A DNA stretch of 64,000 nt, from the NCBI RefSeq assembly GCF_000745125.1, contig NZ_JQNF01000003.1, positions 372,001 to 436,000 of the forward strand, read 5' to 3'. Position 1 is the first letter of the stretch; each line of letters begins with the position of its first letter. The stretch is from Carnobacterium jeotgali MS3 (lineage in GTDB: Bacteria; Bacillota; Bacilli; Lactobacillales; Carnobacteriaceae). Under the pieces are notes generated by a model. The model was not told the DNA's origin. It searched no databases and worked only from the letters and a program-made list of their open reading frames with translations. A program made the translations under genes and the position numbers. This document shows positions 1 through 64,000 of the stretch, piece after piece.

Positions 1-3
1 CTC

Positions 4-1458
4 CTACAAATTTGGTTTTTCTTTATGGAAATCAGTCGCTTGTTCAAAGGCATAAGCTGCTTTATAAATTGTTTGTTCATCGAAATGTTTCCCAATCAAT
101 TGCAAACCAACTGGCAGGTCATTTGAAAAACCACAAGGAATAGAAATAGCTGGTACGCCTGCTAAATTAACTGGTACTGTTAAGATATCGCTTAGGTACA
201 TCGCAATTGGATCATCAATTTGCTCACCGATTCCAAAGGCTGTAGTCGGTGTTGTTGGTCCTAAAATCAAATCATACTCTTTAAACACATTATCAAAGTC
301 TTGTCTGATCAACGTTCTGGTTTGTCCAGCTTTTTTAAAGTGAGCGTCATAAAACCCTGAACTTAATGAGAATGTTCCAAGCATGATACGGCGTTTAACT
401 TCCATTCCAAAACCTTCTGTACGTGATTTAACGAAAACTTCTTCAAGTGTTTTAGCTTCTGTTGAACGGTACCCATAGCGAACGCCGTCAAACCGTTGCA
501 AGTTTGACGAAGCCTCTGAAGACGCGATGATATAGTAAGCTGGCACACCGTATTTTGAATGCGGTAAGCTAACTTCTTCAACAATTGCCCCTAATGATTT
601 GAACGTTTCGATAGCTTTAAGAACCGCTTCTTTAACGCCTACTTCTAAGCCTTTTTCATTCAAGTATTCTGTTGGAACACCAATTTTCATTCCTTTAACG
701 CCTGCTTCAATACCCGCAGTGAAATCTGGAACAGCTCCTTCATAACTCATAGAGTCATTCGCATCATGTCCGCTAATAGCATTCAGAACTAATGCGTTAT
801 CTTTAACTGTACGCGTAAATGGTCCAATTTGGTCTAAACTTGATCCAAAAGCAATCAATCCAAAACGTGATACACGGCCATAAGTTGGTTTCATCCCAAC
901 GATACCAGTAAAGGCTGCTGGTTGACGGATTGATCCACCCGTATCCGTACCTAAAGACACTGGTATTTGACCGGCTGCAACTGCTGCAGCAGAGCCGCCT
1001 GAAGAACCACCAGGGACTTTATCAAGATTCCAAGGATTACGTGTTTTTTTGTAATAAGACGTTTCAGTACTTCCGCCCATCGCAAATTCATCCATGTTCA
1101 ATTTCCCAACTGGAATCATAGTTGCTTCTTTTATTTTTTTCGTAACCGTCGCGTCATAAATTGGAATAAAGTCTTCCAAAATCTTACTAGCTGCGGTCGT
1201 ACGTGTGCCATCTGTGATGATGTTGTCTTTGATTCCAATCGGTATACCTGAAAGCACATTTATTGGATTGATGCCTTCTTCGTCTACTTTGCGTGCTTGT
1301 TCAAGAGCTTCTTCTTCTGTTAATGTAATAAACGCACCAATTTTTTCTTCTGTTTCATTAATGCGAGCAAATACAGCTTTTACTACTTCTTGAGCCGTCA
1401 CTTCTTTTTTGACAAGCATGTCATGCAATTCTTCGACTGTATAGTTAGTGATATTCAT
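4..1458 (-). CDS. gatA: Aspartyl/glutamyl-tRNA amidotransferase subunit A
   Basis: Amidase subunit of the GatCAB complex, which converts Glu-tRNA(Gln) (and Asp-tRNA(Asn)) to the amidated form in the cytoplasm, using ammonia released from glutamine. The protein (484 aa, normal length) shows the amidase signature: a glycine/serine-rich stretch [14 protein letters not shown] and a downstream [12 protein letters not shown], which carry the Ser-cisSer-Lys type catalytic residues of this family. The start is the ATG at 1458: a GGGGAGG ribosome site lies about 10 bases upstream, and the upstream in-frame ATG at 1479 falls on that site. It begins one base after the gatC stop, so the two are cotranscribed. 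The stop codon runs into an AGGAG at the window edge, which suggests that gatB follows immediately outside the window. Confidence 0.97.
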
Positions 1459-1459
1459 A

Positions 1460-1765
1460 TTACGCGCCTGCCTCCCCATTTTCCATTATTGCAGGAACTT
1501 TAATTAAGCCATCTTTTTCAGTTTTAACGTTTTTAAACAACAATTCGCGGTCTGTTCCTGGAACGGCTTTGTCCTCACGCATCACGTTGTAAGTACGTAA
1601 ACCATGAACTGTTACCGGTACATTTTCAGTATCTAGTTCATCTAATTGTTCAACCATATCTATGATTGCATCCATTTGTTTTGTAAACTGAGCAATGCCT
1701 TTATCGCTAATTTCTAGTTTTGCTAATTTTGCGACGTGTTTTACGTCCTCTTCAGTAATAGCCAT
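1460..1765 (-). CDS. gatC: Aspartyl/glutamyl-tRNA amidotransferase subunit C
   Basis: Small subunit (about 101 aa) of the GatCAB amidotransferase; it holds GatA and GatB together. The conserved N-terminus [17 protein letters not shown] and the later [11 protein letters not shown] segment are typical of GatC. I chose the ATG at 1765 because the family normally starts at MAITEE; a GTG four codons upstream (1777) is possible and would add MNKP. A GAG-rich ribosome site lies just ahead of both. It is the first gene of the gatC-gatA(-gatB) operon. A TGGTATTAT extended -10-like element sits upstream at 1821-1829 on the minus strand, but I see no good -35 box. Confidence 0.95.
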
Positions 1766-1973
1766 CGGTTTGTTCACTCGCTTTCTTTGAATAATTTATC
1801 TTAGTTCAAACTCCCTTACTATAATACCATAAACCACTTATCTGCTGTACGTTGAATTTACTTTGCTTAAAAATAAATGAAAGTCTATTTATTAAAAAAC
1901 AAAAAAATATGACCTGTGCTAATCTATTCACTTAATCCTACTAGTTTGATATGATAGCTGCGAGGTGGATAAA

Positions 1974-2714
1974 TTGGAAATAACCATTCGTAAAAGAACA
2001 CTAGGAACTATACCGTTATTGGAAGTCGTCCCAAGGAAGAAGCGAAATGATCTATTGCCGCTGATTGTTTATTATCATGGCTGGCAATCATCAAAAGAAT
2101 TAAATTTGACGCAAGCACGCTATTTAGCCCAGCAAGGATTCCGCGTTTTGTTGCCTGATGCTATGAATCACGGAGCGAGAAAACAGCCCGTTTCAAAAAT
2201 TCCTTCTTTAACTTTTTGGCAAAGTATTCAAACGAATTTATTTGAATTCGGTTTTATTATTGATTATTTTCGTAAAATCGGATTTGTGGATGACGTGATT
2301 GGGGTTGGTGGAACATCGATGGGCGGCATTACGACATGTGCCTTATTGACCCATCATCCTGAAATTAAAGCAGCAGCTTGTGTGATGGGTTCGCCCAAAT
2401 TACTGGCTTACCAAGAACGAATTGTGGAGCATGCTGCAAAATTAAAGCGCTACTTGCCACAAGACTATTATGACTTATTGAACTGGATCCCAAATTATGA
2501 TTTATCGCTACGCCCTGAAACTTTGCAAGGCCGACCTTTATTCATTTGGCATGGAAAACAAGACCAAATTGTACCGTACCAACATGTTGCTGATTTTGCA
2601 GAGGAACAAAAAAATCTGTCAAATATCTACTTTACAGACGAAGACGAAGTTCATTTGGTAAAAACAAACACAATGCGAGAAGTAACGTCATTTTTTGTTC
2701 ATGAATTGATGTAA
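1974..2714 (+). CDS. Alpha/beta hydrolase, YitV-like
   Basis: Cytoplasmic alpha/beta hydrolase (246 aa), likely an esterase of the dienelactone hydrolase/prolyl-oligopeptidase-like group. The oxyanion region YYHGWQSSKE is near residue 35, the nucleophile elbow GGTSMGG near residue 115 (Ser nucleophile), FIWHGKQDQIVP carries the likely acid Asp, and a His near the C-terminus (EVHLVKT) completes the triad. The overall pattern recalls B. subtilis YitV as I remember it; the substrate is unknown. The start is probably TTG at 1974, five bases after an AGGTGG ribosome site at 1963-1968; a GTG at 1965 overlaps that site. The gene is alone on the plus strand, opposite to its neighbours, and ends in a strong terminator. 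Confidence 0.85.
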   Translation: MEITIRKRTLGTIPLLEVVPRKKRNDLLPLIVYYHGWQSSKELNLTQARYLAQQGFRVLLPDAMNHGARKQPVSKIPSLTFWQSIQTNLFEFGFIIDYFRKIGFVDDVIGVGGTSMGGITTCALLTHHPEIKAAACVMGSPKLLAYQERIVEHAAKLKRYLPQDYYDLLNWIPNYDLSLRPETLQGRPLFIWHGKQDQIVPYQHVADFAEEQKNLSNIYFTDEDEVHLVKTNTMREVTSFFVHELM

Positions 2715-2760
2715 AAAAAATGTGGCTAGGGAATATTATCCTAGCCGCATTTTTTGTTTT
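2713..2760. terminator. Bidirectional intrinsic terminator
   Basis: A 10-bp stem (TGTGGCTAGG with CCTAGCCGCA, one G-T pair) around a short AT loop, flanked by a run of A on the left and a run of T on the right. It can end the plus-strand hydrolase and the minus-strand thioesterase. Confidence 0.9.
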
Positions 2761-2792
2761 ATTGTGTTAATTTTTTAATCTCGCATGTACCT

Positions 2793-3218
2793 CTATTTCT
2801 TAAACATAGCGTCTTCTATTTTGACTGGAACCCATGTACCGGTTGCTTTAGCAATGAGCTTTCCAGTTGCTTTGTCTGTGACAGATGCTTCGACAATAAT
2901 TAACTGCTTTCCAGGCTTGATTACTTGGGCTGTGGCAATTAGTTCATCTGCAACTGCTGGTCGAAGGAAATGCATGGTCAACTCAGAAGTCACAACTTGG
3001 TAATTTTCCGGTACAATCGTGACTGCTGCTGCTCCTCCGGCCGAATCAGCCAACGTCGTAACCACTCCGCCGTGAAAGTATCCTAAATGTTGCGTCAACC
3101 ATTCTTCTCTCTTCAAAGAAAGGACAGCTTTTCCTGTCTCAATATGTTCCAACTTTCCGCCAAGTGCCTTTAAAAAGGATTGGTTTTCATTTTTTCTTTT
3201 TTCATAAGTTTGATCCAT
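2793..3218 (-). CDS. PaaI-family hotdog thioesterase
   Basis: Hotdog-fold acyl-CoA thioesterase (141 aa) of the PaaI/YbgC-like type, expected to hydrolyse acyl- or aryl-CoA thioesters in the cytoplasm. The core motif GYFHGGVVTTLADSAGGAAA (about residues 47-66) holds the HGG and the acidic residue of the adjacent helix used by this family; the second half, TSELTMHFLRPAVADELIATA, is the usual central strand region. It is the last of three minus-strand genes (LysR, divergent acyl-CoA dehydrogenase, thioesterase) next to the beta-oxidation operon, 53 bases after the gene before it, so a role in releasing CoA or trimming acyl-CoA pools is likely. The substrate cannot be read from the sequence. Confidence 0.88.
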   Translation of the reverse strand: MDQTYEKRKNENQSFLKALGGKLEHIETGKAVLSLKREEWLTQHLGYFHGGVVTTLADSAGGAAAVTIVPENYQVVTSELTMHFLRPAVADELIATAQVIKPGKQLIIVEASVTDKATGKLIAKATGTWVPVKIEDAMFKK

Positions 3219-3271
3219 AAAAATAACCTACTTTCATGATGGTAATTTTGTCCATTGCTTACTAATTTTTT

Positions 3272-4375
3272 TCAAATAAAAATCAGGTGATTCACCACGG
3301 AATTTGCTGCTTCAGAAATACTCTTGTATCTCCTCAAAACATTATCAGTTGGTAGTGTGGCAAATCCAAAGATACCAAGGATACCGTTAATTATTTCTTC
3401 TGACACTGCCATAGCTTTAAATTTTAATTGGGTTACTTCTATTGTTTGAAGTTCTGCTTGCTGAAGTATGAAGAAAAAATAATGTTCAGTGACTTCTAAT
3501 TCCGTTTTATATTGAGCAAATTGTTGTCGGATGTAAGGTGCATCCATGAAACGTTGTCCGAAACGATTCGTTTCTAGCGCGTGCTCAAGTCCTTGATCAA
3601 ATACAGCTCGTGTACTACCCAACAACAATGAGGCTAATAAAAGATTCCAAAAATCAAGAACTTGATTGAATACTTTGTATTGGTTTTGTAGACTGCCTAA
3701 AAATTGATCTTCTCCCACCGTTAAATTTTTCATCGTAAGAGTAGCCGTACGTAAAGGACTTTCGCTTTTTTTACTTTCATCATAATTAACCGTAATACCG
3801 CGCATATTCTTTTCTAATAAAAACAGCCCATACTGGTCTTCTGCTTGAAAAGGAACATCAATCTTCCCAAGCATAAGAAAAAGATCAGCGTCCTCAGTAC
3901 AGACAACGTCTTCTTTTACTCCATTAATTACCCAACGCTCCTTTTTCCTACGTGCAACCGTTTGCATTCTTTTGAGTTCAAAACCCGATTCTAGTTCTTT
4001 ACTGGCAAAAGTCGCAAATAAATTTCCTTCTATTAGTTTAGCTAAGTACATTTCTTTTTGTCTATCCGTCGTAGAAAATTTTAAGGTTAGGATTCCAAAT
4101 AAAATTTTACTCATAAAATAGCACGCTAAAGTAGGAAAGTACTGTGAAAGAGTGTAAATAAATTCGCCTAATGCTGGTATTGTTTCTTCAGCGATTTCCT
4201 TTTCAGCAATTTCTTTATACAATCCTTTTTCTTTAAAATAATGTTCCCATTTTCGAAAATCCTCAGAGGTATATGGACGAGCAATCGTGTCTTTCGCTAT
4301 TTCTTGACCGAGGTACCCTTTGAGATCTTCTGTGCAAGAATTAATGATATTCACATTCAACGCTCCTGTTCTCAT
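3272..4375 (-). CDS. Divergent acyl-CoA dehydrogenase-like protein
   Basis: A 367-aa protein with the acyl-CoA dehydrogenase fold layout: an N-terminal helical domain, a middle segment with FASKELESGFELKRMQTVARRKKERWVINGVKE (written here only as a landmark around residues 127-160; key residues are FASKE, RW and INGVKE) and a C-terminal helical bundle with RFGQRF. The usual TEP(x)GSD flavin motif is replaced by ASKELESG, and the catalytic EGT segment near the C-terminus reads SEAANS, so activity is uncertain. Its ATG overlaps the stop of the LysR gene (ATGA), which ties its expression to that regulator. It could be a working but unusual dehydrogenase, or an acyl-CoA-binding partner of the regulator. 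The family is clear, the function is not. Confidence 0.75.
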   Translation of the reverse strand: MRTGALNVNIINSCTEDLKGYLGQEIAKDTIARPYTSEDFRKWEHYFKEKGLYKEIAEKEIAEETIPALGEFIYTLSQYFPTLACYFMSKILFGILTLKFSTTDRQKEMYLAKLIEGNLFATFASKELESGFELKRMQTVARRKKERWVINGVKEDVVCTEDADLFLMLGKIDVPFQAEDQYGLFLLEKNMRGITVNYDESKKSESPLRTATLTMKNLTVGEDQFLGSLQNQYKVFNQVLDFWNLLLASLLLGSTRAVFDQGLEHALETNRFGQRFMDAPYIRQQFAQYKTELEVTEHYFFFILQQAELQTIEVTQLKFKAMAVSEEIINGILGIFGFATLPTDNVLRRYKSISEAANSVVNHLIFI

Positions 4376-5283
4376 CTTGAAAATTCCTTAGTAAAAGAAT
4401 CATAAACAAATTTTTCGATTGGATTGTATTTTTTCTTTACCGGGAAACAGACTACAGGTGTGTAATCAATGGGATCATGAAAGTGTTTTTCTACTACCCC
4501 AATATTGTCTAAGTAATTGTAATACTTTTTAAAACTGGCAGTCGGGAGTAACGCTATCAGAGTCGTGCGCGTCGTCGCTTCGACCATATAATCCCATGAA
4601 TCAGAGGTAATCAATACTTTTGCATGAGACTTCATTTTTTTCAATTTATCCATCACCATTGTATGAGTCGCAAAACCTTTATTAAAGGTGGCCACATATT
4701 GATTGTCCAACATCCTCCAATTCAACTTCTCTTCTTTAGCCAATGGATGATTTGGGTGCATAAAAGCTGTTATTTCAGACAATGCCAATACATGTTTTTC
4801 AAATTTGTCTTTATGCAATTTAGTTGAGTCAACCAAAACAGCAGCATGAATGCGATTCTCATTCAGCATTGTTACGAGTTCATCGTTGTTTGCTTCAATA
4901 ATTTCAATCTTGATTCCTGGATTCGTCATCATAAATTCGGGAATAAACTTGGTGAAAAAAAGACGCAGGATAATAGTCGATATGCCAAGACGAACTATTC
5001 CTTCTTGAATTTGAGCTTCTTGCCGCAACATTTCATGGAGATTTTCATGTTTCCCAACAATTTCTAAAGCTTGATCATACAGTTTTTCTCCACTAGTCGT
5101 TAGTCCAGTCAACCGGCCATTTTTTCGATGGAAAAGCTGCAAACTTTCTTCTTTTTCAAAGTTAATGATAAACTGACTCAATGCTGATTGTGTAACATGA
5201 ATATTTTGTGCTGCTAATGTCAGATTTAAATTTGCATCTACGATAGCAATGAAATAATTAAGTTGTGCAATATCTAATTTCAT
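4372..5283 (-). CDS. LysR-family transcriptional regulator
   Basis: 303-aa LysR-type regulator. The N-terminus (about residues 5-62) is the winged helix-turn-helix with the typical LNYFIAIVDANLNLTLAAQ and VTQSALSQFI segments; the rest is the periplasmic-binding-like effector domain. LysR proteins usually control a neighbouring gene set in response to a small ligand. The gene lies just downstream of the thiolase terminator and overlaps the divergent acyl-CoA dehydrogenase gene by four bases, so the natural guess is control of acyl-CoA metabolism. An imperfect inverted repeat (GTGA...TCAC) at about 5312-5328 in its own leader might be an autoregulatory site, but it is weak. A CTCCTCCT-complement ribosome site precedes the start. 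Confidence 0.9.
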   Translation of the reverse strand: MKLDIAQLNYFIAIVDANLNLTLAAQNIHVTQSALSQFIINFEKEESLQLFHRKNGRLTGLTTSGEKLYDQALEIVGKHENLHEMLRQEAQIQEGIVRLGISTIILRLFFTKFIPEFMMTNPGIKIEIIEANNDELVTMLNENRIHAAVLVDSTKLHKDKFEKHVLALSEITAFMHPNHPLAKEEKLNWRMLDNQYVATFNKGFATHTMVMDKLKKMKSHAKVLITSDSWDYMVEATTRTTLIALLPTASFKKYYNYLDNIGVVEKHFHDPIDYTPVVCFPVKKKYNPIEKFVYDSFTKEFSR

Positions 5284-5360
5284 ATTCTCCTCCTCACAAA
5301 AATTCGTATATAAGTGAGTGAACGAGTCACCTGTACAACTTAATTATACATCAAATTAAA

Positions 5361-5398
5361 TACTCCCACATTAAGAATTCTTAATTAATGTGGGAGTA
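5361..5398 (-). terminator. Terminator of the beta-oxidation operon
   Basis: A perfect 14-bp stem (TACTCCCACATTAA with TTAATGTGGGAGTA) with a 10-base loop. On the minus strand it is followed by a T-rich stretch (TTTAATTTG), and it lies 30 bases past the thiolase stop, which separates the operon from the LysR gene. Confidence 0.8.
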
Positions 5399-5427
5399 AA
5401 AACACTCAATTTTTATTTAAATCAATT

Positions 5428-6615
5428 TTACCTCAAATATTCAAAAATTCCTGCTGCTCCCATTCCCATTCCAATACACATAGTAACCATACCATATTTG
5501 GTCTCAGGACGTTTTGCCATTTCACCCAATAGTTTGGCGGTCAAAATCGCTCCCGTTGCACCTAATGGATGTCCTAATGCAATTCCACCGCCGTTAACAT
5601 TCACGATGTCACGGTTCATGCCTAGTTCATTCATTGAAGCAATCGCTTGAGCTGCGAACGCTTCGTTGAATTCAATCAAGTCGATATCATCCAATTTCAA
5701 GCCCGCTAATTCTAAAGCTTTAGGTACTGCGTAGACTGGACCAATTCCCATATATTTAGGGTCAACACCCGCAATATTAAAGGAAACGAAACGCGCAATG
5801 GGTTTGATGCCCAATTCTTTGACTTTGTCACCAGACATTAGAATCACAAACCCAGCTCCATCACTAACTTGAGAAGACGTACCTGCTGTTACGCTACCGT
5901 CTGCTTTAAAAACAGTACGCAATTTGCCTAAAACTTCTTTAGTTGTATTTGGACGAATGCCTTCATCTTGATCAAATAGTTCAGTCGTCACTTCAACTTC
6001 ATCACCAGTCGTTTTCACACGGTGAATTTCTACTGGAATAATTTCTTCTTCAAAGCGGCCTTCTGTTTGAGCTTTATAGGCTTTTTGATGACTTTCTACA
6101 CCAAATTGATCTTGCTCTTCTCTTGACACATGGTATTTTTCAGCAATATTTTCAGCTGTCATGCCCATTGGGATACCGATCTTTGGTCCGTTTTCTTGTA
6201 AATACGGGCTATTTGTCGGTTCGCTTCCACCCATTTGAGTAGAACTCATGAATTCAATCCCACCTGCTGCCAATACATCTGCTTGACCTGCCATAATTGC
6301 ATTTGCTGCAGTAGCAATGGTTTGAAGCCCTGAAGAACAGAATCGGTTTACTGTTTGTCCACCTACTTTTGTGGAAAGTCCACTTCTAAGAGCGATGGTA
6401 CGTGCAATATTGTTTCCTTGGAGACCTTCTGGCGTTGAACACCCCACAATGACATCTTCAATCAAAGCAGGATCAAAGTCACCTTCTACTTTTTCAATAA
6501 CGCCTTTTAAAACTTGTGCAGCAATATCTTCAGGTCTATCGTAAAAATAAGCCCCATCTTTTTTACCTCTTGCTACAGCTGATCTTCCATATGCTACGAT
6601 ATAAGCTTCTTGCAT
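5428..6615 (-). CDS. fadA: Acetyl-CoA acyltransferase (thiolase)
   Basis: Thiolase (395 aa) that catalyses the last step of beta-oxidation: thiolytic cleavage of 3-ketoacyl-CoA to acetyl-CoA and a shortened acyl-CoA. The nucleophile Cys is at about residue 93 in NRFCSSGLQT; the catalytic His is at about 349 in ALGHPLGATGA, and the second Cys at about 380 in TMCIGMGMG. It is the last gene of a minus-strand operon (acyl-CoA dehydrogenase, CoA-transferase, FadN-type protein, thiolase) and is followed by a terminator. The order next to a FadN-like gene recalls the B. subtilis fadNAE operon, so I use the name fadA. A biosynthetic acetoacetyl-CoA thiolase is less likely in this company. Confidence 0.93.
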   Translation of the reverse strand: MQEAYIVAYGRSAVARGKKDGAYFYDRPEDIAAQVLKGVIEKVEGDFDPALIEDVIVGCSTPEGLQGNNIARTIALRSGLSTKVGGQTVNRFCSSGLQTIATAANAIMAGQADVLAAGGIEFMSSTQMGGSEPTNSPYLQENGPKIGIPMGMTAENIAEKYHVSREEQDQFGVESHQKAYKAQTEGRFEEEIIPVEIHRVKTTGDEVEVTTELFDQDEGIRPNTTKEVLGKLRTVFKADGSVTAGTSSQVSDGAGFVILMSGDKVKELGIKPIARFVSFNIAGVDPKYMGIGPVYAVPKALELAGLKLDDIDLIEFNEAFAAQAIASMNELGMNRDIVNVNGGGIALGHPLGATGAILTAKLLGEMAKRPETKYGMVTMCIGMGMGAAGIFEYLR

Positions 6616-6677
6616 TATACTCCAATCCTTTCTGCGTACTCGGAAAAATCATCCTACTTTTTCTCCATAGTATAAGT

Positions 6678-8936
6678 TTAATTTCTTAATGGTCTCTTTT
6701 TCTCTAGCATGTATACGATGCGTTCATACGTTTTTTCATTCTTACTCAATGTGACAAAGTTGTCTTCTGAGAGTTTTTGAAGCCATTTTTGATTGGCTTT
6801 AGTCCCTAAAGGAACATTTCCACCTGCTAATACATCTGCGATAGCTGCCGTGACGACTCCATCATATTTAGAAGCAAAATGTCCATCAACGAGCGAATCA
6901 ATTTGTGCAGCTGCAACAGCTTTAAAGTCGCTTCCAAGCACTTCGTATTCAACTAAGTTGTTTGGAATATAATTGTAAGCTGCTTTCAGTTTTAACATCT
7001 GCAATGCTGCTTCAAATACAAGCTCTTCATTTTGAATAATCATATCGGTTTCTTTCAAGAATCCAATTTTTTGGGCTTCATAAGCACTCATCGTTACATG
7101 TCCCATTGAAACTTTCGTCAAAATGTCGCCCAATTGACGCAATTTATCGGCTCTTGATACATCCTGACGGTACACGCGGTCAGCTAGTTCAGCTAAACCT
7201 CCACCTCCAGGAATCAAACCAACACCTGGTTCGACTAATCCAATATATGATTCAGCAGCAGCCACTACAAATGGTGAAGCCATCACTAATTCTGCTCCGC
7301 CACCAAGTGCTCTTCCTTTTACAGCTGTCACAATTGGCTTAGCTGCAAATTTCATGCGTCTAACGGCTTCATGGAATAGTTCAGATCCTTTACGGGTTTC
7401 AGTGTCAACCATATTTTGGTCAATAGCCATTTTCATGTAATAGAGATTTGCACCAACACTAAATTGTGGGCCATCTGAGTAAAGCAGTAACCCTTTGTAA
7501 TCTTCGTTTTCCAATACATCAACAGCTTTAACAATATCGCCTTCGAATCCAATAGTGATTGTATTGTTTGGTGTTCTCATTGCTAGCATCAAGAAGTTGT
7601 CTTCAGTTGCGAACAGTTCTGAATCTTCTGTTTTCCATACTTGTTTATGAGCAAAATCTTCTGGATTAGACGCTGGACTGATGCTTTGACCTTTTTGGTA
7701 GAAAGGTTCGTTGCGCTCCTTAATCCATTCTGGCAATTCGCCTAATTCTTTTGCCATTCTGTCTTTTACTCTATCTAGCCCCATCATATCCCACAATTGG
7801 AACGGTCCAACTTTCCAGTTGTAGCCCCAGACCATAGCACGGTCTATATTGATGTAGTCATTCGTTGCTTTGGGAACATTGATGGCTGAGTAATACATCA
7901 AGTTACGTAGCGTTTCCCATAAGAAAATGCCGACTTTATCTTCAGATTCAAAAATTGTTGTTAAGTTTTTTGTCAAATCACGCCCAAATTCATTTAAGAT
8001 AGCTAATTCAACTGGTTTGGGTTCAACATACGTTTCACTTTCTACATCAAATACCAAGCGTTTTCGACCGTCTTTTTTGTAGAAACCTTGTTTCGTTTTA
8101 TCTCCTAAATTGCCCAGTGCAACCATCTTCTCAACCAATTTGGGCATTTTGAAGTAGGCAGCTTCTTCTGGATTAGCCATCATTGTTTTTGTTACAAAGT
8201 AACCAATATCGATTCCTACCATGTCTAACAATCTGAAGGTTCCTGTCTTAGGACGTCCAAGTACTTGTCCTGTAAGAGCATCGACCTCAGTGATAGATAA
8301 ACCAAGTTGTTCTGCGCGATACGCAATATCAGAAGCAGAATAAGTTCCAATTCTATTAGCAACAAATCCACTCACATCGTTGGCATCAACAGCCCCTTTA
8401 CCTAAAACGGTTGAAATAAAAGTTTTCAAATTCTCTACTACAACAGGATTAGTTGCTTTATGAGGAATAATCTCAACTAGCTTCATGTAACGCGGTGGAT
8501 TGAAGAAATGAACGCCTACAAATCTTGCTTTTGCTTCTGCTGGAAGTGGTTTTGCAATAGCACCGATTGGAATACTAGACGTATTGGTAGCAAGAATCGC
8601 ATCTTCTTTCGCAATTTGAGATACTTTTTGCCATAGTCCATGTTTAATATCCAATTTTTCAGTAACGGCTTCAATAAAGATATCTGAGTTGTCACCTACT
8701 TTTAAGTCATCTTCAAAGTTGCCATATGTTAGATTTTTACTCCATTTAGCATCGTATAACATACTTTTTTTAGGGTGAGTAATTCTATCGTATGCCCCTT
8801 TACTCAATTTATTTTTATCTTCTTTATCCAATACAATATCTAAAAGCTTAACTTTCAAACCCGCGTTAACTAGTAAGGCTGCAATTTGAGCGCCCATTGT
8901 TCCCGCGCCTAAGACTGTTGCTTTTTTTATATTCAT
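6678..8936 (-). CDS. fadN: 3-hydroxyacyl-CoA dehydrogenase / enoyl-CoA hydratase
   Basis: Bifunctional beta-oxidation enzyme (752 aa): NAD-dependent 3-hydroxyacyl-CoA dehydrogenase first, crotonase (enoyl-CoA hydratase) second, the domain order of B. subtilis FadN and opposite to E. coli FadB. The Rossmann motif GAGTMGAQIA is at about residues 10-19; HFFNPPRYMKLVEII near residue 145 is the hydroxyacyl-CoA dehydrogenase signature with its catalytic His; a C-terminal dehydrogenase domain follows (about 185-400). The crotonase part begins near 450; GRALGGGAELVMA and VEPGVGLIPGGGG are its oxyanion-hole and active-site regions. It sits between the CoA-transferase (36 bases upstream) and the thiolase (62 bases downstream). 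Confidence 0.93.
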   Translation of the reverse strand: MNIKKATVLGAGTMGAQIAALLVNAGLKVKLLDIVLDKEDKNKLSKGAYDRITHPKKSMLYDAKWSKNLTYGNFEDDLKVGDNSDIFIEAVTEKLDIKHGLWQKVSQIAKEDAILATNTSSIPIGAIAKPLPAEAKARFVGVHFFNPPRYMKLVEIIPHKATNPVVVENLKTFISTVLGKGAVDANDVSGFVANRIGTYSASDIAYRAEQLGLSITEVDALTGQVLGRPKTGTFRLLDMVGIDIGYFVTKTMMANPEEAAYFKMPKLVEKMVALGNLGDKTKQGFYKKDGRKRLVFDVESETYVEPKPVELAILNEFGRDLTKNLTTIFESEDKVGIFLWETLRNLMYYSAINVPKATNDYINIDRAMVWGYNWKVGPFQLWDMMGLDRVKDRMAKELGELPEWIKERNEPFYQKGQSISPASNPEDFAHKQVWKTEDSELFATEDNFLMLAMRTPNNTITIGFEGDIVKAVDVLENEDYKGLLLYSDGPQFSVGANLYYMKMAIDQNMVDTETRKGSELFHEAVRRMKFAAKPIVTAVKGRALGGGAELVMASPFVVAAAESYIGLVEPGVGLIPGGGGLAELADRVYRQDVSRADKLRQLGDILTKVSMGHVTMSAYEAQKIGFLKETDMIIQNEELVFEAALQMLKLKAAYNYIPNNLVEYEVLGSDFKAVAAAQIDSLVDGHFASKYDGVVTAAIADVLAGGNVPLGTKANQKWLQKLSEDNFVTLSKNEKTYERIVYMLEKKRPLRN

Positions 8937-8972
8937 TCCAATACCTCCAAAACTAAAGTTAATGATAACGAC

Positions 8973-10268
8973 TTATTTTCTAATGAATCCTGCAGTAATG
9001 GCTTGTGTTCTTAATTCATCTCTGAATTCTGGATCTGCGATTGAAATCATTTGTTCAACACGATCTTCAATACTTCTATTGAACATATCAGCGATTCCAT
9101 GCTCAGTCACAATGTACTGAACGTCAGCGCGCGGAACGGTTACCGGAGTTGCTGGTGGGAATGACATCATGATATTCGAGGTCACTTCACCGGTTTTTTC
9201 ATTTTTATTTGTAGAAGGCAAGCAGATAAAGCTTTGACCGCCTTTAGATTTGGTTGCTCCACGTACAAAGTCATTTGCTCCTCCAACTGAACTGATGAAT
9301 CGTGTACCGGCTCCTTCTGAAACGACTTGCCCAGTTAAATCAGCCATCAAACATCCGTTAACTGAAACAAAGTTATCAATTTGAGCAATTCTAGAAGGAT
9401 CATTGACTAAGTGCAATGGTTCAATACTAATTTGATCATTGTCTCCACTGAAATCATATAATTTACGTGTCCCCATCGCAAAACCGCCTCGGATTGGTCC
9501 AGTAATTACGCCTTTTTCAGTCAAATACACCATAGATTCTGTAATCATTTCAGTATGAACAGCCAAATCTTTTTTGCTATCTAATCCATAACTTACAGCA
9601 TTTGCCAAACCACCAAATCCGATTTGAATGGTTGAACCATCTTTTACATGTGGAACGATACATTCAGCAATTTTTTTATCAATATTGCTAGAAGGCGTCT
9701 CTGGAATTTCAAGTAACTGTTCATCTTGTTCAACAATGATATCCACGTCATCAATATGAATTTTATTCTGAGTCCCATTGACCTTTGGTACATTTTTATT
9801 TACTTGGATAATAACTTTTTGAGCTACCTTGCTGCTGACCTCACCAATGGTAACTCCCATTGGCCCATAGTTGAAGTAACCCTCTTCATCCATTTCAGAA
9901 ACCGTCGTAACAAATGTCGTTGGTTTTATGCGTTGTTCAATCAACAAGTTCAAGTTAGAAAAGTTGACTGGATCTACAGAAAAGGTTCCGTATGAAACCA
10001 ACTGACGTTCTAGTGGTCCCATAAAGAAAGAATGGTATCTAATTTTTTCAGCAACTTCTGGGTTAGTAAAGAAATCAAATGGGTGAATCACAAATGCCGA
10101 GTACAAAGTAACATTTTCGTATTCTTTGTATCGCTTTGTTATAGCAGTGATTAATGAAATTGGCATCGCAGCAACTGGGTTTGACATGATTCTTTCATTG
10201 CTTTGAATTTGTGCAGCAGCTTCAGCTAAGCTTTTTATTTTTGCTTGATAGTCATCTTTAAAAGACAT
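8973..10268 (-). CDS. Acetyl-CoA hydrolase/CoA-transferase family protein
   Basis: 431-aa class I CoA-transferase of the acetyl-CoA hydrolase / 4-hydroxybutyrate CoA-transferase type, which moves CoA between carboxylic acids through a glutamyl-CoA intermediate. The likely catalytic Glu is residue 240 in AVHTEMITES, matching the HSEM motif of the family; GFGGLANAV (about 218-226) and VGGANDFVRGA form CoA-binding loops. In this operon it could activate short acids with acetyl-CoA made by the thiolase, or recover the acid from the final acyl-CoA. It lies 34 bases after the acyl-CoA dehydrogenase and 36 before the FadN-type gene. The acid substrate cannot be told from sequence. Confidence 0.9.
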   Translation of the reverse strand: MSFKDDYQAKIKSLAEAAAQIQSNERIMSNPVAAMPISLITAITKRYKEYENVTLYSAFVIHPFDFFTNPEVAEKIRYHSFFMGPLERQLVSYGTFSVDPVNFSNLNLLIEQRIKPTTFVTTVSEMDEEGYFNYGPMGVTIGEVSSKVAQKVIIQVNKNVPKVNGTQNKIHIDDVDIIVEQDEQLLEIPETPSSNIDKKIAECIVPHVKDGSTIQIGFGGLANAVSYGLDSKKDLAVHTEMITESMVYLTEKGVITGPIRGGFAMGTRKLYDFSGDNDQISIEPLHLVNDPSRIAQIDNFVSVNGCLMADLTGQVVSEGAGTRFISSVGGANDFVRGATKSKGGQSFICLPSTNKNEKTGEVTSNIMMSFPPATPVTVPRADVQYIVTEHGIADMFNRSIEDRVEQMISIADPEFRDELRTQAITAGFIRK

Positions 10269-10302
10269 TCTTTACACCTTCCAATCTTCTCAGTTTGTTC
10301 AA

Positions 10303-11508
10303 TTAAACGAAAGCAGATATCCCTGTTAATTTGCGTCCCATAATCAATGAATTCATTTCATGAGTACCTTCATAAGAGTAGATAGCTTCTGCATCACAGA
10401 AAAATCTTGCGACATTTCGTTCAAGAGTGATCCCGTTTCCACCACAAACTTCACGTCCCAGTGCAGCCGTTTCTCTTAAGCGTAAAGAGTTGTTCATCTT
10501 GGCAAGAGAAGCATTGATTTCACTGTACTCGCCTCTTTCTTGTAGTTCAGCAATCCGAGCACTCAAAGCTAATGCAGTGACCGCATTTCCTTGCATTCTT
10601 GCTAATTTTTCTTGAACCAGTTGGAAACTTGCGATTGGTTTACCAAATTGAACTCGAGTTGTTGTGTATTCAAGAGCTGCTGCTAAAGATCCAGCCATCA
10701 TTCCGGCACCAGCATAAGCTACTCCAGCACGTGTGGCATACAATATTTTAGCTACATCTTTGAATCCGTTGATATTTTGTAGACGGTTGCTTTCCAACAC
10801 TTCCACATTGTCCAAATGAATGTTTCCGTTTTGAACGATTCTTAAAGCGATTTTGTCATCAATATCATCTACGCTTAACCCTTTTTGTCCTTTTTCTACG
10901 ATGAAACATTTCACTTTGTTGTCTTCTAAATCTCTCGCATATACTGGAATCAAATCAGCTGAACTAGCTCCACCAATCCAACGTTTTTCTCCATTGATGA
11001 TCCATTTGTCTCCTTCACGACGTGCAGTAGTTGCTAATCCTGCAGCTGTATCAGATCCATGTTCAGGTTCAGTTAAAGCAAAACACGTTTGTAATTCAAA
11101 ATTTTGAAGTTTTGGCAACCATCTCATTTGTTGTTCTGGGCTGCCGCCTAATAAGAAAGAAAAATAGCCAAGTCCAGCATGTACGCCAAAGAATGTGGCA
11201 ATCGAAGCATCAAACTTGTACAAATCATATGCCAAGAATAAGAAGTACGTATTTCCCCACGTAAATCGGTTCGGTTGATTCTCAAACAATACAGGATCAC
11301 TTATTAGTCCGGTTTTTGCTACATGTTTGAATTCTTCAGTTGGAAATTCGCCTCTTTTCCAGTAATCATTGATGACTGGTTTCAAGTGTTCGTTTACCGC
11401 TTTACGTACGCGTTGTAACACTTCAATTTCTCCATCTGTCAATTTTTCTGAAAATTTCAAAATATCCTCTGGGTACATTTCCTTTAATACTTGTTCTCTA
11501 TTTTCCAT
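10303..11508 (-). CDS. Acyl-CoA dehydrogenase
   Basis: FAD-dependent acyl-CoA dehydrogenase (401 aa), first oxidative step of beta-oxidation. The flavin/substrate motif CFALTEPEHGSD is at about residues 142-153, the RVQFGKPIASFQ helix at 285-296, and the catalytic Glu at 380 in YSYEGTHEMN, where glutaryl-CoA dehydrogenase and related enzymes have theirs. Similarity to that subgroup means that a dicarboxylic or short-chain substrate is possible. It is the first gene of the operon; the promoter region 25-50 bases upstream has a -10 TATAAT overlapped by a cre-like palindrome. No electron-transfer flavoprotein genes are present in the window, so the acceptor must be encoded elsewhere or be different. 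Confidence 0.93.
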   Translation of the reverse strand: MENREQVLKEMYPEDILKFSEKLTDGEIEVLQRVRKAVNEHLKPVINDYWKRGEFPTEEFKHVAKTGLISDPVLFENQPNRFTWGNTYFLFLAYDLYKFDASIATFFGVHAGLGYFSFLLGGSPEQQMRWLPKLQNFELQTCFALTEPEHGSDTAAGLATTARREGDKWIINGEKRWIGGASSADLIPVYARDLEDNKVKCFIVEKGQKGLSVDDIDDKIALRIVQNGNIHLDNVEVLESNRLQNINGFKDVAKILYATRAGVAYAGAGMMAGSLAAALEYTTTRVQFGKPIASFQLVQEKLARMQGNAVTALALSARIAELQERGEYSEINASLAKMNNSLRLRETAALGREVCGGNGITLERNVARFFCDAEAIYSYEGTHEMNSLIMGRKLTGISAFV

Positions 11509-11530
11509 CTTCTGACACTCCCTATTATTT

Positions 11531-11560
11531 ATTATATAAGCGCTTACATTGTTATTGTAA
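11531..11560 (-). promoter_or_regulatory. Promoter of the beta-oxidation operon with cre-like operator
   Basis: On the minus strand a TTACAA (-35, 11555-11560) and TATAAT (-10, 11531-11536) are 18 bases apart. The spacer and edge of the -10 hold TGTAAGCGCTTATA (11535-11548), which read on the plus strand matches 13 of 14 positions of the CcpA cre consensus TGWAANCGNTNWCA. A protein bound here would block RNA polymerase. The identical 14-mer occurs at the synthetase promoter (13387-13400). Confidence 0.75.
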
Positions 11561-11762
11561 TAGCCATCCTTTGATTTTTCTAATTACAATTCGTAATACC
11601 AAACATTAGCATTTTTAATAACAGCTTGAAAGGGTAGTCTTATCAAGGGTTTCTGTACACTAACTAATTTTAAATTTAGTTGAATAAATTACTAGACAAC
11701 CGATTTAAGTGCTTTAAACAAAATTGAATTACCCAAAATGTTGGACGTTAATTTTTTCCACA

Positions 11763-11835
11763 AAAAAAAGAGCACTCAAAGATTAGTGGTTAGCATCTTA
11801 TTGAAAATTAGATGCACCTTACTTTGATACTCTTC
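11763..11835 (-). terminator. Terminator of the acyl-CoA synthetase gene
   Basis: A long imperfect stem: AAGAGCACTCAAAG on the left pairs with CTTTGATACTCTT on the right, with an inner small hairpin (GCATCTTA / TAGATGC). On the minus strand it is followed by a run of eight T. Confidence 0.7.
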
Positions 11836-11844
11836 ATTCTTTTT

Positions 11845-13356
11845 TTAGTTAATCGTTTTTACTGTTGTCCATTCATTTAATAGCCGAATAATTTCTTTTT
11901 TGTCTGTTTTCCCGACCGAATTAGTTGGAAAAACATCTACAAAAAGATAGTGTTTTGGTGTTTTATATCCTGCTAAATTATCCGTCATATATTGATCTAA
12001 CTCTGCTTCACTTCGTTCTTTATCCTTAAAAATGATTGCTGCTCCAACAGATTGACCGTATCTTGGGTGTTCATATCCTACGACGACAGAGTCCTTCACA
12101 GCAGGATGAGCATTTAACACTCTTTCCACTTCAGAAGGCAATACATTTTCTCCACCAGTAATGATCATTTCTTTTTTTCGATCAACAATATAAAAAAGTC
12201 CATTTTCATCCTTTTTGGCTAAGTCGCCTGTTCTGACAAAGTCTCCCAAAAAAGCTTTAGCTGTTTCTTCTTGTTTCTGCCAATAACCCGCAAAAGTATG
12301 CTGGCCAGCCAGTAACAGCTCACCAATTTGTCCTTGCTCCACTTCTTCGTCCTGATCATTTACGATTTTCGCCTCAACGAAGAAGCTTGGGTATCCAATA
12401 CTAAATGGGTGCTGCAAAGCCGTCTCACTCATTAATTTGAAATTATTAGGACCAACTTCTGTCAATCCATAAGAGTTAATCAGAGGCAATTTTTCACTCA
12501 CAAAATAATTGACCACTTCTTTGAGCGGTGGAGAACCTCCAGCCACAAATGTATGCACACTTGCTAAGTTGTCTTTATGGAAATTCGTTGCGCTAATCAA
12601 TCCATAATACATCGTTGGGACCATAAACAGCATGGTAGGCTTATATTGTTTGATCATTTCATTTGTGTTTGTTCCATCAAAGTACCGATCGATAATGACC
12701 TTTCCACCAATCAACATCAGCGGGATAATCATACCGGAAATTCCAGCTATGTGAAACATTGGAGCGCTAGCTATCGTGATATCCTCATGCGTAATATTCC
12801 AACTGATAATTGTATTCATTGAATTATTAACCATGCCATTATGTGTAATGATTGCACCTTTTGGGTCACCGGTCGTTCCAGTAGTATAAATTAGCATAAC
12901 TGGCGACTCTAGCTCTATCGATTCAGAAAGAAATGGTACATGATTTGGATGTTCACAAATTTCATTGTACTCTTTACTGTCTACATCAAGCGACAGCAAA
13001 GCAGCGTCTACGAGAGACAAGCGTTTGCTAATTTGACTAGCATGTAAAATGACTTTAGGCTGTGCGTCTTCCACTACTTTTTTAATTTCGATTGGTTTAA
13101 GACGCCAATTCAATGGAATAAAAATAGCGCCTATTTTTATACTTGCAAGCAAAACATCAAAGTAGCTAATATCATTTGGAGCATAGAGTGCGACTCTGTC
13201 TCCTTTTGTCACACCATTTTTCTTCAAGTAATGTGCTAAGTTCTCAGCGCGAACATTTACCTCTTTGTATGTCCACTCGCTGTTTTTTATCGGGTCGACC
13301 AAAGCTATTCTATCGGGCGTCAATAACGAACGCACTTTTATCCAATCTAAATTCAC
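11845..13356 (-). CDS. Acyl-CoA synthetase (AMP-forming)
   Basis: ANL-superfamily acyl-CoA ligase (503 aa), which activates a carboxylic acid to its CoA thioester using ATP. The P-loop-like motif YTTGTTGDPKG is at about residues 157-167, YGLTEVGPN at about 313 and TGDLAKKDENG at about 390; the C-terminal GKTDKKE carries the catalytic Lys (about 483). The length and the compact N-terminus fit medium/long-chain fatty acyl- or o-succinylbenzoate-type ligases; next to a beta-oxidation operon the fatty acid role is favoured. It is monocistronic: its own promoter and cre-like site lie upstream and a terminator downstream. The start at 13356 (GTG) has a GTGGAGGG ribosome site just upstream. Confidence 0.92.
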   Translation of the reverse strand: MNLDWIKVRSLLTPDRIALVDPIKNSEWTYKEVNVRAENLAHYLKKNGVTKGDRVALYAPNDISYFDVLLASIKIGAIFIPLNWRLKPIEIKKVVEDAQPKVILHASQISKRLSLVDAALLSLDVDSKEYNEICEHPNHVPFLSESIELESPVMLIYTTGTTGDPKGAIITHNGMVNNSMNTIISWNITHEDITIASAPMFHIAGISGMIIPLMLIGGKVIIDRYFDGTNTNEMIKQYKPTMLFMVPTMYYGLISATNFHKDNLASVHTFVAGGSPPLKEVVNYFVSEKLPLINSYGLTEVGPNNFKLMSETALQHPFSIGYPSFFVEAKIVNDQDEEVEQGQIGELLLAGQHTFAGYWQKQEETAKAFLGDFVRTGDLAKKDENGLFYIVDRKKEMIITGGENVLPSEVERVLNAHPAVKDSVVVGYEHPRYGQSVGAAIIFKDKERSEAELDQYMTDNLAGYKTPKHYLFVDVFPTNSVGKTDKKEIIRLLNEWTTVKTIN

Positions 13357-13386
13357 TTCTATCCCTCCACAAAATTCATCATTTTG

Positions 13387-13436
13387 TGTAAGCGCTTATA
13401 TAACGTTATCATAACAGGACTTTTTTTGTTTGTCTA
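13387..13436 (-). promoter_or_regulatory. Promoter of acyl-CoA synthetase with cre-like operator
   Basis: On the minus strand TAGACA (-35, 13431-13436) and TATGAT (-10, 13408-13413) are 17 bases apart. The 14-mer TGTAAGCGCTTATA (plus strand, 13387-13400) lies just downstream of the expected transcription start, where a bound repressor would act as a roadblock. It is the same 14-mer as at 11535-11548 in opposite orientation. Confidence 0.7.
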
Positions 13437-13529
13437 ATAGTATTTTATTTTTCCTTACCTTAATCTAGAAAATCTATTTCACTATGAAACTTATTTTACA
13501 CCTTAAGATAGACCAATTTGGCTCTATTA

Positions 13530-13576
13530 TTGAAAAAAAAAGGCAGCGAGAATATTTTCTCGCTGCCTTTTTTCAA
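13530..13576. terminator. Strong bidirectional terminator
   Basis: A perfect 13-bp stem (AAGGCAGCGAGAA / TTCTCGCTGCCTT) with a TATT loop, preceded by a run of A and followed by a run of T. It ends the camS-side minus-strand transcript before the synthetase promoter. Confidence 0.92.
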
Positions 13577-13594
13577 CAAACTCCGTATCTTTAA

Positions 13595-13707
13595 GTTGAG
13601 CTGCGTTCGACAGGCTTTCGGAAAAAGCGTACTCTCTTCGTGGATGGGACATCCTCTCTGTGATTCCTTGTTTTTACTGCGTGTCTATCGAGGTCGTTTC
13701 GCATCCT
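13595..13707 (-). repeat. Structured intergenic repeat, copy 1 (mosaic)
   Basis: About 113 bp; strand is given in the direction of the neighbouring genes. It is one of three related copies (others at 16956-17070 and 48341-48453). Ends are shared: GTTGAGCTGCGTTCGACAGG on the left, TTTCGCATCCT on the right. The left 32 bases match copy 3 at 30 positions, while the right arm matches copy 2 at about 31 of 34, so the two arms no longer pair well; only the tip GGATG-GGA-CATCC remains clearly paired. Its right edge provides the stop codon of camS. Confidence 0.8.
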
Positions 13708-14815
13708 AATCAAATACGTGTGAGTAAAATTCGGTTTCCCCTGCTTCTCTGGATAGGAAGGCTTCGGTTCCATTTATTGAATCTATCGTGATTTCAATTG
13801 GAATATTTGGCAATAGGAATGAGGAGGCTTTCTCCGCAACATGTTGAGTTAAGGCAATTATTTCACTTTCTCCATAAAATTGTGTGTTGATAGATACTTT
13901 CATACTCATAATTTGATTGTCTGTATAAAGTGCTTCTGCTGTTACTCCACTTAAGTTGGGGAAGAAGTTTTCAATCTCTGCTTTGAAATTTTGGAAACTA
14001 GATAACTCATTGCTTTCCTCTCCACTAGTCGGGAAAATAAGTTTCTTTTGATTGATTGACTTCCAATCTTTTAAACTAGTTGACCCTTCTTCACTAATTG
14101 CTTCTGAAATGTATACACCGCCAGCTAAATTGTCTTTCGTTGATTGTTCAAATATACCCACGACGATTGGAATATTTCCAATGCCTTCAGTTTTTCTTAA
14201 TCGTTGGACTATTTTATCAGCCATTTTTTGCCCTTCAGCTAATAATTCTTCTTTTGAGATTTTTGTTTCAAATTCTGATCCGAACTCTTTTTTTGTGTAG
14301 TAATCGACACTATTCATAGCCAAACCGATAGAGATTCCACCTAATTCAAATCCATCACCTTTTTTAATCATATAATCTTGCTCCAACAATGAATCTAAAT
14401 AAATGGGATTTCGTCCATCTGGTTCCACATCTCCATTGTCTTCTGGATTTAACCCTTCTGGATTTTCTTCACTTACACGACTTAGCCACTTACTGGTAGT
14501 ATCCGCGTCGATGTATTGGCCTTCCTGAAAGTAATAAGTATCTGTTGCGTAGTGTTTTTGCGACAAATCCATTAATCCAGTTTCAAAAGCCTTTAAATTC
14601 ACGTTTGAATTTAAACCTAATGTTATTCCTCTATTTAAACTAGTTTGGTAGGCACCATCCGTAATGATCGCACTGTAGTAATCATTTGATAATTGGCTTG
14701 TTGTTTCTATTTCTTTACCAACCGTTTCTTTTTCTTTGGTATTCGGGTCTTCCGTTTGGCAAGCACTTAACAGAAATGCACAAACAGCCATTAAGGCGAT
14801 TGCTTTTTTGTTCAT
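13706..14815 (-). CDS. camS: CamS family sex pheromone lipoprotein
   Basis: Lipoprotein (369 aa) of the CamS family, anchored on the outer face of the membrane. The N-terminus MNKKAIALMAVCAFLLSAC is a type II signal peptide with lipobox LSAC and Cys at residue 19. In Enterococcus faecalis, processing of the CamS signal peptide yields the mating pheromone cAM373; the corresponding hydrophobic piece here would be around CAFLLSA. The mature protein has a TDTYYFQEGQYIDADTT segment and the usual C-terminal region. The gene follows ligA with only a few bases between them, the conserved pcrA-ligA-camS order of lactic acid bacteria. Its TAG stop lies inside the right end of a structured repeat. Whether the peptide is active is unknown. 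Confidence 0.9.
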   Translation of the reverse strand: MNKKAIALMAVCAFLLSACQTEDPNTKEKETVGKEIETTSQLSNDYYSAIITDGAYQTSLNRGITLGLNSNVNLKAFETGLMDLSQKHYATDTYYFQEGQYIDADTTSKWLSRVSEENPEGLNPEDNGDVEPDGRNPIYLDSLLEQDYMIKKGDGFELGGISIGLAMNSVDYYTKKEFGSEFETKISKEELLAEGQKMADKIVQRLRKTEGIGNIPIVVGIFEQSTKDNLAGGVYISEAISEEGSTSLKDWKSINQKKLIFPTSGEESNELSSFQNFKAEIENFFPNLSGVTAEALYTDNQIMSMKVSINTQFYGESEIIALTQHVAEKASSFLLPNIPIEITIDSINGTEAFLSREAGETEFYSHVFD

Positions 14816-14819
14816 TTAC

Positions 14820-16955
<2,136 letters not shown>

Positions 16956-17070
16956 GTTGAGCTACGTGACCCAGACACTTTGTAAAAAAGATGAATCCCG
17001 CCGAAGATGAAACATCTTCTCTGTGATTCCCTGTTTTTACTGTGTGTCTTTCAGGGTCACTCCGCATCCT
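16956..17070 (-). repeat. Structured intergenic repeat, copy 2
   Basis: 115 bp that fold into a long hairpin: GTGACCC (16966-16972) with GGGTCAC (17054-17060), AGACAC (16973-16978) with GTGTCT (17044-17049), a 4-base bulge between them on the right arm, then GTAAAAA (16982-16988) with TTTTTAC (17034-17040), GAATC with GATTC, and the tip GAAGATG-AAA-CATCTTC (17003-17019). The outer stem sequence differs from copy 3 yet pairs in the same place. The right end codes for the last residues and the stop of PcrA. Confidence 0.85.
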
Positions 17071-19309
17071 GCTGTTTTTCGATTGGTGCGAAAGCTGCTA
17101 GTAGGCGTTTGATGCCTTGTTCTTTAAAGGCGATATCGAGTTGGAGGTCATTTGCTGCACCGGTAACTTTGACAACTGTTCCCAGACCCCATTTTTTATG
17201 AACAGCTTTATCGCCAACATTCCAGCCTAATTTGTCAGCTCCGCTTGACATTTTACTTGTTACTGGAGCCTTATAAGGTTGACTAGTTGCTCTTGTTGCT
17301 TGATTGCGTTGCATAGAACTAGTCGTTGAACTGAATGGTGAACGGCTAAATGGTGTATTCATTGTTTGCGGATTGCCTAATTCTAAAACTTCATCGGTAA
17401 TTTCATTGATGAAACGAGAAGCCGAGTTGCTTTGTGTACGGCCATATAAAACCCGTGAGTAAGCATTTGTAATATATAATTTTTTCTCTGCACGTGTAAT
17501 TCCAACATACGCTAAACGGCGTTCTTCTTCTAGTTGATCTTCTTCCATCATTGAACGTGACAACGGGAAGATTCCTTCTTCTAGTCCTATAAGAAAAACA
17601 ATTGGGAACTCTAATCCTTTGGCTGCGTGAAGCGTCATTAAGGTTACTTCACTTTGAGGTTCTTCTTCTAAATTGTCCAAATCAGAAACCAGTGCTAAAT
17701 CTGTTAAAAACGTCAACAAGGATTTATCTTCCGTATTTTCTTTTTCAAATTGTTGTGTTACCGTCAAAAATTCTTGAATATTTTCTAAACGTGTTTCAGA
17801 TTCAAGTGTGCGTTCTAATTCTAATGATTTTTGGTAGCCACTACGTTTTAAAACTTCTTCGACTAATTCCGTTACCGGAACGTATTCTTGCATTTGGCGC
17901 AAATCTTTCATCATGAAACCAAATGCCTCAAGCTCATTAGCAGCTTTGCCAGAAATAGGTGTAATGGAAACGTTTAGTGCTGTTTCTAAAAGGGACCAGT
18001 CGTATTGATTGGAAGAAGTTCTAAGTTTTTCAATTGTTCCGGGACCAATGCCTCGTTTAGGGACATTGACCACTCGCTCAAAACTCATATTGTCATCAGG
18101 ATTGGCGATTAAACGCAGATAAGCTAAAACATCTCTAATTTCTTTACGGTCGTAGAATTTGTGACCACCAACCATTTTATAAGGTATATTTGATTTTAAC
18201 AAGCTATCCTCAATAACACGAGACTGAGCATTGGTCCGGTAAAGAACTGCAAAATCACCATAATTGTAATGATTGGCTTTCATTTCTTCTTGAATTTTAG
18301 AAATGACATACCGCGATTCGTCGCCTTCCGATTGTCCACGATAATACGTAATTTTTTCACCATCATGATTATCTGTCCAAAGTTTTTTGACTTTACGTTT
18401 TGAGTTATTGCCGATTACATCATTGGCTGCTTGTAAAATAAATTTAGTTGAACGGTAATTTTGCTCCAACAAAACAGTCGTTGCATCAGGATAATCTTTT
18501 TCAAAATTCAAAATGTTTTCCATGTTCGCTCCGCGCCAGCCGTAGATACTTTGATCGGCATCCCCAACAACGCAAAGATTTTTAAATCTTTCAGCTAACA
18601 TATTTACTAAAGTGTATTGTGCTTCATTCGTATCTTGGTATTCATCAACATGGATGTAGTGAAATTTATTTTGGTAATAGTCTAATGTTTCAGGACTTTC
18701 TTTGAATAAACGAATTGCCAACATGATCAAATCGTCAAAATCGACCGCTTGATTGCGACGTAACTCTCTTTGGTAATCATCGTAACAATCTGCCACGATT
18801 TTTTCAAAAAAGCTTCCGGCTCTTTTGCGGTAGTCTTCTGGTGTATCCAATTCATTTTTAGCATTGCTGATTTCTCCTAAAATAGCTCTAGGATTGTATT
18901 TTTTAGGATCGATATTTCGTTCTTTTAGAATGCGTTTCATCAATGTTTGCTGTTCACTCGGATCGCTAATCGTAAAGGCTTTCGTGTAACCAATGCGATC
19001 GATATCGCGTCGTAAAATACGGACACACATTGAGTGAAAAGTAGAGACCCAAACATCGCTTCCGCCTTCTTTCATAAGACGAGTTACCCGTTCTTTCATT
19101 TCTTTAGCGGCTTTATTTGTAAAAGTAATCGCTAGAATATTCCATGGATTCACGTTTTTTTCTTCGATTAAGTAGGCAATACGGTGTGTTAAGACTCGTG
19201 TTTTTCCACTTCCTGCACCTGCCATAATCAAAAGCGGGCCTTGCGTGCAGACAACAGCATCTTTTTGTTTTGGATTCATTCCATTTAATAAATTATCTCG
19301 TGCTACCAA
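17057..19309 (-). CDS. pcrA: ATP-dependent DNA helicase PcrA
   Basis: Superfamily 1A 3'-5' helicase (750 aa) used in repair, replication restart and rolling-circle plasmid replication. Visible motifs: Q-motif [12 protein letters not shown], Walker A AGAGSGKT (motif I), [13 protein letters not shown] (Ia), VDEYQDTN (II), [13 protein letters not shown] (III), LEQNYRS (IV), [11 protein letters not shown] (V), [10 protein letters not shown] (VI). A Tudor-like C-terminal patch ([16 protein letters not shown]) is typical. I chose TTG at 19309, about ten bases after an AGAGAGG ribosome site; the upstream in-frame ATG at 19336 precedes that site. The final codons and the TGA stop lie inside structured repeat copy 2, so the repeat has become part of the coding sequence. 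Confidence 0.96.
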
Positions 19310-19479
19310 TTTTTTACATCCTCTCTCATCTAACATCCTATATTTCTATTCTAAAAATAGGATACGGACTTCACTAGTCTAGCAAAATTTCTTTAAATTT
19401 CGCATAATTTCTCAAGGATAATATTACCACAAATAAAGGGTCTTCGAGTAGTAAATGAACAGTTTCAAATTAAGAAAGT

Positions 19480-19524
19480 AAAAAAGAAAAAAGATTCTCC
19501 AAAAAAAGAATCTCTTTTCTTTTT
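19480..19524. terminator. Bidirectional terminator after the GntR gene
   Basis: A stem of AAAAGAAAAAAGATTC with GAATCTCTTTTCTTTT around an A-rich loop, with A and T runs on both sides. It lies 25 bases past the GntR stop on the minus strand. Confidence 0.8.
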
Positions 19525-19548
19525 ATCCTGCTTAGGTTGCAGTTGTTA

Positions 19549-20199
19549 TTAAATCCCTTGAATTGTAATTAAACTAAGTTGATTAATTAAAATACGCACT
19601 TCTTTTCTGGCTAAAGCATACTCACCATTTTTCAAAAAAATGACTATCTGATTAAAATGTTTTACTTTTGTGAGCTGGCTGAGTTGCATATATTCGTTGA
19701 TTTCTTCATTCGTTTGTCCTTTTATACTTCTGAACGTGTCCAAAAACAAAGCTGTTGTATAGCTGTTTTTAGCATAACGATAAAAGGTTTTCCAATACTC
19801 AAATTCAACAACTGAAAATTTCCCTAGTTCTTTTACATCCGTCAACTGTCTAATTTGATCCACTAGCTTTTCCAAAGAGTCTGTATCAAATTGAATTTCT
19901 TTGATTTGCAAAAAATGCAAGTAATCAATTAAAATCAACTCCATAAATTCTAATCGTTCTTGAAATCCTTGTAGCGAAATTTGATTTTCGCGAATTCTTA
20001 TCCCTTTGTTTTGCTCAATTACTATGTATCCTTCTTCTTCTAATCTCAGAAAGGCTTGTCGAATCGGCGTCCGGCTGATACCTAACTTTTTAGATAGACC
20101 AATTTCTGTAATGTGCGTTTGAGGCAACCATTGTTTGGTCAGTATCTGATCTTTACTGTATTGGTAAGCTGCATCTTCTAGTTTTTTTGGTTTAGACAA
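19549..20199 (-). CDS. GntR-family transcriptional regulator
   Basis: 216-aa regulator with an N-terminal winged helix (about residues 8-70; ILTKQWLPQTHITEIGLSKK, SRTPIRQAFLRLEEEGYI) and a helical C-terminal domain like the FCD ligand-binding domain of the FadR subfamily. The target and the ligand are unknown; the EamA exporter gene upstream on the same strand is a candidate. A 17-bp inverted repeat (TTCTG-7-CAGAA, 20234-20250) lies in its own promoter region and may be the operator. It is followed by a terminator. Confidence 0.9.
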   Translation of the reverse strand: MSKPKKLEDAAYQYSKDQILTKQWLPQTHITEIGLSKKLGISRTPIRQAFLRLEEEGYIVIEQNKGIRIRENQISLQGFQERLEFMELILIDYLHFLQIKEIQFDTDSLEKLVDQIRQLTDVKELGKFSVVEFEYWKTFYRYAKNSYTTALFLDTFRSIKGQTNEEINEYMQLSQLTKVKHFNQIVIFLKNGEYALARKEVRILINQLSLITIQGI

Positions 20200-20549
20200 T
20201 TTTATTCACCTGCCTGTTTTTATTATTTTTGTTTTCTGTCTATACCAGAAGAATGAAATCCACTTTTTTTAATATACTTGTATCAATTATAGATTTTATC
20301 GTACCTGACTTCAAGTTTTTGAAGCACCCATACCAATTTTTTTCAATTAACTCTAAAATTTACTTAACCACTACTCACTATTTACATAAAATTTATACAA
20401 GATTGTTATACTAAAAGAGTACCAAACAGAAACTATTTTCTTTACTTTTCTATACTGTAAAGACCCCATCCTGAGGTCCGCTTTAACAAGCGGGCCTTCA
20501 ATAGTTGAATAGACCACTAAAAAGACAAACAACTATTTTGTTTGTCTTT
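20200..20549. other. Intergenic stretch with hairpins upstream of the GntR gene
   Basis: 350 bases with no supported gene. It contains the terminator of the EamA gene at the right, a GC-rich hairpin (GGTCCGCTT-TAAC-AAGCGGGCC, 20476-20497) beside a small GACC/GGTC stem, and at the left the promoter region of the GntR gene with an inverted repeat. The role of the GC-rich hairpin is not known to me. Confidence 0.6.
20234..20250. promoter_or_regulatory. Candidate GntR operator
   Basis: Inverted repeat TTCTG-TCTATAC-CAGAA about 35 bases upstream of the GntR start, overlapping a TATAGA -10-like element on the minus strand. The position suggests autoregulation; this is inference. Confidence 0.35.
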
Positions 20550-20553
20550 TTAC
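20518..20553 (-). terminator. Terminator of the EamA transporter gene
   Basis: Stem AAAAGACAAACA / TGTTTGTCTTTT around a short loop; the T-run on the minus strand follows. The right arm overlaps the TAA stop of the gene. Confidence 0.85.
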
Positions 20554-21464
20554 TCTATCTTTTCTTTTATTTCCAAAGAGGTTTTATTTGGCCAGTTCAA
20601 TCCTCCAATGAAGGTCGAACTCAGGATTAACATACCTCCAAAAATTTGCACGCCGTTCATGTTTTCTCCTAAAAACAGAGCAGACATCACGACTGCAGCA
20701 ACCGGATCAATGTAACTCAAAAGAGCGACTGTTTGGCTTTTCAAGTATTGCATGGCCGAAAAATATAAGACATAAGCTAGTCCTGTATGAACGATTCCTA
20801 AAACAAGTAGATAAGGAATCGATGTAACAGAAATCTCTACTAGATCGAACCCTTGCGTGACTAAAACATAAGGAGCCAATGTCACAGAAGCCACCATCAA
20901 TTGAATCATTGTACTTTCCAAACTTGACATATCTTTCACCAATTTATTTAACATCATGACGCTTGCATATAAAACAGCTGCACCTAAACCATATAAGATT
21001 CCTACAGAATGTGTATATTCTCCACTGGTTTGTGTTCCTATTCCTACGACTAAAAACATTCCCAGCATCGCTATTAATATACTAATTGCTTTATTTGGTA
21101 GTAATTTTTCTTTTAAGAAAAAAGGCGAAATAACCATTACAATCACTGGAGCAAAATAATAACTTAACGTTGCGTTCGCAATCGTTGTATAGTTGTATGC
21201 CTCAAATAATAAAATCCAATTTAAGCCAATCGCAGCTCCAGAAATAACTAGTACTTTTGCATTACTTTTTAGTGCTATACGCGAGACGCTCTTTTTCTTT
21301 AGAAGCAAAAAAAACAATAGAAACAAACTACCCAATAAACCGCGATACAGCGCAATCTCGCTTGAAGTCAGTTCGATATTTTTAACCATCAATCCAATCG
21401 ACCCAAATAACAGCATAGCTATTACAACTTTCAACTTTTCTATTCCCATTTTCCACCCTCCCAT
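20550..21464 (-). CDS. EamA/DMT-family transporter
   Basis: Membrane protein (304 aa) with about ten hydrophobic segments in two EamA repeats (about residues 8-140 and 155-285), the drug/metabolite transporter superfamily, usually exporters of metabolites or amino acids. YRGLLGSLFLLFFLLLKKK and SYIDPVAAVVMSALFLGE are typical landmarks. The start may be a few codons in (MGIEKLKVV) because the first residues MGGWK arise from the ribosome-site region. It stands between the GntR gene and purB, with terminators on both sides, so it is transcribed alone. The substrate cannot be predicted. Confidence 0.88.
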   Translation of the reverse strand: MGGWKMGIEKLKVVIAMLLFGSIGLMVKNIELTSSEIALYRGLLGSLFLLFFLLLKKKSVSRIALKSNAKVLVISGAAIGLNWILLFEAYNYTTIANATLSYYFAPVIVMVISPFFLKEKLLPNKAISILIAMLGMFLVVGIGTQTSGEYTHSVGILYGLGAAVLYASVMMLNKLVKDMSSLESTMIQLMVASVTLAPYVLVTQGFDLVEISVTSIPYLLVLGIVHTGLAYVLYFSAMQYLKSQTVALLSYIDPVAAVVMSALFLGENMNGVQIFGGMLILSSTFIGGLNWPNKTSLEIKEKIE

Positions 21465-21564
21465 CCTTTGTTATTTGATGTACTGAGCGCTCTGCATTTG
21501 TTATGTACCGTTTGACTAATATACAAATTCATTAATCAAATGAGCGCGTTTTTTAATAAATTGT

Positions 21565-21608
21565 GTAGAAAAAGCATAGGAAGATAAAAATCCCTATGCT
21601 TTTTCTAC
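21565..21608 (-). terminator. Terminator of purKB
   Basis: A long stem (GTAGAAAAAGCATAGG with CCTATGCTTTTTCTAC) between purB and the EamA gene; the stem could work in both directions, but only purB ends into it. Confidence 0.85.
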
Positions 21609-21678
21609 TTTAGTTTGCTACTTTTCTTGTTTAATTTGGCTTATCGACTAACCTATGCGCTCCATTCGGCCCAATGCT

Positions 21679-22977
21679 TCAGTCGCCTAGGCCTACTCTT
21701 TGGAAAATTTCATCTACATTTCTTAAGTGATAATGGTAATCAAATGCATCGTCTAACTCTGCTTTTGACAAGACAGCCATTACGTTTTCATCTTTTTCAA
21801 GCAATGGACGGAACAATACTTGTTCATCCCACGCAGTAGCTGTTTTTGGTTGTATCAGGTCATAAGCAGCTTCACGGCTCATTCCTTTATCAATCAGTTT
21901 AAGCAGCACGCGTTGGCTATAAATCAAGCCATACGTCGCATCCATATTGCGTTTCATATTTTCTGGAAAAACCGTTAGATTTTTAACAATTGTTCCAAAA
22001 CGGTTTAACATATAATTTAATAGAATCGTTGAATCAGGTAGAATTATGCGTTCTGCAGATGAATGTGAAATATCCCGTTCATGCCACAATGCAACATTTT
22101 CATAAGCTGTCATCATGTGTCCTCTAATTACACGAGCTAAGCCCGTTACATTTTCTGAACCAATGGGATTGCGTTTATGCGGCATAGCTGATGATCCTTT
22201 TTGACCTTTTGCAAAAAATTCTTCAACTTCGCGCGTTTCTGATTTTTGCAACCCCCGGATTTCAGTAGCAAATTTTTCAATACTCGTTGCGATTAAAGAC
22301 ATAGTAGCAACATATTCGGCGTGTAGATCCCGCGGAAGGACTTGTGTTGAAATTTCTTGCGCTCTCGTTCCCAAATGTTCACAAACATATTTTTCAACAA
22401 AAGTTGGTACATTCGCAAATGTTCCGACAGCTCCACTTATTTTTCCAGCTTCAACGCCTTTTGCTGCATGTTCAAACCGTTCAATGTTGCGTTTCATTTC
22501 TGAGTACCATAAAGCTAATTTCAACCCAAAAGTAGTTGGTTCGGCATGTACACCGTGAGTCCGCCCCATCATAACAGTCATTTTATGTTCTTTGGCTTTT
22601 TCACCAATGATTTCTAAAAAGTTTTGCAAATCTAGGCGTAATACATCATTCACTTGTTTCAATTGGTACCCATAAGCAGTGTCTACAACGTCCGTACTGG
22701 TTAAGCCATAGTGAACCCATTTGCGTTCTTCGCCTAATGATTCAGAAACAGCGCGCGTAAAAGCTACTACATCATGTCTAGTTTCTTTTTCTATTTCTAA
22801 AATACGATCCACTTCAAATGAAGCATTCGCACGGATTTTCTCCACATCTTCTTTAGGCAATTCTCCAAGTTCAACCCATGCTTCGGCAGCTAAAATTTCT
22901 ACTTCCAACCAAGTGTTATAGCGATTTTCATCCGACCAAATAGCAGCCATTTCCGGCCTTGTGTACCGTTCTATCAT
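21679..22977 (-). CDS. purB: Adenylosuccinate lyase
   Basis: Fumarase/aspartase-superfamily lyase (432 aa) that acts twice in purine synthesis: SAICAR to AICAR and adenylosuccinate to AMP, releasing fumarate. The signature [19 protein letters not shown] (about residues 258-276) carries the flexible catalytic loop with its Ser; TSTDVVDTA and [10 protein letters not shown] hold further active-site residues, including the His pair. It follows purK by 15 bases and is followed by a terminator; the usual purK-purB order is kept, but purE is not in this window. Confidence 0.97.
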
Positions 22978-22992
22978 AATTTTATAAACTCC

Positions 22993-24114
22993 TTATTTCC
23001 AAATTCCAGTATCTGCGATTGTAGCTAATGTTTTTTCTACATCTTTAGTTAATACTGTGATATGTCCAATTTTTTGACCTTTTTTTGCATTGTCTTTGCC
23101 ATAATAATAAAAATTCCAATTCGGTTTCAACTGGATCTGAACTTTTGCTGCTTCCTCATGTTCAGTTAAAATAGTTGTCATAACTGCTGGAGAAAGCAAT
23201 TCCATTTCAGGCAAAGGCCAGCCACAGATTGCACGAATATGCGCATCATATTGTGACAAAGAACAAGCTTCCATACTGTAATTGCCTGAGTGATGAGGCC
23301 TTGGAATAAGTTCATTCACGTAAAGTGTCCCACTTGAAGTGATAAACATCTCAATTCCTAAAACACCTATCAGTTCAAGTTTTTCAGCCATTGTCCGAGC
23401 AATTCGTTCTATTTCTTCTTCAACGTAATGATTGACGCGAGCCGGTACAATACTTTCATGTAAGGTCCTATCACGATGGATGTTTTCGGTTACCGGAAAC
23501 ACGATTACTTGATTAGCTTGGTTACGAACGACCATTACAGAGAGTTCACGCTCAAATGGAATCCAAGCTTCCAATACGCAAGTTCCTCTTTTTAACAGAT
23601 AAGCCGCTTTTAATATATCCTCTTCACTTTGCAGAACAAACCGATCTTTTCCATTATGCCGTTCACTAATTGTTTTTAAGACACAGGGAAATCCAATTCC
23701 ATCTATTGCACCTTTTATATCTTCAATTGTAACGATAGTCTCATAAGGAGCAAGATTGATATTGCTCGCTTCTAAGTAAGCTTTTTCTAACAATCGATCT
23801 TGCGTAATCGATAATAACTCAGCACCCTGGGGCACAGAGACAGTTTTTTTTATTTTTGTGATCGCATCTGCATCAATGTTATCATATTCGTACGTGATCA
23901 CATCACATTTCATAGCAAAATCCATCAATGCTTCTTGGTTATCATATTGAGCGATCATTTGCCAATCTGAAACTTGAGCTGCTGGAGAGTCTTTTTCTGG
24001 ATCCAGCACTCCGATACGATAGCCCATCTTTTTAGCAGATAAAGCCATCATGCGTGCTATTTCTCCGCCGCCAATGATTCCAATCATTTTCCCTGGACTA
24101 ATTAGATTAGACAA
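22993..24114 (-). CDS. purK: 5-(carboxyamino)imidazole ribonucleotide synthase
   Basis: ATP-grasp enzyme (about 373 aa) that carboxylates AIR to N5-CAIR in purine synthesis. The N-terminal nucleotide-binding motif IGIIGGGEIARMMA is near residue 12; SERHNGKDRF and the acidic VNELIPRPHHSGNYS motif (metal/ATP-binding, near 265-280) are characteristic of PurK. The start is most likely TTG at 24114, nine or ten bases after an AGAAGGT ribosome site; the GTG at 24123 is too close to that site. It is cotranscribed with purB. Its usual partner purE (N5-CAIR mutase) is not adjacent and should be elsewhere in the genome. Confidence 0.95.
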   Translation of the reverse strand: MSNLISPGKMIGIIGGGEIARMMALSAKKMGYRIGVLDPEKDSPAAQVSDWQMIAQYDNQEALMDFAMKCDVITYEYDNIDADAITKIKKTVSVPQGAELLSITQDRLLEKAYLEASNINLAPYETIVTIEDIKGAIDGIGFPCVLKTISERHNGKDRFVLQSEEDILKAAYLLKRGTCVLEAWIPFERELSVMVVRNQANQVIVFPVTENIHRDRTLHESIVPARVNHYVEEEIERIARTMAEKLELIGVLGIEMFITSSGTLYVNELIPRPHHSGNYSMEACSLSQYDAHIRAICGWPLPEMELLSPAVMTTILTEHEEAAKVQIQLKPNWNFYYYGKDNAKKGQKIGHITVLTKDVEKTLATIADTGIWK

Positions 24115-24259
24115 AATTATCACTACCTTCTAAAATGATTTGTATTATTTTTTCAGCTACTCATTCTTAGTTTAGCAGTTATCTGCCCATCTGTCATTGA
24201 CAACATTCGAAACTTTCGTTCGGTGTTTATACTGGAATTTCCAACCAAATTGGATAGCC

Positions 24260-24817
24260 TTATTTTTGTTCGTCATTTCTAATTTCTTTTCGGCGTTTTT
24301 TTACTTTTCTCGTCCAAAAACCGCCATTGATGTACTTAGGTTCATAAGAAATAATAAACGTTTTGGGTTCAATTTCACTGATTTGTTTATATAATTTGCG
24401 TTCCGTTTTCCTAGGTGTCAAGATTTCCAAGACCATTCGATCTCCTTCACGACCAAATGCCAGACTAGCTGTTACACCGTATCCCAACTCACGCAATTCT
24501 TCAGGCATTTTAGTTTCCATATCTGGAACAATAGCTGTAACCATAATATATCCAAGAGCTAAAAACTCTTCAATTTTTATTCCTAACGCGATTCCGACTC
24601 CATATCCCAAGGCATATACCGCAAGATTAACATAGTTATCTAGACTATCTAAAACTAAACCTAAACCAACCACATAAATCGTTACCTCAACCATAGAAAC
24701 AAGTGAGGCCGATAAGCGATAACCTTTCATAGTCAACATAAAGCGAATTGTATTCAACGAAATGTAAACAACATTTATAACAAATATTAACAATAGAAAT
24801 GGTACATCAACTTCCAT
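24260..24817 (-). CDS. UPF0316 (DUF2179-type) membrane protein
   Basis: 185-aa protein with three membrane segments in the first 90 residues followed by a cytoplasmic DUF2179-like domain (about 95-165; GREGDRMVLEILTPRKTE) and a basic tail. It belongs to the UPF0316 group; the biochemical function is unknown. A GGAGAG ribosome site precedes the ATG. It stands between xpt and purK on the same strand, with about 140 bases to purK; whether it is linked to purine metabolism cannot be told. Confidence 0.88.
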   Translation of the reverse strand: MEVDVPFLLLIFVINVVYISLNTIRFMLTMKGYRLSASLVSMVEVTIYVVGLGLVLDSLDNYVNLAVYALGYGVGIALGIKIEEFLALGYIMVTAIVPDMETKMPEELRELGYGVTASLAFGREGDRMVLEILTPRKTERKLYKQISEIEPKTFIISYEPKYINGGFWTRKVKKRRKEIRNDEQK

Positions 24818-24987
24818 TTTTTTCTCTCCTGACCGTTAACTAATTTTTTCATACTCAGTCTAACATTATCAAAATCTATTCAAATAGCAAGAAAAACAAC
24901 TGGTAACTCCAGCACTTTAGTTTGTAAGCTGCTCAAAAAGCAATCGTTCTACTTTTAAAGCAGCTTATCATCGTATTTTTATTGAAA

Positions 24988-25916
<929 letters not shown>

Positions 25917-26612
25917 ATGCGCAATAAAAGTTTATTTGAACTGATTAAACACTATTGGTATTTGGGCATTTTAGTTATTATTCTTATTGTAGTAATTGGT
26001 ATGGGTATGAACCAAGAGAAACCTTGGTCAAATAGTCTTGCTGTAACTGAATCAAAGACATCGATTGTTGAAGTTGAGTCTGATGTTGTCGAATCAAAAG
26101 AAAGCCCAAAAATAACTGACATAGAGAATAAAGGGAATGTTTCTCGAAAAAACTCAGATTTATTTTTCTTAAGCGATCATCATGAAAAAAATGAAATTGA
26201 AGAAGAAACAACTGAATTAGCAGAAACTGAAGAAGTTGTCGAAAGCGATAGTGCTGCTGACGATTCTAAAGATACTGCTGCATATGAATCTAGTACGTAC
26301 TCACCTACATACTCAAATGATAGTTACAGCACGCCCAAGAGCTCAAAATCGCCAACGAAAAATAGCACGCCTAAAAAGAATCAAAGCAATACGACTACTC
26401 CTAAACAACCGACAGATGCTATAAAAGAGTCTACAAAGCCAAAACCAGCAGAATCAACTCCAGCGCCAGTAGAAGTACCAGAGTCCGTTGACTCCACAAA
26501 ACCTGTTGAACCTGAAATACCAACAGAACAGCCTACTATTCCGGAAGAAACAAAACCTGAACCACCGGTTGAAGAAGCTCCATCAGTTGAATCATTCTCT
26601 ATAGAAGAATAA
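25917..26612 (+). CDS. Membrane-anchored Ser/Thr/Pro/Glu-rich protein
   Basis: I do not recognise a family. The 231-aa protein has a short basic N-terminus, one membrane helix (about residues 13-32, ILVIILIVVIGMGM) and a long low-complexity outer part: an acidic stretch (about 60-120), a Ser/Thr/Tyr-rich stretch with repeated YSxxxYS-like units, a Lys/Thr/Pro-rich stretch, then Pro/Glu-rich sequence to the end (PEIPTEQPTIPEETKPEPP). There is no LPxTG motif or enzyme motif, so it may be a wall-spanning spacer or stalk. The start is the ATG at 25917, after a strong AGGAAAGGAG at 25901-25910. It is transcribed alone. Confidence 0.8.
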   Translation: MRNKSLFELIKHYWYLGILVIILIVVIGMGMNQEKPWSNSLAVTESKTSIVEVESDVVESKESPKITDIENKGNVSRKNSDLFFLSDHHEKNEIEEETTELAETEEVVESDSAADDSKDTAAYESSTYSPTYSNDSYSTPKSSKSPTKNSTPKKNQSNTTTPKQPTDAIKESTKPKPAESTPAPVEVPESVDSTKPVEPEIPTEQPTIPEETKPEPPVEEAPSVESFSIEE

Positions 26613-26629
26613 CGAATCATTACTCATAC

Positions 26630-26674
26630 TGCAAAAAGGTACAGCGTCTTAAATAGGCGAGGTCCCTTTTTTTG
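26630..26674 (+). terminator. Terminator of the anchored-protein gene
   Basis: Imperfect stem (AAAAGG...GCGTCT with AGGCG...CCTTTT) followed by a run of seven T, about 20 bases after the stop. Confidence 0.6.
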
Positions 26675-26773
26675 CTTTTAACAAATCTAATCTAAGGCAT
26701 TTTACAATAACTTGTGCTTCTTATTAAAGAGTTCTCCAGTATTTATCTTATCTGAAAAACTAGTCCTATCCGA

Positions 26774-26807
26774 CAAAAAAACTCCAGAAGGTTTCCCATT
26801 CTGGAGG
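26774..26807 (-). terminator. Terminator of the CNNM/CorC gene
   Basis: Perfect 8-bp stem CTCCAGAA / TTCTGGAG with a nine-base loop; on the minus strand it is followed by seven T. It lies directly after the stop at 26814. Confidence 0.9.
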
Positions 26808-26813
26808 TCAACT

Positions 26814-28160
26814 TTAATTTCCTTGAGATTCATTCTCTTCATCATCATTTGTTGTGTTTAATCGTTCAACATAAAGACTAACAAGACGTGATCCTTCTAC
26901 TTTATTGGACTTAAGCAAGTAGTTTTCATATTCAACATTTGCATTATCACCTGGTTGAGGAATATTTCCGTATTGTGTAATAAAGTAACCAGCAATTGAA
27001 TCCACATCATTTGACTCTATCTCAGTTCCGAAATATTCATTGAATTTTGATAATTGAGTCGAACCATCGACTAAATAAATACTTTCAGATACTTTTTCAA
27101 TCATGTTATACGTTTCATCGTACTCATCATCAATATCTCCTACAATTTCTTCCAGTAAGTCTTCTAATGTCACAATTCCGACTACTCCACCATATTCATC
27201 GTTTAATACCGCTAACTGATTGCGTGTTCGTCTTAGTTCATACAATAAGTCGTCAATATGAATGGTTTCTGGAACATATAGAGGTTCATTTAAAATATCT
27301 TTCAAGTCAATATCGTCAATTTTAGTTGTTCGAGAAGCTTTCAACAAATTCTTCACATGTACAATTCCTATAATGCTATCTTTATCTTCGAGATAAACAG
27401 GAACACGCGAGTAAGGAATATCCAATAATTGAGGAATATTCACTGCGCTACCTTCTTTATAGTCGATCATAAACGTATCTGTACGTGGGACCATGATTTC
27501 TCTAGCCATTTTAGTATCCATTGATAAGATCCCTTTTAGCATTGTGAACTCATCTGGATCTATTGCACCCGCAATTTGACTGTGTTCTAAATATGCGCGA
27601 AATTCATCACGTGTCATTTTTTCTTTTTCTTCCGTAAAATCGATTGGAGTCAGTCTCTTTAAAATATTTGTTGAGAATGAAAGTAATTTTACAAAAGGTT
27701 TAGTTATTGTTTGTGCTACTAGAATGGTGCCAGAAGTAGCACGAGCAACTTCTTCAGCTTTTTGTAAAGCAACTTGTTTTGGATATAATTCCCCAAAAAC
27801 AAGGGTTATATAAGATAGTACGATCGTTACAACAACAGTTGCTATATGTGCTCCCCCTGGAATAGTTGATAGATAAGGTTCGAGGCGAGTTGCAAAACTG
27901 GTTGCTGCTGATGCACTTGAAAAGAATCCTGCCAAGGTTATCGCTACTTGAATAGTAGCTAAGAAGTTATCTGAATTGCTTAGCAGTTTCAAAATATTCA
28001 ACGACTTTTTATCGCCTTTAGCTGCCTTTTCTCTTATTTTCCCTTGATCTATTGATACAAATGCCATTTCCGCTGATGCAAAAAATGCATTAACAGCTGT
28101 CAATATAACGATAATTAATATCTGTCCTATCATCGACTGACTATCGGGGTCTGAATTCAT
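26814..28160 (-). CDS. Hemolysin/CorC-type CNNM-CBS membrane protein
   Basis: 448-aa inner membrane protein of the CNNM/CorC (HlyC) family, linked in other bacteria to magnesium export. It has an N-terminal CNNM (DUF21) domain with about four membrane segments (residues 8-190; NAFFASAEMAFVS and ELYPKQVALQKAEEVA), a pair of CBS domains (about 210-330; MVPRTDTF, DEYGGVVGIVTLEDLLEEIVGDI) and a C-terminal CorC/HlyC domain (about 350-430). A GGAGACA ribosome site precedes the ATG. It is monocistronic between the PBP gene and a terminator. Confidence 0.93.
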   Translation of the reverse strand: MNSDPDSQSMIGQILIIVILTAVNAFFASAEMAFVSIDQGKIREKAAKGDKKSLNILKLLSNSDNFLATIQVAITLAGFFSSASAATSFATRLEPYLSTIPGGAHIATVVVTIVLSYITLVFGELYPKQVALQKAEEVARATSGTILVAQTITKPFVKLLSFSTNILKRLTPIDFTEEKEKMTRDEFRAYLEHSQIAGAIDPDEFTMLKGILSMDTKMAREIMVPRTDTFMIDYKEGSAVNIPQLLDIPYSRVPVYLEDKDSIIGIVHVKNLLKASRTTKIDDIDLKDILNEPLYVPETIHIDDLLYELRRTRNQLAVLNDEYGGVVGIVTLEDLLEEIVGDIDDEYDETYNMIEKVSESIYLVDGSTQLSKFNEYFGTEIESNDVDSIAGYFITQYGNIPQPGDNANVEYENYLLKSNKVEGSRLVSLYVERLNTTNDDEENESQGN

Positions 28161-28262
28161 TTATCATTGTCTCCTTTAAATTTTTCTGATTTTTTACAAA
28201 GTAGAAATAATATACCATTTCTTAAAACTATTTTCAACTGTGATTTTACAGAACAGTTATTC

Positions 28263-30311
28263 TTATTGGAATGTGTCCATTTTTTCAAGCATTGGAAGCA
28301 TTGCATCAATCACCGAACCACTAGATTTCCCTTCAATCATTGCTACCATCAAATAACTGCTATTTTCAGCATCAAAAGCCAATAAGAATCCGTTTGTTTC
28401 AGCATCTTCACCTTCTATTTCAGACTCTTTTGTTTCAGCAGTACCCGTTTTAGCTGCAATTTGTTTATCAATAACAGCTAATTTGTGAGAAGAACCGTAC
28501 GCTTTTTCGACTGTTTGAACTAAATCTTCTTTGATTATTGCTGCTGATTCTGGTGTAACTGCTTGCTTAGACTCGGCTGTTTCTTGATCTGCTGTCAGTT
28601 TAGGATAAACAAGCTTGCCACCATTCGCAAATGGAGTATATGAAACGGCTTGTTGAATAGGATTAAGCAATAATTCTCCTTGACCAAATGCTGTATCTGC
28701 CAGAAGGCCTTCTGAATCCAATGTGCCACTATTAGATATCTGCGCAGGGTTCATTGCAATTGGCAATTTCAAATCTTCACCAAATATATAGTTTTTTAGT
28801 CCATCTTGATACACTTTTGCACCCATCTCAAGTGCTTCTCGTGCAAAATAAATATTATCTGAATAGGCAAACGCATCTGCCAAATTCACACTAGGATTGT
28901 CTTTCACGCGGGTAACTTTGTAATCTCCCCAAGAAGCATCTTTTTGCCAAGATAATCCCTCAATTTTTTGCGTTTCTGTAGGAATAATGGTCCCAGCATC
29001 TAGGCCAATGCCTGCTGTAATCACCTTAAACGTTGAACCTGGAGCATATCCAGAAGCGTATCGAGCCAAAAATGGACTCTTTGGATCCTCAACGTATGCT
29101 TGATATTCTTCCGAACTAATGCCGCTTGACATCAAGTTTGCATCATATGAAGGTGTGCTGACCAAAGCTAGCAAACTTCCGTCCGTTGGATTCATGAAAA
29201 CGGCTGAACCGCTTTCTCCTGTTAATTGATCGTAAGCAGCTTTTTGGATGTCAGTATCAATGGTCAACGTAATGTCTTCTCCATTTTTAACTTCCGTTTC
29301 TTGTAAGACTGTTTTTAATTCGCCATCGCTTGTTTGGATTTCAATGCGTCCACCTTTTTGACCTCTTAACCGATCATCATAAGTGGCTTCTAAACCCGAC
29401 TTGCCGATAACATCTCCCGTTCTTAACGTTGGATCTTTTTCGATATCTTCAGCCGAAACTTCTCCAACATAGCCAATCAAATGTGAAGCTGCTTCATTTA
29501 GAGGATACGTACGAGCCATTGTTTCTTGGTAAAGTACGCCAGGAACTTGTGGCAGTTCTGCATCTTGAGCCATTCCTTTAAATGGTACAAAACTATCAGG
29601 GGTTACCCATCCTTGTTCTAAAAGTTTTTCCAGTTCTTCTACTTTAACGTCGTATGTTTCAGCTACTTTTTGTAAAGTTGATGTCTTTTGTTCTCCTTCA
29701 CCTAAAGTGGAAGGCTGCAGACCTGCTTGCCAAGATGTACCTTCTGTTGCCAATGGCGAACCATTTTTATCTAAAATATCGCCTCTTTCACCTACAGTTG
29801 TTGTGATTGCTATTTTATCTGTTGGCTCCATATCTGGAAAAATAAGGTGTGTGTTCCAATCGACTTGATAATCATCTGCAACTTTAGACACAGTCGTTTC
29901 GTAATTTTTTTCTTCTAATTTCCCTAAAGCCGTCTCCATATTCACCTTATACGAGAGCGTGTAGTGATCTGCTCCCTTTTCTTGTGTAAGAGACAGTTCG
30001 GAAACCTTTAATTCTGCAGCCCCTACACCGCCATACACTGTTTCATAGCGTTCTATCATTGATTCTTTTGTGTAATCAATAGCGGTCAATGATTTTTCAG
30101 AAACCACTTTGCTCATGGCAGTATAATCTTGTTTTTCTAAGGCCGCAATAAATGTATCTGCCTTTTTTTGAGCCGCTTTTTCATCTCTAGCTTCAGCCCA
30201 AACTGTATACCCGTAGATGCCTCCACCTATCACTGCAAGCAGAGCAACTACAATACTAATGATAGCCCATAAAGGAAGTTTCTTGCCTTTTTTATTCATT
30301 GAATTCCTCAT
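28263..30311 (-). CDS. Class B penicillin-binding protein (MecA-N type)
   Basis: Peptidoglycan transpeptidase (682 aa) on the outer face of the membrane. A single membrane anchor (about residues 14-40) is followed by an NTF2-like MecA N-terminal domain, a dimerisation/pedestal domain and the transpeptidase domain. Active-site motifs are present: STFK with Ser at about 426, SDN at about 484 and KTGT at about 621. This domain order is that of PBP3 of B. subtilis (PbpC), enterococcal PBP5 and MecA, a class often low in beta-lactam affinity; resistance cannot be inferred here. The ATG at 30311 follows an AGGTG site; a second ATG four codons later (30299) also has a site. It follows the TIM-barrel gene by 20 bases. 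Confidence 0.93.
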   Translation of the reverse strand: MRNSMNKKGKKLPLWAIISIVVALLAVIGGGIYGYTVWAEARDEKAAQKKADTFIAALEKQDYTAMSKVVSEKSLTAIDYTKESMIERYETVYGGVGAAELKVSELSLTQEKGADHYTLSYKVNMETALGKLEEKNYETTVSKVADDYQVDWNTHLIFPDMEPTDKIAITTTVGERGDILDKNGSPLATEGTSWQAGLQPSTLGEGEQKTSTLQKVAETYDVKVEELEKLLEQGWVTPDSFVPFKGMAQDAELPQVPGVLYQETMARTYPLNEAASHLIGYVGEVSAEDIEKDPTLRTGDVIGKSGLEATYDDRLRGQKGGRIEIQTSDGELKTVLQETEVKNGEDITLTIDTDIQKAAYDQLTGESGSAVFMNPTDGSLLALVSTPSYDANLMSSGISSEEYQAYVEDPKSPFLARYASGYAPGSTFKVITAGIGLDAGTIIPTETQKIEGLSWQKDASWGDYKVTRVKDNPSVNLADAFAYSDNIYFAREALEMGAKVYQDGLKNYIFGEDLKLPIAMNPAQISNSGTLDSEGLLADTAFGQGELLLNPIQQAVSYTPFANGGKLVYPKLTADQETAESKQAVTPESAAIIKEDLVQTVEKAYGSSHKLAVIDKQIAAKTGTAETKESEIEGEDAETNGFLLAFDAENSSYLMVAMIEGKSSGSVIDAMLPMLEKMDTFQ

Positions 30312-30330
30312 TTTTACACCTGCTTTTACT

Positions 30331-31044
30331 TTATTTTTCTTCTTCAGATTCTTGTTGTACTTCATATAACGTTTCTTCTTGGTTACGGTATTTTTTCATT
30401 AGTTCACTAAATAATTTCCCATTACTTGGCGGTGTATACGTAATCGCATTAGCACCAGCTGCAATTGTTGCTTTAATGCTTTCCTCTGTTGGACCACCTG
30501 TTGCAATAATCGGCACTTTGGGAAATTTCTTACGAATTTCACGTACAATATGCGTTGTTCGAGCTGCTCCGCTGACGTTTAAGATATCAACGCCTGCATC
30601 CAATTTTCCTTGGATATCCGTAAACTCTGAAACAACTGTTGATATGATTGGGATATCCACTAAACGATCAATTTCCTGATAGGTTTCTTTTGGTGTAGGA
30701 GAATTTAAGACGACACCAATGCAGCCATGTGATTCCGCAAATAAAGCAATATTCGCTGAACGATGCCCATTGGTAATGCCTCCACCTACTCCAGCTAAAA
30801 CAGGCATACTTGCTACGGTCGTGATTCCTTGAATAATAGCAGGATGAGGTGAAAATGGATAGACTGCGATGACTGCATCGGCGTCGTTATTCATAATAAT
30901 AGCAATATCAGTTGTAAAAATGAGTGAGCGAAATCTTTTTCCGTTTATAATAATGCCGCTGGCTGTATCAATAATTTCTGGGACCGCAACATAATGCTTT
31001 CTTAAATCAGTCGTGATACTTGGAGATCCTTTTTTTTCTTCCAT
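30331..31044 (-). CDS. TIM-barrel protein of unknown function
   Basis: 237-aa cytoplasmic protein with a (beta/alpha)8 pattern. VPIIATGGPTEESIKATIAAG (about residues 175-195, key residues GG and AGA) is a standard phosphate-binding element; VLAGVGGGITNG and VVLNSPTPKETYQ are further loop landmarks. Such proteins are often annotated simply as hydrolase; I would not assign a reaction. The gene lies 20 bases before the penicillin-binding protein gene, so the two are probably cotranscribed. A GAGGTG ribosome site precedes the start. Confidence 0.75.
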   Translation of the reverse strand: MEEKKGSPSITTDLRKHYVAVPEIIDTASGIIINGKRFRSLIFTTDIAIIMNNDADAVIAVYPFSPHPAIIQGITTVASMPVLAGVGGGITNGHRSANIALFAESHGCIGVVLNSPTPKETYQEIDRLVDIPIISTVVSEFTDIQGKLDAGVDILNVSGAARTTHIVREIRKKFPKVPIIATGGPTEESIKATIAAGANAITYTPPSNGKLFSELMKKYRNQEETLYEVQQESEEEK

Positions 31045-31143
31045 ATTTTCACCTCATTAGTTAGTTTCATAGTATTTATTTTAACGAATGTCTGCTTTAA
31101 TTGCTATCATTCTGCAATAAATAAAGCGATTTCTTATTGGATA

Positions 31144-31178
31144 ATAAAAACGGGGTTCACTCTAAAGAAAAAACCCCC
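31144..31178 (-). terminator. Terminator of the GH73 gene
   Basis: Stem GGGGTT / AACCCC with a loop of about a dozen bases and TTTTTATT on the minus strand, just after the stop at 31188. Confidence 0.75.
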
Positions 31179-31187
31179 TTCTCATTA

Positions 31188-31823
31188 TTAATCATACTGA
31201 TTCAAGTCATACTGCTCAATCAAACGAATTAGTTTTTCTGGATAGTCAGGATCTGTGGCATAGCCACTTTCTTGTAAAGCATAAGCCGCTTCTTTGTAAT
31301 CGTTTGAGGTTAAAACCTTAGCGTATTGGTCCCCGTTCCAAGTTGTTCCTTTAGTGAATAATTCAGAATGATCTTCCATTGATTCTTGCCATGTAGTGTA
31401 TTTTCTGAAATCTGCGTGGACTTCGATCCATTCACCGTCGACAAACTCTTTGGTCGTCATTGTAACAATCGGTTCGGAACTGCTGCCTTTAATTCCATAA
31501 AAATTATTGTTTTTTATGGAAAGTTCGCTAGTACCCCAATCCGATTCAAGTATCGCTTGAGCAATACTGATACTCGGTAAAACGCCGTATTTTTTTTGCA
31601 ACACTTGGGCGTAATCAGCGATTTGGACAATAAACTGCTCTTCTACAGGTTCGTCTTGAGATACCTGAACCTCAGCTGTTTCTTGTGCTAAGAAATAAAG
31701 AGTCCCAATAAAGATAAAGACAATGACAAAGAGCATCATTAAGAAATAGCTAGGCGTTATTCGTTGATGTTTAATACGTTTCACTGTTTTATACCGATTT
31801 TTTGGTTGTTTTTTTAGTGGCAC
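31188..31823 (-). CDS. Membrane-anchored N-acetylglucosaminidase (GH73)
   Basis: Peptidoglycan hydrolase (211 aa). A basic N-terminus and one membrane helix (about residues 26-46) anchor it; the outer part is a GH73 (mannosyl-glycoprotein endo-beta-N-acetylglucosaminidase-like) domain with SISIAQAILESDWGTSELS, where the Glu of ILESDWG is the catalytic acid, and NNNFYGIKG, both family signatures. It lacks repeat cell-wall-binding domains. The start is GTG (31823) after AAGGAAG. It stands next to the M15 lipoprotein gene, another wall enzyme, 44 bases upstream. Confidence 0.92.
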   Translation of the reverse strand: MPLKKQPKNRYKTVKRIKHQRITPSYFLMMLFVIVFIFIGTLYFLAQETAEVQVSQDEPVEEQFIVQIADYAQVLQKKYGVLPSISIAQAILESDWGTSELSIKNNNFYGIKGSSSEPIVTMTTKEFVDGEWIEVHADFRKYTTWQESMEDHSELFTKGTTWNGDQYAKVLTSNDYKEAAYALQESGYATDPDYPEKLIRLIEQYDLNQYD

Positions 31824-31867
31824 ACATTTCTTCCTTTCAATGAAAATACAGGAGTAAAAAAATAAGT

Positions 31868-32659
31868 TTATTTGCCAGCTTCTTCTAATAAAGCAATGTA
31901 TTCTTCTAAAGACAAATCATATTTTTTCATATAAGCTGCATTTTCTTTTCCAACATAACGAAAATGCCATGATTCATATTCAATGCCGGTCTCTTCTTCT
32001 TTACCTTTAGGAAATCTGAGGACAAAACCATACTCAGCCGCATGCTCAACTAACCACTTTTGCGATGCTTGAGTATCAAATTCAGCGATAAGACCTTTGC
32101 CTGTTTTTACCCATTCTGTATCCATTACATCAACAGCCAATCCGGTGTGATGCTCGCTTCCACCAGGGATAGCAATGTAATCTTCTGTTAATTTAACCGC
32201 TTCTTCTCGAGAATGTCCTTCATTTAGATACTTTTGCACACTATTATTGTAATTTGTCTTTTGCAACTCAACCGAACGATAAGTTGAAACAGCAACAATC
32301 TCATGACCAGCTTCTTTCCCAGCATTCGTCATAGCCGTATAATCTTCAATAATTCGTTCATCCACTAATAATCCATTTGGCAATGCCTTTAAGGGTCTTT
32401 CAATCGATTCATCTATTTTTGTCCAATTGTTAACTAGTTCTAAATTCCAATCCTCTGTTGAAACAGCTGGTAAAGCATCTAGCATAGCTTGATGTTCAGC
32501 CTCTTCTGCTAACTTTTGTTTTTCTTCCGGAGTTAGAGTATCAATGGAAGAACTGGTTTCAGAAGCTTGACTAGATTGTGAGACAGATTCTTGATTGAAT
32601 TGTTCGCACCCTCCTAAGATACCAGTTGTTATCAATAGTAAGGCTAATTTTTTATTCAT
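31868..32659 (-). CDS. M15 family D-Ala-D-Ala carboxypeptidase lipoprotein
   Basis: 263-aa lipoprotein with signal peptide and lipobox ILGGC (Cys at about 18). The M15 peptidase domain (VanY/DdcY-like, zinc-dependent) cuts the terminal D-alanine or a cross bridge of peptidoglycan stem peptides: GGSEHHTGLAVDVMD supplies the first His and Asp ligands, and WHFRYVG the last His; the Glu of YESWHF is the general base. The order next to the GH73 gene suggests a wall-remodelling pair. Confidence 0.93.
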   Translation of the reverse strand: MNKKLALLLITTGILGGCEQFNQESVSQSSQASETSSSIDTLTPEEKQKLAEEAEHQAMLDALPAVSTEDWNLELVNNWTKIDESIERPLKALPNGLLVDERIIEDYTAMTNAGKEAGHEIVAVSTYRSVELQKTNYNNSVQKYLNEGHSREEAVKLTEDYIAIPGGSEHHTGLAVDVMDTEWVKTGKGLIAEFDTQASQKWLVEHAAEYGFVLRFPKGKEEETGIEYESWHFRYVGKENAAYMKKYDLSLEEYIALLEEAGK

Positions 32660-32799
32660 TATTTTAAAGACTCCATTCTAATTTTGGATTGCATCAAAAA
32701 ATATCTTTAATTCTTAAGATAGTGTACTTTTGATTTCACTCCTTTATAATAACATTAATAGAGAATAAGGTTAACAGGAAATCTTTTGGAGGTTTACAA

Positions 32800-33813
32800 A
32801 TGAAAAAAGACACATTCACAGATCAGCTCTACAAAGCATCTCAAGGTATTGCTGCAGCAGTTGTGGTTACTTTAGGTATTGGACTATTAATCCAAAGCAT
32901 TGGAGAGCTAATAGGCTTCTCAACACTCGTTACTATCGGCGCTGTCACAAAAACACTATTGATTCCTGGACTGGGTATTGGGATCAGTTATTATTTGAAA
33001 ACAGATATTCTAACTATGCTGAGTGCCACAGCAGCAGGAGTTATTGGCGGTCGCGCGTATGCTTTTACAAATGGTGCAGTTACTTTAAAAAGTGGGGAAC
33101 CCGTTGGAGCCTTGTTAGCTATTGCTATTGCAATTATCATTGGTACCTTTTTATTTAATAAAACGCGTTTCAATATGATTCTTGTCCCTTTTGCAAGTAT
33201 ACTAATCAGCGGTTTAATAGGCTTCACGTTATCTTCGCCTATAGCTTTTATGTTAAATTCCGTCTCATTATTGATTACTTCTTCTGTCGCTGGTTATCCT
33301 CTTTTATCTTCAATGGTTTTAGGCTTAGTTTTCGGTATGTTGATTTTGTCACCAGCTTCATCAGCTGCCATTGCTCTCGCTTTGCAACTTGATGGCTCTG
33401 CTGGTGCAGCTGCTTTAATTGGATGCAGCGTCCAGTTTACTGTTTTTGCCTTTCTCAGTCTGAAGGATAATGATGCTGGAACATTTTTAGGTCAATTGAT
33501 TATTACCCCAAAACTGCAAACTGGGAATATCATTAGACATCCCAAAGTTGCGTTATTCCCCTTAATGTTGGGAACAATCTTAGCTCCTTTAGGGGTTCTA
33601 GTCTTTAATTTAGAAGCCTCTGCTGAGATTGCGGGCATGGGGCTATGTGCTTTAGTAGCCATTTTTGGAATCGCCTCTTCTCAAGGACTCGCTGCTACAC
33701 TTTCGTATCTTTTTGTAGTACTTGTTTTACCGGCTTTATTGAGTCTTTTGTTCAAGCCATTTCTGATCAAATCAAATCTGTTAAAACCCCATGAGTTAAA
33801 AATTACGATTTAA
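32800..33813 (+). CDS. PTS-type IIC membrane protein (PF13303-like)
   Basis: 337-aa membrane protein with about nine hydrophobic segments, resembling the PTS_EIIC_2 family (single IIC-like proteins without attached IIA/IIB domains). GIGISYYLKTDILTMLSATAAG and SPASSAAIALALQLDGSAGAAALIGCS are typical landmarks. No EIIA or EIIB gene is adjacent, so phosphotransfer is doubtful, and a transport or sensory role for a small molecule is possible. A TATAAT -10 element lies at 32745-32750, and a GGAGG ribosome site immediately precedes the start. The first part of a MITE-like repeat serves as its terminator. Confidence 0.85.
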   Translation: MKKDTFTDQLYKASQGIAAAVVVTLGIGLLIQSIGELIGFSTLVTIGAVTKTLLIPGLGIGISYYLKTDILTMLSATAAGVIGGRAYAFTNGAVTLKSGEPVGALLAIAIAIIIGTFLFNKTRFNMILVPFASILISGLIGFTLSSPIAFMLNSVSLLITSSVAGYPLLSSMVLGLVFGMLILSPASSAAIALALQLDGSAGAAALIGCSVQFTVFAFLSLKDNDAGTFLGQLIITPKLQTGNIIRHPKVALFPLMLGTILAPLGVLVFNLEASAEIAGMGLCALVAIFGIASSQGLAATLSYLFVVLVLPALLSLLFKPFLIKSNLLKPHELKITI

Positions 33814-33815
33814 TT

Positions 33816-34053
33816 AAAAGAAGAGGCTGGGACAAAAATCCCAGCCTCTTTCCTATATGCGAATGTTTATTCTAAAACGTGCTCCAAAAAAACAGACCCG
33901 ACGTCCACTTCACGAATAATGCTCGATGGTCGATGACCCTACTGCGCGTATTCGTTCCCGTTGCCATAGCTCTTGCGGATTTATTCGCATTAGCGATAAG
34001 GTATGCGTTAGAAGATTCGGTTCTAAACGCTTTTTGTCCCACACTCTTCTTTT
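33816..34053. repeat. MITE-like element with 23-bp inverted ends
   Basis: 238 bp bordered by imperfect terminal inverted repeats (33816-33838 and 34031-34053; 21 of 23 positions match, core GTGGGACAAAAA/GCTGGGACAAAAA). The left end also forms a local terminator hairpin (GAGGCTGGGA / TCCCAGCCTC, 33823-33848). The inside is GC-richer than its surroundings and has no credible gene (a 64-codon frame at 33879-34073 crosses the right end and has no ribosome site). Confidence 0.65.
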
Positions 34054-34163
34054 TTAGTTATCTTATTTGCTAGTATTAAAAAAAAACAATAGGAAACAAA
34101 CAAACTTTCTATCATTTTCCATTTACTAGACGTTTTATCCATATTAATTCTTTTCCAATCGGT

Positions 34164-34619
34164 TTATTCAGCTTTGTCCATCATGCCTGGCACAAAAGTC
34201 GAAATCTGCCATTCAACTCCAAACTGATCAACAACCTTTCCATATAATGGGCTCCAAAATGTTTCTTCGAGTGGCATCGATATCTTCCCATCTACTTTCA
34301 ATTGGTCGAAAACCTCACGAGTTTCCTCTTTTGTTTCATAAACTAAAGTGACAGATATGTTATTGCCTTGCTGATAACCAGCTTCGCCTTCAAGCGGGTT
34401 ATCAGAAAACATCAAATAACTTCCATTTGTAAGCTGCAATGTTGCATTCATCACTTTATTTTGTATTTCATCAGGCAGTATGGGGTTATCTGGGTGTTGT
34501 GGCATATCCTTGAATTTGCTGATATCTAAAATCTCTGCTTTAAAAACTTTTGCATAAAAGCTCAATGCCTCTTCTGCATTACCATTAAATAATAAATACG
34601 GATAAGAATCAATTAACAT
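34164..34619 (-). CDS. VOC-family (PhnB-like) protein
   Basis: 151-aa protein of the vicinal oxygen chelate fold, in the PhnB/3-demethylubiquinone-methyltransferase-like group. PYLLFNGNAEEALSFYAKVF at the N-terminus and DNPLEGEAGYQQGNNISVTL, FWSPLYGKVVDQFGVEWQIS are the standard sequence landmarks; the last is where the fold closes around its ligand. Members include resistance-like and unknown proteins, and no specific substrate can be given. The gene is alone on the minus strand. Confidence 0.9.
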   Translation of the reverse strand: MLIDSYPYLLFNGNAEEALSFYAKVFKAEILDISKFKDMPQHPDNPILPDEIQNKVMNATLQLTNGSYLMFSDNPLEGEAGYQQGNNISVTLVYETKEETREVFDQLKVDGKISMPLEETFWSPLYGKVVDQFGVEWQISTFVPGMMDKAE

Positions 34620-34834
34620 ACGGAGCCCTTCTTTCTTTATCTATTTAACAGCTTAAGAATAAAGTATCTCATTGCTGTGGTCAAAGAAAGCGTTTCAAAA
34701 TCAACGAATTCTTAAAACAGAGTATATTAAAGATCAAGCTAGATGTAACTAATAACCTACCCCAACCGATTTTATCATGAGTGAACTAATTAAAGCATAA
34801 TCTGATAAATTATCTATCTTAACTTACTTTCAGA

Positions 34835-35365
34835 TCATTGCGTATCCTGAATATTTTTATTGAACCACTCTAAAAGGTTTGGTTTGTCTGTTTTTATTTG
34901 TTGTTGGATGATTCCAGGTAAACGCAATTCAATGATGTCCTTGTAGCTCCAGAAATCATACCCGTTCTCAATGATAAGGATTGTTGTATTCTGTTTGCGG
35001 TGATGTTCCATTATTCGATCTTCGGTTTCTTTTTTAAATTCTAGCTCGGCTGTACCGCTGTTCACCCATTTTTGTGCTACATGAAATTTGATAGCTAAAT
35101 ATTCGTTAACGGGATTGGCTTTAACTTCTGGAAAAAATGTAGCTTTTCGGCAAACTTTTTGTACCAGCATCCATTCGTATTCAGTAAACAACCGAGAAAT
35201 CTTTTCCATATTTTCAGGTTTCAGTCCTTGGTTGCCTTTTTTCCAGCGGTCCCAACTTTGTGGTGTGATGCCTAATTGAGCGGTGTAAAAAGCTTTTTCG
35301 CTAACGTATTGCTCCTTTATAGCTCCTAAAACAATTTCTACTAATGCTTCATGCATGTTCATCAT
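34835..35365 (-). CDS. Hypothetical protein with HTH-like N-terminus
   Basis: Unrecognised 176-aa protein. The first 60 residues (QLGITPQSWDRWKKGNQGLKPENMEKI) look like a helix-turn-helix of the kind found in small regulators; the rest is helical with charged stretches and WFNKNIQDTQ at the end, without a known domain. The start has three in-frame ATGs within four codons (35365, 35362, 35356) just after GGAAGGGG; one of the later two has better spacing. It may be a regulator or a phage-like remnant, but it has no neighbours that help. Confidence 0.7.
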   Translation of the reverse strand: MMNMHEALVEIVLGAIKEQYVSEKAFYTAQLGITPQSWDRWKKGNQGLKPENMEKISRLFTEYEWMLVQKVCRKATFFPEVKANPVNEYLAIKFHVAQKWVNSGTAELEFKKETEDRIMEHHRKQNTTILIIENGYDFWSYKDIIELRLPGIIQQQIKTDKPNLLEWFNKNIQDTQ

Positions 35366-35562
35366 TCCCCTTCCAATTAATGAATAATTTTAAATAAGTG
35401 CTACCTTTATTTTACACCTATTACGTTAACTTTCAAATTGTATGCCTATACTTTTATCTTTTATTAGAAAAAGAAAATCAAACTACTTTCCTCGTTCCCA
35501 CAACTGTTTTTCAATGGTAAAATAGCTTTGATAACGTTTAAATAAATTTCAGGAGGCTTTCC

Positions 35563-36531
35563 ATGAAAAAGTTAAATTGGGGAATTTTAGGTTTAGGACA
35601 AATTGCAAATGAATTTGCTGAAACATTCAATGTTGATAATGCCGTACTTTATGCTGCGGGTTCACGAAATATTAAAAAAGCAGCTGCATTTGCTGAAACA
35701 CACGGAATCAAAAAATCATATGGCTCATACGAAGAATTATTAGCTGATCCATCCATTGATGTTGTTTATATTGCTACACCGCATAGCCATCATGCTGATT
35801 TGATCTTGAAAAGTTTAGAACACGGCAAACACGTTTTATCCGAAAAAGCTATTACGATGAATAATAATCAGTTAGCGCAAGCTATGAAATTAGCTGAAGA
35901 AAAAAATCTTATTGTATCTGAGGCAATGGTTATTTACCACATGCCGCTTTACCATAAGCTAAAAGAAATCGCTCAAGAAGGATCACTTGGTAAATTAAAA
36001 ATGATCCAAGTCTCTTTTGGAAGTTTAAAAGAAGAAGATCCAACAAACCGCTTTTTCAATAAAGATCTTGCTGGTGGGGCTTTACTGGATATCGGAATTT
36101 ATGCCTTATCTTTTACCCGCTTTTTCTTGACTAGCCAACCACATGAAATTCACACGACCATGAATTTTTACGAAACAGGTGTGGATGAGCAATCGGGTAT
36201 TCTATTAAAAAATGACCATGATGAACTAGCTGCCATTACGCTTACCTTTAGAGCTAAAATGCCTAAAATAGGAATCGTTGCATTTGAGAATGGTTTTTTC
36301 ACAGTCAATGATTTCCCACGTGCAGAAAAAGCGACGTTAACCCGTCCAGATGGTTCAGTAGAAACGATTGAAGCTGGCGATACAAAACAAGCTATGAATT
36401 ATGAAATAGCCGATATTACTAATCTAATTTTATCAAATCGCCCAGATCCTTCACTTACCCTTACCCATGATGTAATGGAAATTATGGATACATTGAGAAC
36501 CAAATGGGATCTTCATTACGATTTCGAATAA
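35563..36531 (+). CDS. Gfo/Idh/MocA family oxidoreductase
   Basis: NAD(P)-dependent sugar/inositol-type dehydrogenase (322 aa). The Rossmann N-terminus has WGILGLGQIANEFAETF (residues 5-21), and the family signature HVLSEKAITMNNNQLAQAM (about 90-108) holds the EK(A/P) motif, where the Lys is the usual catalytic residue. The C-terminal alpha/beta domain starts near 120; DIGIYALSFTRFF carries the GIY motif. The substrate is unknown. AGGAGG precedes the ATG; a TGATAACGTTTAAA at 35529-35542 matches 12 of 14 cre positions and lies between a TAAAAT -10 element and the gene, so catabolite control is possible. It ends in a strong terminator. Confidence 0.93.
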   Translation: MKKLNWGILGLGQIANEFAETFNVDNAVLYAAGSRNIKKAAAFAETHGIKKSYGSYEELLADPSIDVVYIATPHSHHADLILKSLEHGKHVLSEKAITMNNNQLAQAMKLAEEKNLIVSEAMVIYHMPLYHKLKEIAQEGSLGKLKMIQVSFGSLKEEDPTNRFFNKDLAGGALLDIGIYALSFTRFFLTSQPHEIHTTMNFYETGVDEQSGILLKNDHDELAAITLTFRAKMPKIGIVAFENGFFTVNDFPRAEKATLTRPDGSVETIEAGDTKQAMNYEIADITNLILSNRPDPSLTLTHDVMEIMDTLRTKWDLHYDFE

Positions 36532-36540
36532 ATTTGCAAA

Positions 36541-36600
36541 AAAGAATCCAAGGATAAGTCCTATGTTACAGAGACTTATCCTTGGATTTTTATTTTTTAA
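36541..36600 (+). terminator. Terminator of the oxidoreductase gene
   Basis: Perfect 15-bp stem AATCCAAGGATAAGT / ACTTATCCTTGGATT (36545-36588) with a T-rich tail. Confidence 0.93.
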
Positions 36601-36669
36601 ATGTTTCTCTTACTGGATCGTTCAACAATTCCATTTCCTTTTAACTTTGCAAAATCCCATTAGAATTCT

Positions 36670-36867
36670 ACTCTAAGTTAGTTGAATTAAGCTAGTTGCC
36701 CTTACTCAGATGAAAATCGTTTCTGAGTTGTTCGAATTAAGGTTTATTGCCCCTACTCAAACGGAAATCGGTTTTGAGTTCATCGAATTAAGGTTTATTA
36801 CCCCTACTCAAATGGAAATCGGTTTTGAGTTCATCGAGTTAAGGATTGTTACGCCCTATTTAAATAG
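36670..36867 (-). repeat. 51-bp tandem array with covarying hairpins
   Basis: Units at 36684-36733 (50 bp), 36734-36784 and 36785-36835 (51 bp each), a partial unit at 36836-36867 that reaches the end of the DUF1002 gene, and a decayed one before 36684. Each unit can form a hairpin: ACTCAAA/TTTGAGT in units 2 and 3, ACTCAGA/TCTGAGT in unit 1, a compensatory base-pair change. In the direction of the gene it follows the stop codon. Confidence 0.85.
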
Positions 36868-37833
36868 ACCTACGATAGCATCCCATATTTGGCTAAAGAA
36901 GTTGCCGACTTTATCTACTAATCCACTATCTTCAGCTTGTTGCAGAGCGTCGCCAAATTTATCTTGAACGGTATTGGACAAGTTCTTCAACTGTTCTTTT
37001 ACTTCAGCAGAATCAATCGCACTTGTTTGTTGGTATTTTTCAAATAAAGCCATCAATTGATCAATTTGATCTTGCGTAACTGCATTTTGCAAGTTATTTT
37101 TTTCTAACGCTTCATTAATAATGCGTTCAACATCTTCTTTTGTAGCTAATTCACCTTGTTGTTCTTTCAAATCAGCTAAACTTTGTTTAATATCAATAAT
37201 CGCTTGGTCAAATTTGGCTGTATCAAATTCTTCATTCCCGTTATTTTCTTGTGCAATCTCATTGGTTGTTTCTAATTCCTGCTGTGCTACTTCCATACGC
37301 TCTTGGTCTAATTCTTCCCCATTAACGTCAAAAGCTTTATAAATACCTGTTAAGGCACTTTCTCCTGTAACCTTGCTGACACTTGCTACCTCGATTTTCA
37401 CATCATTAACTCCTGCAGTGATTGCTGCATTTGCATATTGGTCTTGTGTAATTTGACTGATATTTTCTGGAGTGACAATTTCAACATCGACACCTTCTCC
37501 AGTGTCTTGTTTCTGTACCAATACGGATGAGATCATGCTAGATGTGTTTCCTGATCCTTCACCTAAATAATTGATCAAGTCTTGACCTGTCACACTTCCG
37601 ACAGCTACATTTTCTGGATTTTTAATATTTAATAACTCTTCTGTTTCAGTTATTTGGCTTTCAGATAATCCTCCGCCATAGATAAAAGTAGGTTTTCCCC
37701 ATTTTTCATCTACAACAGTTGTATCGATTCCATTCGTAGTTGCACTAGCAGATTGTGGCAACAACGCTACTGACGCTCCCACCAAACTCAGTGCTGTTAA
37801 AGCCGTTAAACTTATTTTTTTTAATTGATTCAT
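36856..37833 (-). CDS. Secreted DUF1002 domain protein
   Basis: 325-aa exported protein. The signal peptide (MNQLKKISLTALTALSLVGA...ASA, cleavage near residue 31) is followed by the DUF1002 domain (about 45-220; KPTFIYGGGLSESQITETEELL, VAVGSVTGQDLINYL, AAITAGVNDVKIEVASVSKVTGESALTG) and a charged, helical C-terminal part. The function of DUF1002 is unknown; members are secreted in many Firmicutes. The ATG at 37833 has AAGGAGG eight bases upstream; the longer frame starting upstream crosses that site. The 3' end is followed at once by the 51-bp tandem array. Confidence 0.92.
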   Translation of the reverse strand: MNQLKKISLTALTALSLVGASVALLPQSASATTNGIDTTVVDEKWGKPTFIYGGGLSESQITETEELLNIKNPENVAVGSVTGQDLINYLGEGSGNTSSMISSVLVQKQDTGEGVDVEIVTPENISQITQDQYANAAITAGVNDVKIEVASVSKVTGESALTGIYKAFDVNGEELDQERMEVAQQELETTNEIAQENNGNEEFDTAKFDQAIIDIKQSLADLKEQQGELATKEDVERIINEALEKNNLQNAVTQDQIDQLMALFEKYQQTSAIDSAEVKEQLKNLSNTVQDKFGDALQQAEDSGLVDKVGNFFSQIWDAIVGLFK

Positions 37834-38448
37834 TTTAAATTCCTCCTTGACCTGTTTTTTATGGTTTGGTTCATTATTGCTTAAGCTTAGTATACTCAAT
37901 TCTTATTAAGAAAAAACTAAGCTTTTCTTAATAGCTCTTCATCAAATAGTGTGGATGCTTCTAACTATTCTTCCAAAATGGTAAACATCAATTAATTTCA
38001 TCTATACACACTGGAAAGTAGAGTACCTTTTTAATCTATCATCCATACAAAAAAATGACTCAGGATATTTCTATCCCAAATCATTTCACCCCAAATTATG
38101 TGCAAGCCTTACCCCTCCAAAGCAATTTCATGAAATGATGTCAATTAAATAATTGACGTTCCAAAAATTGTTAGGTTAACTGCTTATGTGATTGCTATGT
38201 ACCTTTAGGATAACAAACTATTATTGGGTTGTCCAAGTAAAGTTTTCTATTTTTTTAGAAAGTTGTCTGGAAGATTTTTAAAACAACTTATTTTCAAATT
38301 AATTCCAACAATAAACCGCTTGTTCTTAGTCTTTTCACACCTATTCCAATTCTATAAATTGACTAGACAAAGTTTCGTCACTTTTTATTTTTTTAATGAA
38401 CCTTTTTATTTCTAGCTAAGCTAATAGGAATTTCAGTAATCCTATTTT
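37834..38448. other. Long AT-rich intergenic stretch
   Basis: 615 bases. It holds the promoter region of the DUF1002 gene, a weak hairpin near 38057-38093, and on the minus strand a short open frame without a start (38341-38415) that might be the decayed end of a small gene. A hairpin AATAGGA/TCCTATT with a T-run at 38421-38441 points in the plus direction. I see no intact gene here. Confidence 0.6.
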
Positions 38449-39408
38449 TTACATCTTTTTTTCTGAATCAAAATTTTTACGTTCGATCGTGCCCCATTTT
38501 TTACTGCCTTTATTGTAATTAAAGAAAGCTTTTACTCTCCACCAGACCGTTAATTGACGGTAATAAAATTGTTCCAAAATACTCACTGCAAACAGCATTA
38601 AAATATCCTTTAAACTTCCATATCGTTTATACGATATTTCCTCAAATAAAATAGCAGAGTATGAAAATAAGATACCCATTAAACAAGTTAACAAAAAAAT
38701 GAAAATAACTGATGAAGATAAAATACCGAGATAAATGGCAAGAGCCATCACAATATAACCAATCATTTCAATAACCGGTCCTAACAACTCTACCAGAAAG
38801 AAGTACGGCATAGAAGCTAAACCGACGACTCCATATTTAGGTCGACCAATCATCTCTTTATGTCTATTTAAAGAATCATACAGTCCTCTATGCCATCTTA
38901 TTCTTTGGCTTTCTAATCCCTTATAACTATCGGGGGCTTGTGTCCAACACACTGCATCAGAAGCAAAGTCAATATGGTAAGGTTGACCCGTTTGTCGGAA
39001 TTTCTTATGCAGTCTTAGAATCAGTTCCATATCCTCACCTATTGTCTTTTCGAAACCTCCAACATCTACTACAGCGGATTTTTTAAACAAGCCGAAAGCT
39101 CCTGAAATAATCATCAATGCGTTATATTGTTGCCAACCGATACGACTTGTTAAAAAAGCTCGAAAGTATTCGATCACTTGGAATCGTTCGATCATTTTTC
39201 TAGGGATCTTCGTTTGAACGATTTGCCCATTTTTTATTTCACTTCCATTTGCAATACGGACCATTCCACCAACTGCAACTGTTTCTTCATGTTTAAGAAA
39301 AGGCGAAACAATACGTAATAATGCGTCTTTTTCAATTATACAGTCTGCATCAATTGCACAAAACAAAGGAAAAACAGAAGTATTAATACCTGCGTTTAAG
39401 GCATCTGC
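38449..39408 (-). pseudogene. Processive family 2 glycosyltransferase, 5' end lost
   Basis: Glycosyltransferase family 2 remnant that lacks its N-terminal catalytic half-start. The frame reads ADALNAGINTSVFPLFCAIDADC at its beginning (key residues AIDAD), then GEDMEL, and the QRIRWHRG motif of processive enzymes, and ends with membrane segments (about residues 190-250 of the remnant). No initiation codon or ribosome site precedes it: upstream the sequence switches to another gene's fragment at AAGCAGAT (39403-39410), an octamer that both parent genes would be expected to contain. A deletion by microhomology is the simplest reading. It would have made or exported a wall or surface polysaccharide. 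Confidence 0.8.
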
Positions 39409-39541
39409 TTAAACCAACGTAGATACTCTTCTTTTGTGATAGCTAGCTCTCCCGAAAATGTACCAGGTTTAGCTGCTCCCATGTTGACACCTGTTAAAAA
39501 TGTCGATTTCCATTCACCATCTTTATAAATCGCCGATTGTA
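39403..39541 (-). pseudogene. Internal fragment of a hydrolase-like gene
   Basis: In frame it reads AIYKDGEWKSTFLTGVNMG (start of the segment) and continues to EYLRWFKQM before a stop made by the deletion junction. TGVNMG...PGTF is the kind of beginning seen in TIM-barrel glycoside hydrolases. It is the continuation of the N-terminal fragment at 40584-40747 on the other side of the IS element. Confidence 0.7.
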
Positions 39542-40583
39542 AAATTAAGCTAGACAAATAAAAAAGCCATTCGTGGTACACTCAAAATGTATTTCCGACC
39601 AAAGAAAACATAGGAGTGATCACGAATGACCTACACCCATCTTACCACTGAAGAACTTGTAATGATAGAAGCTTATTTCCATCAAAAAATTTCTGTTTTG
39701 AAAATTGCCACCTACATTGGCCGTTCACGTCAGACGATTCATAACGTAGTTACTTTCCTAAGGAAAGGTTACACGGCTCTTGATTACTTTAAACAATACA
39801 AAGAAAATAAGAAGCGCTGCAGTAGACATCCTATTACCTTACCCAATGACCAACAAGAATATATTCAAAAGATGGTTGCTCAAGGATGGACTCCAGATGT
39901 GATTATTGGTCGTGCAGAAAGGTTCATCGCTTGTTCCTCACGCACCTTGTACCGACAGTTCAAACAAGGGCTCTTTGATCAAACAACTCTTCCTATGAAA
40001 GGAAAACGTAAACCAAACGGTCATAAAGAAAAACGAGGGAAACAAGCTTTCAAAAGAAATATATCTGAAAGATTAACGGATTATCCACAATTTGAAGACG
40101 AGTTTGGTCATCTAGAAGGAGACACTATTGTTGGCATTCATCATAAAAGTGCTGTAATCACATTGGTTGAACGGATTTCAAAAGCCATTATTACTATGAA
40201 GCCCAATGGGCGTAAAGCACAAGATGTTGAAGAAGCCATAAACAACTGGTTCCAATGTATTCCAAGAAATCTCTTCAAATCCATTACGTTTGATTGTGGA
40301 AAAGAGTTTTCCAACTGGAAAACCATTAGTAATCTAAATGATGTTGCTATTTACTTTGCTGATCCAGGAACTCCATCCCAGCGAGCTTTAAACGAGCATT
40401 CTAATGGACTGCTTCGAAAAGACGGTTTACCGAAAGAAATGGATTTTAACCAAGTTGATCAATCTTTTGTCTCTGCAGTCGCTTCAGTAAGAAATCAGAT
40501 CCCAAGAAAATCTTTACAGTATCTGACACCGTTAGAAGTATTTTTAAATTACATTAATGAGTGGGAACTGTCTAACTTAATTT
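39542..40583 (+). mobile_element. IS30-family insertion sequence
   Basis: About 1.04 kb. The ends are inverted copies: AAATTAAGCTAGACA on the left and the complement of TGTCTAACTTAATTT on the right (14 of 15 match). One transposase gene fills the element, and its TGA stop uses two bases of flanking DNA on the right. No clear target duplication is visible (left flank TTGTA, right flank GACAA). The element splits a minus-strand gene. Confidence 0.88.
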
Positions 40584-40585
40584 GA
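39626..40585 (+). CDS. IS30-family transposase
   Basis: DDE transposase (319 aa). The N-terminal helix-turn-helix (LTTEELVMIEAYFHQ, IATYIGRSRQTIHN) binds the ends; the catalytic part has the first Asp in HLEGDTIVGI, the second Asp in SITFDCGKEF and the final Glu in the NEHSNGLLRKDG region, the usual IS30 pattern. The frame is intact from ATG to stop, so the element may still move. It is transcribed opposite to the gene it interrupts. Confidence 0.95.
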   Translation: MTYTHLTTEELVMIEAYFHQKISVLKIATYIGRSRQTIHNVVTFLRKGYTALDYFKQYKENKKRCSRHPITLPNDQQEYIQKMVAQGWTPDVIIGRAERFIACSSRTLYRQFKQGLFDQTTLPMKGKRKPNGHKEKRGKQAFKRNISERLTDYPQFEDEFGHLEGDTIVGIHHKSAVITLVERISKAIITMKPNGRKAQDVEEAINNWFQCIPRNLFKSITFDCGKEFSNWKTISNLNDVAIYFADPGTPSQRALNEHSNGLLRKDGLPKEMDFNQVDQSFVSAVASVRNQIPRKSLQYLTPLEVFLNYINEWELSNLI

Positions 40586-40747
40586 CAAACGAAAAATATA
40601 AAAATCTTTCCCCTCAACCTTTGCTACATAAGAAAGACCATTTTCAGATATATGAACATTTTTTCCTGGTTGACCCATAAAAAAAACACCTCCTCCAATA
40701 CCTATCAAAACAACTGCTAATCCAACGATCAGCCACCCTTTTTTCAT
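40584..40747 (-). pseudogene. N-terminal fragment of the IS-interrupted gene
   Basis: Starts at ATG 40747, seven bases after AAGGGGAT. It encodes a signal anchor (MKKGWLIVGLAVVLIGIGGG) and an outer part GKNVHISENGLSYVAKVEGK; the frame then runs into the IS end and stops. Together with 39403-39541 it represents a membrane-anchored, possibly glycoside-hydrolase-like protein broken by the insertion. Confidence 0.75.
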
Positions 40748-40920
40748 TTAGAAATCCCCTTTTATTATTTATCTATTTCATTTGATTTTGTGTTCTCAAT
40801 TATGTATAAAAAAGCAACTATTTCATTACTATAACCGAAAGCCAACTTTTAGGATAGAAAATTCTAAATTTATTTGAATCTTAATTGTTCATTAGTGTCC
40901 ACTCCTATCCTAACACTAAG

Positions 40921-40980
40921 AAAAAAGCCAACCATGCCCAAAAATTAATTCTAATTTTTGGGCTTGATTGGCTTTTTTTC
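40921..40980. terminator. Strong terminator of the liv operon
   Basis: Long stem (AAGCCAA...GCCCAAAAATTA with TAATTTTTGGGC...TTGGCTT, one bulge) flanked by A and T runs. It lies 27 bases after the CBS-ACT gene. Confidence 0.9.
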
Positions 40981-41006
40981 AACTTTATTTCAACGCTATT
41001 ACACTA

Positions 41007-41666
41007 CTATTCAGCTTTTTTTCCTTCTTTATAAATTGCTGAACTAACCGTATAGCCACTTGTCGTTAAGATTTCTTTAATTGCGCTTGTATCTGGACTA
41101 TCCATTTGGATAATCACTTGTGTGAAATTGTCTTTTCGATAAACAGCTATTTGATGAATACTGATTTGAGCTTCTGCTAAAATATTAGTAATATCTTCCA
41201 GAATTCCTGGTTGATCTTCTGGAATATCGATCACAATACGGCTGCCTTTATTGTTGTACCCCATAATGTCAATAAAAGCACTAAAGATATCTTTATCCGT
41301 AATGATACCGACAATTTTATTTTCCTCTTCTACTACCGGCAAGACACCTATTTCTTGGTCTCTCATACGAGCAGCAGCTTCTTCCAATAAATCATCTGCT
41401 TGAATAGTAAGAACCTTTTTTTGCATGATATCGCCAACTTTAGTTTTAGTTAACAAATAGTTCATCTCATGGATACTCAGGCTCGTTGCTGTAGAAGGGG
41501 AATTTTCTTGAATAATTTCTTGTGTAATTAACCCAATCATTCGTCCATTTCTCACTACAGGCAACCTGTGAAAATCATTTTCTTTCATAATATCAAGCGC
41601 CTCTAAGACTTTGGTCTCTTCTGTAACGGTCACGACAGTTGCTGTCATATAACTTTTTACGTCCAT
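41007..41666 (-). CDS. CBS-pair plus ACT domain protein (AcuB-like)
   Basis: 219-aa cytoplasmic protein with two CBS domains (about residues 1-60 and 75-135; VGDIMQKKVLTIQADDLLEEA, VVEEENKIVGIITDKDIF) and a C-terminal ACT domain (about 143-210; VIDIPEDQPGILEDITNILAEAQ). CBS pairs bind adenine nucleotides and ACT domains often bind amino acids, so the protein may sense energy state and amino acid level. It is the last gene of the branched-chain amino acid transporter operon, starting three bases after livF, which points to valine, leucine or isoleucine as ligand; this is inference. Confidence 0.92.
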   Translation of the reverse strand: MDVKSYMTATVVTVTEETKVLEALDIMKENDFHRLPVVRNGRMIGLITQEIIQENSPSTATSLSIHEMNYLLTKTKVGDIMQKKVLTIQADDLLEEAAARMRDQEIGVLPVVEEENKIVGIITDKDIFSAFIDIMGYNNKGSRIVIDIPEDQPGILEDITNILAEAQISIHQIAVYRKDNFTQVIIQMDSPDTSAIKEILTTSGYTVSSAIYKEGKKAE

Positions 41667-41669
41667 TTC

Positions 41670-42374
41670 TTAACCTCCCAAATAAGCTTTTTGCACTTCG
41701 TCACTTGCTAATAGCTCTTTTCCTGTACCAGTTTGTACAACTTTTCCAGTTTCTAAAACATATCCACGATGCGCAATTTCTAACGCTACTTTTGCGTTTT
41801 GCTCAATCAATAATACCGTCGTTCCTTGTTTATTGATCATTTCGATGATATTAAAAATTTCTTTAATGAACAAAGGTGCTAATCCCATTGAAGGCTCGTC
41901 CAGTAACAATAATTTTGGCCTAGACATCAATGCTCGGCCCATGGCAACCATTTGTTGTTCCCCACCAGAAAGAGTGGCTGTATCCTGTTTTTTTCGTTCT
42001 TCTAAGACTGGAAAACGGTTAAATACCATTTTCAAATCCTTTTGAATTTCACTTTTATCTTTTCTAAGGAAAGCTCCCATTTCTAAATTCTCCATGACAG
42101 TCATTCCTTTAAAGACATGGCGTCCTTCCGGAACTTGAGAAATACCTAGCTGAACAATTTTACGTGTTGATTCTTTTTGGATGGGTTGGTCTTTAAACAA
42201 GATTTCACCTGATTTTGGACGATGCAAACCAGAAATCGCTTTTAGAACCGTTGATTTCCCCGCACCATTAGCACCAATCAATGAAACAATTTCACCTTCG
42301 TTCACTTCAAAATTGATTTCTTTAGTCGCTTGAATGACTCCATAATAAACAGATAGATCTTTTACTTTTAACAT
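41670..42374 (-). CDS. livF: Branched-chain amino acid ABC transporter ATPase LivF
   Basis: ATP-binding subunit (234 aa) of a Liv-type importer. Walker A GANGAGKST (about residue 34), signature LSGGEQQM (about 136), Walker B LLLLDEPSMGLAPL, and the LivF-typical VPEGRHVF. It is two bases from livG and overlaps nothing; it precedes the CBS-ACT gene by three bases. Confidence 0.95.
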   Translation of the reverse strand: MLKVKDLSVYYGVIQATKEINFEVNEGEIVSLIGANGAGKSTVLKAISGLHRPKSGEILFKDQPIQKESTRKIVQLGISQVPEGRHVFKGMTVMENLEMGAFLRKDKSEIQKDLKMVFNRFPVLEERKKQDTATLSGGEQQMVAMGRALMSRPKLLLLDEPSMGLAPLFIKEIFNIIEMINKQGTTVLLIEQNAKVALEIAHRGYVLETGKVVQTGTGKELLASDEVQKAYLGG

Positions 42375-42376
42375 GT

Positions 42377-43150
42377 CTACTCACCACCTAAATATGCTTT
42401 AATAACGGCTTCATTGGTTTTAATCTCATCAGGTGTTCCATGAGCGATCATTCTGCCATATTCTAATACGTAAATGCGTTCACATACATCCATAACTAAT
42501 GACATATCGTGCTCGATTAACAAAATCGTGATTTTGAATTCTTTTTGGATTTGGCGAATCAAAGAAGTCAGACTAGCTGTTTCTTGAGGGTTCATTCCGG
42601 CCGCCGGTTCATCTAAAAATAAAATTTTTGGTTTAGTGGCCAATGCACGAACGATTTCTAAGCGTCTTTGTTCCCCATATGGCAAGTTTTTTGCTAACTC
42701 AGCTACTTTTGTTTCTAAATTAAACAGCTTTAACAATTCAAGAGCTTCAATGCGCATTTTTTCTTCAGCTGCATAATATGCCGGCGTTCTAAAGATGCTA
42801 GCAATTGTGCCGACTTTATTTTTTTCATGCATCCCAATCAAAACATTTTCTAATACAGTCAAATCTTTGAATAAACGAATATTTTGAAACGTTCTGCCTA
42901 ATCCCATAGAAGTGATAGCATACGTTTTTTGCTTGATCAAGGATGTTTTCTTGCCGTCTACTTCGAGGTCAATAACTCCTTCAGTTGGTTCATATACACC
43001 TGTTAATAAGTTGAATAGTGTGGTTTTCCCTGCCCCATTAGGACCAATCAACCCCACTAATTCATTATCTTCCAATTGCATGTTTACCATAGAGACAGCA
43101 GATAGCCCACCAAAGTTTTTGGTCAATTGTTTAACTTCTAATAAGCTCAT
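42377..43150 (-). CDS. livG: Branched-chain amino acid ABC transporter ATPase LivG
   Basis: ATP-binding subunit (257 aa). Walker A GPNGAGKT (about residue 36), GLGRTFQNIRLF (Q-loop, LivG-type), signature-like LPYGEQRRLEI, Walker B LFLDEPAAGMNP, and the switch His in LLIEHDMSLVM. Its start overlaps the livM stop by four bases. It pairs with LivF. Confidence 0.95.
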   Translation of the reverse strand: MSLLEVKQLTKNFGGLSAVSMVNMQLEDNELVGLIGPNGAGKTTLFNLLTGVYEPTEGVIDLEVDGKKTSLIKQKTYAITSMGLGRTFQNIRLFKDLTVLENVLIGMHEKNKVGTIASIFRTPAYYAAEEKMRIEALELLKLFNLETKVAELAKNLPYGEQRRLEIVRALATKPKILFLDEPAAGMNPQETASLTSLIRQIQKEFKITILLIEHDMSLVMDVCERIYVLEYGRMIAHGTPDEIKTNEAVIKAYLGGE

Positions 43151-44130
43151 TCTGCTTCCCCCTCTTTCATAGATTTCTTTTTGCTTTTACGATCTAATAA
43201 TCCAGAAATCGTAAATTCTTTTGTTCCTAATAATCCAGAAGGTCTAAAGACCATGATTGCAACTAGAGCAACTGAATAAATAATCATTCTCAGTTGTCCA
43301 AAAGGCTGCAAATAAACATTCAAAATGCCTAATACGATAGCTGCAACAACACTTCCGGTCATACTTCCTAATCCGCCAAAAACAACAATAATTAAAATAT
43401 CAACAGATTTCATAAAAGTAAAGTCTGCCGGACGGATAACGCTGAAATAAGAAGCATGTAATCCACCTGCTATTGCTGCAGAAGCTGCTCCTAAAACAAA
43501 CGCAATGATTTTATATTTTGTTGTATTGATTCCCATAGATTCAGCTGCAATTTCATCTTCTCGAATAGAAATCGTTGCTCTTCCAGGACTGCTTTTGATG
43601 TAATTCATGATCACAATCAAAGAAATTACGATAAAAGCAAACGTAATCTGCCAATTTGCAATAAATGGGATGCCGCTTAACCCAGCCGCTCCATTTGTAA
43701 TATCATTCATATTCAAGATTACGATCCGGATAATTTCGGCTACTCCTAAAGTAGCGATGGCTAAATAATCCCCTTTTAGTCTTAATGTAGGGATTCCAAC
43801 TAATAAAGCTACTAGACTGGCTATAGCGATTCCTAATAAGAGTCCTCCCATAAGGCCTAACACAGTTGGATATTTAATACTGATAACTCCGGTACAATAA
43901 GCACCGATAGCCATAAATCCTGCATGTCCTAAGGAAAATTGACCTGAAAAGCCAATAATTAAATTCAAACCCGTTGCTAAAATGACATTAATCAAAATCG
44001 TCATCAATGTTATTTCATAAAAAGCATTAATAATACCAGTGGCTGTTCCTACTTGAATGAGGATATAGATGGCTGCAATAAAAATGAGCCAACCGAAGTT
44101 TTTCTTATTGAATTGTTTCATTCTTATCAC
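43147..44130 (-). CDS. livM: Branched-chain amino acid ABC permease LivM
   Basis: Membrane subunit (327 aa) with about nine to ten hydrophobic segments; GLNLIIGFSGQFSLGHAGFMAIGAY (residues about 53-77) and IVVFGGLGSMTGSVVAA are LivM landmarks. It starts directly after livH and overlaps livG. Confidence 0.95.
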   Translation of the reverse strand: MIRMKQFNKKNFGWLIFIAAIYILIQVGTATGIINAFYEITLMTILINVILATGLNLIIGFSGQFSLGHAGFMAIGAYCTGVISIKYPTVLGLMGGLLLGIAIASLVALLVGIPTLRLKGDYLAIATLGVAEIIRIVILNMNDITNGAAGLSGIPFIANWQITFAFIVISLIVIMNYIKSSPGRATISIREDEIAAESMGINTTKYKIIAFVLGAASAAIAGGLHASYFSVIRPADFTFMKSVDILIIVVFGGLGSMTGSVVAAIVLGILNVYLQPFGQLRMIIYSVALVAIMVFRPSGLLGTKEFTISGLLDRKSKKKSMKEGEAE

Positions 44131-45009
44131 CTACACTTTCTCTTTTACATTTTTGCCAAGCAATCCGGATGGTTTGAAGATAAGGATAATAATTAGAATC
44201 AAGTAAACCACTGCATCTTTGATTAATGAACCGCCATATCCACTGACTAGTGTTTCAATGATTCCAATAGCAAATCCCCCGAACATAGCCCCTGGTATAA
44301 TTCCAATCCCACCTAGTACAGCGGCAATAAAGGCTTTTAATCCTGGAGCATAACCCATCATTGGTTCGATTGAATTGTAATACAATCCTACTAAAACGCC
44401 GGCTGCTCCTGCTAATGAAGAACCAAGTGCAAACGTAAATGAAATGACATTATCGACATTGATTCCCATTAAACGAGCTGCATCTGCATCTGTACTGACT
44501 GCTCGCATCGCTTTGCCCATTTTTGTTTTTTGAACAATGAGTTGCAGAGCTAACATTAAAATGATAGTTGTAGCAAAAATCATGATCTGTGTCTGACTGA
44601 CTTGTAATCCGGCAAATTCATATACTTTATTCTTAATCACTTGTGGAAAAGCTCTGGTTTCTGAACCAACTAAGTAAATCATGCCATTTTGCAGTAAATA
44701 GGACATACCGATTGCTGTAATCAAAGCAGCCACACGTGTTGCATTACGCAAAGGTTTATAGGCGATTCGTTCAATTGCTACTCCCAAAATGGCACAAAAA
44801 ACCATGGACAGAATCAACGCCGGAAAAAAACTGAGGTGCAAAGTATTGATTGCTGTATAACCAACAAATGCACCTACCATATAGATATCTCCATGAGCAA
44901 AATTAATCAATTTGATAATGCCATAAACCATGGTGTAACCTAATGCTATCAAGGCGTAAATACTTCCTAAAGAAAGTCCGTTAATCAGTTGTTGTAAAAA
45001 TGCTTCCAT
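44131..45009 (-). CDS. livH: Branched-chain amino acid ABC permease LivH
   Basis: Membrane subunit (292 aa) with about eight hydrophobic segments. GYTMVYGIIKLINFAHGDIYMVGAF near the N-terminus and AVLGGIGIIPGAMFGGF are LivH landmarks. A hairpin lies between livJ and livH (45041-45076), so LivH and the genes behind it are probably made in lower amount than the binding protein. Confidence 0.95.
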   Translation of the reverse strand: MEAFLQQLINGLSLGSIYALIALGYTMVYGIIKLINFAHGDIYMVGAFVGYTAINTLHLSFFPALILSMVFCAILGVAIERIAYKPLRNATRVAALITAIGMSYLLQNGMIYLVGSETRAFPQVIKNKVYEFAGLQVSQTQIMIFATTIILMLALQLIVQKTKMGKAMRAVSTDADAARLMGINVDNVISFTFALGSSLAGAAGVLVGLYYNSIEPMMGYAPGLKAFIAAVLGGIGIIPGAMFGGFAIGIIETLVSGYGGSLIKDAVVYLILIIILIFKPSGLLGKNVKEKV

Positions 45010-45040
45010 AAAATGGCACCTCTTTTCATTTTTAAATACT

Positions 45041-45076
45041 AAAAGGTGCTAAGCAAGAACTTGCTTTGCACCTTTT
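45041..45076 (-). promoter_or_regulatory. Intercistronic hairpin livJ-livH
   Basis: AAAAGGTGC-AAGCAA / TTGCTT-GCACCTTTT, a 15-bp stem with one mismatched pair and a GAAC loop, in the 82-base gap. It is followed by only a short T stretch, so partial termination or protection of the livJ message from 3' decay is likely. Confidence 0.7.
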
Positions 45077-45091
45077 TAGTTTAACAGGTCA

Positions 45092-46237
45092 TTAAGGTGT
45101 AACTTCAGTATTTCCTACTTCTACACCATCTTGTAATTCAATAACTAAAGTTGATTTGACAGGATTGTGATTTTCATCAAATGAGAATGTACCCGTCACG
45201 CCATCAAATTCAGTAATGTCTTCAAGAGCTTTTGTCAGTGCTTTTGGTGTTGTATCGTCAGCTGCTTCAATTGCTTGAGCTACAAGATAAACGGTATCAT
45301 ATGCAAGAGCAGCAAACATATCTGGGTCTACATCATATTCAGCTTTATATGCAGCAATAAATTCTTTCACTTGAGCATCTTCACTGTTTGGTGAGTAGTG
45401 AGCTGAATAATAAACATCATCAACATTGTCAACCCCTGCCAATTCAAGTAATGCTTCGTTCCCAAAACCATCTGCACCTAATATCGGTTGCGTGATTCCC
45501 ATTTCACGAGCTTGTTTGATAATCAATCCTGCTTGATTGTAGTAGCCAGGTAAGAATATGAAATCAAAATCAAGATCTTTTATACGTGTTAAGATTGCAC
45601 TGAAATCAGTGTCATCAGCAGTAAAATTTTCTTCTGCAACGATTTCTCCATCAAATTTTCCTTCAAACGCCTTGGTTAAACCCAATGCGTAATCACTTGA
45701 GCTATCGCCAATGACTAAGGCTTTTTTAGCTCCTAATTCATTTGTAGCAAATTCGGCTAAAGCAATCCCTTGAAATGAATCTTGGAATGATGTCCGGAAA
45801 ATATTTGGTTGAACTTTGCCATTTTCATCAATTGTCAAACTGTCATCTGTTCCAGAAGGAGTGACTAAACTTACACCTGCTCTTGTAACAGCTGGCGTGG
45901 AAGCTTTTACCGCTCCAGTCGTTGCGGGTCCTACAATAATAGATACTTCATCTTGCGTAGCTAGTTTTGTTGCAATACTAGCTGCTTCAGTATTATCTGA
46001 TTTTGTATCGTATTCAACTAAATCAATTTTTTTATCTAAAATGCCACCATTGTCATTAATTTCTTTAACAGCTAACTTTACTGCATTTGCTTCCGCAGTA
46101 CCGTACGCTGAAACCTCACCTGTTTTTTCAAACATTGAACCTATTTTGATTTCGTCTGCATTGCTGCCACTTCCAGCACCACATGCTGTAGCCAATAGCG
46201 AAAGAGCTGCAACTCCCATTACCAATCTTTTTTTCAT
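45092..46237 (-). CDS. livJ: Branched-chain amino acid substrate-binding lipoprotein
   Basis: Extracellular binding protein (381 aa) of the Liv transporter, tethered by a lipid: MKKRLVMGVAALSLLATACG has lipobox ATAC, Cys at about 19. The periplasmic-binding fold type I is seen with IKIGSMFEKTGEVSAYG at the start of the mature part and GPATTGAVKAST. The start is the ATG at 46237 with GGGGGAAA upstream; a TTG in frame at 46252 lies before that site. It is the first gene of the operon livJ-livH-livM-livG-livF-CBS/ACT. Confidence 0.95.
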   Translation of the reverse strand: MKKRLVMGVAALSLLATACGAGSGSNADEIKIGSMFEKTGEVSAYGTAEANAVKLAVKEINDNGGILDKKIDLVEYDTKSDNTEAASIATKLATQDEVSIIVGPATTGAVKASTPAVTRAGVSLVTPSGTDDSLTIDENGKVQPNIFRTSFQDSFQGIALAEFATNELGAKKALVIGDSSSDYALGLTKAFEGKFDGEIVAEENFTADDTDFSAILTRIKDLDFDFIFLPGYYNQAGLIIKQAREMGITQPILGADGFGNEALLELAGVDNVDDVYYSAHYSPNSEDAQVKEFIAAYKAEYDVDPDMFAALAYDTVYLVAQAIEAADDTTPKALTKALEDITEFDGVTGTFSFDENHNPVKSTLVIELQDGVEVGNTEVTP

Positions 46238-46410
46238 TTTCTTTTCCCCCAATTTACGCTATTGCGTTAGTTAATAAAAAAACAATTCCGCCTATCCAAT
46301 CATTAAAATTAGATAACAAAATGATTTATTAATAATTAGTATAGAATATTCTGAATATTTAATCAATGGTAATCTGAAGTTATTTAAAAAAACATTCTCT
46401 CATCGTTTAT

Positions 46411-46452
46411 AAAAACAAAAAAGGATGGAATAGTTCTCCACCCTTTTTTTGC
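46411..46452. terminator. Terminator of the aromatic-acid-exporter-like gene
   Basis: AAAAAAGGATGGA and TCCACCCTTTTTTT form an imperfect stem, with A-runs on the left and T-runs on the right, 14 bases after the stop at 46466. Confidence 0.75.
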
Positions 46453-46465
46453 CTATTCAGCACTT

Positions 46466-47428
46466 TCATTCACTTTTTTGTTGCTCATAAAAATCTTTTT
46501 TTATTTGAATAAACCTCGTAAAATCATTTAAAAGCACAAATAAAGCTGCCCGATTTTCAAATTCAGCTCGTGTTTTAGGCAAATCACTCATTCTAAAATC
46601 CGTTAACAGCGATTCAATATCTTCGGTTAAATCTAATACGGGATTGCTTTCATGCAGTTGATCAGCCGTCCGTTGGAACAACTGAGCCAATATTTCATTT
46701 TGCTTGGTTGGTAAAGAACATACGCTAATGTCCATCGACATTTCTGCCAGTATTTTAGCTTGCTGTTGCCGCATGTCGATATACTGAATGATATAATCAT
46801 CGTATTGACTTAATAATTGATTATTGGATTCCATATAAGCCACTTTTTCTGCTGTTTTCAAGTCTTTTGAAAGTTCTTTTATCAAAAGTTCGCCTTTTTC
46901 ATTTGAACTCCCATTTTTCAATACCAAAGAAAAGTTCATTAAAACATGTCTCATTTTTTCTTCAATTTCATCTCTTAGTTTTACTAATTGCTTTTCTTTT
47001 GAAGGCATGTACCAATTAAATAAGATAGCAATTCCCACACCAATCACCATTAATGAAAATTCATTCATAAGCCAAGTAATAGAGGTACTTTGTTCTAGTA
47101 ATAAATGAGAAACCAATACAGAACATGGAGCTATTCCTACTTCTACATTGAGTTTATACGCTATAGGAATATAAATGAGAAGATATAAACCAAAAACAAT
47201 CGTGTTAAATCCAAACAATTGAAAGAGAATCGTTGCTATCCCCAATGCTAATATCGTTGATCCCACACGTTGAATCGCTATCGTAACCGATGATTTTTTT
47301 GTGTCTAATACACTTAATATAGCCACAACTCCTGCTGAAACACTATATTCTAATTGAAACGCCTGAGCGATTAAAATTGCAATAGTTGTCGCAAAGGCTA
47401 TTTTTATTGCTCGTAAAGAGACCGTCAT
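46466..47428 (-). CDS. Aromatic acid exporter family protein (full length)
   Basis: 320-aa protein with an N-terminal hydrophobic half (about six membrane segments, residues 5-145; AIKIAFATTIAILIAQAFQLEYSVSAG as landmark, key residues KIA and SAG) and a cytoplasmic helical half (about 150-310), the layout of ArAE_1/DUF939 (FUSC-like) proteins. Export of aromatic or other weak acids is the name's origin, not shown here. It diverges from the smaller relative at 47587. Confidence 0.85.
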   Translation of the reverse strand: MTVSLRAIKIAFATTIAILIAQAFQLEYSVSAGVVAILSVLDTKKSSVTIAIQRVGSTILALGIATILFQLFGFNTIVFGLYLLIYIPIAYKLNVEVGIAPCSVLVSHLLLEQSTSITWLMNEFSLMVIGVGIAILFNWYMPSKEKQLVKLRDEIEEKMRHVLMNFSLVLKNGSSNEKGELLIKELSKDLKTAEKVAYMESNNQLLSQYDDYIIQYIDMRQQQAKILAEMSMDISVCSLPTKQNEILAQLFQRTADQLHESNPVLDLTEDIESLLTDFRMSDLPKTRAEFENRAALFVLLNDFTRFIQIKKDFYEQQKSE

Positions 47429-47586
47429 TTTTACACTCCTTTGGTATAATCTTTAAATCCATAGTACCCTAATTCTATCAAAACTAAAAATTTTTCTTTG
47501 CATTTTATTTACTTATCCCTATTATTAATACTAGACACAGTAAATCTAAAAACTAACATGTTACATTAAGAAAGTGATGGATATAG

Positions 47587-48090
47587 ATGAAAATTGGCAA
47601 TTATCGCATAGGCATGCGTACATTAAAAACAGGAATAGCGGTAGGATTATGCATTCTTTTATTCCATCTGCTTGATAGAGAACCCCCTATGATTGCCGCA
47701 TTAGCAGCTGTCTTTGGTTTGCGTGAAGATTGGCAGACCAGTTTAAAATTTGGAAAAACCAGAATCTTCGGCAATTCCATTGGAGCTATTTTTGCTGCTA
47801 TTCTCATTTTACTCCAACAACTCATCGGCTTGGATTTCTTAATTGAATTGTTTGGCGTTCCTCTTGGCATCATTCTGATTATTGTATTTTGTGACCGAAT
47901 TAATTACAATTCTGGAATTATCGGAGCTAGCGCTGCTTTTTTAATTATTTATTTTAGCATACCAACTAACGAGACCGTGCTTTATGCTTTGGCTCGTGTT
48001 TTGGATACCTTTATCGGAACGTTTATTGCTATCGCAGTTAATCGTCTCATTCCTGGTGGACCGAAACCAACTGATACGTTGCAACCTTAA
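47587..48090 (+). CDS. Aromatic acid exporter family protein (short)
   Basis: 167-aa membrane protein that corresponds to the hydrophobic half of the ArAE_1 family: RTLKTGIAVGLCILLFHLL, PPMIAALAAVFGLREDWQTS and FGNSIGAIFAAILIL are landmarks. It lacks the cytoplasmic half of the neighbouring divergent gene, so it may act as a partner or as a separate short form. A plus-strand terminator (48112-48156) follows. Confidence 0.85.
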   Translation: MKIGNYRIGMRTLKTGIAVGLCILLFHLLDREPPMIAALAAVFGLREDWQTSLKFGKTRIFGNSIGAIFAAILILLQQLIGLDFLIELFGVPLGIILIIVFCDRINYNSGIIGASAAFLIIYFSIPTNETVLYALARVLDTFIGTFIAIAVNRLIPGGPKPTDTLQP

Positions 48091-48111
48091 TGGTTTAAAC
48101 TACTTTTCCAA

Positions 48112-48156
48112 AAAAATAAGAGGCGTCCATTTCAATTTTGGATTCCTCTTATTTTC
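48112..48156 (+). terminator. Terminator of the short exporter gene
   Basis: AATAAGAGG-CG-TCCA...TGGA-TT-CCTCTTATT with T-rich tail, 20 bases after the stop. Confidence 0.8.
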
Positions 48157-48223
48157 TTTGTGCTTTTCTCTGAAAATGTCGTATAGAAGGGCTCTAATTC
48201 AATTTTCTCGACCTTTTTATAGA

Positions 48224-48283
48224 GAAAAAAATAAAGCAATCTGTTCTTAAGAAATAAAGAAACAGATTGCTTTATTTTATTTT
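48224..48283. terminator. Bidirectional terminator
   Basis: AATAAAGCAATCTGTT / AACAGATTGCTTTATT, perfect 16-bp stem, flanked by A-rich and T-rich tails. It probably serves the minus-strand FtsX transcript across the repeat. Confidence 0.85.
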
Positions 48284-48303
48284 TCTACGGAGATAAACGA
48301 GAC

Positions 48304-48340
48304 ACTTCGCATCCTTTTAGCTGTGATCCGCATCCTTTTA
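48304..48340 (-). repeat. Two partial copies of the repeat end
   Basis: CGCATCCTTTTAG occurs twice here (from 48308 and from 48329), directly before repeat copy 3. They equal the right end of the repeat and are likely left by earlier insertions or by loss of the hairpin body. Confidence 0.6.
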
Positions 48341-48453
48341 GTTGAGCTACGTTCGACAGGCTCTCGGAAAAAACAGAATCTCTACAAGGATGGAACATCC
48401 TCTACGAGATTCTTTATTTTTCTGTCAAGCCTTGACGTCGAACTTCGCATCCT
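48341..48453 (-). repeat. Structured intergenic repeat, copy 3
   Basis: 113 bp with a long fold: GTTCGAC (48351-48357) with GTCGAAC (48437-48443), AGGCT (48358-48362) with AGCCT (48428-48432), a 4-base bulge (48433-48436) in the same place as in copy 2, AGAATCTC (48375-48382) with GAGATTCT (48406-48413), and the tip AGGATG-GAA-CATCCT (48387-48401). It lies seven bases from the stop of the FtsX gene. Confidence 0.85.
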
Positions 48454-48460
48454 TTTCTTT

Positions 48461-51400
48461 TTAATCTACTGATTTTAAGGCTTCGATCATGTCTACGTTT
48501 TTGAGTTTGAAATGCATAGCGATCATAACGATTCCTGAGAATACAAGAGTTATGATTGCTGAGTAAAGATAGCTCAATGGTTGAATAGTTGGGCTGAACA
48601 TGAGGAGATCGATTTCGGCTGTATCTAATACGAAGCTGTGTAGCAAGACTCCTAATAGCGATCCAACAACGATTCCCATTAAAGTAAGAATAATATTTTC
48701 ACGATAAATATACATGGTCACTTCTTTATCGAAAAAGCCTAATACTTTAATAGTAGACAATTCTCTTTCGCGTTCAGAAACATTGATATTGGTTAAGTTG
48801 TATAGCACCACAAAAGCTAATAATCCAGCTGAAACGATTAGTACTAATGTTACAATTCCTAAACTTCCCATCGTTTCTTCAAATGCTTTACTGACGTCAC
48901 TACTAAAATTGACCAATAAGACACTTGGTTGTTCTGTCAATGTAGCTCCTAATGCTTCTTCATCTACTTTACCTTCACCATAGTTCAACAATTCAGTTGT
49001 GTATTCTGGTGATTTTCCAAACGTTGTTTCATAATAATCTTTGTTCATATATACATAATGGCCAGTATAATTTTCAACGATTTCTTTTATAACAACTTCA
49101 GCTTCTTTATTATCAGTATCAGTCAAAGTCAAAGTATCTCCTTTTTCCACGTCAATTAAATCGGCTAATTTCTCACTGATGATTACTCCTTCTTCAGGCA
49201 AAGAATACGTTTGACCAGAAGTGCGGTCGTTTAAGAGAACATAATCTTCAAAGTTTTCTGTTGTTGCAGGTGCAAACACAGTTACAGTTTGTGTGTTAAC
49301 TCCTTCAACATCGACTGTATAACTCTCTTGACTAACTTTCAAAGATTCATCAATAACTGGTTGATTGGCTACTACCTCATCATAGTCTGCTTTTTCAGAA
49401 TCACTTGCATCTGTATTTAGAGCAACGATGGCATCGTATTTCATGATTTTTCCATATTGCAAATCAGCCACATCTGAAATAGAATCTGATATACCGAATC
49501 CAGTTAAAATCAAAGCTGTACATCCTGCAACACCTAAAACAGTCATCAGCATACGTTGTTTGTAACGGAAAAGGTTCCGTGCAGTTACTTTTTGAATGAA
49601 GCCAAAATTATTCCAAATAAACGGAATACGTTCTAATAAAATGCGTTTCCCAATCTTGGGTGCTTTTAAACGCATCAACGTAGCTGGTGTACTTTGTAAA
49701 GCTACTCGTGTCGCAAGGTAAGCTGACATAACGGTACATAACAAAGCCACAATTAAAGAAATAACAGCGTAACTAAGGTAATACGTAACACGAACGGACG
49801 GTAAATTATACATTGACCCATACGCGTTAAAGATAACATTAGGGAACACTTGATACCCAACAACTAAACCAATAATGGTACCTAATAAACTGGCTACTGA
49901 AGCGTACACTAAGAATTTTTTAGAAATATCCCAATTAGAATACCCTAAAGCCTTTAATGTTCCAATTTGCAAGCGTTCTTCTTCTACCATGCGTGTCATA
50001 GTGGTCAAACAAACTAATGCAGCAATCAAGAAAAAGAATACGGGAAAGACTTGTGCAATTGCTGATATGCGGTCTGCATTATCGCTGAATTCGCTATAAC
50101 CAGGATTCGTTGAACGATCTAGTACGTAATACTCAGGCAGTTCTAACGTTTCTAAGTCTTTTTTTGCTTTAGCAAGCTCAGTCTCACCATCTGCAATTTC
50201 TTTTTCAGCATCTGCTGATTTTGTTTCAAACTCGGCCAATGCTGTTTCATAATCAGCTTGTCCAGATGTTATTTTTTCAAGCGCAGCAGCTAGTTCAGCT
50301 TCGCCGTTTGCTTTTTCTTGATTTAATTGCTCTTGACCCTCAATTAATTGGGCTTCTCCATTAGCAAGCGTTGTTCTTGCCGCTTGGATATCCGCTAATC
50401 CTTGAGCCATTTTTGCTTCATTAGCTGTTAGTTCAGCATCTGCTGCAGCCATTTTCGCTCGTGTTTCTTCAAAATTAGCGGAAATTTCGTTTAGCGCTGC
50501 TGAAACCGTGCTGTTTGGAACAACTCCGGCAAAGTAACCCGTAAAGGCTTCTCCCAGTGATGAGTCAACAGCTGTAGCTGCTTGAGTGATGCTCGTTTGA
50601 CTTTCAACGGGCACACTTTCAATCGGAACCGCTAAAATAGCTTTAGCATTTTCAACAAAAGATTCTCCATTAGCTAAAGATTGTTCTGCAGTTACTTTTT
50701 GTGCTTCAAAATTATTACGGGCATCAATAAGCTGCGTTTGAGCTACTTTTAAATCTGCTTCCTTTGCAGCTAATTCGACTTTTCCAGCTTCTAATTCTTG
50801 GCGTTTTTGATCGATTGTGGCTTGGGCGTTAGCTGTTTGCGTTTCTAAAGTCGCTTTGCCTTCAGCATAATCAGTACGTCCTTGATCCAATGTAGCTTTA
50901 GCATCGTCTAATTTTTTTTGTCCATCTGCTAATTGTTGCTTGGCATCATCGATTTCAGCTTGCCCGTCATCAATTTTCGCTTGCGCTTCTGAACGAATTT
51001 CGGCTAAGCGTTCTTCTGGTCTTTGTTCAACTACTTTTTCGATTTGTTCCATCTGATTTTCAACATTGTCCTCATACTCTGGCGAATAAGAAACAAGTGA
51101 ATCATTCTGTTTAAAAGACAGATACGCTTCTGTATAGAACTCTAACGTAAAATCTTCTTTGGGGATAACCGCAAATCCATCAACGGTTCCTTTTCCCACT
51201 GTACTGGTTCCTCTTGCAGAATTTTCAATATACTGCGGACTGTTCACAAAACCAACCACTTTAAAAGTTGTTGTAGCAAACGAATCTTCTAAATTGGTTT
51301 CTTCTTCTTCTGAAGAAAGCGTGACTGTATCACCAATTTTGTAAGCACTAGTCATACTGCTCTTATTATCTAAAGCAATTTCACCAGTTTTTTCTGGCAA

Positions 51401-51772
51401 ACGTCCCGATTTCACAACGTAATCATTTTGTGTGGTTTCTTCAGTCAAAGAGTAGCTTACTAATTTGGCAACCAAACTGCTATTTCCTAAAATAACATCT
51501 TGACTGTAACTCATGGTTACATCTGCGCCTTCGATGCTTTCTAAGGCTTTTTTATCATCGTCATTTAGTCCGTATGTAGACACCACTTTTGTATCCATCA
51601 GGTTCGTTTTGTTATAATACTGATTTGCGGTATCAATCATATCAGGACCAGTCGCTTTAATTCCAGCGAAAAAGGCAACTCCTAATGTGATGATGATAAA
51701 AATAGATAGAAATCGTGTTTTTGATTTCCCCATCTCTTTAAAGATGTCTTTCCATAGTGCTTTCTTTTTCAC
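48461..51772 (-). CDS. ABC transporter permease, FtsX-like, with long coiled coil
   Basis: 1103-aa permease. The first membrane segment (about residues 20-42) is followed by an extracellular domain that includes a long coiled coil (about 255-570) of repeated AQAKIDDGQAEIDDAKQQ-like heptads. Three membrane segments with an FtsX domain follow (about 590-720), then a second FtsX unit: a segment near 770, an outer domain and three final segments (about 985-1095). The ATPase gene lies 13 bases upstream on the same strand, so the two form a MacB-like or Bce-like complex acting on the outer face. The function (toxin/drug removal, wall lytic control) is not defined by sequence. The stop is followed at once by structured repeat copy 3. 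Confidence 0.88.
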   Translation of the reverse strand: MKKKALWKDIFKEMGKSKTRFLSIFIIITLGVAFFAGIKATGPDMIDTANQYYNKTNLMDTKVVSTYGLNDDDKKALESIEGADVTMSYSQDVILGNSSLVAKLVSYSLTEETTQNDYVVKSGRLPEKTGEIALDNKSSMTSAYKIGDTVTLSSEEEETNLEDSFATTTFKVVGFVNSPQYIENSARGTSTVGKGTVDGFAVIPKEDFTLEFYTEAYLSFKQNDSLVSYSPEYEDNVENQMEQIEKVVEQRPEERLAEIRSEAQAKIDDGQAEIDDAKQQLADGQKKLDDAKATLDQGRTDYAEGKATLETQTANAQATIDQKRQELEAGKVELAAKEADLKVAQTQLIDARNNFEAQKVTAEQSLANGESFVENAKAILAVPIESVPVESQTSITQAATAVDSSLGEAFTGYFAGVVPNSTVSAALNEISANFEETRAKMAAADAELTANEAKMAQGLADIQAARTTLANGEAQLIEGQEQLNQEKANGEAELAAALEKITSGQADYETALAEFETKSADAEKEIADGETELAKAKKDLETLELPEYYVLDRSTNPGYSEFSDNADRISAIAQVFPVFFFLIAALVCLTTMTRMVEEERLQIGTLKALGYSNWDISKKFLVYASVASLLGTIIGLVVGYQVFPNVIFNAYGSMYNLPSVRVTYYLSYAVISLIVALLCTVMSAYLATRVALQSTPATLMRLKAPKIGKRILLERIPFIWNNFGFIQKVTARNLFRYKQRMLMTVLGVAGCTALILTGFGISDSISDVADLQYGKIMKYDAIVALNTDASDSEKADYDEVVANQPVIDESLKVSQESYTVDVEGVNTQTVTVFAPATTENFEDYVLLNDRTSGQTYSLPEEGVIISEKLADLIDVEKGDTLTLTDTDNKEAEVVIKEIVENYTGHYVYMNKDYYETTFGKSPEYTTELLNYGEGKVDEEALGATLTEQPSVLLVNFSSDVSKAFEETMGSLGIVTLVLIVSAGLLAFVVLYNLTNINVSERERELSTIKVLGFFDKEVTMYIYRENIILTLMGIVVGSLLGVLLHSFVLDTAEIDLLMFSPTIQPLSYLYSAIITLVFSGIVMIAMHFKLKNVDMIEALKSVD

Positions 51773-51785
51773 TTTTATTCCCCCT

Positions 51786-52487
51786 CTACCATTCGATATC
51801 TTCTACGGACATAGGGTGGTCATTCAGTGTCACATTACGTACTTTTGCATTGTTTATTTCAATCATGCGATCTGCCATTGGAGCGATTGCTTTATTATGT
51901 GTGATAACGATAACGGTCGTACCCGTATTTTTACAAGTATCCTGCAATAGTTTTAAAACTTGTTTTCCAGTTTCATAATCTAAAGCACCGGTTGGCTCAT
52001 CACATAAAAGAAGTTTCGGCTGTTTAGCTAAAGCTCTTGCAATGGCTACCCGCTGTTGTTCCCCACCAGATAACTGTGCTGGGAAATTGTCTAAGCGTTT
52101 GCCTAAGCCGACATCTTCAAGAACCTTTTGAGCATCTAACGCTTTGCTAGAAATTTCCGAAGCCAATTCGACATTTTCAATAGCTGTTAAATTAGGGACT
52201 AAATTATAAAATTGAAAAACAAATCCAACATCATCACGACGGTATTGAGTGAGTTGTTTTGTATTAAATTGGGCAATATCTGTTCCATCAACGAGTATCT
52301 GTCCTTCATCTGCCGTATCCATTCCACCTAGGATATTTAGAACGGTTGATTTCCCCGCACCACTTGGTCCGACAATTACTGCAAATTCACCTTTTTCAAT
52401 TTCAAATGAAATACCATCATTTGCGGCAATGACTGTTTCACCCATTTTGTATCGTTTAAATTCATTTTTTATCTCTACAAAAGACAT
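51786..52487 (-). CDS. ABC transporter ATP-binding protein (partner of FtsX permease)
   Basis: 233-aa ATPase of the LolD/MacB type. Walker [10 protein letters not shown] (about residue 42), signature [16 protein letters not shown] (about 140), Walker [13 protein letters not shown], switch His in VIVITHNK. The ATG at 52487 has AAGGTG upstream; the in-frame extension to 52532 lacks a site. It overlaps nothing and is followed after 13 bases by the permease gene. Confidence 0.93.
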
Positions 52488-52606
52488 TTTTGCACCTTCA
52501 TTTCTTAAAATAATTCTAAGTAAGTGTACCATAAAGTAAGTTAAATAAAACCTTTAGTCCACACTCAATTCATAAGATTTTACACTAATAAAAACTAAAT
52601 TGCGAG

Positions 52607-52642
52607 AAAAAAGCCGAGGAAAACACTCCCCGACTTTTTTTC
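52607..52642 (-). terminator. Terminator between the permease-type genes
   Basis: AAAAAGCCGAGG with CCCCGACTTTTT, imperfect stem with A and T runs on both sides, between the amino acid permease stop (52686) and the ATPase start. Confidence 0.75.
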
Positions 52643-52685
52643 TTACGTTGTTTTACAACTATTATAACTGTCACAAAAAGACTTC

Positions 52686-54062
52686 CTATTTATTCAATTC
52701 ACTATGGTTATACCCATACGTAAGATAGAAAATCACACCTAAAATTAACCAGATAACGAATGAAATCCAAACCGATAACGACAGTTGGATCATCAAGTAA
52801 ATGCACACGACAATGGAAACGATTGGGAAAATAGGAACAAACGGAACTTTAAATTCTCCATCTTTTGGTTCGCCGAAGTCTTTGCGTAGTTTAATAATTC
52901 CTATAGCTAAAATCACAAATATCATTAATGTCACAATATTCGTTAACTCTGCTAATTTGCCAAGTGGCACTATTCCAGCCAGTACAGCTGAGACTGTGCC
53001 AGCTATTTGTGTTGCAAATTTAGGACCTTTTGTTTTAGTATCTACTTTACTCAATTTCTTTGGAAGTAGTCCATCTCTTCCAATGGCATAAATCAAACGC
53101 CCTAATCCATAAGTCATTGAGATGAGAACAGTTAAAAGCGTTACTATTGCTCCTACAGAAATAATACCGGCAATAAAATCTTGCCCAATAAAACGTATTG
53201 CAAAAGCAACAGGATCTTTAACATCTAATTGTGCATAAGGAACAATTCCCGTTAACACTAACGTCACTGCGATGTACAAAACAGTAGCAACTCCAAGTGA
53301 ACCGATGATTCCTCTTGGGATATCTCTACGTGGATTCTTGGTTTCTTCTGCTGCCGTACTGACAGCGTCAAATCCTAGGAAAGCAAAGAAAACGACTGCC
53401 GCTCCTGATGCGATTCCTTTTACGCCAAAAGGAGCAAAAGGTGTCCAGTTTTCTGGTTTAACATAAAATACGCCTACGACAATAAATAACGCAATCAAAC
53501 CAAATTTTATAAACACCATAATATTATTTAAACGCAACGCTTTTTTAGCCCCTTGGACCACAATGTACGTAACGACAAATGTAATCAGTACAGCAATCAC
53601 GTCAATATAAGATCCAGTTTCAGCATTATAAGAAGAACGCAATGCAATGGGCAATCCAAGGCCAATTCCATCTAGAAAACCATTCATGTAACCTGACCAG
53701 CCTGATGCTACTGAAGCATTTGCTAGTAAATACTCACATATCATTAACCAACCGACTAGCCAACCAATGATTTCACCAAAAACTGTGTAGCCATAAGAAT
53801 ATGCTCCACCTGCCACTGGAATTCGAGAAGCGAATTCCGCGTAACATAAGGCCGATAATACACACGAAAAAGCTGCGATAATAAACGAAATAATCAAAGC
53901 CGGTCCAGCTGTCAATGCAGCAGCTGTTCCTGTGATTACAAAAATTCCTGTTCCAACAATTGCGCCTAAACCTAGTAAAATGAGATCCATCGTTTTTAAC
54001 TCTCTTTTTAAATTAGTTGGCTTTTCAATTGTCTCCAATGGTTTCTTTCTAAAATAATTCAT
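52686..54062 (-). CDS. Amino acid permease (APC family, YfnA/CAT-like)
   Basis: 458-aa transporter with about 12 membrane segments. GLGAIVGTGIFVITGTAA (about residues 31-48) and AFSCVLSALCYAEFASRIPVAGGAYSYGY (key residues YAEF, GGAY) are the APC signatures; the rest resembles the cationic amino acid transporter subgroup (YfnA). The substrate is not determined. It is 33 bases after the GRP transporter gene on the same strand. Confidence 0.92.
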   Translation of the reverse strand: MNYFRKKPLETIEKPTNLKRELKTMDLILLGLGAIVGTGIFVITGTAAALTAGPALIISFIIAAFSCVLSALCYAEFASRIPVAGGAYSYGYTVFGEIIGWLVGWLMICEYLLANASVASGWSGYMNGFLDGIGLGLPIALRSSYNAETGSYIDVIAVLITFVVTYIVVQGAKKALRLNNIMVFIKFGLIALFIVVGVFYVKPENWTPFAPFGVKGIASGAAVVFFAFLGFDAVSTAAEETKNPRRDIPRGIIGSLGVATVLYIAVTLVLTGIVPYAQLDVKDPVAFAIRFIGQDFIAGIISVGAIVTLLTVLISMTYGLGRLIYAIGRDGLLPKKLSKVDTKTKGPKFATQIAGTVSAVLAGIVPLGKLAELTNIVTLMIFVILAIGIIKLRKDFGEPKDGEFKVPFVPIFPIVSIVVCIYLMIQLSLSVWISFVIWLILGVIFYLTYGYNHSELNK

Positions 54063-54095
54063 CTGCTAACATTCCCATCCGCTCATAAAATTTAT

Positions 54096-54953
54096 CTATG
54101 ATTTAACATAACCTAATAAAACGCCACCGACAATGACTAAAATACAACCCCATAAAATATAACGGAATTCTCGTTTGGTTTTCGTTTCTCCTAAGAACCA
54201 AATGCTACCTAATGTAGAAATAATGATACCGGTTTGTGATAGAGAGAAGCTGATGGCTAATCCTACTTTTTCCATTGAAATCAACATAAAGATATTCCCA
54301 GTTGCCCAGACTAGTCCGGTCACCAAATTACGTAGCGTATAGTGGCTCTTGATGTCTTGCTTAACTGAAAAGAGCAACGACCCAATTAGCATTCCTACAG
54401 CTTGAGGTAAAATAACAGCCATTGCATCTACTCCAGCTGCATTTATGGTGATTGTATACAATCCGTATCCAATGGTAGATAAAATCAGTGCTTTAGCTCC
54501 TGATTTCTTTTGTCCGTTAGAATTGTCAGTCACTTCTTTATTATCCGTTACCGTTGTGAAAGTTACACCAAAAATTAAAATGATAATAGCAATAATCCCT
54601 AGAATAATATCTCTTGTACTTGTCCATTCTCTAAACAAAAGTACGCCTGCAAGTGTGTTAACGATTAATTGTAATCCTGTTGAGATTGGCAAAGTGTTTG
54701 ACACTCCGATAAATTTCATACTTTGGAACTGTTGCATTTGACCTATTGACCACAATGCTCCTGATAATAAACCAACTAATACAATTTTCATATCGATTAT
54801 TGGTTGATAAACAAAATATGCCCCTATTGCAAAAAGAACTGCTCCAGCTGACATTCCTACCGTTTGTTGGTACGAATTTCCGCCTAATTTATTACTCACT
54901 AATCCAATACTGCCCCATGCTATAGCAGGAATCAGTGCGATTAAAATTTCCAT
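54096..54953 (-). CDS. GRP-family sugar uptake protein (GlcU/RbsU-like)
   Basis: 285-aa membrane protein of the glucose/ribose porter family (ten segments). The N-terminus MEILIALIPAIAWGSIGL is the family start; I take the ATG at 54953, with 54962 as an alternative, because the annotated longer frame begins with codons of the ribosome-site region (AAGAGGAAG). GRP proteins import glucose or ribose by proton symport. It is upstream of the amino acid permease gene and may share a message with it. Confidence 0.9.
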   Translation of the reverse strand: MEILIALIPAIAWGSIGLVSNKLGGNSYQQTVGMSAGAVLFAIGAYFVYQPIIDMKIVLVGLLSGALWSIGQMQQFQSMKFIGVSNTLPISTGLQLIVNTLAGVLLFREWTSTRDIILGIIAIIILIFGVTFTTVTDNKEVTDNSNGQKKSGAKALILSTIGYGLYTITINAAGVDAMAVILPQAVGMLIGSLLFSVKQDIKSHYTLRNLVTGLVWATGNIFMLISMEKVGLAISFSLSQTGIIISTLGSIWFLGETKTKREFRYILWGCILVIVGGVLLGYVKS

Positions 54954-55136
54954 TTTTTCCATCTTCCTCTTCAATTTATTTCATCACTTTGTACATCATA
55001 ACAGTTCAAGTGCATTCTTAACAAGAAAAGTTCTTGAATCTGCAAAACAGTTTACAGGTTTATGGAAGAAACTGCTAGAATATGATAAAGTAAGAGAAGA
55101 AAATTTGAATGTACGCGATTAGTAGAAATGAGGTCA

Positions 55137-56417
55137 ATGAAAGAAATGACAAAGTATGATGTATTAGTAGTTGGCGGAGGAACTAGCGGTATGATGGCTG
55201 CTATCTCTGCAGCAGAACATGGTGCAAAAGTAGCCGTAATTGAAAAAAACACAACACTTGGTCGTAAATTACTCGTAACTGGCGGCGGTAGATGTAATGT
55301 CACCAACAACCGTGATAAAGAAGAAATTATCGCACACATTCCTGGAAACGGTCGTTTTTTATATAGTGCTTTTCATCAATATGATAACTACGATATTATG
55401 GACTTCTTTAGATCGAATGGTGTGGTACTGAAAGAAGAAGATCATGGCAGAATGTTTCCAATAACAGATAAGTCTAGAACGATTTTAGAAGCATTGATTG
55501 GGATTATGGATCGTTTAAAAATTGCTATTTATACAGATGCTCCGGTTGATACTTTATTATTTAATGAAGGAAAAGCAACTGGAGTACTGCTAGAAGATGG
55601 ACGAAGCATCCACGCAAGTTGTGTGATTGTTTCAACAGGTGGCCGTGCTATGCCTAGAACGGGTTCAACAGGTGATGGCTACAAATGGGCTAAAAAAGCT
55701 GGACATACGATTAACCCTCTCTATCCAACAGAAGCACCTATTCTATCTGATGAAGGTTTTATCCAAGATAAAACCTTACAAGGACTTTCTTTAAGGGACA
55801 TCGCTTTAAGTGTTTTAAATAAAAAAGGTAAACAAGTCATCACTCATCAAATGGATATGATTTTCACTCACTTTGGTATTTCTGGTCCAGCAGTGCTGCG
55901 TTGTTCTATGTTTGTTCACCAGACTATGAAACGGGATAAATCAGAAGAAGTTGTGATGAGTTTAGATGCTCTCCCAAATGTATCCAAAGGTGAGTTGACT
56001 CAACAGTTGCAACAATTGATTAAAAACGATGGAGATAAAAGCACTAAAAATGCTTTGAAAGGCCTTGTTCCTGAACGCTATTTGCTATTTGCACTGGTTA
56101 GAGCAGGTTTAGATGAAAATGCTCCATTAAAACAAGTCCCTCCAGAAAAAATCACTCAATTTATTGAATTTATTAAAGATTTTCGTTTTACAGCTAATGG
56201 TACTTTGCCAATTGAAAAAGCTTTTGTTACAGGTGGAGGCATCAATACCAAGGAAGTTAATCCGAAAACTATGGAAAGTAAGTTCACTAACGGTCTTTTC
56301 TTTACTGGTGAAATTTTAGATTACAATGGCTACACAGGTGGCTACAATATCACGGGTGCTTTTATTACTGGTCGCATTGCCGGTATGCATGCAGCTGAAG
56401 TAGCTTTAGCAAATTAG
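55137..56417 (+). CDS. HI0933-like FAD-dependent oxidoreductase
   Basis: 426-aa flavoprotein of the HI0933/YtfP (BaiN-like) family. The dinucleotide-binding motif DVLVVGGGTSGMMAAISAAEHG is at the N-terminus (key residues GGGTSG), GGGRCNVTNNR near residue 50 is the family mark, TGGRAMPRTGSTGDGYKWA and GEILDYNGYTGGYNI close the FAD site. The reaction is unknown. Starts at 55128, 55137 and 55146 are in frame; the GAGG at 55130-55134 favours a start after 55128. The next gene follows 30 bases later. Confidence 0.92.
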   Translation: MKEMTKYDVLVVGGGTSGMMAAISAAEHGAKVAVIEKNTTLGRKLLVTGGGRCNVTNNRDKEEIIAHIPGNGRFLYSAFHQYDNYDIMDFFRSNGVVLKEEDHGRMFPITDKSRTILEALIGIMDRLKIAIYTDAPVDTLLFNEGKATGVLLEDGRSIHASCVIVSTGGRAMPRTGSTGDGYKWAKKAGHTINPLYPTEAPILSDEGFIQDKTLQGLSLRDIALSVLNKKGKQVITHQMDMIFTHFGISGPAVLRCSMFVHQTMKRDKSEEVVMSLDALPNVSKGELTQQLQQLIKNDGDKSTKNALKGLVPERYLLFALVRAGLDENAPLKQVPPEKITQFIEFIKDFRFTANGTLPIEKAFVTGGGINTKEVNPKTMESKFTNGLFFTGEILDYNGYTGGYNITGAFITGRIAGMHAAEVALAN

Positions 56418-56447
56418 TTCATTTTGAAATGCGAAAGGATGGTTGCA

Positions 56448-56987
56448 GTGAAAAAGAAAATTGCGATTGATATGGATCAAGTAATTGCAGATATGGAAAT
56501 TAGTTTTGTTGAATTATTCAAAAAGGAGTACAATCTGTCTTTTGAAACGATTGAAGATTACCTAGCTGAGAATCCAAATTTCGATTTAGTAACGACCATA
56601 AAAGAGCTCTATCCTTTGATTAATAATTATACTTTTTTCAGAAATATCCCAGTCATGAAAGACAGCCAGTCTGTCTTACGTGAGCTAGCAGAAAAATATG
56701 ATTTATACATCGCCACAGCGGCTATGGATGTGCCTAAGACTTTTACTGCTAAATATGAGTGGTTACAAGAACATTTTGATTTTATTGATCCTCAGCATTA
56801 TATTTTTTGTGGGGATAAAAGCATCGTTCACACAGATTATTTGATTGATGATTCTATTCGTCAATTAGACCGTTTTTCTGGAACTGGGATTCTTTTTGTT
56901 AATTCATTAAATGATACTGAAGAACGCTATATTCGTGCGAATAACTGGAAAGACATCCGTGATTATTTTTTGTCGATTAAAGATTAA
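56448..56987 (+). CDS. 5'(3')-deoxyribonucleotidase-type phosphatase
   Basis: 179-aa HAD-superfamily nucleotidase (NT5C family), which dephosphorylates (deoxy)nucleoside monophosphates in the cytoplasm. The nucleophile motif is IDMDQVIAD near the N-terminus; ATAAMD gives motif II; DYLIDDSIRQLD gives the acidic motif near the end. The GTG at 56448 follows an AGGATGG site; other in-frame starts overlap that site. It is probably cotranscribed with the flavoprotein gene and ends before a strong terminator. Confidence 0.88.
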   Translation: MKKKIAIDMDQVIADMEISFVELFKKEYNLSFETIEDYLAENPNFDLVTTIKELYPLINNYTFFRNIPVMKDSQSVLRELAEKYDLYIATAAMDVPKTFTAKYEWLQEHFDFIDPQHYIFCGDKSIVHTDYLIDDSIRQLDRFSGTGILFVNSLNDTEERYIRANNWKDIRDYFLSIKD

Positions 56988-57056
56988 TAGTAATTTATTT
57001 GCTAGTTTTTCTTAAAATAAGTTGATCAATACCTATTGCGAATGCTTCAAAAATGT

Positions 57057-57110
57057 AAAAAAAAAAAAAGCGTTAAACCATTTTAAAAAATGGTTTAACG
57101 CTTTTTTTCT
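57057..57110. terminator. Strong bidirectional terminator
   Basis: AAAGCGTTAAACCATTTT / AAAATGGTTTAACGCTTT, perfect long stem, with a run of A on the left and T on the right. It serves two convergent genes. Confidence 0.95.
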
Positions 57111-57114
57111 ACTT

Positions 57115-57603
57115 TTAATTTGCTTCAATAGCAACAAATTCAGCTTTGATCAGCTTTTGTAAATCAATTGGATTTACTTCGATTTGCATGCCTCTTTTTC
57201 CTGCTGAAACAATCATTTTATCCATTTTCTCAGCTTTGATCGAAATGAAAGTTGGAAAAACTTTTTTCATTCCGATTGGAGAGCAACCACCTCGAATGTA
57301 ACCTGTCGTTTTTTCTAAGTCTGTCAAAGGCAGCAATTCAACTTTTTTATTTCCGCTCGCTTTAGCTAACGATTTCAAATCAAGTTCGCTGGTCCCCGGA
57401 ATGCACGCTACTATCACACCTGTCTTGTCGCCAGTGATTACCAGTGTTTTGTAAATCCAATCTTTGGGTACTGTTAAGTGGTCAAAGACTGCTTCAGCAC
57501 CTAAATGATCTTCACTCCAAGGGAATTCATACGTTTGATAAGAAATATTATTGCTTTCCAATAATCTAATAGCATTGGTCTTTTGTAGTTTATTTTTTTT
57601 CAT
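57115..57603 (-). CDS. ybaK: Cys-tRNA(Pro)/Cys-tRNA(Cys) deacylase
   Basis: 162-aa editing enzyme of the YbaK/EbsC family, which clears mischarged Cys-tRNA(Pro). The conserved YKTLVITGDKTGVIVACIPG contains the K...G pocket, and RGGCSPIGMKK is the family loop. It stands alone, convergent with the nucleotidase gene. Confidence 0.93.
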   Translation of the reverse strand: MKKNKLQKTNAIRLLESNNISYQTYEFPWSEDHLGAEAVFDHLTVPKDWIYKTLVITGDKTGVIVACIPGTSELDLKSLAKASGNKKVELLPLTDLEKTTGYIRGGCSPIGMKKVFPTFISIKAEKMDKMIVSAGKRGMQIEVNPIDLQKLIKAEFVAIEAN

Positions 57604-57782
57604 TTGTATCCTACTTTCTTTTCAAAGTAGTTTAATTCAGCTTGTTCACCTATTTTTTTTGTCAAATAGTATGGCTAATTCAAAAAATTTCTTGCGGAAT
57701 AGCTGAATTTCCTTGTGAAAGCCCTAGTATCGTCTTAAGCAATTAATTAGATACATCTATCTAAACTAAAAGTATAAAACTA

Positions 57783-58961
57783 CTAACCTTTACGAATTAC
57801 ATAGACTTTTAGATAGTCACTTTGTGGATAATGAGGATTAATTTTAAAATCTTCAGAAAGGGTATGTTTTTCTAAAATTTGATAAGACATACCTTTATTG
57901 TCGAATGCGTTTTCGATGAATTGCTCGAATCTTTCAGTTGAAATATTTGCAGCATTAGTTGAAGCAATGATTACGCCATCTTCATTTGTAATGTCGATGA
58001 TGTCTTCTAAAAGTGCTGTATAATCTTTAGCCACGCTGAATGTTCTTTTTTTCGAACGAGCAAAACTTGGTGGATCAACAATAACTGTATCAAATGATAA
58101 TTGTTTGCGAATCGCATATCTAAAGTAATCGAAGACATCCATCACACGTATTGTTTGCAATTCAGGATCTAAATTGTTCACTTCAAATTGTTCTTTTGTT
58201 TTTTCTAGACTGCGATTAGCTAAGTCTACACTCGTTGTATGGCTCGCTCCACCTATTGCTGCAGCAACTGAAAAAGCTCCAGTATAGCTAAACGTATTTA
58301 ATACAGTTTTATCCATTGAATAATTTTCAAGAATACTATTGCGAACATTGCGTTGATCTAAGAAAATCCCAGTCATTAATCCATCATTTAAATAAGTAGC
58401 ATAAGTTATCCCATTTTCTTTAATTAATAACGGTTCTGGTGCTTCTTCGCCATAGATGTGATCTGTTTCTGGTTTCGTTTTGCTTTGATATCTAATTTTT
58501 TCATAAACACCTTTAACATTTGGAACAGCTGATAAAAAAGCTTTTAAAATCGTTTGTTGGTGTTTGTAGATTCCTATACTGTACCATGAGAAGACATAAT
58601 AGTCCGCATACATATCAATAGTCAATCCGCCTAGTCCATCACCTTCACCATTGAAGAAACGATAAGCAGTTGTTTGTTCATTTTCTTTTAAACTAACTCG
58701 TTCTGCGGCAGCTTGTTTAAATAAGTGCTCAAAGAAACTTTGATCGATTTTTTCGTTTTCATTTAACGTTAAAATCCACCCGTCACCTTTGTTTTGTTTA
58801 GCCAGATAAGCTCGTGCAACAAATTTTTTATTATCATCTAAAAGTTCAACTACTGTTCCTTCAGATTCAATCGGTTCTTTAACAAAATCTTCTTTTAAGA
58901 GTACCGGATATCCATCTCGAACCATTTGTGTTGCTCGTCTTTTTAATTTATATTTTTCCAC
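57783..58961 (-). CDS. Class I rRNA methyltransferase (RlmI/YwbD family)
   Basis: 392-aa SAM-dependent methyltransferase, likely modifying a cytosine of 23S rRNA (RlmI in E. coli makes m5C1962). An N-terminal PUA domain (residues 1-75; KRRATQMVRDGYPVL) precedes the Rossmann domain: LNTFSYTGAFSVAAAIGGA is the SAM site, VDPPSFARSKK the catalytic loop. The start at 58961 lacks a strong visible site but is the usual family start. Monocistronic. Confidence 0.9.
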   Translation of the reverse strand: MEKYKLKRRATQMVRDGYPVLLKEDFVKEPIESEGTVVELLDDNKKFVARAYLAKQNKGDGWILTLNENEKIDQSFFEHLFKQAAAERVSLKENEQTTAYRFFNGEGDGLGGLTIDMYADYYVFSWYSIGIYKHQQTILKAFLSAVPNVKGVYEKIRYQSKTKPETDHIYGEEAPEPLLIKENGITYATYLNDGLMTGIFLDQRNVRNSILENYSMDKTVLNTFSYTGAFSVAAAIGGASHTTSVDLANRSLEKTKEQFEVNNLDPELQTIRVMDVFDYFRYAIRKQLSFDTVIVDPPSFARSKKRTFSVAKDYTALLEDIIDITNEDGVIIASTNAANISTERFEQFIENAFDNKGMSYQILEKHTLSEDFKINPHYPQSDYLKVYVIRKG

Positions 58962-59205
58962 TAGTATATATACCCCTTTTTTTGCATTATTTTATTTATT
59001 ATACCATAAGTACGAGTTAAATAAGCTGTGAGAGAAATAAGAAAAACACAGCTTTGGATAAATAATGATGGATTCTTCACTAACTGCTTTTGTACCATAC
59101 AGAACTATTTCATATAAAATAGATTTATTACATATCTATTTAAACTTAAGAGCAATGGATACACTACAAAATATGGATTATTCTAACACATAAAAAGGAT
59201 TGCTT

Positions 59206-59415
59206 CTAGTCTTTGTCATTCTTTTTTCTTTTTTTGAAATTTAGCCAAGAAGAAATGAATAACAGAATTCCTGTCAACATATTTAAGTTAAAAATACTAT
59301 TCTTTGATAAAATGAAAGACAAGATATTCAAAACTATAATGATAATACTGCATACAAAAGTAATTCCATATAAAAGAGCAGTTATCTCCCATTCTTTTCC
59401 GAATATTTTTACCAT
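59206..59415 (-). CDS. Small membrane protein, unknown
   Basis: 69 aa, two membrane helices (about 11-35 and 42-60) and a lysine-rich tail (FKKRKKNDKD). No family recognised. The ATG at 59415 has GGAGAAG upstream. It follows the 111-aa membrane protein on the same strand, 38 bases away, so the two may work together. Confidence 0.65.
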   Translation of the reverse strand: MVKIFGKEWEITALLYGITFVCSIIIIVLNILSFILSKNSIFNLNMLTGILLFISSWLNFKKRKKNDKD

Positions 59416-59452
59416 TTCACTTCTCCAATTTGTGCAAACTATATTTATCAAA

Positions 59453-59788
59453 CTAACGGAATGATCTTGATAAGACCCTTCTATTCAAAACTATGCTAAT
59501 GACATTCAAACTAATCGTTACAAAAACATGGATTGCTGCGACCCATTTTAAAGTGCTTACCGTATCCAAAAGAGCTGAATAATCATTAATTTCAATTAAA
59601 TAGATGTTATAGGATAATTGAAACCACAAAGCAACTGCACAAGAACTCATACTTAACAATGTCGGGATTGAATGATTATTCCCTCTTTTATTGCGCCGCA
59701 TAATATTAACAGTAGGAATAATCCAGGCAATTAATCCAAGAATTAAACTACCCACATTAAGCCAACCGTAATCGAATAAATTAAACAT
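59453..59788 (-). CDS. Small membrane protein, unknown
   Basis: 111 aa with three membrane helices (about 8-28, 43-63, 80-104). FDYGWLNVGSLILGLIAWI starts the protein; similar short proteins occur in many Firmicutes without known function. A GGAG-type site precedes the ATG. Upstream of the 69-aa protein gene. Confidence 0.75.
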   Translation of the reverse strand: MFNLFDYGWLNVGSLILGLIAWIIPTVNIMRRNKRGNNHSIPTLLSMSSCAVALWFQLSYNIYLIEINDYSALLDTVSTLKWVAAIHVFVTISLNVISIVLNRRVLSRSFR

Positions 59789-59879
59789 ATTAAACTCCTT
59801 TCAAACCTTTTCATTTTGTAATTATTTATAAAAATATTTAAATCCGCATATTAGGTTCTTGATTCGTAGGCAAGGAACT

Positions 59880-60058
59880 TTACTTAAAAATGGGAAAAAC
59901 AAAGAAGTAAATACTTGTTTTACAAGAACCACCTTCAATATAATTCAATGCGTAAAAATAATAGTTATCCTCTTCTTTTTTAGCTGTTTGGTTCCATCCA
60001 ATTGATAGCAAAGTAGATAAGGCTAGGGCTAGTACAATATTTTTTTGAAATTAATCAT
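59880..60058 (-). pseudogene. Small exported peptide gene, frameshifted
   Basis: ATG at 60058 with TAGGAG upstream; MINFKK is followed by a run of seven A (opposite strand 60040-60046 T). Reading plus one base restores a frame IVLALALSTLLSIGWNQTAK and NYYFYALNYIEGGSCKTSI to a TAA at 59880, that is a signal peptide and a short mature part with one Cys. As given the frame stops after eight codons. It may be a sequencing slip, phase variation, or a dead gene. Confidence 0.55.
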
Positions 60059-60204
60059 TTATATTCTCCTAAGACAATCATTTTATAATATCGAATTGCT
60101 AGATACTTATAAATGACACGGGAAGATCACCGAAATCACTAATTTGTAACAGTCTATTTTGGGTTAGCTCTTAATAGAGGACTTTATAAAAATAGTAGAT
60201 TAGT

Positions 60205-60387
60205 TCATAATAAATAAAAAATTATTTGTTTTGGTTTGTTTTTTATTACACTCATTAATTGAGTATGTATTGAAAAACGTTCTTCTCTCTTAATCTTGAT
60301 CATATTTCCAATTATATAAATCCCTATTTCTGATAAGACAAATAAAAAGCTTGAAGAAATAAAAATAACGGTTACACGTTTTAACAT
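60205..60387 (-). CDS. Possible small membrane protein
   Basis: 60 aa: one hydrophobic helix (about 5-27) with a basic C-terminal part. AGGATAG precedes the ATG. No family recognised, neighbours are decayed; it may not be expressed. Confidence 0.4.
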   Translation of the reverse strand: MLKRVTVIFISSSFLFVLSEIGIYIIGNMIKIKREERFSIHTQLMSVIKNKPKQIIFYLL

Positions 60388-60507
60388 GAGTTATCTATCC
60401 TTATTATTGAAATCATAAAAAAATCCATTACTACATAATCATTTCATTACTAGTGTAATTTCCAACTATAATTCATGAAATAAATTTCAAAAGATAAAAG
60501 CTTTTCA

Positions 60508-60744
60508 CTAATATACTAAAGATGTTTGAAAAGTTACAAATAGAAGAAATAAAAAGACTGCTATATTAATCCAGCCACTTAATTGGTTGTTTTTTTGAAA
60601 TGATTCTATTCCTCTAACTAATGACAATAAACTTAAAAAGAATAACATAATGGAGAGTGATCCAGAGCTAGTACCTGTAGTGAGTCCATATAATGCACTG
60701 ATAATAACAAATGCTGATAAAACATATGTAATTTTTTTTAACAG
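60508..60744 (-). CDS. DUF3953-like small membrane protein, apparent CTG start
   Basis: An open frame of 78 codons with three membrane segments: KKITYVLSAFVIISALYG, LSIMLFFLSLLSLVRGIESF and WINIAVFLFLLFVTFQ. The pattern, with a Gly-Glu-x-Phe after the second helix, recalls the DUF3953 family. The frame has no ATG, GTG or TTG between its upstream stop and the first helix; CTG at 60744, seven bases after AGAAGG, is the only plausible start. It may be a genuine CTG gene or one whose start has mutated. Confidence 0.55.
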   Translation of the reverse strand: MLKKITYVLSAFVIISALYGLTTGTSSGSLSIMLFFLSLLSLVRGIESFQKNNQLSGWINIAVFLFLLFVTFQTSLVY

Positions 60745-61091
60745 AACAAAACCTTCTTTCTTATTTTATAGTCTGATTTCACAATAACCTAACAAATAGA
60801 TCTGTATAAGAGAATTCTACCATTCAATAAATAAGTAAGACAGTTCTCATTTCACTCAACGCCTAAATCCCCCTGAAATCATTACTTAATGATGGTATTA
60901 AATTTCATTTTCATCTGATAAATATCTGCTTTTAACTGTTTAATGTTTGAAGTAGGGTTTTATGGAAAATAATACTAATTAGTATTGCAATAGTAGAGCT
61001 AATAGTCATACCAAAGAAATTAAACTATCTAATAAACTTTGAGCTTTTTTTAATTTTTTCTTATCTAAAGTGGCTCTTTTTATTGATCAAA
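60745..61091. other. Decayed intergenic stretch
   Basis: 347 bases. On the minus strand two short frames offset by one base read like a membrane helix (TISSTIAILISIIFHK) and an amphipathic tail (KADIYQMKMKFNTIIK), which suggests a dead small membrane protein. Nothing intact is seen. Confidence 0.4.
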
Positions 61092-62003
61092 TTATACATT
61101 AATAAGTACAAGGGCTACTACAGTTAAAATAATTGCTATCTGATTTTTTTTAGTGATATTTTCTTTAAAGATAAAAAATCCAGCTATGTTAATTAATACG
61201 ATACTTCCGGCACTATAAATTGGAAATACTACAGAAGTTTTCAAAGTAGTTAATGAAAGGATTAAAAAATAAGAAGAAAATAAGTTGGGTATCCCTACTG
61301 CAAAACCAGTTAGGATATCCTTTTTCGTTATTGCTCCTTTTTTTCTAACCGTATAGAAAATACTTAATAAGAGCGCCACGAAGAATAATGCAAAAAGAAA
61401 GACATCTTTATAATCATTTAAGGCATACTTTTGATAGATTTTACTTGAAAACTCCGCCATACCCCCAAAGAAAAATAAACATATAATGGTAGGTTTAATA
61501 TCAAATTTTTCAAGAGACTTTTGTGATAGATTAACAATTAATATAGAAACTAAAGACAGTGCAATTCCCACCCATTGAGTGGTAGAAGGAAATTCTTTCC
61601 ATATAACGATTGAAAAAATCATTGGAATCAATATCCCGAGTTTAGCAAACGTACCTGAAATTCCTACACCATTTTCCTTTATACTTTTTTGATAGTATAC
61701 AAATGAAAGAAAAAAGAAGCACCCGAATATTCCTCCAACCATTAATCCCCATAAAATACTGGAATAAGGAGTTAAAATATAGTCATTATTACTGGATAGA
61801 AGTGAAATATCTTTTGCAAAAGGTATTTCACGAGTCATACCAGTAAATAGCTTGTTAGAAAAAATCATAACTAAACTAATAACAACCGCGATAAAGTAGT
61901 TGGCACTTGTTATTACATATCTATTTGCATTTGAATTTTCTGTATATTTAAACATAAGAGCAATAGACGCACTACATATAATAGCTAACATTAAATAAAA
62001 CAT
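61092..62003 (-). CDS. DMT-superfamily transporter
   Basis: 303-aa membrane protein with about ten hydrophobic segments (first at residues 2-18, last at 285-302). Lys-rich loops (YYQKSIKENGVG) and an EamA-like layout place it in the drug/metabolite transporter superfamily; it is only distantly like the EamA gene at 20550. The ATG has AAAGAGGAG upstream. No linked genes. Confidence 0.8.
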   Translation of the reverse strand: MFYLMLAIICSASIALMFKYTENSNANRYVITSANYFIAVVISLVMIFSNKLFTGMTREIPFAKDISLLSSNNDYILTPYSSILWGLMVGGIFGCFFFLSFVYYQKSIKENGVGISGTFAKLGILIPMIFSIVIWKEFPSTTQWVGIALSLVSILIVNLSQKSLEKFDIKPTIICLFFFGGMAEFSSKIYQKYALNDYKDVFLFALFFVALLLSIFYTVRKKGAITKKDILTGFAVGIPNLFSSYFLILSLTTLKTSVVFPIYSAGSIVLINIAGFFIFKENITKKNQIAIILTVVALVLINV

Positions 62004-62176
62004 ACTTACTCCTCTTTGAATTTTGGCGTATTTTAATACATGAGATTAGATAGAATCATATATTAAGAATTTTGAATGTACGCGTTTCTTTTTATTTTCC
62101 TGATTATTTTTAATGGAAAAAGAAAGCATTTTTCCTCTCTCTTTCTTATTAAGATATATGATAAAAACAGTTCCTT

Positions 62177-62383
62177 CTACTTTTTGACTATTTCATTATT
62201 GATAAATAGATTGTCAATCGTTGTTCCTAATACTGAGGCTATATTAAAGGCTAATTGTAAAGTTGGATCATACTTATCATTCTCAATAGCGTTAATGGTT
62301 TGTCTAGATACTTTGCAAATTTTAGCTAGTTCTTCTTGGGATAATTGTGCTATTTTTCTTAATTCTTTTATATGATTTTCCAT
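62177..62383 (-). CDS. XRE-family helix-turn-helix regulator
   Basis: 68-aa protein that consists of a single Cro/C1-type helix-turn-helix: KELRKIAQLSQEELAKICKVSRQTINAIENDKYDPTL covers residues 5-40 (key residues SQEELA and SRQTIN), and the rest is a short dimerisation helix. Its ATG follows the stop of the upstream membrane protein gene directly. The 12-bp inverted repeat before that gene is the likely operator. Confidence 0.93.
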   Translation of the reverse strand: MENHIKELRKIAQLSQEELAKICKVSRQTINAIENDKYDPTLQLAFNIASVLGTTIDNLFINNEIVKK

Positions 62384-62689
62384 TTAAGCACCATACTTCT
62401 TCTTGAAAAACAATAATGAAATTAAATAAATAATAGAGATAGTAGTAAGCTGGGACAATGGATTGATTCCTTCAAAAACTCCATTTCTCCAAATGATTTG
62501 GTAAGTATTTTTTATAATTTGAATGAGTATTATACCGATTACGACTGTGAATGTATACGACTGTGCTTTCATTTTTATAAAGTTTTTTCTTTCATCACCT
62601 AGTTTTGGTAAAGATATAAGGGTAAGAATGATAAGAATTGCATTAATAAGTAAAAAGATTAAAAATGATAGAAAAATAAGTGTGTTCAA
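62384..62689 (-). CDS. Small membrane protein cotranscribed with XRE regulator
   Basis: 101 aa with three membrane helices (about 3-25, 45-65, 80-96). The start is TTG (62689) after a strong AGGAGG. No family name; two-gene units of this kind (membrane protein plus XRE regulator) are common in Firmicutes, and a regulatory circuit is usual. A promoter and an operator-like palindrome lie just upstream. Confidence 0.8.
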   Translation of the reverse strand: MNTLIFLSFLIFLLINAILIILTLISLPKLGDERKNFIKMKAQSYTFTVVIGIILIQIIKNTYQIIWRNGVFEGINPLSQLTTISIIYLISLLFFKKKYGA

Positions 62690-62706
62690 TTAAATTCCTC
62701 CTAAAT

Positions 62707-62734
62707 AATAATGTCAAATCTGTTTGACATTATT
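62707..62734. promoter_or_regulatory. Perfect inverted repeat, likely XRE operator
   Basis: AATAATGTCAAA-4-TTTGACATTATT, 12-bp arms and a TCTG spacer. It covers the expected transcription start of the membrane protein-XRE pair. Confidence 0.75.
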
Positions 62735-62763
62735 ATTTTAGCATACAACAAAAGAATGTCCAA
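62735..62763 (-). promoter_or_regulatory. Promoter of the membrane protein-XRE pair
   Basis: On the minus strand TTGGAC (-35, 62758-62763), a 17-base spacer, TAAAAT (-10, 62735-62740), directly upstream of the inverted repeat. Confidence 0.65.
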
Positions 62764-63131
62764 AGTTTTTTACATATTCAGGAAATTAATTATATTTTAA
62801 CCAACAAATAAAATTACTTAAAATAATGTGTAAAAATTTAATTATATTAGAAAATTTTCTACTATTAGTCTATCTAATGCACTTCATTTTGTTTAAACTA
62901 GTATAAAGGACGTGGGTTCTTAAATTTTTAATAACTACAGAAAATAAAAATACGAAACAAACACTATATCAGCTATTCTAAAAGTACATGACTACTCCGA
63001 AATTTGTTATTAACAAGGTAAATGTAAAAATTTAAAAAGAATCTGATTAATTAAATAGTGGAACTATTTTTTAACTGAATATGTAGTCTTAGCTAAACAA
63101 AAATTAAAGGAAGAGAAAGGAGAAAATTAAG
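62764..63131. other. AT-rich intergenic stretch
   Basis: About 370 bases between divergent genes. It must contain the promoter of the GGDEF gene, but I cannot pick one box pair; no gene, repeat or strong hairpin is seen. Confidence 0.5.
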
Positions 63132-64000
63132 ATGTTATCATTTTATGATGGTTTTTTTCTGAATTTATGTGTGTTGATTACTGCACTGTTTTTGTATAAA
63201 GAACTCGCTAAAAGAAAATCTTTCGAAATGAAAACTGTAAGTACCTCTATTGTAATTGGTGTATTAAGCGGACTTCTAGCTGCTATTTTAATGCACTTTA
63301 GTATTAAAGCTAGCACAAATTCTATGATTGATCTTCGGATTGTTCCATTCATGTTAGTTATTCTTTATGGAAATTGGTTATCTGTCCTTAGTTCAGCTGT
63401 TCTAATTATTTTTGCAAGATTTATGATAGGTATAAACGCATATTCAGTTAGTAATATTATTTTCATTCTTGCATCATGGATGATTTTTTATTATTGTTTT
63501 AAAAAAATTAAAAATCGTTGGGTTTCCATTACAGTTATGCTCATTTTGAGCAATACTGTTTATACAGTATTGACTGTTATTCTTATAGACCTCAAAGAAC
63601 TTAATTTACTTTTAATATCAACCTACTGGATTAGCTGTATTTTAGGGGGACTCATCTCTGTTTATATGATGGATTACTTGACTGAAACTGAGATTATATT
63701 CAAAGAAAATAGATATCATTCTCGTACGGATCCATTGACTGGTCTAAATAATGTTCGTAGTTTTGAATTTGAGTTTAATAAAGCAAAAAATAAATTAGAA
63801 AAATCGAATGAAAATTTTTCGATTATGATTTTGGATATTGATCATTTTAAACAAGTAAATGATCAGTATGGTCACTTAGAGGGCGACTTAGTTTTGAAAA
63901 AATTAGCAGAAATTTTAAAAATGAGTCAAAATTCTAATGATATTATTTCTAGAAATGGTGGAGAAGAGTTCTCCGTTTTACTCAATGACTGTAACCATAA
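63132..64000 (+). CDS. Membrane GGDEF protein, putative diguanylate cyclase (cut by window)
   Basis: The first 289 residues are present. Five to six membrane helices (about 5-185) resemble 5TM-type sensor domains; after a short linker the GGDEF domain begins at RTDPLTGLNNVRSFE (about residue 198), followed by FSIMILDIDHFKQVNDQYGH and the active-site motif GGEEF at about 276. Such enzymes make cyclic di-GMP from two GTP. ATG at 63132, AAGGAGA nine bases upstream. The C-terminal part is outside the window. Confidence 0.9.
   Translation, partial: MLSFYDGFFLNLCVLITALFLYKELAKRKSFEMKTVSTSIVIGVLSGLLAAILMHFSIKASTNSMIDLRIVPFMLVILYGNWLSVLSSAVLIIFARFMIGINAYSVSNIIFILASWMIFYYCFKKIKNRWVSITVMLILSNTVYTVLTVILIDLKELNLLLISTYWISCILGGLISVYMMDYLTETEIIFKENRYHSRTDPLTGLNNVRSFEFEFNKAKNKLEKSNENFSIMILDIDHFKQVNDQYGHLEGDLVLKKLAEILKMSQNSNDIISRNGGEEFSVLLNDCNH

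Follow-up and report, generated by a model that had tools for sequence, protein, structure and literature searches.

What is an array of 51-bp units doing at the 3′ end of a DUF1002 gene of Carnobacterium? The original prediction, made from the letters of the window (the whole 64,000-nt stretch of DNA that was analysed), took the units for a series of hairpins carried in the tail of the message, with stem pairing kept by compensatory change. Comparison across the genus supports another answer. With a probability of roughly 0.8, the window array is the decayed remnant of a MITE with IS4/5-type ends and a 51/52-bp minisatellite, targeted to TA, mobilised in trans and variable by slippage.

The array itself is largely as first described. 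Three 51-bp units in tandem are borne out by the sequence, by repeat finders and by a Tandem Repeats Finder score of 228 (the runner-up among the 11 rows for the window scored 57), and the sequence agrees with the stems given for each unit (Table 1). All three copies align without gaps, units 2 and 3 being 84% and 78% identical to unit 1. The last unit extends to 36855 in the frame of the covariance model R1, described below, and the divergent half-unit at the left has its counterpart, by eye, in the divergent first unit of many sister arrays. The array lies between a convergent Gfo/Idh/MocA-type gene (plus strand) and the DUF1002 gene (minus strand). It had been placed at the stop codon of the latter; it does adjoin the gene and, as framed, its end is 7 bp from that codon (36856–36858, minus strand). 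The DUF1002 protein has a 74% match to a Carnobacterium sp. MAG, which is its one named match in the genome collection. Elsewhere in the window, ORF 39626–40585 presumably encodes an IS30-type transposase, by its look.

Table 1. Features around the window array, followed by unit numbers of like-oriented arrays at three orthologous sites
Feature	Position	Strand	Evidence or content
Gfo/Idh/MocA-type oxidoreductase gene, convergent	35563–36531	+	PF01408, E 4e-23
Strong inverted repeat flanked by A/T runs, beyond the array	36538–36595	.	23-nt arms, 91% complementary, 12 nt apart
Divergent left half-unit	36664–36695	+	Model R1 match 36669–36702, 16.8 bits, E 0.013
51-bp unit 1, stem ACTCAGA/TCTGAGT	36696–36746	+	Sequence and repeat finders; R1 frame shifted by 7
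51-bp unit 2, stem ACTCAAA/TTTGAGT	36747–36797	+	Sequence and repeat finders; model R1
51-bp unit 3, stem ACTCAAA/TTTGAGT	36798–36848	+	Sequence, repeat finders, R1
DUF1002 gene, 3′ end abuts the array	36856–37833	-	PF06207, E 7.1e-58; matches in 6/6 genus genomes
Shared site L120, L128, L109			14, 4, 12 units
Shared site L116, L135, L139			6, 2, 4 units
Shared site L121, L129			11, 4 units

The unit belongs to a family that is real, mobile, genus-wide and ordinary in kind. As a query, the window array gave six matches in its own genome (G000, 2.5 Mb in 12 contigs), itself included, and matches in all five sister genomes of the genus (G001–G005), with none in 53 other relatives. Model R1, built from 87 units and applied within the genus at a cut-off of E 0.01 or better with 150 candidates scored per genome, gave, for G000 to G005 in that order, at least 30, 96, 49, 28, 37 and 86 matches, and at least 326 in the six genomes. 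A scan of 295 genomes of the order at E 1e-4 returned the six genus genomes and one other only, G174, with a single weak match (E 8.8e-5) among 289 non-genus genomes. From 57 stretches fetched around matches, 294 unit detections were obtained and reduced to 291 by removing three on the opposite strand; array L122 is counted with six units, an opposite-strand detection there being excluded. The 291 units fall into 58 arrays in the six genomes, two of them (L124 and L157) with a single detected unit, and shuffled stretches gave none; the 326 matches and the 291 units come from separate methods, and the two sets are not paired one to one. Units are spaced by 51 bp in 133 of 233 steps and by 52 bp in 94. 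Searched with a 311-base array stretch of G001, plasmid and phage collections gave no match; seven viral contigs carry one core motif each, for which the only R1 match is weak (18.2 bits), and none of the seven contains an array. Among the open-access papers listed in literature searches, none describes a Carnobacterium 51/52-bp unit family.

Parentage is indicated by the ends of the arrays. Inverted ends of the form TAGG-YGTGTTTTAAAACTA / TAGTTTTAAAACAC-CCTA, sought with up to 4 mismatches, occur on both sides of 10 of the 58 arrays, on the right only in 11, on the left only in two and on neither side in 35, against 0/232 (left) and 1/232 (right) in control windows. The length of elements that retain both ends ranges from 202 to 671 bp. 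The scan with the right end also found an insertion sequence of ∼860 bp in G001 (L190, about 663–1521), with like ends and a split reading frame. Its first ORF carries DUF4096 (PF13340, IS4/5 family, E 8e-26) and its last piece gives weak matches to DDE transposase domains, below the curated cut-offs; from this we infer membership of the IS5 family. Ten copies, with first ORFs 98–99% identical, are present in G001, and fragments in G002; with the first ORF as query, no match was found in G000, G003, G004 or G005. Modules that resemble the ends of this insertion sequence better than shuffles do are found on the right, corresponding to its 3′ end, in 22/58 arrays and on the left in 4/58, with 71–85% identity in blastn. 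Because their ends are like those of the insertion sequence, the arrays stand where the middle of such an element has been deleted. Terminal inverted repeats and homologous end modules thus characterize the family and are absent from the window copy, in which no inverted end or IS module is recognisable. The elements are also short, numerous (58 arrays) and devoid of a transposase gene, as judged by size and ORF lengths only.

Mobility is visible at individual sites. Three elements of 269–270 bp in G000 are mutually 91–92% identical. At site L105, G004 reads ...TTATTA-GTCAAACGG... and G000 reads ...TTATTA-element-TAGTTAAACGG...; the site is precisely empty in G004, which has one TA there, and in G000 TA stands on both sides of the element. 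It is the one site at which a target-site duplication was found. At a second G000 site, the element is seen, by eye, in none of the five relatives. Other orthologous sites hold like-oriented arrays that differ in unit number (Table 1). The element would therefore be a small non-autonomous transposon composed of two IS4/5-type ends with the 51/52-bp minisatellite between them. It would transpose into TA sites, as shown at one site; an IS5-family transposase probably acts in trans, as the similar ends suggest, and the minisatellite may grow and shrink by slippage or unequal recombination, to which the copy numbers at orthologous sites point.

How the window array relates to such elements is best seen at the DUF1002 site in other species. 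The DUF1002 protein is present in six of six genus genomes. Arrays in like orientation lie 3′ of its gene in three of them, G000 (the window), G002 and G003, with 3, 6 and 5 detected units. No unit was found behind DUF1002 in G004, G001 or G005. In G004, this array-free site has, by eye, a terminator-like hairpin directly after the DUF1002 stop, and G001 and G005 have different sequence beyond it. A transposase-like reading frame is discernible by eye past the stop in G001 (locus L163), where others have an array or a plain terminator. In the G003 copy, again by eye, the right end looks like that of the insertion sequence and falls on the TA of the DUF1002 stop codon; this end scores 28 against the insertion sequence, with a shuffle maximum of 27, and does not pass the shuffle threshold. 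Between this array and the DUF1002 stop (L160, about 1380–1425) stands a perfect palindrome, CCTTATTGC...GCAATAAGG, and after it a T run. Its loop of more than 8 kept the terminator scan from calling it, and its sequence looks unit-like, as if the element had become a terminator. An element would thus have settled at the 3′ end of DUF1002, in G003 seemingly on the TA of its stop codon, and the window copy would have lost its recognisable ends and kept three units. As the window ends are not recognisable, the evidence for this descent is the homology of the units together with the orthologous copy in G003.

Pure decay of a mobile element would not by itself account for the uneven conservation of the unit. 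Within arrays, stem columns differ in a fraction of 0.10 of comparisons and other columns in 0.23 (45 arrays), and the variation of A33, A34 and T46 rounds to 0.00 (interior units of 38 arrays). When core columns were taken from G001, G004 and G005, they were less diverged in all seven orthologous pairs (five sites) among G000, G002 and G003, with divergences of 0.08–0.21 in the core and 0.32–0.49 in the rest, i.e. 1.7 to 4.9 times less; pairs at one site are not independent. With core columns chosen on the same data, all 18 orthologous pairs agree. Fifteen of these 18 were hand-picked where both flanks match, one-side matches being excluded, and the three added pairs (L101, L108 and L152, with paralogous flanking genes) give 0.10–0.14 in the core and 0.41–0.45 elsewhere. 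Purely neutral decay would not yield such a pattern. Core conservation could result from selection on active copies, from conversion between arrays or from a binding function in place.

The last of these options leads to the strongest rival explanation, in which the unit core is a putative DNA binding site for a host protein and arrays are maintained at gene ends as platforms with several such sites. Besides the cross-species test, the same-data comparison and the columns that hardly vary within arrays, the gene context would fit. No array lies within a long gene, and in unit orientation 21 of the 58 arrays are convergent, 28 co-directional (13 with and 15 against the genes) and nine divergent, as judged from ORFs of at least 90 codons, which are crude calls made without a gene caller. 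Convergent gaps are enriched, with 21/58 arrays against 18/121 among gaps of 100 bp or more, free of arrays, in the same stretches (Fisher p 0.0019), and divergent gaps are not significantly depleted (9/58 against 32/121, p 0.13). However, there is no candidate protein, the presence of arrays at shared sites is patchy, the baseline of the enrichment derives from the crude ORF calls, same-site pairs are not independent, and selection on copies that actively transpose, or conversion between arrays, could conserve the core equally. A binding platform is thus rather unlikely as the explanation of the array. It is tempting to extend it and to propose that a host protein or a transposase would recognise a selected core (the palindromic ACTCAAA...TTTGAGTT plus the CGAA block) and so keep IS5-derived arrays in place, across species, as binding platforms of many copies at shared gene ends, and that IS5-type MITEs, those of Carnobacterium and of Porphyromonas alike, may acquire minisatellites again and again, as the repeats help the element; in this full form the proposal is unlikely.

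The reading of the original prediction, a succession of RNA hairpins under selection in the DUF1002 3′ tail for message stability, fares worse and is very improbable. Transcription of the array is its better part. The array comes after the stop codon and the scan called no terminator-like site between the two; the strong inverted repeat beyond the array, which escaped the scan as its 12-nt gap exceeds the loop limit of 8, is probably the shared terminator of both convergent genes. Since no terminator is called before the array and a strong inverted repeat follows it, a DUF1002 message that reads through the window array is plausible. The hairpins that it would contain are weak, with -4.8 to -7.9 kcal/mol on both strands. 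Only unit 1 folds better than shuffles (z about -2.9), the z values of units 2 and 3 being -0.06 to -0.82. On the minus strand, the entire tail together with the far inverted repeat folds stably (z -5.76), as compared with z -1.79 for the array alone on that strand and -0.20 on the plus strand. Moreover, three of the six species have no array behind DUF1002, and in G003 the palindrome with its T run would, by eye, end the message upstream of the array, although the scan did not call it. Array orientation is independent of the strand of flanking genes. As arrays occur in all gene contexts and co-directional ones split 13 to 15, a strand-specific role in the 3′ tail is not a common property of the family, and a strand-specific RNA role was dropped as a general rule. 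On balance the prediction is partly supported.

Pairing within the stem leads to the same view. Pairs were counted in those units that score 35 bits or more (223 units from 53 arrays). The pair held to be compensatory, A7–T21, is the least kept of the stem: 121 units have A-T, 85 have A/C, six have G-C, one has G/T and the rest have other combinations. At C5–G23, 175 units have C-G, 27 have C/C and five have G-C, and all seven stem pairs are Watson–Crick in 70/223 units. Arrays whose units do not keep the pairing had been named as the observation that would speak against the prediction, and they exist: all five scored units in each of L130, L122 and L137 are A/C. The compensatory change is real in the window stems and is not the rule in the family (A/C in 85/223 units, C/C in 27/223), which lacks the pairing kept by compensatory change that marks a conserved 3′ UTR hairpin. 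An excess of pairing over shuffles is seen in the 87-unit alignment, in which 85.6% of stem cells are paired (84.3% in shuffles, 0/500 as high) and two-sided changes amount to 8 cells (2.9 in shuffles, 0/500); it is a small signal, which relatedness can inflate. Two other measures show no rise in this alignment: pairs with a two-sided change number 3 (2.1 in shuffles, 138/500), and further pair types 8 (7.9 in shuffles). As RNA, 126/223 units would be fully paired on the minus strand, where A/C at 7–21 becomes a G–U wobble, and 76/223 on the plus strand. The excess of A/C over G/T (85 against 1) can also reflect one-sided variation; column 7 is nearly always A, so the excess is no proof of minus-strand RNA. 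In array L145 (G005:C2:853992–854404), there are units with the stem ACTGAAA/TTTCAGT, a double change, and other G005 units have C/C or G/G there. The palindrome is common to the family, as a conserved portion of its unit, and did not evolve as a structure for the DUF1002 message. For the family as a whole the hairpin reading is unlikely, and for the window copy, whose local effect would mainly be a longer untranslated tail for DUF1002, it is unproven.

Two further readings can be dismissed. A coding repeat has practically no chance, for although 51 is divisible by 3, the plus-strand frame of the array stays open over 85 codons (ORF 36710–36967, which continues into DUF1002 antisense) and 12 of the 58 arrays overlap open ORFs of at least 90 codons, each confined to the array region, the 52-bp spacing in 94/233 steps breaks the frame and led to rejection, the window ORF has no Pfam match and several of the most conserved columns are, by inspection, third codon positions. 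The likelihood of a CRISPR-like array is negligible as well: direct repeats are regular and partly palindromic, but the entire 51-bp unit repeats, where identical repeats with unique spacers define a CRISPR, and the Rfam scan of the whole window returned nothing at the gathering threshold.

There remains the decayed MITE with its minisatellite, and such assemblies of small mobile parts have parallels in other bacteria. The EFAR elements of Enterococcus faecalis, a kind of miniature insertion sequence, contain palindromic parts and vary in how they are assembled. The Carnobacterium family is best filed as a minisatellite-bearing MITE that resembles BrickBuilt and BOX. If the main reading holds, a puzzling array in a message tail is explained as transposon debris, and the definition of a genus-wide repeat family offers possible variable-number markers for these bacteria.

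STAR, of Staphylococcus aureus, is a set of direct repeats interspersed between genes; its loci lengthen and shorten and contain sequence specific to each locus (PMC3532100). The likeness lies in intergenic direct repeats that vary in length; the difference is that STAR locations vary between staphylococcal species (PMC3532100), whereas several array sites are common to species here. In BOX, of Streptococcus pneumoniae, end modules enclose a tandem array of boxB that varies in length, and the inverted ends are similar to ISSpn2 (PMC3049150). It shares with the present arrays, in architecture only, end modules with a tandem array, IS-like inverted ends and stem-loops predicted if transcribed, and it belongs to another genus, Streptococcus (PMC3049150). 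In Porphyromonas gingivalis, 464/PgRS is similar by description, with internal 41-nt tandem direct repeats (PMC4596501).

The closest parallel is BrickBuilt of P. gingivalis, an intergenic MITE with a 23-nt minisatellite, a leader and a tail and IS5-type inverted ends (PMC4596501). No transposase remnant is reported in its copies, and promoter activity was tested there (PMC4596501). Promoter-like sites number 2 between 36400 and 38000 of the window, as compared with 5.6 in shuffles, and none is inside the array, so a BrickBuilt-like promoter role is without support here. Both families are intergenic, with a central minisatellite and short inverted ends like those of the IS5 family; they differ in unit length (23 nt there, 51 here) and in phylum, and right modules resemble the 3′ end of an insertion sequence here, in contrast to the reported lack of transposase remnants there (PMC4596501). 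A tandem repeat bounded by inverted ends, as in BrickBuilt, is seen in 10/58 arrays, the window copy not among them, and the likeness is one of architecture. The Carnobacterium arrays thus join BrickBuilt as a second example of a minisatellite carried by an IS5-type MITE, here with a conserved unit core.
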